DNA from: a bacterium
Lineage (GTDB): Bacteria > Patescibacteriota > Patescibacteriia > UBA9570
Assembly (NCBI GenBank): GCA_030698395.1
Contig: JAUYKW010000018.1
Coordinates: 1-44,725, forward strand
Length of the DNA stretch: 44,725 nt
Direction: 5' to 3'
Made by a program: the position numbers and the translations under genes. A model generated the notes under the pieces. It was not told the origin of the DNA and did not search any database. It saw nothing but the letters and a program-made list of their open reading frames with translations. This document shows, one piece after another, positions 1 to 44,725 of this stretch (position 1 is the stretch's first letter; every line of letters begins with the position of its first letter).

Positions 1-251
1 TTTGGGCATTGGAAGCATATGGAGCTGCTCATACCTTACAAGAAATTCTAACGATTAAGTCAGATGATGTACCAGGTAGATCTAAAGCATATGAAGCTGT
101 TATCAAAGGTGAAAAGATTAGAAAAGTGAATGTACCAGAATCCTTTAATGTATTAGTACGTGAATTAAAAGGATTAGGATTAGCAGTAGAACTGTTTAAA
201 GACAGTGTAATCATCGGTCAAGAAGTTGGTCCTGAAGAGATTGATGCTTAA
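1..251 (+). CDS. rpoB: DNA-directed RNA polymerase subunit beta, C-terminal fragment (5' end outside window)
   Basis: Reading in frame from base 3 gives [26 protein letters not shown]...[16 protein letters not shown], the typical RpoB C-terminus; directly followed by rpoC. Confidence 0.95.
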
Positions 252-277
252 TTATAATATCGAATAATAATACTACT

Positions 278-3200
278 ATGGCAGAATTACAAGTAACAAG
301 AACTCACGATTTCGATGCAATTAGATTACGTATTGCATCACCTCAAGAAATCTTAGAATGGTCACATGGTGAAATCACTAGACCAGAAACAATTAATTAT
401 CGTACTCAAAAACCAGAAAAAGACGGACTCTTTTGTGAAAGAACATTTGGTCCATCAAAGGATTGGGAATGTTATTGTGGAAAGTATAAAAAAATTCGTT
501 ACAAAGGAATCGTTTGTGATAAATGTGGAGTAGAAGTTACGCGTTCTATTGTAAGACGTGAACGTATGGGGCATATTAGTTTAGCAGCTCCAGTATCACA
601 TATTTGGTTTTTGCGAGGCGTACCATCTAAGATTGGTTTACTTCTAGATATGTCAGTTCAATCTTTGGAAAAGGTTATCTACTTTGCAAACTTTATTGTA
701 AACGAAGTGAATGATGATTTAAAACAGCAAACCATTGATCAGATTGAAATTGAGGCAACTCAGAAGAAAAAAGCAATAATTGCTGAAGGTAATAGATTAA
801 TTGGTGAGATCAAACAAAAGCATGAGCAACTTGTAGAAGGAATCGGTGGAAAAAAGAGAGAAAAACTTGATGCTAAGTTTGAAGAGGAGTTGATTAATGC
901 ATCTATTTTAAAAGATGAAAAATTAAAGGATCTTCAAGATGCAGTAGATTTAGCAAAAAAGGAATTGAAGGATTTGAAGCCAATGGAAATCATCTCCGAA
1001 ACCAAATATCAAGATTTATCACTTAAGTATGGTCATTTATTTGACGCGAGTATTGGAGCAGAAGCTATTAAAGATCTGTTATCTGAAATTGATCTTGATA
1101 AGATGATTGCTGAATTTGAAGAGGCAATTGAAGGAGCTAGTAAAAATCAGCGTAGTCGATTAATTCGCAGATTAAAATTAGCAAAAAATCTCAAACGAAA
1201 TGGTACTAAACCAGAATGGATGATTATTGATGCTGTGCCAGTAATTCCACCAGATTTGAGACCAATGGTACAGTTAGATGGCGGTAGATTTGCTGCATCA
1301 GATCTTAATGATTTATATCGGCGCGTGATTAATCGAAATAATCGATTAAAGAGATTAAAAGAATTGAATGCGCCTGAGGTAATTCAACGAAATGAAAAAC
1401 GCATGTTACAAGAAGCAGTTGATGCTTTGATTGATAATGGAGCACGTCATGGAAAAACAGTTACAGCGTCTACTGGTCAGAAGCGTCAATTGAAATCTTT
1501 AGCAGACATGTTAAAAGGTAAACAAGGACGGTTCCGACAGAATTTATTAGGTAAACGTGTAGATTATTCTGGTCGTTCCGTAATTGTAGTTGGTCCACAT
1601 TTGAAATTGAATCAATGTGGTTTACCAAAAAAGATGGCCTTAGAATTATTTAGACCATTTGTTATTTCAAAATTAATTGAGCGGGAGTTAGTTTATAACG
1701 TGCGAAGTGCAAATAGATTTATCGAAGCTGGTCGTTCGGAAGTTTGGGATATTCTAGAAGAGGTTATTAAAGATGCATTCGTGCTCTTAAATCGTGCTCC
1801 TACCTTGCATCGTCTTGGTATTCAGGCATTCCAACCCATCTTAATTGAAGGTAAAGCTATTCAGATTCATCCATTAGTTTGTCCGGCATTTAATGCTGAT
1901 TTTGATGGAGATCAAATGGCAGTACACGTACCTTTAACTGAGGAAGCAAGAGCCGAAGCAAGAGATTTGATGTTAGCATCAAAAAATCTGCTTAAACCTG
2001 CAACTGGTGAACCAGTAGTTACACCATCACAAGATATTGTATTGGGTTGTTACTATATGACTTTGTTAAAAGAACCAAATGAAGGCAGAGTTTTCTACTT
2101 TACTGATAAGGAGGAAGCTATGTTGGCTTACAAAACTGGTCGCATGGAATTGCAAACTAAAGTTAAGGTAAGAATTAGTGATGAATTGATAGAAACTTCT
2201 ATTGGACGCATTATCTTTAATGAATTATTACCAGAAGATCAACAGTTTACAAATCTTCTAGTTGATAAAAAGGAATTGAAGAATATTATTGCGAAATGTT
2301 TCACAGCTTATGGTGTTGATAGAACAGTAATATTGATTGATGATATTAAAGATTATGCTATTGAGTACGTAACACAATCTGGATTGAGTTGGGGAATTGA
2401 TGACACTCCTGTTTTAGAGAAGAAACCAGAAGTCATGGCTCGAGCGCAGAAAGAGGTTGATGAAATACAATCTCATTATGAGCTTGGTTTACTCACTGAT
2501 GATGAGCGAAGAGTCCGAGTAATTGAAGTTTGGACAAAAACTAAAACTGAGATTACAGGCTTAGTTCAGAATGCTCTAGATGAATCTAGTTCAGCTTTTG
2601 CGATGATTGATTCTGGTGCTCGTGGATCTTGGGGTCAATTAACTCAGATGATGGGTATGAAAGGATTGGTTATTAGTTCTGCTGGTGAAACTATTGAATT
2701 ACCTATCAAGGCGTCATTCCGAGAAGGTTTTGATGTATTGGAGTATTTCATTTCTACTCATGGTGCTCGAAAGGGTCTTACCGATACAGCTTTACGTACT
2801 GCTAATGCAGGTTACTTAACTCGTCGCTTGATTGATGTAGCACAAGATATTATCACTACGGAAGTAGATTGTGGTACTAATGAAGGTAGAGTTATTACTG
2901 ATGAAAATAGTGGATTGATTGGACAAAGCTTAGTTAGTAGAGCTGTTGGTAGAGTTGCTTGTGAGGATGTTAAGTCTGGCAAGAAAACAATTATTAAACA
3001 GGGTGAATTAATAACTGAAGAACATATTAAGGTTTTAGAAGATGCTAAGCTTTCTGAAATCAAGGTTAGGTCTGTATTGCATTGCGTAACTATTCGTGGA
3101 ACATGTCAAAGGTGTTATGGATACGACTTAGGTCATAACTCATTGGTAGACATGGGAACGGCCGTTGGAATTATCGCAGCTCAATCAATTGGTGAACCAG

Positions 3201-4213
3201 GAACTCAGTTAACAATGAGAACCTTTCATACTGGTGGTGTAGCTGGAGCTGATATTACTCAAGGTTTACCTCGTGTTGAAGAATTATTTGAAGCCCGGCC
3301 AATTAAGAAAAAGGCTTTGTTAGCAGCTGTGGATGGTAAGGTAGTAGAAATTGATGATTCTGGTCCGCAAAGAGTAATTAAAGTTGGTGTAAAGAAAAAT
3401 ACTAAAGAAGTTCATCGTATTACCAAAACCATGAAGGTCAATGTAAAAGATGGTGACAAGGTAAAGATCGGAGACATTATTGGTCAAAAAGCTAGCAAAC
3501 CAGTAGAAGCAAGCTCAGATGGAAAAGTTTCTTTAACAGAAAAAGAAATAGAAATATTTGGAGAAGCAGAAATAGTTGAAGAATATGCAGTGCCCGTTGG
3601 TTATAGCATTTGGGTAGAAGCTGGTGAGCTTGTAGTCTCAGGTCAACAGTTGAGTGAAGGTAGTATGGATTTACATGATTTATTGGAATTACGTGGTAAA
3701 AAGGCTGTAGAGGATTACATTTTAGATGAAATTCATTACATCTATTCTTCACAAGGACAGAAGCTGAATGATAAACATGTAGAAATTATTGTTCGAGCTA
3801 TGTTTGCTAGATATCGTATAACCGAATCTGGTGATACTGAATTAACAGCTGGTGATATTGTAACAAGCAATGTACTAATGGAAGCGCAAAAACAAGCCAA
3901 GGAAGAAAAACAAACACCTCCTGAGGGAGAACAAATTCTACTTGGTATTACAAAAGCTTCTTTGACTACTGATAGCTTTTTATCAGCAGCATCGTTCCAG
4001 GAGACAGCTCGTGTGTTAATTGATGCAGCAGTTTCTGGTAGAGTTGATCATTTGAGAGGATTAAAAGAAAATGTGATCATAGGTAAATTAATTCCAGTTG
4101 GAACTGGCTATGGCGTTGATATTGCTGAGTTATTAGCTGCAGAAGAGGAGCAAGTTGCAGCCGATAAAGTTAAAGCAGCAACAGAAGCGGCACGAGCCAG
4201 AGCGGAACGATAA
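278..4213 (+). CDS. rpoC: DNA-directed RNA polymerase subunit beta'
   Basis: 1311 aa; zinc-finger [23 protein letters not shown], catalytic [31 protein letters not shown]. Confidence 0.99.
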
Positions 4214-4233
4214 AACTGATTGTACAGTGATTT

Positions 4234-4263
4234 GAAAGGGGCAATGATATTGTCCCTTTCTTT
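4234..4263 (+). terminator. Intrinsic terminator after rpoC
   Basis: GAAAGGGgCAAtgataTTGtCCCTTTC followed by TTTG. Confidence 0.6.
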
Positions 4264-4275
4264 GTTGTTGCGTGT

Positions 4276-4281
4276 TATAAT
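4276..4281 (+). promoter_or_regulatory. -10 element (TATAAT) for the amidohydrolase gene
   Basis: TATAAT ends 6 nt before the ATG at 4288; -35 not convincing. Confidence 0.45.
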
Positions 4282-4287
4282 AATTAC

Positions 4288-5667
4288 ATGCCAACACACC
4301 AGCCAAGATATTCAAAAGAAGAAAAAAACAATGTTAAAACTGTTTTAATTAAAGATGGTTCGTATATCCTTACAACTGATGAAAATGATGAAGTAGCAGT
4401 TTCGCGAGCAAAGTCTATCCTAATTAAGGATGGAATAATTCAAAAAATTATGCCGGCTGGTGAAGAACAATCTTTAATCAAAGATGTTGATTTAGTTTAT
4501 GATGCTGGTTTAAGAGGTGGTATAGTTTTAACTCCTGGTTTTATTAATGCTCATGCTCACCCACCGATGTATCTCTTGCGTTCGGCAACTTTATTAAGAA
4601 ATGAATTCTCTACTACCGAAGAGTCATTAGTGGTAGCTCGAAAGATTGAACAAGCTATGTCTACTGAGGATCAAACAACTGCAGCATTGGGAGATTTCAC
4701 TGAGCAGCAAAAAATGGGAACTACTTTTGTCTTGTCGCATTATCATACGCCAGCAGCAACTAGGGCAGCGGCGCGGGAAGCAAAAATTCGGTTAGTTGAT
4801 GCAGTTAGTATCGCTAGTAAAACAGATCCAAACGCCAGCCTAGAAAAAGCAGTCCAAACTTTTAGTGATGTTGATGAACTGATTTCTCCTGGACTAACAA
4901 TACATACCATGGAGAGAGCTTCAGTGGCAGAATTGAAATCTGTGAAACAGGTGATGGAAAAATATCAGAATGTAATATTAACAATTCATTGTGGAGAGAC
5001 TGTAGCGGAAGTGGAAAGTTCTATTAAAAAGCATGGCAAACGTCCGATCGAAGTATTAGCTGAAGCGGGTTTACTTAATGAACGTTTAGTCTTATCTCAT
5101 GCAGTTCATTTTACATCTGACGAGATTAAGTTATTAGTTGAACATAATGTAGGAGTTGTACATTTGCCAACTTCAAATCGGATTCACAAATCTGGTGAAT
5201 TTAAATATGCAGAATTTTTCGCTCATAATGGAACAAAAAAAATCGCACTTGGGACAGATAGTGTAATTTCGAAAAGTAAGCTAGATATAGTTTCTGAAGC
5301 ATTTCAAAGTAAGATGTTGCATCAGAATTCAACATACCCAGTAAGTTACGGAACTCTCTTTAAGATGATGACCATTAATGGTGCGCGCGTTTTAAATCAG
5401 GATGCAACAGTAGGAAAAATATTGCCTGGATATAAAGCAGATATATCATTCTGGAAATTAAAGGATAGGGCATTTATACCGTATGATTTTGAGAATCCAG
5501 AAACCTTAATAGGTAATTTAATTTCTCATGCAGGAAATACAGTTAGAGACTTAATGATTAATGGACAGTTTGTAATATCAAATCGGAAGCATGCTTTAAT
5601 AAACGAAAGCAAACTCTTGGAAGAGTTACAACAACGTCATATCCAATTAAGAGATCGGATAGGTTGA
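4288..5667 (+). CDS. Amidohydrolase family protein (MTA/SAH deaminase- or guanine-deaminase-like)
   Basis: 459 aa; metal motif GFINAHAHPP, LSHYHTP, LTIHCGET, LSHAVHFT, LGTDSV: TIM-barrel amidohydrolase pattern. Confidence 0.8.
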   Translation: MPTHQPRYSKEEKNNVKTVLIKDGSYILTTDENDEVAVSRAKSILIKDGIIQKIMPAGEEQSLIKDVDLVYDAGLRGGIVLTPGFINAHAHPPMYLLRSATLLRNEFSTTEESLVVARKIEQAMSTEDQTTAALGDFTEQQKMGTTFVLSHYHTPAATRAAAREAKIRLVDAVSIASKTDPNASLEKAVQTFSDVDELISPGLTIHTMERASVAELKSVKQVMEKYQNVILTIHCGETVAEVESSIKKHGKRPIEVLAEAGLLNERLVLSHAVHFTSDEIKLLVEHNVGVVHLPTSNRIHKSGEFKYAEFFAHNGTKKIALGTDSVISKSKLDIVSEAFQSKMLHQNSTYPVSYGTLFKMMTINGARVLNQDATVGKILPGYKADISFWKLKDRAFIPYDFENPETLIGNLISHAGNTVRDLMINGQFVISNRKHALINESKLLEELQQRHIQLRDRIG

Positions 5668-5669
5668 TT

Positions 5670-6758
5670 TTAATTTAATGTGTAATTCGGAGCGTCTTTA
5701 ATTTCCGCTAAAGAATGCGGATGACTTTCGATAACTCCGGCGCTGGTTAAGCGAACAAATTTTGCTTTTGTATGAAGTTCATCAAGAGTGGCTGTTCCAC
5801 AGTATCCCATGCCAGCTCGTAATCCTCCTAAAAGTTGATAGATTACTTCGTCTGCTGGTCCTTTATATTTTATTTTTCCAACAATTCCTTCTGGTACAAG
5901 TTTTTTAGTTTCTGTAATTGATTCTTGAAGATATCTATCTTTGCTACCACGTTGCATTGCTTCTAGAGAACCCATGCCACGGTAAGCTTTATATTTTTCT
6001 CCATTTTCTTCAATAATTTCTCCAGGTGCCTCCTCTGTTCCTGCGAGAACACCACCCATCATGACAGCGTTTGCACCAGCTGCTAATGCTTTAACAATAT
6101 CTCCAGAGTAGCGTACGCCACCATCAGCAATTATTGGTACATTATGTTTTTTGGCTTCTTTAGCACAGTTCATGATTGCGGTTAATTGTGGTACACCAAC
6201 GCCAGCTACGATTCTTGTAGTACAGATAGATCCAGGTCCTATTCCTACTTTTATTGCATCAGCCCCGGCTTTGATGAGGTCGCGAGTTGCTTCTGCTGTT
6301 GCTACATTACCACCAACAATACTAATGTTTGGAAATTTTACTTTTAATGCTGCTACCATATCAAGTACTCCTTTGGAATGACCATGAGCACTATCAACAA
6401 TAATTACATCCACTCTAGCTTCTACTAATGCTTCTGCACTCCGCATTGCTTTTTCGCCTACGCTTACAGCGGCAGCAACTTGTACGCCTGCTTGCTTAGT
6501 TTTTTCCACTTCAACTAGTTGATCTTCAGGACTTAAGTTTTTATGAATTACACCTAAACCACCTTGTTTACCCATTGCAATGGCCATGTTTGCTTCAGTT
6601 ACTGTATCCATTGGAGATGAAATAAGGGGAATTTCTAGATAGATTTTTTTAGTTAATTGTGTGCGCAAAGAAACATCTCGAGGCATAACCTCTGATTTTT
6701 GTGGTAATAGCAAAACATCGTCAAATGTTAAAGCCTCTGGAATGATTGTTTCACGCAT
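5670..6758 (-). CDS. guaB: IMP dehydrogenase lacking the CBS (Bateman) module
   Basis: 362 aa; [62 protein letters not shown]; no CBS segment between [18 protein letters not shown] and VAAAVSVG. Confidence 0.96.
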
Positions 6759-6770
6759 ATATTAACGAGA

Positions 6771-6799
6771 AGCATATCAAAATATACTCATACTGTCAA
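6771..6799 (-). promoter_or_regulatory. Sigma-70-type promoter for guaB
   Basis: On - strand: TTGACA-N17-TATGCT, 13 nt upstream of ATG. Confidence 0.75.
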
Positions 6800-6818
6800 G
6801 AGTAGTAATTTTTTTGCA

Positions 6819-6959
6819 TTTTCCACACCTACAGGGAGTCATCATCCTGGCCGCAATGCTTTCGCATAGCGATGCGGGCGGGGATCGATCGTGGCGCAAG
6901 GACAGGTTGCGACCTGTCCATACTGACCGTCGATGATTCCTCCATGCAGATGTGGAAAA
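6819..6959 (+). repeat. Structured repeat element A, copy 1 (nested hairpin, ~140 nt)
   Basis: Near-identical in reverse complement to 36752-36888; outer stem TTTTCCACA/TGTGGAAAA, inner 20-mer GGACAGGTTGCGACCTGTCC (6900-6919). Confidence 0.85.
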
Positions 6960-7025
6960 AATGTTGTAAAGAACAAGTGCAAAGTGTATTTGGTGTAGAG
7001 GTGGGTCGCGATTTGTTTTTACATC

Positions 7026-7098
7026 TATCACTTCACATATCTCGAGTGCGAGCACGACCATTAGGTGTGATCCCGCACCAGAGGTATGTAAAGTGATA
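7026..7098. repeat. Hairpin H1
   Basis: TATCACTTCACATA (7026-7039) / TATGTAAAGTGATA (7085-7098), one mismatch; inner GTGCG/CGCAC and CAC.ACC/GGTGTG. Confidence 0.65.
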
Positions 7099-7100
7099 TT

Positions 7101-7179
7101 CAGCCGGCGCGGACGATGCAGATTAGTCAGAGGTGTATATAAATATGTGCCCCGCTAGATTTGCATCGTACCGCTGCTG
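7101..7179. repeat. Hairpin H2
   Basis: CAGC..GCGG.ACGATGCA (7101-7120) / TGCATCGT.CCGC.GCTG (7162-7179). Confidence 0.6.
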
Positions 7180-7242
7180 ATTGGCATCAGGGAGATCGAA
7201 CAAAATATATTAATATGGGTTCGTCTCAGCCTGATGCTAATC
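7179..7242. repeat. Hairpin H3
   Basis: GATTGGCATCAGG (7179-7191) / CCTGATGCTAATC (7230-7242), one mismatch; inner GAGAtCGAAC / GTTCGTCTC. Confidence 0.7.
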
Positions 7243-7256
7243 AATAGCCGTATGCT

Positions 7257-7298
7257 ACCTACCAGTATCTATCATTTTGCTGATAGATACTGGTAGGT
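7257..7298. repeat. Hairpin H4, perfect 18-bp stem
   Basis: ACCTACCAGTATCTATCA (7257-7274), loop TTTTGC, TGATAGATACTGGTAGGT (7281-7298). Confidence 0.9.
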
Positions 7299-7299
7299 C

Positions 7300-7363
7300 G
7301 AGGATGGAACCTGGGATCGGTACGTCGCTTGCGCGTCGTTCCGATCACCGTGGTTCCATCCTC
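7300..7363. repeat. Hairpin H5, downstream of the lipoprotein ORF
   Basis: GAGGATGGAACC / GGTTCCATCCTC perfect; inner GATCGG-t-ACG-t-CGC ttgc GCG-t-CGT-t-CCGATC. Confidence 0.85.
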
Positions 7364-7381
7364 TCGCCCAACTCGTCGTCG

Positions 7382-7867
7382 CTACCCCTGGGGTGCGTTG
7401 CTCGAGCCTCGCCGCTTCTTCGGCTTGGGCTCGGTCTCGGCCTCCGTCTCCTGCTTCGCCTTCTTGGCGATCGACGCGGGCCGGGAGTCATGCACCTTGC
7501 GGACTGCCTTCCACCGAATGTGGAGCTGGCCCGAATCCTGGTGGGCCTTGGCGTAGCGATCGGCCACCAGAGCGGAGTCTGGGAACCGGTCGTGGTATCC
7601 GGCCGGCAGATGCTCGCGCACCTGATCAGCGATGATCACGCGTCGGCTCTCCCAAGGGAGAGTGGGATCGCGGTAGGCCGTGAAGACCTCGACGACCACT
7701 TCGCACTCTTCCCACTGCTCCAGGCAGACCACGAGTGAGGCTGCTGTCTGCTCGGGTCCGATCAGCTGGGTATCGTTGTAGTTGGAGATCACTACGCGGT
7801 GGGCGCAGCCGGACACGAGGAGGAGAAAGAGAGTGGCGATCAGGGTCTTGAGAGTTTCGAGTGTCAT
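7382..7867 (-). CDS. Putative lipoprotein of unknown function, GC-rich, horizontally acquired candidate
   Basis: 161 aa; hydrophobic N-terminus with lipobox LVSGC; strong SD GGAGGA a few nt upstream of ATG; base composition clearly richer in G+C than surrounding genes. Confidence 0.65.
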   Translation of the reverse strand: MTLETLKTLIATLFLLLVSGCAHRVVISNYNDTQLIGPEQTAASLVVCLEQWEECEVVVEVFTAYRDPTLPWESRRVIIADQVREHLPAGYHDRFPDSALVADRYAKAHQDSGQLHIRWKAVRKVHDSRPASIAKKAKQETEAETEPKPKKRRGSSNAPQG

Positions 7868-7900
7868 TGCAGTATCCTCCGAAAGGGGGCTTGTTGTTGG

Positions 7901-7937
7901 GCGATTTAGAGGTGTAGCCGTAGTGCTACACCTCCGC
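7901..7937. repeat. Hairpin H6 upstream of the lipoprotein ORF
   Basis: GAGGTGTAGC (7909-7918) / GCTACACCTC (7925-7934), perfect; outer GCG/CGC. Confidence 0.8.
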
Positions 7938-7959
7938 TATTCTCAACGGTGCGGTTCAG

Positions 7960-8036
7960 AGCACCTGGTAGGTGGAGCATTCAGTCAGGGTATGTAAGTG
8001 ATTTCTTACCCTCGAATGTTCCTCCTACCAGATGCT
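7960..8036. repeat. Hairpin H7
   Basis: CTGGTAGGTGGAGCATTC (7965-7982) / GAATGTTCCTCCTACCAG (8014-8031), 16/18 paired; outer AGCA/TGCT; inner GTAAG/CTTAC. Confidence 0.75.
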
Positions 8037-8096
8037 AGAGCACGCACAGCCTTGAGAATGTTGTAAAGAGCGGTTGTAGAAACTTATCTTGTGAGA

Positions 8097-8176
8097 TTCA
8101 TTCCTACGAGTAGGAGTCCAGAGAGGTCGTAATTATTATTTCGAGGCCTTCTGGGGCTCCTGTTCGTAGTAATGAA
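8097..8176 (+). repeat. Structured repeat element B, copy 1 (long hairpin)
   Basis: TTCATTcCTACGAgtAGGAGtCCAGA...TCTGGggCTCCTgtTCGTAGtAATGAA; homologous in reverse complement to 36627-36707. Confidence 0.85.
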
Positions 8177-8266
8177 CCATTTATTATTCTCTTAATTTTG
8201 GTTCTATACTATGGTTGATTAGTGCATAAATATTTATATATTTGTTGCTTAAATCAACTAATAATT

Positions 8267-8340
8267 ATCCTCCCTAATATCTTTATGCTCAATATTGTTG
8301 CAGTTAATATGTTTTTCATATGAATTTGTTAATAATTAAC
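8267..8340 (+). repeat. Conserved AT-rich segment of the repeat, copy 1
   Basis: 74-nt segment matching the reverse complement of 36543-36616 at about 66/74 positions (hand count). Confidence 0.85.
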
Positions 8341-8513
8341 CATTAATTATATATCTAATGCACTTACTTAATTAGAGTGAAATAGTGCATAGTTCACTAA
8401 TTTGTTATCTCAAAAAGATAACCATTAAGTTTACGGATAATTCCGCTTTCTCTCAATAATCAAACAGTGCATATCTAAAAAAATTAGGCTATGATTAGCC
8501 AAATACAGTAAAC

Positions 8514-8541
8514 TTTACAATAATTAGTGGTATGTTATAGT
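8514..8541 (+). promoter_or_regulatory. Promoter upstream of folD
   Basis: TTTACA-N16-TATAGT. Confidence 0.55.
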
Positions 8542-8555
8542 GAAACAGGATACCC

Positions 8556-8580
8556 ATCCCCGTTTTACGGGGATTTATTT
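8556..8580 (+). terminator. Promoter-proximal hairpin/terminator or attenuator in folD leader
   Basis: ATCCCCG tttta CGGGGAT followed by TTATTTAT. Confidence 0.55.
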
Positions 8581-8623
8581 ATCTCTCAGGTTTATTTATT
8601 AGGGATATTTTCAAGACATAATA

Positions 8624-9475
8624 ATGCCAACGGTAGTAGACGGACACACAATTGCCCAGGGAATCTATAAAAAGCTTGTTAAACAAGTGCCAGTTTTAAA
8701 GGAAAAAAATATTGTTCCGAAGTTAGGTGTTATCTTAGTAGGGGCACATAAACCCTCTCAAACCTATGTAAAAAGAAAAGGAGAAGCTGCGAAAAAAATC
8801 GGAGTTGGTTTTAAATTGCGTAAATTATCCTCTAAAATTAGCACTTTAGCCTTAATTCAAGAAATTAAAAAGATGCAACAGCCTAGTGTTGGTTTAACTG
8901 GGCTGATCGTACAATTACCATTACCGAAGCATATTAATACTGGTAAGGTTCTGGAAGCTATTTCACCTCAATTGGACGTAGATTGTTTAACCCAAACAAA
9001 TCTTGGTAAGTTAGTAACGGGCAGCTATTGGATAGAACCACCAACACCTGGGGCAATTCTACAAATTTTAAAATATCACAAAGTACTATTAAAAGGTAAA
9101 AAGATAGCAATAATTGGAGCTGGTGCACTTGTAGGTAAACCGTTGTCCAATATGTTGATGCATGAAGAAGCAACTATTTCTATTTTAAATCAATATACTC
9201 CAGATTTATCAGAATATACAAAAAATGCAGATATCGTAATTACCGGTGTAGGTAAACACAATTTATTAACTGGCGACATGATTAAAGAAGGTGCAATTGT
9301 TATTGATGCTGGCGTATCTTTTGTTGGAAAAAAGATGTATGGTGATATTGATTTGAAAAGTGTTCGAAGTAAAGCTGCTATTGTAACGCCAACTCCGGGC
9401 GGTGTAGGCCCATTAACCGTAGCAAAATTAATTGAAAACACAGTAAAATGTGCTCAAAAAAAATTGAAAAAATAA
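8624..9475 (+). CDS. folD: Bifunctional methylenetetrahydrofolate dehydrogenase/methenyl-THF cyclohydrolase
   Basis: 283 aa; LGVILVGAHKPSQTYVKRKGEAAKKIG, GLIVQLPLPKHI, DVDCLT, PPTPGAI, TPTPGGVGPLTVA. Confidence 0.96.
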   Translation: MPTVVDGHTIAQGIYKKLVKQVPVLKEKNIVPKLGVILVGAHKPSQTYVKRKGEAAKKIGVGFKLRKLSSKISTLALIQEIKKMQQPSVGLTGLIVQLPLPKHINTGKVLEAISPQLDVDCLTQTNLGKLVTGSYWIEPPTPGAILQILKYHKVLLKGKKIAIIGAGALVGKPLSNMLMHEEATISILNQYTPDLSEYTKNADIVITGVGKHNLLTGDMIKEGAIVIDAGVSFVGKKMYGDIDLKSVRSKAAIVTPTPGGVGPLTVAKLIENTVKCAQKKLKK

Positions 9476-9488
9476 GTAATATATAAAT

Positions 9489-10796
9489 ATGTTTGGAAAA
9501 AATCGAACCGCAATGGTTATTGGTGCCCAATGGGGCGACGAAGGTAAAGGTAAGGTAATTGATTATCTTACACCCGATGCAGATTATGTAGTCCGCTTTC
9601 AGGGTGGAAACAATGCTGGTCATACATTAGTAGTAGATGGCGTAGTTCATAAGTTACATTTGATTCCTTCAGGAGTTCTTTATAAAGGTAAGCGAGTCGT
9701 GTTAGGAAATGGCATGGTCATCGATCCTGAGGTTTTGATTTCAGAAATGGATAATTTTGAGAGCAAGGGTATTAAATTGAATATGTTAATTTCCGAACGA
9801 GCTCATGTTATTCTACCTTTTCATATAATTATGGATGGCATGATTGATGAATATAAGGGTAAGCTTGGCGCTGGCACTACTCGGCGTGGAATTGGACCTG
9901 CATATGCAGATAAGGCAGAACGTTCCGGTATTAGAATGATTGATTTGATGGATACGAAGATATTTAGAGAAAAATATGATCAACTGTTTGATTTAAAGAA
10001 AAAGACGCTAAAATGTTTATACAAAGAAAATATTAAGTTAAACAAAGAGGAAATTTTTAGATCATATGTCAACTTTGCCAAACGTTTAAAGCCATATGTG
10101 GGTGATGTTTCATTAGAAGTTAATACTGCAATTGATAATGGCAAGAAAATTTTATTTGAAGGTGCGCAGGGTACTATGTTAGATAATGATCATGGGGCAT
10201 ATCCTCATACTACTTCTTCCAACACTATTGCTGGAGCAGTTTGTACTGGAGTGGGAGTTGGACCAACTAAAATTGATTCTATAGTTGGTGTAGTTAAAGC
10301 TTATTTATCTAGAGTAGGAACTGGACCTGTTCCAACAGAAGCAAAAAATAGACTCGGTGATCATCTGCGTGAACGTGGCCAAGAATATGGTACAACAACT
10401 GGCAGACCACGTCGTTGTGGTTGGGTAGATCTAGTTCAATTACGATATGCATGTAGAGTAAATGGATTGACTAGTTTAGCAATAACTAAAGTTGATGTTT
10501 TGGGCGGATTAAAGAAAATTCCAATCGCAACAAAATATAAGTATAAGAGTTCATATATTACAGAGTTGCCAGCAGATTTAAATCTTCAACGACAATGTAA
10601 ACCAGTTTATAAAGAATTGGATGGTTGGAAAGATATTTCTGATGAAGAGTTTAAGAAAATTATTACTGGCGGATACAAAGAGTTACCAAAGAAAATGCGT
10701 ACATATCTTAAATTTATTGAGGATCAAACAAATACACCAATTAGTTTGGTTTCAGTAGGAGCTGAACGTACTTCTACTATTGAAGTTAAAGAATAA
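9489..10796 (+). CDS. purA: Adenylosuccinate synthetase
   Basis: 435 aa; IGAQWGDEGKGKVIDYLTPDADYVVRFQGGNNAGHTLVV; GTTRRGIGPAYADK; TTGRPRRCGWVDLVQLRYA. Confidence 0.98.
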   Translation: MFGKNRTAMVIGAQWGDEGKGKVIDYLTPDADYVVRFQGGNNAGHTLVVDGVVHKLHLIPSGVLYKGKRVVLGNGMVIDPEVLISEMDNFESKGIKLNMLISERAHVILPFHIIMDGMIDEYKGKLGAGTTRRGIGPAYADKAERSGIRMIDLMDTKIFREKYDQLFDLKKKTLKCLYKENIKLNKEEIFRSYVNFAKRLKPYVGDVSLEVNTAIDNGKKILFEGAQGTMLDNDHGAYPHTTSSNTIAGAVCTGVGVGPTKIDSIVGVVKAYLSRVGTGPVPTEAKNRLGDHLRERGQEYGTTTGRPRRCGWVDLVQLRYACRVNGLTSLAITKVDVLGGLKKIPIATKYKYKSSYITELPADLNLQRQCKPVYKELDGWKDISDEEFKKIITGGYKELPKKMRTYLKFIEDQTNTPISLVSVGAERTSTIEVKE

Positions 10797-10815
10797 TTTA
10801 ATTTTTCGAAGGGAT

Positions 10816-13164
10816 ATGCCCGAGCAAACTTTTGAATTTTCAAAATTAACCGATAAAGAGGTAAAAAATATACTTGAACAGTATAAAATTGATCTTACGG
10901 TTGAAGAAGCCAGAAGAGTTGAGACAGAAATTTTAGGGCGTCCGGTTACATTAACAGAAGCGATTGGGTTTGGTATTGAAGGTAGTGAACACACATCATA
11001 TCGTTCTAGTAAGGAGTATTTAAAACTATTTCATACTGCCGGCCCACACGTAGTGGTGCCACCGGGTGAAGATGCGGGTGCTGTTTGGATTGATAAAATT
11101 GATGGTGAAAATTACTGTTTAGTTGTTGCTCATGAATCTCATAATCATCCATCGCAGGTAGTTCCTTATGAAGGCGCTGCAACAGGTGTGGGTGGTATTG
11201 TAAGAGATGTAGTTTGCATGGGTGCAAAGGTTATTGCAGTAGCAGACCCGCTAAGATTTGGTGATATTAAATTAAACAAAACTAAATGGTTAACTGATGG
11301 AGTGGCTGATGGAATAGGTGGTTATGGCAATCCAATTGGTGTGCCCACTTTAGCTGGCGACGTTTCTTATAACGAATCATTCAATAATAATTGTTTAGTT
11401 AATGTAATGGCGCTAGGTATAGTGCCCATGGCAGATATTATTCATTCACGAGCACCAAAGAATGCAGAAGGATATAATCTAATATTAGTGGGTAAACCAA
11501 CAGATAATAGTGGATTTGGTGGTACATCATTTGCATCTGGAGAATTAGCAGAAGAAGATGCTGAAGCAAATAAGAGCGCTGTGCAAGAACCAAATTCATT
11601 TTTAGAGAGGCATATTATGTCTTCAACTTACGATTTGATTGATACTTTAAAAAATCAAGGGTTAATGGGAGAAGTTGGCTTTAAAGATTTAGGAGCAGGT
11701 GGAATATTATGTGCTAGCGTAGAGTTAGCTGAAGCTGGTGGATATGGCGCGCGGGTTGATGTTGAAAAAATTCATGTTGGCATGGAAAATTTACCGCCAG
11801 CTGTGATATTGGCATCTGAAACTCAGGAGAGATTCATGTGGGTAGCATCACCGCGAGCAACGGATGTAATTATGAAACACTATAATGAGGTATGGGATTT
11901 TCCAAATGTATCTGAAGGCGCACAAGCAAGTATTGTCGGAACGGTGCAGACTGGTAATTATGTGGTATATAATAATGGTGAAAAAATTGTAGATGCAAAA
12001 CCTGAAGATGTAACTGCTGGATTATCGTACAATCGTAAATTAAAGAAAAAAGAGTATCAAGGAAAAGAGCCAAAATTTAATGATGTTGAAAATCTGGAAA
12101 AAAGTATTTTTGATGTTTTAGCACATCCTGATATTGCAAATAAAAAACCAATTTATGAACGGTATGATAAAAATGTCCAAGGCTTAGTTGTGATCGAAGC
12201 CGGCATGGCAGATGCAGGAGTAATGATTCCACTATTAGATGAAGGTTCTAAAGTTGGAGTGGCTCTTAGTGTGGATGGTAATTCTCGATATGGAAAAATT
12301 TCACCATATTGGCAGGGAGCAAACGCTGTTGTGGAATCGATGCGAAATGTTGCAGCAGTTGGTGCTGTACCTTGGTGTTTAACGGATTGTTTAAATTATG
12401 GAAATCCAGAAAAGCCGGAACAAATGTGGGAATTTGTAGAAGGCGTAAAGGGTGTATCCGAAGCAGCTAAGGCAATTCATGTAAAAGGATATGAAAATGC
12501 ACCAGTGCCTGTTGTTTCAGGAAATGTATCTCTATACAATCAATCAACAAAGGGAGCTATTAATCCATCGGCTATCATTGGTTGTATTGGAAGATTAGAA
12601 GATGCTAGCACAGCTATTACTATGGATTTTATCCAGCCCGGTAGTGCAATTTTCATGGTTGGAGACAGAAAAAATGAATTAGGCGGGTCTGTTCTTTATG
12701 ATTTATTTGGTGAATATGGAGCTAATGTACCAAAACCAGATTTTGCGCAGGTAGAAAAAGAAATTCTATTTATTACAGATGTAATTGAGCAGGGCTTAGT
12801 ACCTACATGTCATGACATTGGTGATGGTGGATTGATTACTACTTTGGCAGAAATGTGTTTTGGTGGTAGAGGAGAGTTAAGAACTGGAATTGATATTAAT
12901 TTGGATGCTGTAGTGGGAGATAAATTGACTATTACTCAGAAATTATTTTCTGAAACAGGTGGATTTGTATTTGAAGTTCCAATCGAGAATTTAACTAAGG
13001 TTCTGGAATACGCTCAGACCAGAGATTTAAATATCTATGAAATTGGAAAAATTCGAGCGGATGAAGCCTTTGTTATTAAATCTGGGGATGAGCAAATAAT
13101 TAATCTTACGATAGGTGCTATTGCCGAGGTGTGGATTGATGGATTACGATCAAAACTAAAATAA
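10816..13164 (+). CDS. purL: Phosphoribosylformylglycinamidine synthase, PurL subunit
   Basis: Start set to MPEQTFEF; VVAHESHNHPSQVVPYEGAATGVGGIVRDV; 783 aa small-PurL type. Confidence 0.97.
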   Translation: MPEQTFEFSKLTDKEVKNILEQYKIDLTVEEARRVETEILGRPVTLTEAIGFGIEGSEHTSYRSSKEYLKLFHTAGPHVVVPPGEDAGAVWIDKIDGENYCLVVAHESHNHPSQVVPYEGAATGVGGIVRDVVCMGAKVIAVADPLRFGDIKLNKTKWLTDGVADGIGGYGNPIGVPTLAGDVSYNESFNNNCLVNVMALGIVPMADIIHSRAPKNAEGYNLILVGKPTDNSGFGGTSFASGELAEEDAEANKSAVQEPNSFLERHIMSSTYDLIDTLKNQGLMGEVGFKDLGAGGILCASVELAEAGGYGARVDVEKIHVGMENLPPAVILASETQERFMWVASPRATDVIMKHYNEVWDFPNVSEGAQASIVGTVQTGNYVVYNNGEKIVDAKPEDVTAGLSYNRKLKKKEYQGKEPKFNDVENLEKSIFDVLAHPDIANKKPIYERYDKNVQGLVVIEAGMADAGVMIPLLDEGSKVGVALSVDGNSRYGKISPYWQGANAVVESMRNVAAVGAVPWCLTDCLNYGNPEKPEQMWEFVEGVKGVSEAAKAIHVKGYENAPVPVVSGNVSLYNQSTKGAINPSAIIGCIGRLEDASTAITMDFIQPGSAIFMVGDRKNELGGSVLYDLFGEYGANVPKPDFAQVEKEILFITDVIEQGLVPTCHDIGDGGLITTLAEMCFGGRGELRTGIDINLDAVVGDKLTITQKLFSETGGFVFEVPIENLTKVLEYAQTRDLNIYEIGKIRADEAFVIKSGDEQIINLTIGAIAEVWIDGLRSKLK

Positions 13165-13166
13165 TT

Positions 13167-14045
13167 ATGTTAACAAAAAGAGGCAATACATTATCACTTA
13201 CTGGATCTCCTACTCGGAGTGAGTTGATTGATGCGATTGTTGAGATGTATCGAGTTGCAGTAACTGAATTACCGCAAGATGTAGTACACGCGTTACAGAA
13301 AAGCCTTAAAAAAGAAACAGGACCACGGGCAAAAAATGTATTAGAAACGATGTTGCGTAATATCGAATTAGCTGATACAGAAACTAAACCATTGTGTCAG
13401 GATACCGGAATACCGTTGATTTATGTGCAATATCAGAGTGATAAGTATAAACAACATGAGCTGAAACGGATACTTAAAGATGCTACCAAGCGAGCAACTA
13501 AAGAGGTGCCATTACGTTCTAATGCTTATGATGTTTTACAAGGAAAAATAATCGGTAACTATCCAATTATATATTTTAAAGAAACAAAAGATAAAACAGT
13601 TATTCAACTTCTATTAAAAGGAGGTGGTTCAGAAAATGTATCACGATTGTATCAACTACCAGATTTAAGTATCGATGCGCAACGAGATTTTGATGGAATT
13701 GAAAAATGTATTATCGATGCTGTTGTAAAAGCACAGGGCAGGGGTTGTCCACCATATATTATTGGAGCAGCTGTTTGTGGAAATATGGAAGAAGCTAGTT
13801 ATCGCGCAAAAAATAGACATTTACAATTGATAACTTCAAAAAATAAGGAACCTAAGTTAGCAAAAATTGAGCGCAGTTCATTGAAGAAAATTAACCAACT
13901 AGGAATTGGGCCAATGGGTGTAGGTGGAAATACTACTGCGTTAGGAGTTAAATTAACAACTCGTTACGTTCATCCGGCATCGTGGTTTGTAGGAGTATCA
14001 GTTGGATGTTGGAGTATGCGTCGAACAACACTAAAATTACCATAA
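13167..14045 (+). CDS. Class I (Fe-S) fumarate hydratase, alpha subunit (TtdA/FumA-N type)
   Basis: 292 aa; PLCQDTGIPLIYV, GRGCPPYIIGAAVCG, GIGPMGVGGNTTALGVKLTTRYVHPAS, VGCWSMRRTTLKL; conserved Cys residues. Confidence 0.9.
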   Translation: MLTKRGNTLSLTGSPTRSELIDAIVEMYRVAVTELPQDVVHALQKSLKKETGPRAKNVLETMLRNIELADTETKPLCQDTGIPLIYVQYQSDKYKQHELKRILKDATKRATKEVPLRSNAYDVLQGKIIGNYPIIYFKETKDKTVIQLLLKGGGSENVSRLYQLPDLSIDAQRDFDGIEKCIIDAVVKAQGRGCPPYIIGAAVCGNMEEASYRAKNRHLQLITSKNKEPKLAKIERSSLKKINQLGIGPMGVGGNTTALGVKLTTRYVHPASWFVGVSVGCWSMRRTTLKLP

Positions 14046-14602
14046 TGGCCGAACGATATATTAATATTCCATTTGATTATAAAGAGGTAAAAAGCGTTCG
14101 TGCTGGGGACGAAGTATTTTTTTCTGGTCGAATAATTACAGCGCGAGATCAAGCTCATCACTGGCTATTAGAAAATGATTTTAAACCATTACATAATGCT
14201 GTATTGTATCATTGTGGTCCTATGTATAAGGAAGAGAAAAAAGGAATTGAAATAATTGCAGCAGGGCCTACAACTAGCGCAAGGTTTAATCAGTACACCC
14301 CAGACTTAATAGAAAAATATTCTGTTAAAGCAATTATTGGTAAAGGTGGGATGGATAAAGGTGTGAGTGATGCATTACGAAATCGTGGAATATATTGTGC
14401 AGCTATTGGTGGTGCTGCAGTTTATTATGCCCATTGCATTACGAAAGTATATAAAGTGTATAAGAAAGAGTTTGGCATGACAGATGCAATTTGGGAGCTA
14501 GAAGTGAAAAATTTTCCAGTAGTTTGTATGATTGATTCTCAGGGAAAGAGTTTATATGATCAAGTTGAAAAAGCATCTTTAAAGAAGCTGAAAACTTTAT
14601 GA
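14045..14602 (+). CDS. Class I fumarate hydratase, beta subunit (TtdB/FumA-C type)
   Basis: Overlaps alpha stop (TAATG); [58 protein letters not shown]. Confidence 0.9.
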
Positions 14603-15885
14603 AAAAAGCAGCATTAGAATATCATTCAAAATTACCAGCAGGTAAGTTATCTACTGAACCAACAAAGAGTTGTCGTACTCAGCGGGATTTATCTTTAGCT
14701 TATACTCCGGGAGTTGCGGAGCCGGCATTGGCAATAGCTCAAGATTCAGCGAACGTTTATAAATATACCAACAAAGGAAACTTAGTAGGAGTAATTAGTA
14801 ATGGTACAGCTGTATTAGGATTAGGAGATGTTGGCCCAGCTGCTAGCAAGCCAGTTATGGAAGGAAAATGTGTATTGTTTAAGAGATTCGCTGGCCTAGA
14901 TGCATTTGATTTAGAAATATCAAGTCGTGATGCGGATCAGATAATTGCCAGCGTAGCAGCGCTTGAACCAACTTTTGGCGCGATCAATTTAGAGGATTTT
15001 TCAGCACCTGATTGTTTTTATATAGAGGACCAATTAAGAAAAAAAATGGACATCCCAGTATTTCATGATGATCAACATGGTACTGCAATAATTTCTGGTG
15101 CAGCATTACTTAATGCCTTGGAAGTTGTTGGGAAGAAAATATCCGAAGTGAAGATAGTAGTTAACGGAGCAGGCGCCGCTGGTATTAGATGTGCCGAGCA
15201 TTATATTCGTTTAGGTGCTAGCAAGAAAAATTTATATTTAGTAGATAGTAAAGGAGTATTAAACAAAGAAAGAACCAATTTGTCAACTCAAAAAAAGAAA
15301 TTTGTAAGAGCTTGTGTGGAGCGGACCCTAGATGAAGTAGTTGTAAACGCAGATGTTTTTCTAGGAGTTTCAGTGAAGGATGTTCTAACACCAGAAATGT
15401 TGTTAACCATGGCTGTAAATCCGATAGTTTTTGCATTAGCTAATCCAGATCCAGAAATATCATATTCTTTAGCTCAACAAACTAGGCGTGATATACTTGT
15501 GGCGACTGGCCGGAGTGATTTTCCGAACCAGATAAACAATGTTTTGGGATTCCCTTTTATCTTACGTGGAGCTTTAGATGTCCGAGCAACTGATATCACG
15601 GATAACATGAAGGTGGCAGCTACTAAAGCATTGGCAGAATTAGCTCAACGTTCAGTTCCACAACACGTATTAAAAGCTTACCGTTTAAAGCGATTAAGCT
15701 TTGGGCCTGATTATATTGTGCCAAAACCTTTTGATCAGAGAGTGTTAGTGGAGGTGTCAGCTGCTGTTGCGAAAGCGGCAATCACTGATGGTGTTGCTAA
15801 AATAAAAATAACAGATAAAAGTTACAAAAATAATTTATCAAAATTAGCTAACTCACTGAATAAACATTATGGCTACAACATATAA
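14599..15885 (+). CDS. Malic enzyme (oxaloacetate-decarboxylating malate dehydrogenase, NAD(P))
   Basis: 428 aa; [79 protein letters not shown]. Confidence 0.95.
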
Positions 15886-16906
15886 AGACTCTGGCGTTGA
15901 TGTTGCCAAAGGTAAGGAAGCAGTAGAGCGGATTTCAAAAGTAGTTCGTTCAACATTTAATAAAAGAGTACTAACAGGTTTGGGATTATTTGGATCACTT
16001 TATGATATTTCAGATATTGTTAGAGATTATAAAGAACCAGTGTTAGTACAAAGTATTGATGGTGTTGGAACAAAAATAGAAGTGGCTGCAATAATGAATA
16101 CATATAGCCAAGTTGGCAAGGATATTGTGGCTCATAGTTGTAATGATGTGTTATGCCAAGGGGCAATTCCTCTTACTTTTCTAGATTATGTTGCAACAGA
16201 TAAATTAGATGCAGATGTGCTTGAACAAATTGTTCAAGGAATGGCTGATGCTTGCGCGGGTTATGGATTATCACTTGTTGGTGGTGAAACTGCAGAAATG
16301 CCTGGCACTTACGAAACTGATCATTGGGACATTGCGGGAGCAGTTTTAGGGGTAGTTGAGAAATCTAAAATTATTGATGGCTCTGCAATTAAGAAGGGAG
16401 ATGTAATTATTGGCTTAGCTTCTGAAGGTTTACACACTAATGGTTATTCTTTAGCAAGAAAAGTTCTGTTAGAGGATAAGGGATTTACTGTACGGGATGT
16501 AATGGCGGAGTTGCCTCGTTCTGTTGGCGCAGAGTTAATGCGACCACATAAAAATTATACTAACCATGTAAAACCATTGTTAGATAAATATAATATTCAT
16601 GGGATTGCACACATTACTGGTGGCGGGTTAATTGAAAATATTCCAAGAATTTTACCTGCTGGTTTTGATGCAGAATTGCAAAAGGATTCTTGGGAAGTAC
16701 TACCAATATTTGAAGCTATACAACAATTTGGTGAAGTACCGGAAGATGATATGTATACAACATTTAATATGGGAATAGGTTTAACATTAGTAGTTCCTGA
16801 AGAAGAACATAAAGCAATTATGGCTGATTTAGAGAAGCAAGATGATGCAAAGGCTACAGTGATAGGTAAAATAATTAAAGGTAAGAAAAAAGTATGTTTC
16901 GTGTAG
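15869..16906 (+). CDS. purM: Phosphoribosylaminoimidazole synthetase (AIR synthetase)
   Basis: 345 aa; [66 protein letters not shown]; overlaps the malic enzyme gene by 17 bp. Confidence 0.97.
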
Positions 16907-18168
16907 CTATTCTACAATTTCCAGGAACAAACTGTGAGTACGAAACAAGACGCTCAATTAATAATGCGGGGCTAATTGGAGAATTTGTGCGTTGGAACGA
17001 AAGAGAGAAACTTGCTGCTTATGATGCTTATGTATTACCCGGCGGATTTTCATACCAAGATAGAAGTAGAGCAGGAATCATTGCAACTCAGGATCCAGTG
17101 ATGAAGATTATAAAGGAGCAAGCTAATTTAGGTAAGCCAGTGATTGGGATATGTAATGGTTGTCAGATTTTAATTGAATCCGGATTGGTTCCTGGAATTA
17201 ATAATAATTCTTTAGCTGGAGCTGTAGCTATGAATACGCGAGTTAAGGATGGTGAAATTATTGGCACAGGATTTTATCATGATACTGTCCATATCAAAAA
17301 TGTAGCACCAGCAAATCGAAGTGCGATTACCATGAATATGGATGAAGGAACTATTATTCCAGCATCAGTTGCTAATGCAGAAGGAAGATTTATTTTTCAG
17401 GGTGATCTTTTGATGAAACTAGAGAATAATAATCAAATCATTCTTAAATATTGTACAGATGATGGAATGGTTTTAAATGAATTTCCTACAAATCCAAATG
17501 GAGCATTATGGGGTATCGCTGGCGTGTGTAATAAAAGAGGGAATGTAGTGGCTTACATGCCACATCCTGAACGAATGGATACTGGAGTACCAATATTTGC
17601 CTCATTGCTTTCGTATTTAGAAAGACCACCTGTATATAGCGAGTATAAAGTGGATTGGCAACCACCAGCAAGTAAGGTTGATGTGTATGCATCTCCTAAG
17701 GAATGTATTCAAATGTATGTTGATTTAATCATTACCGATAACGAAGCTAAATCTGTTGAACTAGCCTTGCACCAGCAAGGATATAAAGTAAAAGTTTCAC
17801 GTAAAGTACATTGGGAAATTTGGCATTCAAATAATCAAGATTCAAAAGATGAATTTGTAACGAAGCTAGTACAAAGTGGGGAGATTCTAAATACAAATAA
17901 AGAAAAATTTAGTTTAGAACATCAAAAGAAAGCTGGTACTGTTTCTTTTTTGGTGCGGTATGGAGATGATTATGAAGGTAAAGCAGTTACAAATACATTA
18001 AGAGATAGATTTGATATGCATGCTGTAGAAAATGTTCGCAAAGCAATAGTTTGGGAGCTTGAAATTGAAGCACTAGATGATAAAGTTAGAATGGATATTG
18101 CAACAAAAATATTACAAACGTATATTCTTTATAATCCTTATTCTCAAGAGTGTAAATTGATTAAATAA
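16894..18168 (+). CDS. purQ: FGAM synthase glutaminase subunit PurQ fused to a C-terminal PurS-like region
   Basis: 424 aa; FPGTNCEYETRR, VLPGGFSYQDRSRAG, GICNGCQILIESGL, MPHPERM for PurQ; residues ~260-424 contain two PurS-like beta-alpha-beta segments. Confidence 0.88.
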   Translation: MFRVAILQFPGTNCEYETRRSINNAGLIGEFVRWNEREKLAAYDAYVLPGGFSYQDRSRAGIIATQDPVMKIIKEQANLGKPVIGICNGCQILIESGLVPGINNNSLAGAVAMNTRVKDGEIIGTGFYHDTVHIKNVAPANRSAITMNMDEGTIIPASVANAEGRFIFQGDLLMKLENNNQIILKYCTDDGMVLNEFPTNPNGALWGIAGVCNKRGNVVAYMPHPERMDTGVPIFASLLSYLERPPVYSEYKVDWQPPASKVDVYASPKECIQMYVDLIITDNEAKSVELALHQQGYKVKVSRKVHWEIWHSNNQDSKDEFVTKLVQSGEILNTNKEKFSLEHQKKAGTVSFLVRYGDDYEGKAVTNTLRDRFDMHAVENVRKAIVWELEIEALDDKVRMDIATKILQTYILYNPYSQECKLIK

Positions 18169-18180
18169 TACTAAAAAATT

Positions 18181-19158
18181 ATGATCAACAAGGAAATTAT
18201 CGAAAAAAATCTAGAAAATTGCCTTATAGAAACTAATTTTGATCAATTGGGCAAAAAGTATAATGGTAAAGTTCGTGATACTTATGAGATGGATGGTAAG
18301 CTTGTATTAATCACAACAGATCGGCAATCAGCTTTTGATAGAGTACTTGCAGCTATTCCTTTTAAGGGCCAGGTTTTAAATCAGGTGTCTCAATTTTGGT
18401 TTGAGCAGACTAAAGACATCGTGCAAAATCATGTTTTGAGTATACCAGATCCGAATGTAACTATTGGTAAGAAGAGTGAAGTATTTCCAGTAGAATTTGT
18501 AATGCGGGGATACTTAACTGGTGTAACTAGTACAGCAGTTTGGACAGCTTACGAAAAAGGTGAGCGAGATTTTTGTGGAAATATTTTACCAGAAGGAATG
18601 GTGAAGAACCAAGCATTTGATAAACCAATTATTACACCAACTACTAAGAGTGACGAACATGATGAAAAAATTTCTCCGGAAGAAATTGTTCAGCGAGGTT
18701 TGATGTCACAAGAAGATTGGGATAAATGTGCAGACATTGCAATGCAATTATTTGTGCGTGGTCAGGAGATTGCCAAAAAGAATGGTATGATTTTAGTAGA
18801 TACCAAATATGAAATGGGCAAAGATAAAAATGGAGAAATCATTCTAGTTGATGAAATTCATACGCCTGATTCATCTCGTTATTGGGTAGCTGATTCATTT
18901 GAAGCAAAATTGGCAGCTGGCAAAGAACCAGATAACATCGATAAAGAATTTTTAAGATTGTGGTTTACAGAAAATTGTGATCCTTATAATGATGAAACTT
19001 TACCAGAAGCTCCGAAAGAATTAGTTGTAGAATTATCCGCAAGATATATTCAATTATACGAAGCTATTACCGGCCAAGAGTTTCAATATCCAGATATTTC
19101 TAAGCCAGTGATTGATAGAATCACAGAAAATCTAAAACAGGAATTTCCGGAATTGTAA
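18181..19158 (+). CDS. purC: SAICAR synthetase
   Basis: 325 aa; GKVRDTYEMDGKLVLITTDRQSAFDRVLAAIPFKGQVLNQVSQFWF; LVDTKYEMG; DEIHTPDSSRYW. Confidence 0.97.
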   Translation: MINKEIIEKNLENCLIETNFDQLGKKYNGKVRDTYEMDGKLVLITTDRQSAFDRVLAAIPFKGQVLNQVSQFWFEQTKDIVQNHVLSIPDPNVTIGKKSEVFPVEFVMRGYLTGVTSTAVWTAYEKGERDFCGNILPEGMVKNQAFDKPIITPTTKSDEHDEKISPEEIVQRGLMSQEDWDKCADIAMQLFVRGQEIAKKNGMILVDTKYEMGKDKNGEIILVDEIHTPDSSRYWVADSFEAKLAAGKEPDNIDKEFLRLWFTENCDPYNDETLPEAPKELVVELSARYIQLYEAITGQEFQYPDISKPVIDRITENLKQEFPEL

Positions 19159-19224
19159 AAAAACACTAGTATAAATTAAGTGTACAATCAGTATATAAAC
19201 TCAATGTCCTTAGGCTTTTTTAAC

Positions 19225-19253
19225 TTGACTTTTAGGTGTTCTTTTGCTAAAAT
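19225..19253 (+). promoter_or_regulatory. Promoter upstream of hypothetical gene 19289-20449
   Basis: TTGACT-N17-TAAAAT. Confidence 0.6.
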
Positions 19254-19288
19254 AATAATCTAATATTGATAATACTTTTATTAAATAT

Positions 19289-20449
19289 ATGGAAGGATCA
19301 CAAGAATTATCCAAAAGAGCAGATGAAGAATGGTCATCGGCTGATCAAGAGCGTAGAGTTAGACGAATCTTAGATGATGGTGGAGTATCTTTAGATTATA
19401 ATGATAATGAAGTGGCTGTTATGTTTGGACCTGATGTCGTAGGAAAACAAGATACTGTTAAAACCAAGCGAGGGGAACATTTAAGAGGTGGTATGAGGCT
19501 GACTGAAAATTCAGGAAAAATTAAAATTGAAGAATCATCAAATAAAGATCTTAATCAACAAGTATTTAATTTAGATTTGAGTGATGCGCCAGCAGAACTA
19601 CGAGAAGCAGTGATTGCGAGATTTGAATTTTTAAGAAATGATGTTGAGCAGTTTATTGGTGAAAATCCTACACAGGAACAAATTGATGCTTTGCCTCAAG
19701 AGCTACAAATGAGATATCAACAATTTTTACATTTACAACCAATTGTAGAAGCGATTGATAATTCAATCAGACGACGCGAAGCTGAGAGATTAGTAGAAGA
19801 GGCACCAACCGAACCAACTGAAAAGTTTCATGAATCAACTGAAGGATTTCGTGAACCAAGACAAAGTAGACCGCCAGTAGAAACAGGTACAGAAAATGTA
19901 GTTGTTCTCTATGAAGCGTTGCAAGCAAAACAAAAAGCTGGTGAAAAATTAAGCGCAGCTGAGCAACAGCAAATGCGGCAACTTCGTCCTGGCTATTTAT
20001 TGGCTGTTGGTAGTGAGGCAAAAGCTGGTCAAGCTGCTAGATGGGAGAGATCAGGAGAATTATATGGAATAATCCCTAGAGAGGCTTCCAAGGTAGTTGA
20101 TAAGCCAGGAGGATTTTTAGTGCCTTCTAGTGAGACAGGAAAAAGAAAAAGAGCTGGGGTAATATCAGTTGAGCCGGTTTTTGGTGATACTGATAATCCA
20201 AGCGAACAAACGGGTTGGCAAGTTACTGAAGCTGTAAATACGAACATTGCATCAGTTGGACAAGAATTGAGTTTTGGGTTAACTGGTGAGAATGAGAGAG
20301 ATGTTTTACGAGCCGTAATGCAGTATGATCAATATGCAACAAAGCTAGCTGATTCAGGAGTTTCAGCTGGAAAATATATAACAATGATTGCAGAAGCAAA
20401 TCGTTCTAGAGCGAAAGCAGGTCGTAGAAAACGTCGTGGGAAAGAATAA
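19289..20449 (+). CDS. Hypothetical protein within purine cluster
   Basis: 386 aa ORF, charged/helical, basic C-terminus (RSRAKAGRRKRRGKE); no domain recognised. Confidence 0.75.
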   Translation: MEGSQELSKRADEEWSSADQERRVRRILDDGGVSLDYNDNEVAVMFGPDVVGKQDTVKTKRGEHLRGGMRLTENSGKIKIEESSNKDLNQQVFNLDLSDAPAELREAVIARFEFLRNDVEQFIGENPTQEQIDALPQELQMRYQQFLHLQPIVEAIDNSIRRREAERLVEEAPTEPTEKFHESTEGFREPRQSRPPVETGTENVVVLYEALQAKQKAGEKLSAAEQQQMRQLRPGYLLAVGSEAKAGQAARWERSGELYGIIPREASKVVDKPGGFLVPSSETGKRKRAGVISVEPVFGDTDNPSEQTGWQVTEAVNTNIASVGQELSFGLTGENERDVLRAVMQYDQYATKLADSGVSAGKYITMIAEANRSRAKAGRRKRRGKE

Positions 20450-20467
20450 TTTTATAGCTAAATAAAC

Positions 20468-20866
20468 ATGAATAAAGTAGTAATCATTTCCGGATCAACG
20501 TCCGATAAAGAGTTTGTAGAAAAAATACAAACAAAGTTAGATGAGCTTAATATCCAACATGAATGGGAGGCCTGTTCTGCGCATAAGGAGACAGAACGTT
20601 TATTAGGATTAATTAAAGCTTGGGAAGCATCAGAAGATAACATCGTTTATATTACAGTTGCTGGCAGGTCTAATGCTTTATCCGGAGTAGTTGCCTGCAA
20701 TACTAAACAACCAGTCTTTGCAGTGCCACCGTTCAGTGATAAGGACGACTTTATGGTTAATATCAATTCTACATTACAAATGCCTTCTAACACTCCTGTT
20801 ATGACGGTTTTGGATCCTGGGAATGCTGCTCAGGCCGTACAAAGGATTTTTGATTTAATCGGATAG
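20468..20866 (+). CDS. purE: Class II-like AIR carboxylase PurE
   Basis: 132 aa; SGSTSDKEFVEKI, CSAHKETERLL, VAGRSNALSGVVACNTKQPVFAVPP, STLQMPSNTPVMTVLDPGNAAQAVQRIF. Confidence 0.9.
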   Translation: MNKVVIISGSTSDKEFVEKIQTKLDELNIQHEWEACSAHKETERLLGLIKAWEASEDNIVYITVAGRSNALSGVVACNTKQPVFAVPPFSDKDDFMVNINSTLQMPSNTPVMTVLDPGNAAQAVQRIFDLIG

Positions 20867-20948
20867 ACATAAAAAAATCTATAAAAAAGGCATGGGAGAC
20901 CGGGTCTTTTTTTGTAGTTTATTCACATGAAATTGGTAATTTTTAGAT

Positions 20949-20976
20949 TTGATTTTAAAAAAAATCGTGTTATACT
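20949..20976 (+). promoter_or_regulatory. Promoter for purB
   Basis: TTGATT-N16-TATACT, 10 nt before ATG. Confidence 0.65.
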
Positions 20977-20986
20977 ATAGCCTCAA

Positions 20987-22354
20987 ATGAGCAATGAAAT
21001 TCACCCATTACAAGCAATTTCTCCAGTCGATGGTCGCTATCGTGCGGAATTGGCAGAATTAGCAGAATATTTTTCTGAACAAGCATTAATGCGCTATCGA
21101 ATTAAGATAGAAGCTTTATATTTTATTGCGCTTTCTGATGAGCCGAAGATTAAGCAAGTTCGTAGATTCACTAAAGCTGAGCGAGTAAAGATTCATAGCT
21201 TATACGAAAATTTTTCATTAAAAAATGCTGAACGAGTAAAGGAGATCGAGAAAACTACTAATCATGATGTTAAGTCTGTAGAGTATTATATTAAAGAAAA
21301 ATTGCAGCGTACTAGTTTGAAATCAGTTTTAGAGTTTGTTCATTTTGGACTAACCAGCGAAGACATAAATAACATTGCATTTACTTCTATGTTGCGGGAT
21401 TCTGTTTTGGATGTTTATGTTCCAGAAGTTAAGAGTTTAGTTAATAATTTGCAGCGCCATGCTCGTCGCTACAAAAAATTATCAATGCTAAGCCTTACCC
21501 ATGGTCAACCAGCTACACCAACGACCCTGGGTAAGGAGTATGCGGTGGTATTACATCGGTTAAAGCAACAACTAGTTAGTTTGCAAGATATAAAATATAA
21601 CGGTAAGTTTGGTGGTGCTACTGGTAATTGGGCAGCGCAATATGTAGCTTATCCGCAAGTGAACTGGATGGCTTTTGCTAAGAAATTTATTACATCTTTA
21701 GGGCTAGAACCAAATTTAACTACAACTCAAATTGAGCCACATGATAAAATCGCAGAGGCATACCATGCAGTAGCGAGAATTAATACTATTATTAAAGATT
21801 TTGATCAGGACATGTGGCACTACATTTCTCGTGGTATTTTCATTCAGCAAAATAAAGCAGGCGAAGTTGGATCTTCTGCTATGCCACACAAGATTAATCC
21901 AATTTATTTTGAAAATAGTGAGGGTAACGTTGGATTGGCTAATGCTTTGTTAATTCATTTAGCAGATAAACTTCCTATTTCTAGAATGCAAAGAGATTTA
22001 ACAGATAGTACAGTTTTGCGAAATCAAGGTGTAGTAATTGCTCATTCTGTATTGGCTGTAAGAAATATTGCAAAGGCATTACAGCGGGTACATCCTAATA
22101 ATGAGCAAATGAAAACAGAATTGAATAATCATTGGGAAGTGCTAGCAGAGCCAATTCAAACAGTGATGCGTAGATTGGGAAAAAATACACCTTATGAACA
22201 ATTAAAAAAACTTACTCGTGGTCAGCAGTTGAATAAAGAAACTCTACATGCATTTATTGATGGTTTAGATATTCCCGTTCAAGAAAAAACAAAATTAAAA
22301 GAACTAACCCCAGCCAATTACATCGGCCTATCTGAAAAGATAGCAATTTTATAG
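20987..22354 (+). CDS. purB: Adenylosuccinate lyase
   Basis: 455 aa; SPVDGRYR, TNHDVKSVEYYIKEKL, FVHFGLTSEDINN, LSLTHGQPATPTTLGKE, GEVGSSAMPHKINPIYFENSEGN. Confidence 0.98.
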   Translation: MSNEIHPLQAISPVDGRYRAELAELAEYFSEQALMRYRIKIEALYFIALSDEPKIKQVRRFTKAERVKIHSLYENFSLKNAERVKEIEKTTNHDVKSVEYYIKEKLQRTSLKSVLEFVHFGLTSEDINNIAFTSMLRDSVLDVYVPEVKSLVNNLQRHARRYKKLSMLSLTHGQPATPTTLGKEYAVVLHRLKQQLVSLQDIKYNGKFGGATGNWAAQYVAYPQVNWMAFAKKFITSLGLEPNLTTTQIEPHDKIAEAYHAVARINTIIKDFDQDMWHYISRGIFIQQNKAGEVGSSAMPHKINPIYFENSEGNVGLANALLIHLADKLPISRMQRDLTDSTVLRNQGVVIAHSVLAVRNIAKALQRVHPNNEQMKTELNNHWEVLAEPIQTVMRRLGKNTPYEQLKKLTRGQQLNKETLHAFIDGLDIPVQEKTKLKELTPANYIGLSEKIAIL

Positions 22355-22382
22355 AAATTTAATAATCTAAACTAATTATACA

Positions 22383-23858
22383 ATGTGCGGAATATTTAGC
22401 GTTTATGGGAAAGATAACAGAAACGTAGCTTCCGATGTATATGATGGTTTGATTTCTTTACAGCATCGAGGACACGATGCTTGTGGAATGGTTACACATA
22501 ATCATCAAGGTTTTCATTTAGAGAAGGGTCTTGGATTTGTCCGGGATGTTTTTCCGGCCCATAAATTAGTGCAGCTGACCGGTAATATGGGTATTGGCCA
22601 TGTTCGGTATTCAACTGTTGGTAGTGGTGGTGCAAAAGATGCTCAACCTTTTTATGTTCATGCACCTTATGGGATAACCATGGCACATAATGGTAATTTA
22701 TCTAACTATAAAGAATTAAGGAAAGAATTATTACAGGATGATTTATGGCAGGTAAATTCAGGTTGCGATGTTGAAGTAATTCTAGCTGTGTTTGCAGAAG
22801 AATTAATGAAGCAAGCAAACGGTAAGAATAAAAAAAGTATTCAACAGCAAGTATTTAATGCCGTGCAAAGGGTATTCAAGCGTTGCAAAGGTGCTTATTC
22901 GGTTATTGGAATCATAGCTGGTAAGGGTATGTTTGCTTTTCGAGATCCACATGGTATTAGGCCGCTAATTTTTGGTAAAAGGGGCAGTGGAAAAAATATT
23001 GAATATATGTTTGCATCAGAATCTACTATGTTTAACATGATGGAGGTTGATTATATTAAGGATGTAGGTGCTGGTGAATGTATTTTTATCGATACGAAGC
23101 GTAAGGTTCATACTAAGCAAGTGGCTGAGCCAAAATTGAGACCATGTATTTTTGAATATGTATATTTTTCTCGCCCAGATTCTTTAGAAAATAATATCTC
23201 TGTTTATAAAGCTAGGTTACGAATGGGACAGGCTTTAGCTAAAAGATTAAAACCGCTACAAAAAGAATTGAAGATAGATGTCGTAATTCCAGCACCTTCA
23301 ACGTCCAACACTGCAGCCTTGGCTTTGGCACATGATCTAGGAGTAAAATATCGCGAGGGATTAGTAAAGAATCATTTTATTGGTAGAACATTTATTATGC
23401 CTGGTCAGGCGGAAAGGATTAAATCTGTAAAGAGAAAGTTAAATCCTCAACCGTTAGAGATAAAAAGAAAGAATGTATTGCTAGTTGACGATAGTATCGT
23501 TCGTGGAACTACTGGAAAAGAAATTGTCCAAATGTTAAAAGATGCTGGAGCTAGAAAAGTATATTTTGTATCTGCATCTCCACCAGTAGTGAGCCCTTGC
23601 TTATACGGAGTAGATATTCCTACTCGCAAGGAATTAATTGCATCTTCCAAAGATACTGAAGCTATTAAAAAATATATGGGTGTAGATTTCTTGATGTATC
23701 AAACTTTACCTGATTTGGTAAAAGCTGTTGGTACAGATAAGGCATTATCAAAAAAATTCTGCACAGGTTGTTTTTCCAAGGAATATCCAACCAAAGATAT
23801 TACTGAGTCTGTAATTAGAGCTAATGAACAAATGAGATTACAAGATAAAGCTTGTTAG
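22383..23858 (+). CDS. purF: Amidophosphoribosyltransferase
   Basis: 491 aa; MCGIFSVYG, LQHRGHDACGM, GIGHVRYSTVG, VLLVDDSIVRGTT, PTRKELIA. Confidence 0.98.
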   Translation: MCGIFSVYGKDNRNVASDVYDGLISLQHRGHDACGMVTHNHQGFHLEKGLGFVRDVFPAHKLVQLTGNMGIGHVRYSTVGSGGAKDAQPFYVHAPYGITMAHNGNLSNYKELRKELLQDDLWQVNSGCDVEVILAVFAEELMKQANGKNKKSIQQQVFNAVQRVFKRCKGAYSVIGIIAGKGMFAFRDPHGIRPLIFGKRGSGKNIEYMFASESTMFNMMEVDYIKDVGAGECIFIDTKRKVHTKQVAEPKLRPCIFEYVYFSRPDSLENNISVYKARLRMGQALAKRLKPLQKELKIDVVIPAPSTSNTAALALAHDLGVKYREGLVKNHFIGRTFIMPGQAERIKSVKRKLNPQPLEIKRKNVLLVDDSIVRGTTGKEIVQMLKDAGARKVYFVSASPPVVSPCLYGVDIPTRKELIASSKDTEAIKKYMGVDFLMYQTLPDLVKAVGTDKALSKKFCTGCFSKEYPTKDITESVIRANEQMRLQDKAC

Positions 23859-23859
23859 T

Positions 23860-25179
23860 ATGAATATCTTAGTACTGGGTAGTGGCGCTAGGGAGCATGT
23901 AATAACTTGGAAACTTGCACAAAATAAAAGTGCTCAATTATATAACTTTGGCCCCACTTCAAATCCAGGTATTGCAGAACTGGTAAAGGAAGTAGAATTA
24001 GGAGATGTTACCGATGTAGCAGCGGTTGTTGATTGGGCAAAACAGAAAAAAATTGATGTTGTTTGGGTGGGTCCTGAAGCACCGTTGGCTGTAGGTATTG
24101 TAGATGCATTGGAAGGCATGGGTGTGTCTTGTATTGGACCAACTCAAAAATTAGCTGAGTTAGAATCATCTAAATCATTTACTCGTAATTTAGTAGAAAA
24201 ATATAATATTAATGCTTCGCCAATTTTTCGTACTTTTACATCAGATATCGAAATTGAGGATTTTATTAAATCTTTAGATGGTAATGTTGTAATAAAACCA
24301 GATGGTCTTACTGGTGGTAAAGGCGTAAAAGTAATGGGAGATCATTTTCAGACTGCGGACGAGGCATTACAGTATTGTAAAGATTTGTTTGCAGCTGGAG
24401 ATATGAAAGTTTTAGTAGAAGAAAAATTAATCGGTCAGGAATTTTCTTTAATGAGTTTTACTGATGGAAAACACATAGTACACATGCCCGTTGTGCAGGA
24501 TCATAAACGAGCATATGTTAATGATGAGGGACCTAATACAGGTGGTATGGGTTCATATACAGACGCTGATCACTCATTGCCATTCTTAAATAATAATGAT
24601 GTAAAACAAGCTGAACAAATAAACGAAGCTGTACTAGAGGCATTAGAACAAGAATTTGAGCAGGCATATATAGGCATACTTTATGGTGGCTTTATTGCTG
24701 TACACGATGGCGTGCGGTTGATTGAGTACAACGTAAGATTTGGAGATCCTGAAGTCATGAACTTACTATCGTTATTAGAGACAGACTTAATTAGGATTAC
24801 AGATGCAATGGTAAATGGAACTTTGAATACTTTGAAAGTTGAATTTTCTCGGCGAGCATCGGTTTGTAAATATTTAGTTCCAGACGGATATCCAGTTGAT
24901 CCGATAAAAGATCAACCAATAGATGTAAGTGTTGTTGATACTAATAAGGTGAATTTATTTTTTGGTTCAGTTGATCAGAAAGATGGAGAATTAATAGAAA
25001 AAGGATCACGAACTGTGGCTGTAGTTGGAATTGCTGACACGTTACGTGAAGCTGAGCAGAAAGTTGAGACTGAAATAAAAAAAATAACTGGTCCATTATT
25101 TCATCGGGAGGATATTGGAACAAATGAGCTAATTCAGAAACGGATAGAATCGATGAATGAGTTACGACATGAACAATAA
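23860..25179 (+). CDS. purD: Phosphoribosylamine-glycine ligase
   Basis: 439 aa; MNILVLGSGAREHVITWKLAQN, VVIKPDGLTGGKGV, DHKRAYVNDEGPNTGGMGSY, YNVRFGDPEVMNLLSLL. Confidence 0.97.
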   Translation: MNILVLGSGAREHVITWKLAQNKSAQLYNFGPTSNPGIAELVKEVELGDVTDVAAVVDWAKQKKIDVVWVGPEAPLAVGIVDALEGMGVSCIGPTQKLAELESSKSFTRNLVEKYNINASPIFRTFTSDIEIEDFIKSLDGNVVIKPDGLTGGKGVKVMGDHFQTADEALQYCKDLFAAGDMKVLVEEKLIGQEFSLMSFTDGKHIVHMPVVQDHKRAYVNDEGPNTGGMGSYTDADHSLPFLNNNDVKQAEQINEAVLEALEQEFEQAYIGILYGGFIAVHDGVRLIEYNVRFGDPEVMNLLSLLETDLIRITDAMVNGTLNTLKVEFSRRASVCKYLVPDGYPVDPIKDQPIDVSVVDTNKVNLFFGSVDQKDGELIEKGSRTVAVVGIADTLREAEQKVETEIKKITGPLFHREDIGTNELIQKRIESMNELRHEQ

Positions 25180-25762
25180 AAAACCAGTGCGCATTGCAGT
25201 GCTGGGATCTACTAGAGGAACAGACTTGGTTGCCCTGATAAATGCTCAGCAAGCAGGACAATTGAAAGGTGCAGAAATTGTAACGGTTATTTCAAATAAT
25301 CCAAAAGCATACATATTGGAGCGGGCTCAACAAGCCAATCTGGAAGCAGTAGCCATTCCATCAAAGGGTAAGAGTCGTTATGAATTTGAGATAGAATTAC
25401 TTCGGGTTCTACAAACCCGAAAGATAGATTTAATATTGTTAATTGGTTTTATGCGCATTTTAACGGAAACGATTATTAATGCGTATCCAAATAAAATCTT
25501 GAATATTCATCCATCATTATTGCCAAAATATTCTGGTGGCATGAATATGGATGTGCATGCTGAGGTTTTGAAAAATGGGGATGCTAAAACCGGATGCACT
25601 TTGCATTATGTAAGTGCCGAGGTAGATGCTGGTCCTATTTTGCTTCAAGAGGAAGTAGTGGTGTTACCGGATGATACTCCAGAAACACTAAAGGAGCGTG
25701 TGCAGATAGCAGAGCAAGTAGCCTTACTTAAGGGAATTGAACAATTTGTGAAGTCACAATAG
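25157..25762 (+). CDS. purN: Phosphoribosylglycinamide formyltransferase (true start may be 25169)
   Basis: 201 aa; LLIGFMRILTETIINAYPNKILNIHPSLLPKYSG, TGCTLHYVSAEVDAGPIL; overlaps purD. Confidence 0.93.
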   Translation: MSYDMNNKKPVRIAVLGSTRGTDLVALINAQQAGQLKGAEIVTVISNNPKAYILERAQQANLEAVAIPSKGKSRYEFEIELLRVLQTRKIDLILLIGFMRILTETIINAYPNKILNIHPSLLPKYSGGMNMDVHAEVLKNGDAKTGCTLHYVSAEVDAGPILLQEEVVVLPDDTPETLKERVQIAEQVALLKGIEQFVKSQ

Positions 25763-25822
25763 AATTTAATTAATTTATCACGCCGAAAAGTATTAATTTA
25801 CAAAGTTTACCTCATTAAGTAA

Positions 25823-25828
25823 TATAAT
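25823..25828 (+). promoter_or_regulatory. -10 element (TATAAT) for purH
   Basis: TATAAT ends 6 nt before the ATG at 25835; -35 weak. Confidence 0.45.
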
Positions 25829-25834
25829 GAACGT

Positions 25835-27361
25835 ATGATAAAAAGAGCACTGGTAAGTGTATCCAATAAAGAAGGCATTGAGGAATTGAGTCGTCAATTA
25901 GCCGAATTAGATATTGAGATCGTTTCTACTGGAGGAACTGCAAGTCGTTTAGAATCTTCTGGAATTAAAGTTCGTTCTATTTCTGATTTAACTGGATTTC
26001 CAGAAATCATGAATGGACGAGTTAAAACTTTACATCCTAAAGTTCACGGAGGAATACTAGCAGTTCGAGATAATGAGGAGCATCAGCGGGCAATGAAAGA
26101 AAATAATATTCAGCCAATTGATTTGGTAGTTGTTAATTTATATCCATTCGAAGAGACTGTATTGTTGGGGGCTGAACATGCAGAAGTGATTGAAAATATA
26201 GATATTGGTGGACCTTCTATGGTAAGATCCGCAGCCAAGAATTATAAACACGTAATCGTAGTGGTTGATCCAATGGATTATGCGCAAGTTGTATCTGAGT
26301 TAAAAGATACTAGTGATATTTCCCAGGAGTTTAGATATTATCTAATGCAAAAGGCGTTTGCTCATACTGCGTATTACGATTCTATGATTGCTAAATATAT
26401 GAATCGGACTAATGCGTTTAATGATGAGTTATCATTTGGCTTCAAGAAAATAGCAGACATGCGTTATGGAGAAAATCCTCATCAGGCTGCAGCGTTCTAT
26501 AAAGAACCATTTGTAGAGGAAACTAACATTACTAATGCTGAAATTATTCAAGGTAAACAACTATCCTATAATAACATCATGGATGCTGATGCTGCTTTAC
26601 GTATGGTAAAGGAATTTACAGAACCAACAGCTGTAGTAGTGAAACACGCTAATCCAGCTGGCATCGCAGTTGATGAATCTATCTCAGTTGCTTTTAAGCG
26701 AGCCTTTGAAGCTGATGCAAAATCTGCTTTTGGAGGAATTGTTGCTTTAAATAGAAATTGTACAAAAGAAATTGCCGAATATCTTTCTAAAGTATTTATA
26801 GAAATCGTTTTAGCACCAGATTTTGAGGATGAGGCCTTAGATTTGTTTGCTAAAAAGAAAAATGTTCGAGTATTAAGAATGGGAGAAATTAAGACAGTGG
26901 ATCAGTTATGGGACACAAAAAAAGTAGTTGGTGGTATCTTAGTACAAGATATGAATAAGTATCAGTTGCAATCGGATGATATTAAAGTGGTAACAAAAAC
27001 TAAACCTACAGATGAACAAATGAGAGATTTATTATTTGCTTGGAAAGTTTGTAAACATGTGAAATCAAACGCTATCGTTTTAGCGGATAATAATACAACA
27101 ATTGGTGTAGGTGCCGGCCAGATGTCACGGATTGATGCTACAAAGATGGCTCTTTGGAAAGCGGGAGATCAAGCAGGTGGATCTGTACTAGCTTCGGATG
27201 CATATTTTCCATTCCGTGATACTATAGACGCAGTGGCCCCAGAAGGAATAAAAGCAATTATTCAGCCTGGTGGCTCAATTAGAGACAGTGAAGTTATAGA
27301 CGCTGCTGATGAGCATGGAATAGCCATGATATTTACTGAACATAGATCATTTTTACACTAA
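25835..27361 (+). CDS. purH: Bifunctional AICAR transformylase/IMP cyclohydrolase
   Basis: 508 aa; ALVSVSNKEGIEELSRQL, STGGTASRLESSGI, GRVKTLHPKVHGGILA, NIDIGGPSMVRSAAKN, VVKHANPAGIAV, QPGGSIRDSEVI. Confidence 0.98.
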   Translation: MIKRALVSVSNKEGIEELSRQLAELDIEIVSTGGTASRLESSGIKVRSISDLTGFPEIMNGRVKTLHPKVHGGILAVRDNEEHQRAMKENNIQPIDLVVVNLYPFEETVLLGAEHAEVIENIDIGGPSMVRSAAKNYKHVIVVVDPMDYAQVVSELKDTSDISQEFRYYLMQKAFAHTAYYDSMIAKYMNRTNAFNDELSFGFKKIADMRYGENPHQAAAFYKEPFVEETNITNAEIIQGKQLSYNNIMDADAALRMVKEFTEPTAVVVKHANPAGIAVDESISVAFKRAFEADAKSAFGGIVALNRNCTKEIAEYLSKVFIEIVLAPDFEDEALDLFAKKKNVRVLRMGEIKTVDQLWDTKKVVGGILVQDMNKYQLQSDDIKVVTKTKPTDEQMRDLLFAWKVCKHVKSNAIVLADNNTTIGVGAGQMSRIDATKMALWKAGDQAGGSVLASDAYFPFRDTIDAVAPEGIKAIIQPGGSIRDSEVIDAADEHGIAMIFTEHRSFLH

Positions 27362-27366
27362 AAAAC

Positions 27367-29184
27367 ATGGATCAGCATGAATACATAGCAGTTATCGATT
27401 TCGGATCTCAGTTCGCTCATTTAATAGCGCGCCGAATTAGGCAACACAATGTATTAGCTAAAATTTTTACACCAGATACACCAGTACATGAATATAAGGA
27501 CGCTAAAGGTGTAATTTTATCTGGTGGTCCGCGTAGTACTATTGATGAGAGTGCGATTAATTATGATCGTGGTGTATTTAAATTAGGTGTTCCAATTTTG
27601 GGTTTATGCTATGGTCATCAATTAATCGCTCAACATTTTGGGGGTACTGTAGAAAAAGGAAAAACTAAAGAGTATGGTCAGGCAACACTGCACATTAATG
27701 ACAAATCAGATATTTTTCAAGATCTTAGTAATGAAGAACGAGTTTGGATGAGCCATTGGGATGTTGTAGGCACAGCACCAGCAGATTTTGAGGTGATTGG
27801 TAGTACGAAGGATTGTGAGGTAGCAGCTATGAGAAATGTTACAGAAAATATTTGGTCTTTTCAGTACCACTTAGAAGTTCATCATACAGAACATGGCATG
27901 AAAATGTTGGAGAATTTTTTATTCAATATTTGTCAGGTAAGTGCAGATTGGAGCATTGCTGCGATTGAAGACGAAATAATTAAGGAAATTCAGGATGTAG
28001 TAGGAGCAAAGAAACATGTTTTCTTATTAGTTTCTGGAGGAGTAGATTCTACAGTTGCATTCGCATTATTAGAAAAAGCTTTAGGAAAATCTCGTGTCTA
28101 TGGTTTACATGTTGATAATGGTTTCATGCGTCATCGAGAAACTACTAAAGTTGCAGTAGCTCTCAAAAAGGCTGGCTTCACTAACTTGCATGTAGTTGAT
28201 ACTGGAGCTAGATTTTTACGCGCAGTACAAGGTGTAATAGATCCAGAAGAAAAACGGAAGATTATTGGAGAGTTATTTGTTGAAATCGCGAATGAAGAGA
28301 TGACGAAGATAGATTTGGATAAATATTTATTGGGTCAGGGCACTATTTATCCTGATACAATTGAATCAGGTGGCACTCAACATGCGGATAAAATTAAAAC
28401 TCATCATAATCGAGTGGATTTAATTCAAGAAATGATTAATCAAGGTAAGGTAATAGAGCCGTTGAAGGATTTGTATAAGGATGAAGTACGTGAGATTGGT
28501 AAACGGTTTAAGATAGCACCAAGTTTATTGAATAGACATCCATTTCCAGGACCAGGACTGGCAATTAGAACTTTATGCTCAGACGGAGATAATGAAATTG
28601 AAGATAGAGATGCTATTAACGCTAAATTAGCAGAGATAATATTGGATAGTGGATTAGATTTAAAAGCAGCAGTATTACCAATGAAGAGTGTTGGTGTTCA
28701 AGGCGATGAACGATCATACAAACATCCAGTAGTTATTGCTGGAAAAGCTACATGGAAGCAATTAAATGATCTCTCAGTTCGGATTACAAATGAAGTCTTT
28801 ATGGTGAATAGAGTTTTATGGTTAATTGATCCTAAAACTATCAGTGCTGATGCTCATATGCATGAACGTTATCTTACTAAGGATCGTTTAGATTTATTAC
28901 GAGTAGCTGATGATATTGTGATGACCAAAATAAAGGAGCATGAAGTGTTTGCGGATATCTGGCAATTTCCTGTTGTGTTAGTTCCATTTGGAGATCCAAA
29001 AACTAATGGTGAGTCGATAGTGTTACGACCAATTCAATCCCAAGAAGCTATGACAGTTAACTATTATAATATGCCACGGCCAGTATTAACAGATATTAAG
29101 AGAGAATTAAAAAAAGTTGCTTTTATAGATTATATTTTCTATGATATAACACATAAACCGCCAGCTACAATTGAATGGGAATAA
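27367..29184 (+). CDS. guaA: GMP synthetase (glutamine-hydrolysing), long form
   Basis: 605 aa; IDFGSQFAHLIARRIR, GLCYGHQLIAQHFGG, LLVSGGVDSTVAFALL, NRHPFPGPGLAIRTL, KPPATIEWE; additional dimerisation-like segment. Confidence 0.96.
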   Translation: MDQHEYIAVIDFGSQFAHLIARRIRQHNVLAKIFTPDTPVHEYKDAKGVILSGGPRSTIDESAINYDRGVFKLGVPILGLCYGHQLIAQHFGGTVEKGKTKEYGQATLHINDKSDIFQDLSNEERVWMSHWDVVGTAPADFEVIGSTKDCEVAAMRNVTENIWSFQYHLEVHHTEHGMKMLENFLFNICQVSADWSIAAIEDEIIKEIQDVVGAKKHVFLLVSGGVDSTVAFALLEKALGKSRVYGLHVDNGFMRHRETTKVAVALKKAGFTNLHVVDTGARFLRAVQGVIDPEEKRKIIGELFVEIANEEMTKIDLDKYLLGQGTIYPDTIESGGTQHADKIKTHHNRVDLIQEMINQGKVIEPLKDLYKDEVREIGKRFKIAPSLLNRHPFPGPGLAIRTLCSDGDNEIEDRDAINAKLAEIILDSGLDLKAAVLPMKSVGVQGDERSYKHPVVIAGKATWKQLNDLSVRITNEVFMVNRVLWLIDPKTISADAHMHERYLTKDRLDLLRVADDIVMTKIKEHEVFADIWQFPVVLVPFGDPKTNGESIVLRPIQSQEAMTVNYYNMPRPVLTDIKRELKKVAFIDYIFYDITHKPPATIEWE

Positions 29185-29186
29185 TT

Positions 29187-29375
29187 ATGAATTTTAAAGA
29201 TTTAGAACCTAACGATTATATTCACGATAGTGACGGTAAAGATTATCGGATTGTTGATGTGTTTAATAAAAATACCCCTGCGCAGCAAGTTTTGCTTGCA
29301 GATGATTATTATCCGATATTGATTTCTGAATTAGTAAAATTAGGATACGGAATAGGACGAAAGGCTAAAAAATAA
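29187..29375 (+). CDS. Small hypothetical protein
   Basis: MNFKDLEPNDYIHDSDGKDYRIVDVFNK..., directly downstream of guaA. Confidence 0.55.
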   Translation: MNFKDLEPNDYIHDSDGKDYRIVDVFNKNTPAQQVLLADDYYPILISELVKLGYGIGRKAKK

Positions 29376-29395
29376 AGGTGTTTTAGTTATTCTTC

Positions 29396-29424
29396 TTGAC
29401 GTGATTTAAGGCATGATGTATTAT
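29396..29424 (+). promoter_or_regulatory. Promoter immediately upstream of a terminator hairpin
   Basis: TTGACG-N17-TATTAT. Confidence 0.6.
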
Positions 29425-29432
29425 GCCTATAC

Positions 29433-29457
29433 GCGCCCCAAAAAGGCGCTTTTTTTG
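29433..29457 (+). terminator. Intrinsic terminator
   Basis: GCGCC ccaaaaa GGCGC TTTTTTT. Confidence 0.85.
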
Positions 29458-29498
29458 TTGGCTAGCCCTTTGACAATATGGTATAGTACATTGGAATT

Positions 29499-31823
29499 AT
29501 GGGAAAAAAATCAAGTAAAAAAAGAAAAAAACTCATTCCTTCATTTTCCGGTTTTGATATCGATCCTGATACTCAGCGTGGTATCTTGGCGGTAGTTTTA
29601 TTGGTGTGCGGACTTTTAACAGCATTGAGTTTATTTGGAGTTGCAGGTGAAATTGGTAATTTAGTAGCAACAGTATTAACTAAGCTAGTTGGATTAGGTA
29701 GATATGTTGTACCAATAATATTTTTTATTGTTGTATATTCATTGCTTTATCCTCAGGACTATGAAATCAGGCCAATCTATTTAGTTGGTTTAATATTGTT
29801 TGGAATTGGTGTAGTTGGACTTTTAGATGTAATGAATCCGGGTTTAAGCGGATATGTAGGTATCGCTAGTACTTATTTATTTAGAGAATTTGCTAGTACG
29901 GTTGTAGCATTTGTAGTGTTTATGGCATGTTTCGTTATCTCGATACTAATTATTTTTAACACATCTTTAGATCGTATAGCACAGCATATTCCAGCTACTA
30001 GTATAATGGGCAAGTTTTTACGTTTTATCGTAACTATCTTTTCTAGTGCTCGGGATCGGATTGCTGTTGCTAGAGAGCAGGCATTATCAGAAGTGGAAGA
30101 GCAGTATTATGATGATGAATATAGTAATGAGGCTGAAGATGAAGGTGGGGCTTCTGAATTTTCTCGGAAAAGTATATCCAGTACAGATGATGATGAAGAT
30201 ACCGAAGGAGATGATATAGACGAAGAAGGTCAGATGGAGTTAATCCATTTATCAAAACAACATAGAGCAATCGATTTACCGTTGAGCTTGTTATCTAAGA
30301 AACGTTCCAAACCAACTAGTGGAGATATTGAGAATAATAGAGAAATTATTCATCAGACATTACAGAACTTTAATATCGATGTGGATATGGGTGATATAAG
30401 TGTTGGACCTACAGTTACTCAGTATACTTTTAAGCCTGCCAGAGGAGTGAAGGTATCACAAATTATGTCGTTACAGAATGATATTGCATTAGCTTTAGCT
30501 GCTCATCCAATTAGAGTAGAAGCGCCTATTCCTGGTAAATCCTTAGTGGGAATAGAGGTTCCAAATATTACAGCAGCACGAGTGAGTTTGCGGGAGTTAC
30601 TAGAGTCTGATGAATTCAAAAATCGTAAGAGTAATTTATCAGTAATGCTAGGTAAAGATGTATCCGGAAAAGCTTATAGCGCTGATGTTGCATCCATGCC
30701 ACATTTACTAATTGCTGGAGCTACTGGATCTGGTAAATCAGTTTGTTTGAATGTTGTGTTGTTGAGTTTACTATTTCAGAATGGGCCAGATGATTTAAAA
30801 ATAATCATGGTGGATCCAAAACGGGTTGAATTCACTATGTACAACGAAATACCACATCTACTTACTCCAGTTATCACTGATGTCCAAAAAACTATTAATG
30901 CATTGAAATGGTGCGTTAATGAAATGGATCGTAGATATGAAGTGCTTTCACAAGCTAAAAAACGTGATATCGCATCCTATAATAGTGCGCATCCAGATGC
31001 AACCATGCCATTTATAGTATTCGTTGTAGATGAGTTAGCAGACTTAATGGCAACTGCTCCAAGGGAAGTTGAGGCAGCAGTAGTTCGGTTAGCTCAAATG
31101 GCTCGTGCGGTTGGTATTCATTTAATACTCGCAACGCAACGACCATCAGTTGATGTGATTACAGGATTGATTAAAGCAAATATTACTTCTCGTTGTGCTT
31201 TCAATACCGCATCTTTAGTGGATTCTCGAACGATTCTTGATTCATCAGGTGCAGAAAAATTATTAGGTAAAGGTGATATGTTATATGTAAATGCTGAATC
31301 CTCTAAACCAAAGCGTATTCAAGGAGTGTATGTTTCTGATGATGAAGTAACCCGGGTAGTTGCATATCTTAAATCAAAAGCAAAGGCAGATTATGATGAC
31401 GAAGTTATTGATAGGCAGAAATCATCTAGTTTACCTGAGGCATTTAATGATGCATCTGATGAAGATGATTTATTACCAGATGCTAAAGAGGTAATCATTA
31501 AATCAAAGAAAGCATCAGCTTCATTACTACAGCGTCGTTTACGTGTAGGATATGCAAGAGCTGCTAGATTGTTAGATATCTTAGAAGAGCAAGGATTTAT
31601 TGGTCCAGCGAATGGTGCCAAACCTAGAGAGCTTTTAATGTCAGATGAAGAGTTAGAGCAGTATGATCAACCACAAGTTGATGAATCAATTGATGATGAC
31701 GATGATGATGACAATGACGACGATGACGAAGGGGAGATTACCACAAGTGATTATGAGGAGGAAGATAATTATGATGAGGACACAACAGAGAGAATGAATG
31801 ATTACACAGAGAAAGATGAATAG
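29499..31823 (+). CDS. ftsK: DNA translocase FtsK/SpoIIIE with acidic C-terminal tail
   Basis: 774 aa; N-terminal TM segments, PHLLIAGATGSGKSVCLNVVLLSLL, FIVFVVDELADLM, HLILATQRPSVDVITGLIKANITSR, gamma-like winged helix then DDDDDDNDDDDEGE tail. Confidence 0.96.
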   Translation: MGKKSSKKRKKLIPSFSGFDIDPDTQRGILAVVLLVCGLLTALSLFGVAGEIGNLVATVLTKLVGLGRYVVPIIFFIVVYSLLYPQDYEIRPIYLVGLILFGIGVVGLLDVMNPGLSGYVGIASTYLFREFASTVVAFVVFMACFVISILIIFNTSLDRIAQHIPATSIMGKFLRFIVTIFSSARDRIAVAREQALSEVEEQYYDDEYSNEAEDEGGASEFSRKSISSTDDDEDTEGDDIDEEGQMELIHLSKQHRAIDLPLSLLSKKRSKPTSGDIENNREIIHQTLQNFNIDVDMGDISVGPTVTQYTFKPARGVKVSQIMSLQNDIALALAAHPIRVEAPIPGKSLVGIEVPNITAARVSLRELLESDEFKNRKSNLSVMLGKDVSGKAYSADVASMPHLLIAGATGSGKSVCLNVVLLSLLFQNGPDDLKIIMVDPKRVEFTMYNEIPHLLTPVITDVQKTINALKWCVNEMDRRYEVLSQAKKRDIASYNSAHPDATMPFIVFVVDELADLMATAPREVEAAVVRLAQMARAVGIHLILATQRPSVDVITGLIKANITSRCAFNTASLVDSRTILDSSGAEKLLGKGDMLYVNAESSKPKRIQGVYVSDDEVTRVVAYLKSKAKADYDDEVIDRQKSSSLPEAFNDASDEDDLLPDAKEVIIKSKKASASLLQRRLRVGYARAARLLDILEEQGFIGPANGAKPRELLMSDEELEQYDQPQVDESIDDDDDDDNDDDDEGEITTSDYEEEDNYDEDTTERMNDYTEKDE

Positions 31824-31825
31824 TT

Positions 31826-32497
31826 ATGACATCATTTCAACAGAGATCAATTAGTAATACAAAAACATTAGGAGATAGATTACGCCAAGTTAGAATTGAT
31901 AGTAATTTGAGTATAGAAAGAGTTGCTAATGATTTACAGATTCGTAAAGATTATATTCAAGCTATTGAAGACAGTAATTATAAGGCATTGCCAAGCACAC
32001 TATTTGTCAAGAACTATGTTCGTAAGTATGCTAAATATCTTAAAATCGGTAATCATGCTACGGAGCAACTTCTAGAGGAAGAACTAAAGGTATATGAGAC
32101 TCAACCAAATATACCTACTATGAAAAGACATCTTACAAAACAACCTCTAAAAGTTTTTCATATCATCCTAGGTTTATCAGTTATCTTTATAGCTGTACTG
32201 GTTGCAGCATACTTTATCTTTGAGATTCAAAATATTGCGCAACCGCCAGTAGTGGAATTACAGGAAATACCAAGCACGGTAGAATTTGATCAGCGTTTTG
32301 TAGACATTAATGGACAAACTGTTTCTGAGGCAATAGTAACGATTAATGATCAGCCAGTTGCTGTGAAGGAAGATGGTTCCTTTAATCAAAGCGTAACCCT
32401 TCAGGAAGGTGTTAATGTTTTTAAGATAGTTGTAAAAACAAAAAGGAGTAAGGAGTTTGTAGAATATCGTCAAATAATAATGAAAGAGAAAAAATAA
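31826..32497 (+). CDS. RodZ-like protein: HTH (HTH_25-type) + TM + C-terminal beta domain
   Basis: LGDRLRQVRIDSNLSIERVANDLQIRKDYIQAIEDSNYKALPSTLFVKNYVRKYAKYL; TM VFHIILGLSVIFIAVLVAAYFIF. Confidence 0.85.
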   Translation: MTSFQQRSISNTKTLGDRLRQVRIDSNLSIERVANDLQIRKDYIQAIEDSNYKALPSTLFVKNYVRKYAKYLKIGNHATEQLLEEELKVYETQPNIPTMKRHLTKQPLKVFHIILGLSVIFIAVLVAAYFIFEIQNIAQPPVVELQEIPSTVEFDQRFVDINGQTVSEAIVTINDQPVAVKEDGSFNQSVTLQEGVNVFKIVVKTKRSKEFVEYRQIIMKEKK

Positions 32498-32539
32498 ATA
32501 AGTAAGTCAGCCTATGATAGGCAGATAATAAATATAATT

Positions 32540-33622
32540 ATGACAAAAAAAGAACAAACAGAAAAACCAGAGGATACAAAAAAAGAACAAACACCAACAA
32601 AAGCTGAGAAAAGAGAAATGGTAAAAGATGATAGATCAAAAGCTGCAGACGCTGCTATAGCACAAATTAAGCAAAGATTTGGTCAAAATGCAATCATGAA
32701 ATTGGGTGAGGCTTCTGCCATGGAAGTTGAAGCTATTCCAACCGGATGTATTTCACTTGATTTAGCACTGGGAATTGGTGGTGTGCCTCGAGGTAGAGTT
32801 GTAGAAATTTATGGGCCAGAATCTTCAGGAAAAACTACCTTGGCACAACATATAGTTGCAGAGGCTCAAAAATTAGGTGGTTTGGCAGCGTTTGTTGATG
32901 CGGAACATGCTTTGGATCCAGATTATGCTAGAAAGATTGGTGTTAACGTAGAAGAATTATTAATTTCACAACCAGATACCGGTGAACAGGCATTAGATAT
33001 TACTGAAACTTTAGTTCGGTCCGGTGGCGTTGATGTTATTATAATTGATTCAGTAGCGGCATTAACTCCGAAGGCTGAGATTGAGGGTGAAATGGGAGAT
33101 ATGCAAATGGGATTACAAGCTAGGTTAATGAGTAAGGCATTGCGTAAGCTAACACCGTTGGTTGGTAAGAGTAATACTACTGTAATTTTCATTAATCAAA
33201 TTAGACAAAAGATAGGTGTGGTATTTGGTAATCCAGAAACCACTCCAGGTGGTAATGCACTAAAATTCTATTCTTCAGTTAGAATTGAAGTAAGGCGAGC
33301 AGCTCAGATTAAACAAGGAGATAGAGTAGTCGGAAACAGAATGAAAGCAAAGATTGTGAAGAATAAAGTAGCAGCTCCATTTAGAAATACAGAATTTGAT
33401 ATCATGTATAACGAAGGTATTTCTTTAGCAGGAGATTTATTAGAGACTGGCGTACAATTTGGTGTAATTGATAAGAGTGGAAATACTTATGCTTATAAAG
33501 AAGATAAGCTTGGTGTTGGTAGACAAGCAGCTAAGCAGAGTATTCGAGAGAATGAAAAATTAATGGAAAAGATCAAGAAAGATGTAGTGATTGCAGTAAA
33601 AGATAAAGAGAACGAGGAATAG
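32540..33622 (+). CDS. recA: Recombinase A
   Basis: 360 aa; [88 protein letters not shown]. Confidence 0.99.
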
Positions 33623-33639
33623 AAAAATAGCTGGGATTT

Positions 33640-33678
33640 AAAAAGTAGGTATATGCCCTGGCATGTACCTACTTTTAT
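33640..33678. terminator. Bidirectional terminator between recA and the small membrane protein
   Basis: AAAAGTAGGTAtATGCCctGGCATgTACCTACTTTT. Confidence 0.8.
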
Positions 33679-33693
33679 TTATTCTATAACAAG

Positions 33694-34029
33694 CTAGATT
33701 TTGAATTTTTTGCTCATGTCGTAAGCTCCAGGAATTTTCCAATATTGTCCTTGAAGTGTTTTGATAATAGCGATAATTTCAACTACTAGTAACACCATGG
33801 CCCACAACCAACCTATAAATGGAATTGCACCGAATAGCATGGCAATAAACATTACTACTCCTTGCTTGGCATGTGCTTGGGCAAATTTACTATCCTTCTT
33901 TGCTAGGAGAGGAATGAATACTAGGATACCTAGATAACTTAAGGCAGCAATTACTTTATTTTCATCAATGTCCTTTTGGTCGAACTTCAAATCGTCTTGT
34001 TCTGGTTGTTTTGGTGCTTGTTGGTCCAT
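33694..34029 (-). CDS. Small membrane protein, DUF4870-like
   Basis: 111 aa; NKVIAALSYLGILVFIPLLAKKDSKFAQAHAKQGVVMFIAMLFGAIPFIGWLWAMVLLVVEIIAIIKTLQG. Confidence 0.8.
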   Translation of the reverse strand: MDQQAPKQPEQDDLKFDQKDIDENKVIAALSYLGILVFIPLLAKKDSKFAQAHAKQGVVMFIAMLFGAIPFIGWLWAMVLLVVEIIAIIKTLQGQYWKIPGAYDMSKKFKI

Positions 34030-34092
34030 ATTATTATATTAAGTTAATTATTTAACCAGTAATTAGTATATCATGTTTATTTTTATTACAAA

Positions 34093-34119
34093 AGCCGACT
34101 ATGAAGGGCATAGTCGGCT
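34093..34119. terminator. Terminator of groESL operon
   Basis: AGCCGACTATG aaggg CATAGTCGGCT, A/T-rich flanks. Confidence 0.75.
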
Positions 34120-34147
34120 ATGTTTTGGGTAAGTTTTATGACGTAAT

Positions 34148-35803
<1,656 letters not shown>

Positions 35804-35820
35804 CTATATCTTTTAATTAT

Positions 35821-36096
35821 TTATTTAACAACTGCTAAAATTTCATCAAATTTTAGAAATTTAAGATCTTCATCGTTGTATTCGACGTCATCTCCAGCAT
35901 ATTTTCCAAATAGTACTTTACTACCAACTTCTAGGTTAAGTTTCTTTACATCTTCACCATCACCGATAGCAATGATTTCACCTTCAGCTTTTTTTTCTCG
36001 GTCTACAGTGTCTGGCAAAACAATGCCGGATGCTGTGACTTCTTCTTCGCTCATTGGTCGAACGAGAATTCTATCTCCAACTGGTTGTAAATTCAT
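35821..36096 (-). CDS. groES: Co-chaperonin GroES
   Basis: 91 aa; MNLQPVGDRILVRP, GIVLPDT, GSKVLFGKYAGDDV. Confidence 0.98.
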   Translation of the reverse strand: MNLQPVGDRILVRPMSEEEVTASGIVLPDTVDREKKAEGEIIAIGDGEDVKKLNLEVGSKVLFGKYAGDDVEYNDEDLKFLKFDEILAVVK

Positions 36097-36144
36097 ATTC
36101 TGTTATTTATTTTAAAGTTTATTAGATATGAAATTTGCATTTTT

Positions 36145-36171
36145 TTAGCACTCTCATAAAAAGAGTGCTAA
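36145..36171 (-). promoter_or_regulatory. CIRCE operator (HrcA site)
   Basis: TTAGCACTC-N9-GAGTGCTAA, perfect consensus. Confidence 0.97.
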
Positions 36172-36174
36172 ATT

Positions 36175-36203
36175 ATATTAGCGGACATAGTGCTTACTGT
36201 CAA
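36175..36203 (-). promoter_or_regulatory. groESL promoter
   Basis: On - strand: TTGACA-N17-TAATAT directly upstream of CIRCE. Confidence 0.85.
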
Positions 36204-36542
36204 GTAATTAAATTAGCCTAATTTTAGCCAAATAATATTCATTATTCACCGATTATCCATAGTCAATTATATCTGAAGGGCATATAATTCATAGTTACTT
36301 TTGTTTTCTTTTTAAAAGTGACAATATGCACAGTTTTATCATTAAATATTTATTGAAAACAGAGGATAATTAAATAAAATAGCCCTCCGTATTTAGCAAG
36401 AAATAAACGGTTGTACACTATTTTTCTCTATCTAAATTAGTAAATGTATATATAATAATTTGTTATTTATTGCGAATATTGCTCGGTAAATTATGCTCTA
36501 TTTAACCCTAACTTCATTAAATAATCGCTTATACAATTAACA

Positions 36543-36616
36543 GTTAATTATTAAAAAAACTATATGAAAAATATATTAACAGCAACATTATTGAGCATAA
36601 AAATATTAGGGAGGAT
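36543..36616 (-). repeat. Conserved AT-rich segment of the repeat, copy 2
   Basis: Reverse complement of 8267-8340 at about 66/74 positions (hand count). Confidence 0.85.
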
Positions 36617-36626
36617 ACTAAATGGT

Positions 36627-36707
36627 TGATCATTGCGATCAGGAGTCACAGAAGGCCTCGAAATAATAATCACGACCTCTCTGGACTCCTAATCGTAGAG
36701 ATGAATC
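36627..36707 (-). repeat. Structured repeat element B, copy 2
   Basis: Reverse-complement homolog of 8097-8176; stem CGATtAGGAGTC / GACTCCTgATCG. Confidence 0.85.
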
Positions 36708-36751
36708 CCAATAATTCTCTCTATAACAGTTTTTTACAGCTCACCCTACTC

Positions 36752-36888
36752 TTTCCACATTTGCGTGGAGGAATCATCGACGGCTAGTATGGACAGGTCG
36801 CGACCTGTCCTTGCACTACGTTCGATCCCCGCCTGTATCGCTATGCGAAAGCATTGCGGGCAGGATGATGACTCCCCGCAGGTGTGAA
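36752..36888 (-). repeat. Structured repeat element A, copy 2
   Basis: Reverse-complement homolog of 6819-6959; perfect 20-bp palindrome GGACAGGTCGCGACCTGTCC at 36790-36809. Confidence 0.85.
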
Positions 36889-36906
36889 TTAATTTACTTA
36901 TTGTTT

Positions 36907-38139
36907 TTAAGTTAATTTACTTTCTCGTAGTTGAAGTCCTATTATAATCATCCAAAGCATGAACATACTTGGCAAAGTCCAGAAGTAGTGATCCATTATT
37001 CCAGCTAACAAGATTGCACCTAGCATGAGCGTTATTCCTTGGGAATAGCGACTTTTTTTATTTACTTTAAAAAGCATCCAACCATTCCAATAGAAAAAAA
37101 CCAGAGCTGCTATTACACCTAGTTCGGAAGCAACTAATAAATATATATTATGGATTGGCTGCGGTTCTTCATTTTTTAAAGCTACTGTATAAGCGCCAAT
37201 ACCAACGCCTTGCGGCCAACGTTTTTTTAATACTGCACCAGCCTCTGCAAATTGATCTCCTCTTTGATCCATAGAATAAGTTTCTACGAACTGCTGTCCT
37301 AATACACGACTCTGTACTTGAGGAAGATATATTATCATGGCAACACTAATGCTAAGCAAGGAAGCTACTAATAATGATTGCTGTTTGTAATGTAAGAACA
37401 CTGTAATAGCAAGAATTGCTAACCAAACTAATACAGCAGTGCGGGAGAAAGTAAGTAATAAACCAAATGAGCAGATAGAAACTACTAAGAGCAGAGCATA
37501 GCGTTCGATGTTTTCTTTGCTATATTGCCAAATGATAATAGCGCTAACTAAGCTAATTAAAATAAGACCACCTGCAATATTTGGATGAGGTAAGGTACCA
37601 AAAGCTCTTAAGAATCGGCCGGTATCTGTAACTACAACAGCTGTGCCAGATAGCTCTCCAATTTGCTCAGACATACCAAGCCATTTGCTAGCATAAACAT
37701 GTTGGCTAGCATTTTGCCAAAGTATAAAAATGCTCTGGACTAATCCATTGAGTAATAATACATACAGTAATTTTTTAATTGGTATTTTACTAGCAGAAAT
37801 AATGGCAGCAGCTAGCAAAGCTTCTATGAAACGTATCCAGAAATGAAAACTAATTTCACGATCTACAGACCAATAAGCCGAGATGCCGGTAAAAACTACC
37901 AAAGCAAAACATATTGAGATAACAGACCAATTTAATTTAGTTTCTTTTTGTCGATACCACCAAAAAATAAATACTGCTAACAAAATAATAAATATAATAT
38001 CGAACCCGTATAAGCCTAAGGTTGTAAATTGATTTTCTCCCTCATTAAATATGTATCTAGTCTGAAAAGGCAATGTAAAGATAAATATCAGAACCAGGGT
38101 GTGTAATAAATTTGTGAGAGATAATCCTATTTTTGGCAT
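36907..38139 (-). CDS. O-antigen ligase/polymerase-like (Wzy_C type) membrane protein
   Basis: 410 aa polytopic protein; FSRTAVLVWLAIL, RWPQGVGIGAYTVAL...PIHNIYLLVASELGVIAALVFF. Confidence 0.85.
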   Translation of the reverse strand: MPKIGLSLTNLLHTLVLIFIFTLPFQTRYIFNEGENQFTTLGLYGFDIIFIILLAVFIFWWYRQKETKLNWSVISICFALVVFTGISAYWSVDREISFHFWIRFIEALLAAAIISASKIPIKKLLYVLLLNGLVQSIFILWQNASQHVYASKWLGMSEQIGELSGTAVVVTDTGRFLRAFGTLPHPNIAGGLILISLVSAIIIWQYSKENIERYALLLVVSICSFGLLLTFSRTAVLVWLAILAITVFLHYKQQSLLVASLLSISVAMIIYLPQVQSRVLGQQFVETYSMDQRGDQFAEAGAVLKKRWPQGVGIGAYTVALKNEEPQPIHNIYLLVASELGVIAALVFFYWNGWMLFKVNKKSRYSQGITLMLGAILLAGIMDHYFWTLPSMFMLWMIIIGLQLRESKLT

Positions 38140-39044
38140 ACAAGTTGTAAAGCGTTAGGAACGAGAGAGATTTCTATATTTGTTGCTTCAAAAACGTCAC
38201 CATCCACCTCATATGAAATTGGTTTCTTACTCGTAAAGGACACAGATTTTGAAGTGAATAATCTCACCGGTGGTGTAGTGGAAGTTTTTCGCCAAAACAT
38301 ATACCAAGCTAGTCTAGTGGCGTTCATTGGAGTTATGTCATCGGCAATTAATACATCCACAATTCCAGGATGAGGTCTTAGTCTTAGAAAAGGATGGTGC
38401 TTAACTAAAGTTTTGATATTAAATGCTACAAAGGTGCTGCTGTTTAACTCTTCTGTGCCTTGATCTGTCTTTAAAGTACCTTTAATTTTGTCGTGATTAA
38501 ATATTTTAGACATAGCTATCAGAGGATAAGACAATGGACCAAGCCAGTGCTTAGTTCCCCTACCAGTTGCTGCTAAAAATTGAGCATCGTATCCAGCACC
38601 GCATGCAATGAAAAAATATTTTTCATTATTTACTACACCAACATCAAAGGAAGCTGATTCATGTTTTAATGCATAGCGGAGGGCACGTTTTAAAGTTAGA
38701 GGCATATTTAAACTCATGGCAATTACATTCATGGTACCAATCGGTACAATAGCAAGCGGGGTTGGATTTTGTTGTTTGATTAAATGTTCAGCAACTTCTC
38801 GAACTGTGCCATCTCCACCACAAACTAGTATCCTTTTATATTTCTTATTTGATATTGAATCGAAAATTTCTGGTGTATTATCTGTATTTGTATCAATCCA
38901 ATCAAAATCAATATTCTCCTTTTTTAGGTAAAGCTGGATGAACTTTTTTGTGTTGGGCACTACTACATTTATCTGCTTTTGTTCTCTTTGTGTGAGCATT
39001 GAGCCAGCCACCGGATTGTATACAATAAGTACCATAATATACAT
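38127..39044 (-). CDS. Diacylglycerol kinase-family lipid kinase (start at 39044 or 39035 rather than 39071)
   Basis: VLIVYNPVAGS, ILVCGGDGTVREVAEHL, PIGTMNVIAMSLN, FDVGVVNNEKYFFIACGAGYDAQF. Confidence 0.88.
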   Translation of the reverse strand: MYIMVLIVYNPVAGSMLTQREQKQINVVVPNTKKFIQLYLKKENIDFDWIDTNTDNTPEIFDSISNKKYKRILVCGGDGTVREVAEHLIKQQNPTPLAIVPIGTMNVIAMSLNMPLTLKRALRYALKHESASFDVGVVNNEKYFFIACGAGYDAQFLAATGRGTKHWLGPLSYPLIAMSKIFNHDKIKGTLKTDQGTEELNSSTFVAFNIKTLVKHHPFLRLRPHPGIVDVLIADDITPMNATRLAWYMFWRKTSTTPPVRLFTSKSVSFTSKKPISYEVDGDVFEATNIEISLVPNALQLVCQK

Positions 39045-39064
39045 TGTATGCGCCTTATAGTAGT

Positions 39065-39093
39065 TTGACAATAATCAGGTATTTCTGTAATAT
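39065..39093 (+). promoter_or_regulatory. Promoter for initiator tRNA
   Basis: TTGACA-N17-TAATAT upstream of tRNA. Confidence 0.75.
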
Positions 39094-39117
39094 AGGAATC
39101 CGCTAATCATAGCTTAT

Positions 39118-39190
39118 CGCGGGGTGGAGCAGTGGCAGCTCGGGTGGCTCATAACCATCAGGTCGCAGGTTCGAATCCTGTCCCCGCAAC
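39118..39190 (+). tRNA. Initiator tRNA-fMet (CAU)
   Basis: Cloverleaf: CGCGGGG/CCCCGCA with C1xA72 mismatch, D arm GAGC/GCTC, anticodon CAT at 39150-39152, T arm GCAGG-TTCGAAT-CCTGT; CCA not encoded. Confidence 0.95.
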
Positions 39191-39197
39191 ATGAAAG

Positions 39198-39228
39198 AAA
39201 TCTCTCCCGTTTGGGAGAGATTTTTTAA
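39198..39228 (+). terminator. Terminator after tRNA-fMet
   Basis: AAATCTCTCCC gttt GGGAGAGATTTTTT. Confidence 0.9.
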
Positions 39229-39350
39229 ACTGTGAGATTCATATTATATTGTGAGGAATGTTATAAACAAGAAATGTACTAGATTAGCGTGTTAGAAGTT
39301 GTTGCTGGATAGCTGTATTTATTGTCTAATATAGGCTATAATGTTGTGTG

Positions 39351-41261
39351 ATGAAAGGTAAACAAATTGCATCTAAAAATCCACTCAGTGAGTCAGATAT
39401 TTTATCTGGAAAAAATGCTGATATAAACAAGGCATTTATTGAACTTTATCAGCTTTATGCAGCTGACATTTATCGATATTGTTATGCTGGTTTGTATCAT
39501 CATACTCGTTTGGCAGAACAAACAGTAGAAGCTATATTTGCTAAATCTTTTAAGTATTTTCATTCTTTTGAAGACGGTGGAGCTAGTTATCGCTCGTATT
39601 TATTTTCTTTAGCTGTTAGTCAGGTTGTAAAACAGAGGTCTGACATGCAGGAACATCATCATGACAAATTGAACTTTAGTAATCGAAAGTTTAACGATGT
39701 TGATATGCATTTATGGAGAGCGATTCAAAGTTTAGATCCTACAACTTTTAGTATTTACGAGTTAATGCATGGTGAACAGTTAACGTTTAAAGAAATTGCC
39801 TTAGCAGTGAGATTTGATGAAGCTGAAGTAAGACGTAGACATCACAATACCCATAGTAAATTTCAGCAGATTATTCAAGATTTCGATGAAGTGTTAATGA
39901 ATTTTTATTTGAAACGAGATAGAATTTTAACTTTTTCTACTGCGCAAGAGAGTCGAATTTTGCACAGCGTAATGAAGACTATAAAAAAATCACCAAGCTT
40001 TGTGAAACAATCTTGGTTTTCAAATTTGCTTAAACCCTTACCACTTACTATAGCTACAAGTGTTCCGTTAGTTGCAGCGGTATTCTTTTTAGTGACAAAT
40101 ATTCCAGCTGAGGTTCCAGTTGAAGATAGTGTTAAAATGGCAAGTCCAGCCTTAGCAGAACCTAGCATTCAACAAAGACCACGTGAAATAATTGAAGGAA
40201 AATCTTTGCCAGCTATTAAAGAAAGTACCAGATCATTAACTGCTGTTGAAGGCTTATTATATGGATCTGATTATGTGGTGAAACGAGAAATGGCACTAGA
40301 AGATGAAGAAGAGTTACGGCCCACAATAAATATCAATTTACCAGTAAATGAATTTCGTAGTGTTCCTGAGGCGGATATTTATGGCGTTCCAGAATCACTT
40401 GATAAAGATCATCTGCAATTAAGTGCGTTTAATCACTTTTCTTCATTACCATTAAATCAGTTTGTCTATGTTAATGGTACTTATTATATTGAAGAATCAG
40501 AGACAGAATATCGTCCATTATTTATTGCCTTCAATAACGATGGATCGATAGAGTTTCAAATGCGCCAGGCTGCAATTTGTGGTTTGGAAAAACTTACGGA
40601 AGATATTGATGAGGAAACTGCACGTAATAATGCATATGATTTTTTGGCATCACATAATTTTATCTACGTACCGATGGAGGAATTAGTAGTTGAACGAATG
40701 ACTGATGAAGAATCAACTATCACTAAGGGTGCGGTGTGTAATAACAATGATGAAGCTACTGTTAAAGATCGAGAGTTTGTATTTTATCCTCCGCATAATT
40801 TAATTCGCTATGGTTTAGGACCTGATGATAACTTGCCGATTCGTTTGCGGGGTATTGCTGTGCATATGCACGGAGATACAGTTACGAATGTTAGAGTTGA
40901 TCGTCTACATAATTTACAAGATCAGATTGTAAAAACTGAAACTAGTGAATTAATATCAATTGAAGATGCTATTTCTAAGTTAGAAGACTTTTATTATCCA
41001 GCTTCGCAAGATGAAGAAGATTACCAAAGATTTGTTAGTACTTTTGTACAGTGGAATCATAGACATGGTAAAAGTAGATTACAAGAAATTAACATTAACC
41101 AAGTTCGGTTAGAGTATGTATTTGATCCGTTGAATTTAGCTATTGAACCATACTATGTTTTTTCTGGAACGGGCATTGATAGTTCAGAAAGCGTGGACAT
41201 CAGAATGTATGTAGTAGCTTCTAATAAAGAAACAGAATTAAGAGGCCCTTACCGAGAGTAG
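39351..41261 (+). CDS. ECF sigma-like N-terminal region fused to TM helix and large extracytoplasmic domain
   Basis: N-terminus resembles sigma-70 regions 2 and 4 (LYQLYAADIYRYCY...YRSYLFSLAVSQVVKQR; LTFKEIALAVRFDEAEVRRRHHNTHSKF), TM PLPLTIATSVPLVAAVFFLV, ~390 aa C-terminal domain; TATAAT at 39337-39342. Confidence 0.65.
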   Translation: MKGKQIASKNPLSESDILSGKNADINKAFIELYQLYAADIYRYCYAGLYHHTRLAEQTVEAIFAKSFKYFHSFEDGGASYRSYLFSLAVSQVVKQRSDMQEHHHDKLNFSNRKFNDVDMHLWRAIQSLDPTTFSIYELMHGEQLTFKEIALAVRFDEAEVRRRHHNTHSKFQQIIQDFDEVLMNFYLKRDRILTFSTAQESRILHSVMKTIKKSPSFVKQSWFSNLLKPLPLTIATSVPLVAAVFFLVTNIPAEVPVEDSVKMASPALAEPSIQQRPREIIEGKSLPAIKESTRSLTAVEGLLYGSDYVVKREMALEDEEELRPTININLPVNEFRSVPEADIYGVPESLDKDHLQLSAFNHFSSLPLNQFVYVNGTYYIEESETEYRPLFIAFNNDGSIEFQMRQAAICGLEKLTEDIDEETARNNAYDFLASHNFIYVPMEELVVERMTDEESTITKGAVCNNNDEATVKDREFVFYPPHNLIRYGLGPDDNLPIRLRGIAVHMHGDTVTNVRVDRLHNLQDQIVKTETSELISIEDAISKLEDFYYPASQDEEDYQRFVSTFVQWNHRHGKSRLQEININQVRLEYVFDPLNLAIEPYYVFSGTGIDSSESVDIRMYVVASNKETELRGPYRE

Positions 41262-41265
41262 TAGG

Positions 41266-42186
41266 TTAGCTGATTGAGGGAAGATTTTGTTTAATCTTTT
41301 CTTCCCATTGTTTCGTCCATTCAGGACGAGGATCATTAATATGGAATTTTAATAGTAAATCAGATAAAACTACGACAGATGATTCTACTGGTCCACTAAG
41401 TTTTTTTAATTGTTCTGGTAAAATTGCTAGTTGAATTTTTTTTAATATTTTTTCTGGTGTAAATATACCAAGCATATTTTGAATTAAGCTGTGCCAAATT
41501 GTGTGTTTAATAATTCTATGAGGATGTTGCAATACTCTTTTAGCATTTGGCAGGTATGGTTCTACCCATTGATTTGATTCAAATATTTTTTTTGCATAGT
41601 TATTTGGATCATATATCGGCAATAGCTGACGTAACCAGTAGATTTCATATACATCATCACTACTATTCATTAAATCGTGCATCGCTAAAGCAGATGCATC
41701 TAAATAAAAGCTTAAGCATAGTGTATCTTTGGTATAGTTTGGTTTAGGTCTGATGCCGAGTAACTTGGCTACTGTGGTTGTAAAAAATCTGGTAGACCAA
41801 ATTTTTCCAGATTTACTTATGATAAGTAAATCAACATCGCTTTCATTTTTTGCGTTTTGATACGCTAAGCTATTAACTATGAAAATTGCTTCTACATGCG
41901 GTAGGTATGTAAGCAATTTTATAAAAGGCATTCTTTTTTTGAATTTTCGTTCGCTTTCTAAGTACCGTTCTTTCCTGATTTTGATGAGATTTTCTCTACC
42001 TTGAAAAAAAATTAAACCTTGCTGGAATTTAACGGTAGGTAGTAAGTTGATTTCTCTTTTGAGCTCACTCATCGTTACAACTGGTGCTTTCCATAGGTAT
42101 CTATGTAACTCACTGAGTGTAAGAGGATAATTGAAAATATCAAAATAAGCTATTGTACTAACTATTGATCGCGGAAGAGAATGCAT
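41266..42186 (-). CDS. Nucleotidyltransferase-fold protein with N-terminal winged-helix-like region
   Basis: 306 aa; AIFIVNSLAYQNAKNESDVDLLIISKSGKIWSTRFF matches the G-S-x9-D-x-D pattern of NTase-like proteins loosely. Confidence 0.6.
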   Translation of the reverse strand: MHSLPRSIVSTIAYFDIFNYPLTLSELHRYLWKAPVVTMSELKREINLLPTVKFQQGLIFFQGRENLIKIRKERYLESERKFKKRMPFIKLLTYLPHVEAIFIVNSLAYQNAKNESDVDLLIISKSGKIWSTRFFTTTVAKLLGIRPKPNYTKDTLCLSFYLDASALAMHDLMNSSDDVYEIYWLRQLLPIYDPNNYAKKIFESNQWVEPYLPNAKRVLQHPHRIIKHTIWHSLIQNMLGIFTPEKILKKIQLAILPEQLKKLSGPVESSVVVLSDLLLKFHINDPRPEWTKQWEEKIKQNLPSIS

Positions 42187-42201
42187 GATTTGAGTATATC
42201 C

Positions 42202-44725
42202 TTATTTAAGGATTTTTTTCAAGAACATTCCTGTGTGTGAATTTTTTACTTTTACAATATCTTTTGGAGTACCTATGGCGATGATTTCACCGCCAGCATC
42301 ACCACCATCGGGTCCTAAATCGATAATCCAATCTGCAGATTTTATTACATCTAAGTTGTGTTCGATTATAATTACGCTATTGCCTTTATCAACTAGTTTT
42401 CCTAAAACAAGTAATAGTCTTTTAACATCTGCAAAATGTAATCCAGTAGTTGGCTCATCTAAAATGTAGAGAGTTTTGCCAGTAGCTCTACGTGATAGTT
42501 CTGAAGCTAATTTTATTCTTTGAGCTTCTCCGCCAGATAGAGTTGTGGCATTTTGTCCTAGTTGAATATAACCCAAGCCAACATCAAATAAAGTTTGTAA
42601 TTTTGTACTGATAGCAGGTACGTGTTCAAAGAATCCAAGTGCTTCTTCAACAGTCATTGCTAAAACATCAGATATTGTTTTACCTTTATAATGTATTTCA
42701 AGAGCTTGTTTATTATAACGTTTACCATGACACTCATCACAATTAACATAAACGTCTGGTAATAGATGCATTTCGATACGTTGTACTCCATCACCCTGAC
42801 AAGCTTCACAACGACCACCTTTGACATTAAATGAGAATCTGCCAGCCTTATAACCTCGAATCTTTGCTTCTGGCACCATAGTGAATAAATCACGTATATG
42901 TGTGAATACCCCAGTGTAGGTTGCGGGGTTAGAACGAGGTGTTCTACCGATTGGTGATTGATCTATGTGAATTACCTTGTTTAAATGATCTAGGCCGATA
43001 ATTTCTTTGTGTTTTCCAGGCGCATTTTTTGAATTATGAAATTGCTGACTTAATGCCTTAGCAAGAATATCGATTAACAAAGTTGATTTTCCCGATCCAG
43101 ATACACCAGTGATACATACAAATTTTCCTAGAGGAATACTGGCATTTACATTTTTTAAGTTGAATTCGCTAGCACCAATAATATCTATGCTTTTACCATT
43201 TCCTTTGCGCTGTTTTTTTGGCGTGGTAATTTCTTCTTTGCCAGATAGATATTTTCCAGTTAGTGAATTTTTATTTTTTTTAATTTCCGTAGGTGTGCCA
43301 ACTGCAACAATTTCTCCGCCATGATGACCAGCTCCTGGTCCAATATCTATTACATAGTCTGCAGCTTCGATGGTGTCGGCATCATGCTCAACAACTATTA
43401 CTGTATTGCCAAGATCTCGGAGTGCTTTCAATGTACCGATTAGTCGTTCGTTATCTCGCTGATGTAATCCAATTGAAGGTTCGTCTAATATATAAATTAC
43501 ACCAGTAAGAGAGGATCCAATCTGAGTTGCTAATCTAATTCGTTGTGCTTCACCGCCAGATAGAGTAGCAGTACGACGACTTAGTGTTAAATATGATAAA
43601 CCAACATTTAGTAAAAAGTGGAGTCGTTCTTGTACTTCTTTTAATACTTGATTGGCAATTTTCTTTTCGCGATCACTTAGAACAATATCTTTGAAATATT
43701 TTTCTGCATCCTCAATACTTAATGATGTAATTTCAGAGATATTCTTATCATTTAAAGTTACAGCTAAAGCTTGGGGATTTAGTCTCTTGCCGTCACAGCT
43801 AGGGCAATCAGATATTCTCATGTATCGTTCAATTTCAGCGCGCATGTATTCAGATTCGGTTTCTCGATAACGACGTTCTAAGTTTGGGATTACACCTTCA
43901 TACTCAGTTAAGAATTCTCTAATTTTGCGGTTTGCAAAAGGATTATTTACATCGTATTGTTGTTTGCCGGTTCCGTATAAAATTATACTTAATGATTTTT
44001 CAGATAAATCTTTAACTGGGTCATTTATTGAAAAACCATTTGCTTGAGCAACTGCATCAAGAATACGCATCATCCAAGTTTGGTTTGATGATGTTCGAGA
44101 CCATGGCCTAATTGCTCCTTCAGCAATAGAAAGTTTACGATTAGGAATTACTAAATTTTCTTCAACTTCTAATTTTGTACCAATACCAGTACATTCACTA
44201 CAGGCACCGTGTGGGCTATTAAAAGAAAAATTTCTTGGCTCTAGTTCTTCTAGGTTTAATTGACACTTTGCACAAGAAAAATGTTCAGAGAACAACTTGT
44301 CAGTTTCATTTTTTGAATCATGTACTATCACTAAACCATTTGATAGTTCTAAAGCAGTTTCAAAAGATTCTGAGAGACGTTCTTTATCTAAGTTTGGCCC
44401 TAGTGTAAGACGATCAATAACAATATCAATATTATGTTTTTTCTTTTTATCTAATTCCATATCCTCAGCTTCTTCAACTGGTATCATGGCTCCGTCAATT
44501 CTTAAGCGGACATATCCAGCTTTTCTAGCTTCTTCAATTACAGTTCTATGTTCACCCTTCTTATCTCGAATTACAGGAGCAATAATGAGAATTTTAGTAT
44601 CTTTAGATAGTTTTAAAGTAGTGCTAATTATTTGAGCTATAGTTTGTCTTTTTACTAATTCTCCATCATTTGGACAATGTGGTACACCAATTCTAGCGTA
44701 TAACAATCTTAGGTAATCGTAAATT
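42202..44725 (-). CDS. uvrA: Excinuclease ABC subunit A (5' end outside window)
   Basis: IYDYLRLLYARIGVPHCP continues to window edge; Zn motifs CAKCQLNLEELEPRNFSFNSPHGACSECTG and CEACQGDGVQRIEMHLLPDVYVNCDECHGKRYN; two ABC signatures LSGGEAQR. Confidence 0.98.
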   Translation of the reverse strand, partial: IYDYLRLLYARIGVPHCPNDGELVKRQTIAQIISTTLKLSKDTKILIIAPVIRDKKGEHRTVIEEARKAGYVRLRIDGAMIPVEEAEDMELDKKKKHNIDIVIDRLTLGPNLDKERLSESFETALELSNGLVIVHDSKNETDKLFSEHFSCAKCQLNLEELEPRNFSFNSPHGACSECTGIGTKLEVEENLVIPNRKLSIAEGAIRPWSRTSSNQTWMMRILDAVAQANGFSINDPVKDLSEKSLSIILYGTGKQQYDVNNPFANRKIREFLTEYEGVIPNLERRYRETESEYMRAEIERYMRISDCPSCDGKRLNPQALAVTLNDKNISEITSLSIEDAEKYFKDIVLSDREKKIANQVLKEVQERLHFLLNVGLSYLTLSRRTATLSGGEAQRIRLATQIGSSLTGVIYILDEPSIGLHQRDNERLIGTLKALRDLGNTVIVVEHDADTIEAADYVIDIGPGAGHHGGEIVAVGTPTEIKKNKNSLTGKYLSGKEEITTPKKQRKGNGKSIDIIGASEFNLKNVNASIPLGKFVCITGVSGSGKSTLLIDILAKALSQQFHNSKNAPGKHKEIIGLDHLNKVIHIDQSPIGRTPRSNPATYTGVFTHIRDLFTMVPEAKIRGYKAGRFSFNVKGGRCEACQGDGVQRIEMHLLPDVYVNCDECHGKRYNKQALEIHYKGKTISDVLAMTVEEALGFFEHVPAISTKLQTLFDVGLGYIQLGQNATTLSGGEAQRIKLASELSRRATGKTLYILDEPTTGLHFADVKRLLLVLGKLVDKGNSVIIIEHNLDVIKSADWIIDLGPDGGDAGGEIIAIGTPKDIVKVKNSHTGMFLKKILK

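Follow-up and report, generated by a model that had tools for sequence, protein, structure and literature searches.

A GC-rich single-gene islet, probably acquired horizontally, in a duplicated promoter-palindrome module of a patescibacterial genome

Among described systems, the closest to the locus reported here are single-gene genomic islets, integron cassettes, dif modules, REP sequences with their RAYT proteins and non-autonomous IS4-type elements. The locus lies in a bacterial contig of 44,725 nucleotides (JAUYKW010000018.1, assembly GCA_030698395.1; Patescibacteriota, UBA9570), the whole of which we call the window, and the original prediction took its positions 6960-8069 for a candidate undescribed mobile cassette of about 1.1 kb that would be mobilised in trans. 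Single-gene genomic islets have, like this interval, foreign composition and codon use, an orphan gene, a variable slot and no counterpart in relatives, while strong palindromes on both sides, an exact 13-bp end repeat and a site in a duplicated promoter-palindrome module set the present case apart. Integron cassettes and CALIN (PMC9024848) are alike in outline, with one gene, imperfect palindromes, a position behind a promoter and short flanking direct repeats, but here there are no attC boxes, and both recombinases of the genome score below the integron-integrase cut-off. The dif (pdif) modules of Acinetobacter (PMC6449649, PMC12907356) consist of genes between short recombination sites and are moved by the host Xer in trans, whereas the 13-mers here match dif at background level and form no module array. 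In REP/BIME sequences with RAYT (PMC3733652, PMC8266576, PMC2817692), the RAYT system cuts single-stranded REP hairpins (PMC8266576); our locus shares with them the palindromes of repeat A, which also occur in a RAYT gene, and a GTAG-tagged REP-like palindrome, but it is a gene-bearing unit of 1.1 kb with a direct repeat. Non-autonomous IS4-type elements and MITEs resemble the interval in the 10-13 bp length class of the direct repeat and in having no internal transposase, and differ from it in that the interval has no terminal inverted repeats and its genome no IS4-type transposase.

The data support an interval that is discrete and compositionally foreign and has at its ends a 13-bp direct repeat that is not random (Table 1). 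Both positions of the 13-mer were confirmed, and the 1,316,576-bp assembly contains these two exact copies alone, both at the interval ends (nine sites have one mismatch). When random boundary pairs of similar spacing were drawn in the AT-rich DNA of the same genome, with the same tolerances, 19 of 200,000 had a 13-bp direct repeat; with a chance of about 1e-4, the repeat very probably marks a real boundary. The assembly (31 contigs) is apparently metagenomic and 13 bp is short, which might suggest a chance repeat or an assembly artefact, but this reading is extremely improbable given that chance value and the similar islets found across the genome sample and among relatives. Besides, a 13-mer is too short for a misjoin at the usual assembly k-mer sizes.

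Table 1. Positions of the features at the locus and of further GC-rich islets in the same genome
Feature	Location	Strand	Remark
Repeat A	6819-6959	.	nested palindromes, including REP-like GGACAGGTTGCGACCTGTCC
Left 13-bp direct repeat	6960-6972	+	AATGTTGTAAAGA; directly 3' of repeat A
Foreign-looking interval	6973-8056	.	GC ~0.56 vs 0.36; not in module copy 2 or in the relatives searched
Long imperfect palindrome	7026-7098	.	
Long imperfect palindrome	7169-7252	.	
Palindrome	7257-7298	.	perfect 18-bp stem, 6-nt loop
Palindrome	7300-7363	.	18 bp downstream of P0001 stop; GAGGATGGAACC...GGTTCCATCCTC
P0001	7382-7867	-	putative lipoprotein of 161 aa, orphan; LVSGC lipobox in signal sequence
Shine-Dalgarno GGAGGA	7875-7880	-	7 nt 5' of P0001 ATG
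Short palindrome	7909-7934	.	upstream of P0001
Imperfect palindrome	7939-8059	.	~120 bp, ending at right direct repeat
Right 13-bp direct repeat	8057-8069	+	AATGTTGTAAAGA
Repeat B	8092-8191	.	imperfect palindrome at 8097-8176
Second extra stretch of copy 1 vs copy 2	8181-8262	.	~76 bp, ends approximate; near short TTATTCTC/TTATCCTC repeats
Promoter-like TTGAGC-17-GATAAT, copy 1	8264-8292	-	conserved between the two copies; directed through B towards P0001
Promoter-like TTGAGC-17-GATACT, copy 2	36591-36619	+	
B, module copy 2	36611-36710	-	
Spacer, unoccupied copy 2	36711-36751	-	TGTAAA present once
A, module copy 2	36752-36886	-	
Further GC-rich islet	L055 5884-7079		
Further GC-rich islet	L066 2196-4013		largest with single ORF; divergent class I/II aminotransferase
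Further GC-rich islet	L069 1498-4087		
Further GC-rich islet	L069 15906-16273		
Further GC-rich islet	L070 10228-10890		
Further GC-rich islet	L073 3383-3763		
Further GC-rich islet	L073 8800-9159		
Further GC-rich islet	L074 9665-10112		

The single gene of the interval, P0001, has a GC content of 0.66/0.43/0.81 at the three codon positions, and the GC3 of the neighbouring genes is 0.20-0.23. It is a credible lipoprotein gene, since GGAGGA stands 7 nt before its ATG and its signal sequence ends with LVSGC. Searches of Pfam, NCBIfam, PHROGs, phages, plasmids, genome_contigs, viral_contigs and 389 genomes of the class gave no credible relative; one match at E 0.005 was rejected because it contains two in-frame stops. 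An AlphaFold model made with no alignment supplied reached a mean pLDDT of 47.8 and was not used as evidence. The absence of a transposase or recombinase gene from the interval was stated correctly before. Compared with shuffled sequence, the DNA on the two sides of P0001 folds with z of -11.8 (6960-7382) and -8.7 (7868-8190). Nothing else in the 428 kb scanned of this genome folds as strongly, and within the sampled genome the interval's main palindromes occur nowhere else. The Rfam search gave miRNA-type hairpin matches alone, which lie below threshold and were rejected, and a reading as RNA elements by the strand bias of G-U pairs was dropped because A and the remaining hairpins give inconsistent pictures. 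Plasmid and phage DNA searches returned short weak matches alone.

Immediately outside the interval stand repeats A and B, as had been described, and they recur, with order and relative orientation kept, at 36486-36886 in a second, inverted copy that does not contain the 1.1-kb interval. The identity between the copies is 90% over 135 bp for A (6824-6958 vs 36752-36886) and 86% over 100 bp for B (8092-8191 vs 36611-36710), and a third block with 79% identity (8253-8397 vs 36630-36486) contains the conserved promoter-like sequence. The A-B module is native, about 0.4 kb long, and has a promoter-like sequence of its own; the GC content of repeat A is as high as that of the islet, and the promoter and tail block are native-like. 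The homologous second copy exists as predicted, in a module that turned out to be longer than first noted by the third block and by the second extra stretch of copy 1, which lies between B and the promoter-like sequence. A and B in copy 2 are indeed separated by a spacer alone (~44 bp). The spacer had been aligned with the right-hand repeat as an empty site with a single core; TGTAAA does occur once, but the alignment is weak, its score being matched by 195 of 5,000 shuffles (p ~0.04) and by 7 of 749 control windows. Copy 2 also has, at 36610-36665, a GGAGG and after it an ATG frame of 14 codons that extends into B and may be a leader peptide or chance.

The same pair of copies can be read as loss. 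The ancestral module may have contained the interval, which copy 2 may then have lost when the 13-bp repeats slipped or annealed, with the palindromes as an aid. Both of the stretches that are missing from copy 2 lie close to short direct repeats, a pattern that repeat-mediated deletion would equally produce, and this makes loss the main rival of insertion. Strongly palindromic DNA favours deletion between direct repeats, the interval is extremely palindromic, and repeat A shares its high GC. On the other hand, base composition marks the interval as foreign but the module's promoter and tail block as native-like, and we consider loss a possible but doubtful account.

Gene order was compared among relatives around copy 1, whose neighbours are guaB and folD-purA. 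G003, from the same family but a different genus, has rpoC, the gene after it, guaB, folD and purA in conserved order; the slot between guaB and folD contains neither the A/B module nor P0001 but an unrelated ORF of 154 aa on the minus strand, with hairpins downstream of it. Upstream of folD in G001, G002 and G005 lie still other genes. Both aberrant composition and codon use and absence at the same locus in G003, the marks of a foreign islet, are present. No second copy of the interval was found in the genome itself, in 58 relatives or in 389 genomes of the class, and none of the relatives searched has an A/B module that could serve as outgroup. The search for A/B pairs elsewhere, which the original prediction recommended, yielded no second occupied site.

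As for the enzymes that might have moved the interval, the genome encodes two Xer/integrase-family proteins and RAYT-type HUH proteins, so that both a tyrosine recombinase and an HUH protein, which had been named as proteins to look for, are present. The 13-mer might then be the core of a tyrosine-recombinase site, at which one of the two Xer-like recombinases inserted a non-autonomous circle. A core of 13 bp is a usual length for such sites, and the boundary repeat is non-random. However, only one site is occupied, its ends are not common to other islets, and the empty site fits the core loosely. Compared with the dif sites of E. coli and B. subtilis only, the best 28-bp sites at the ends have 12-14 of 28 positions identical, against a background maximum of 19-21; a Xer/dif module was rejected since the ends match dif no better than background, and site-specific insertion in general appears quite unlikely. 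An integron cassette or CALIN was rejected as well: no attC (RYYYAAC ... GTTRRRY around an imperfect palindrome) was found on either strand of 6780-8200, where 0.25 are expected by chance, and the best TIGR02249 (integron integrase) score of the Xer-like genes is 222.1, below the cut-off of 265. IS4-type elements can produce target-site duplications of the 10-13 bp class, and the repeat resembles one, so that a non-autonomous element might have been inserted by a DDE transposase with a 13-bp duplication. But no inverted pair joins the interval ends and PF01609 (DDE_Tnp_1) has no match in the genome (9 of 14 control genomes have one); an IS4-type element was rejected on these grounds, and DDE transposition is highly improbable.

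The REP-like palindromes are of another kind. One of them, GTAG-tagged, lies just inside the left direct repeat (~6996-7028), and it and the REP-like palindromes of A also occur elsewhere in the genome, including a near copy of A's GGACAGGTTGCGACCTGTCC inside a RAYT gene on contig C30. These shared palindromes tie the surroundings of the interval to the RAYT system. If the RAYT (TnpA-REP) transposases of the genome had made the whole as a REP/BIME cluster, the gene would be a passenger. However, a REP palindrome together with a RAYT gene in the same genome is found for repeat A and ~6996-7028 only and not for the whole interval, whose main palindromes are unique in the sampled genome; the model also predicts no 13-bp duplication and leaves the GC-rich gene unexplained, so we regard it as very unlikely. 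As separate observations, RAYT-type genes or remnants at L069 7614-7661, L069 4163-4750 and L074 10219-10464 each have a REP-like palindrome in the coding sequence, and GTAGGGACAGGTCGCGACCTGTCCCTAC is such a palindrome in the RAYT-type gene on C30. The repeat A palindrome GCAATGCTTTCGCATAGCGATGC seems to lie inside an intron of a tRNA gene in G020 (L012 ~1501-1537), in an intron-like region on contig C11 of the same genome as our locus (L007 ~1501-1540) and within an apparent coding sequence of G020 (L014 ~1501-1530).

The interval is not the only one of its type. In a 428-kb sample of the genome, partly chosen for other reasons, there are nine GC-rich islets with GC3-high ORFs, this interval included, and most of them are orphan; seven others were found in 166 kb of G001 and one in 161 kb of G003. 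Several segmented GC-rich stretches that are rRNA or tRNA genes were excluded from the count. Among eight other islet proteins scanned, two reached the Pfam cut-off, an MgtE domain and the aminotransferase of L066, which has ~25% identity to plasmid relatives. As read from the sequence, most of the other islet genes have clear ribosome sites and several other islets start 3' of TTGACA-type promoters in AT-rich DNA. Strong hairpins stand at the ends of many islets: the 200 nt 3' of islet genes fold with z of about -3 to -15 in 9 of 10 cases tested, and those of most native genes with z of about +0.5 to -4 (the native outlier, -5.7, has a flank in common with an islet end). For the other islets of this genome, no flanking repeat was significant, the lowest-chance one in the list being a tRNA cluster, and no common ends were found; the 13-bp repeat is therefore a peculiarity of the islet at 6960-8069. 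Three places in G001 with different flanks (L094 3584-3724, L095 17966-18106, L139 6835-6975) have one GC-rich gene end and its terminator hairpin in common; the copies are 99-100% identical, and the identity stops just 3' of the terminator T-run.

Two further observations concern the islets. In G001, of the 27 flanks of an IS-like repeated contig-end element (ends ...TGGAACGGTGAC and ...TGAAACGGTCTC; sites for instance at L087, L090, L093-L095, L124, L146 and L148-L152), 19 lie in GC-rich DNA, with a background of 6.3% (p <1e-8 at each end), and for two further repeated elements at contig ends the count is 0 of 10; this may reflect either a target preference or survival in dispensable islets. 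Besides, a SAM riboswitch (RF00162, 49.6 bits) adjoins a GC-rich islet at L073 3883-4024.

We conclude, with a probability of about 0.55, that 6973-8056 is a GC-rich islet of one gene that was gained horizontally, lies in a native A-B module and belongs to a family-wide population of such islets. A GC-rich unit with a putative lipoprotein gene, presumably transferred from elsewhere, would probably have entered the module where the 13-bp repeat now stands. The B palindrome lies on the 5' side of P0001 and the A palindrome on the 3' side, and the gene would probably be read from the module promoter through B. Acquisition within the A-B module, in an expression position, would be the most economical account. 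The points against insertion are that there is no second occupied site and no P0001 relative in anything searched, and that the two gaps of copy 2 lie near short direct repeats. Of the original prediction, the discrete interval stands, although it is better read as a member of the islet population, and so do the direct repeat and the homologous empty module. As regards an insertion with target duplication, the direct repeat is real and the empty-site core weak; the dif, attC and inverted-repeat tests were negative. Mobilisation in trans was not borne out by a second occupied site, terminal inverted repeats, a dif or attC match, an IS4-type transposase or shared islet ends. It is also unlikely that Kerfeldbacteria-related Patescibacteria have an undescribed class of gene cassettes, in which palindrome-wrapped GC-rich orphans are captured into promoter-palindrome shells by a recombinase acting in trans. 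If so, the A-B module would be the shell, with one full and one empty in the window, and the class would parallel integrons in function while being unrelated to them.

The most noteworthy outcome is that GC-rich islets are numerous in this bacterial family (probably Kerfeldbacteria-related genomes), where they carry mostly orphan, dispensable-looking genes and have structured ends, in genomes of 36-43% GC. Patescibacteria are ultra-small and have reduced genomes in which gene gain is poorly known, and the islets provide a route of gene entry that is concrete and can be counted, of which the full and empty modules in the window offer a testable junction. The GC-rich genes of the islets may also point to donors or hosts.
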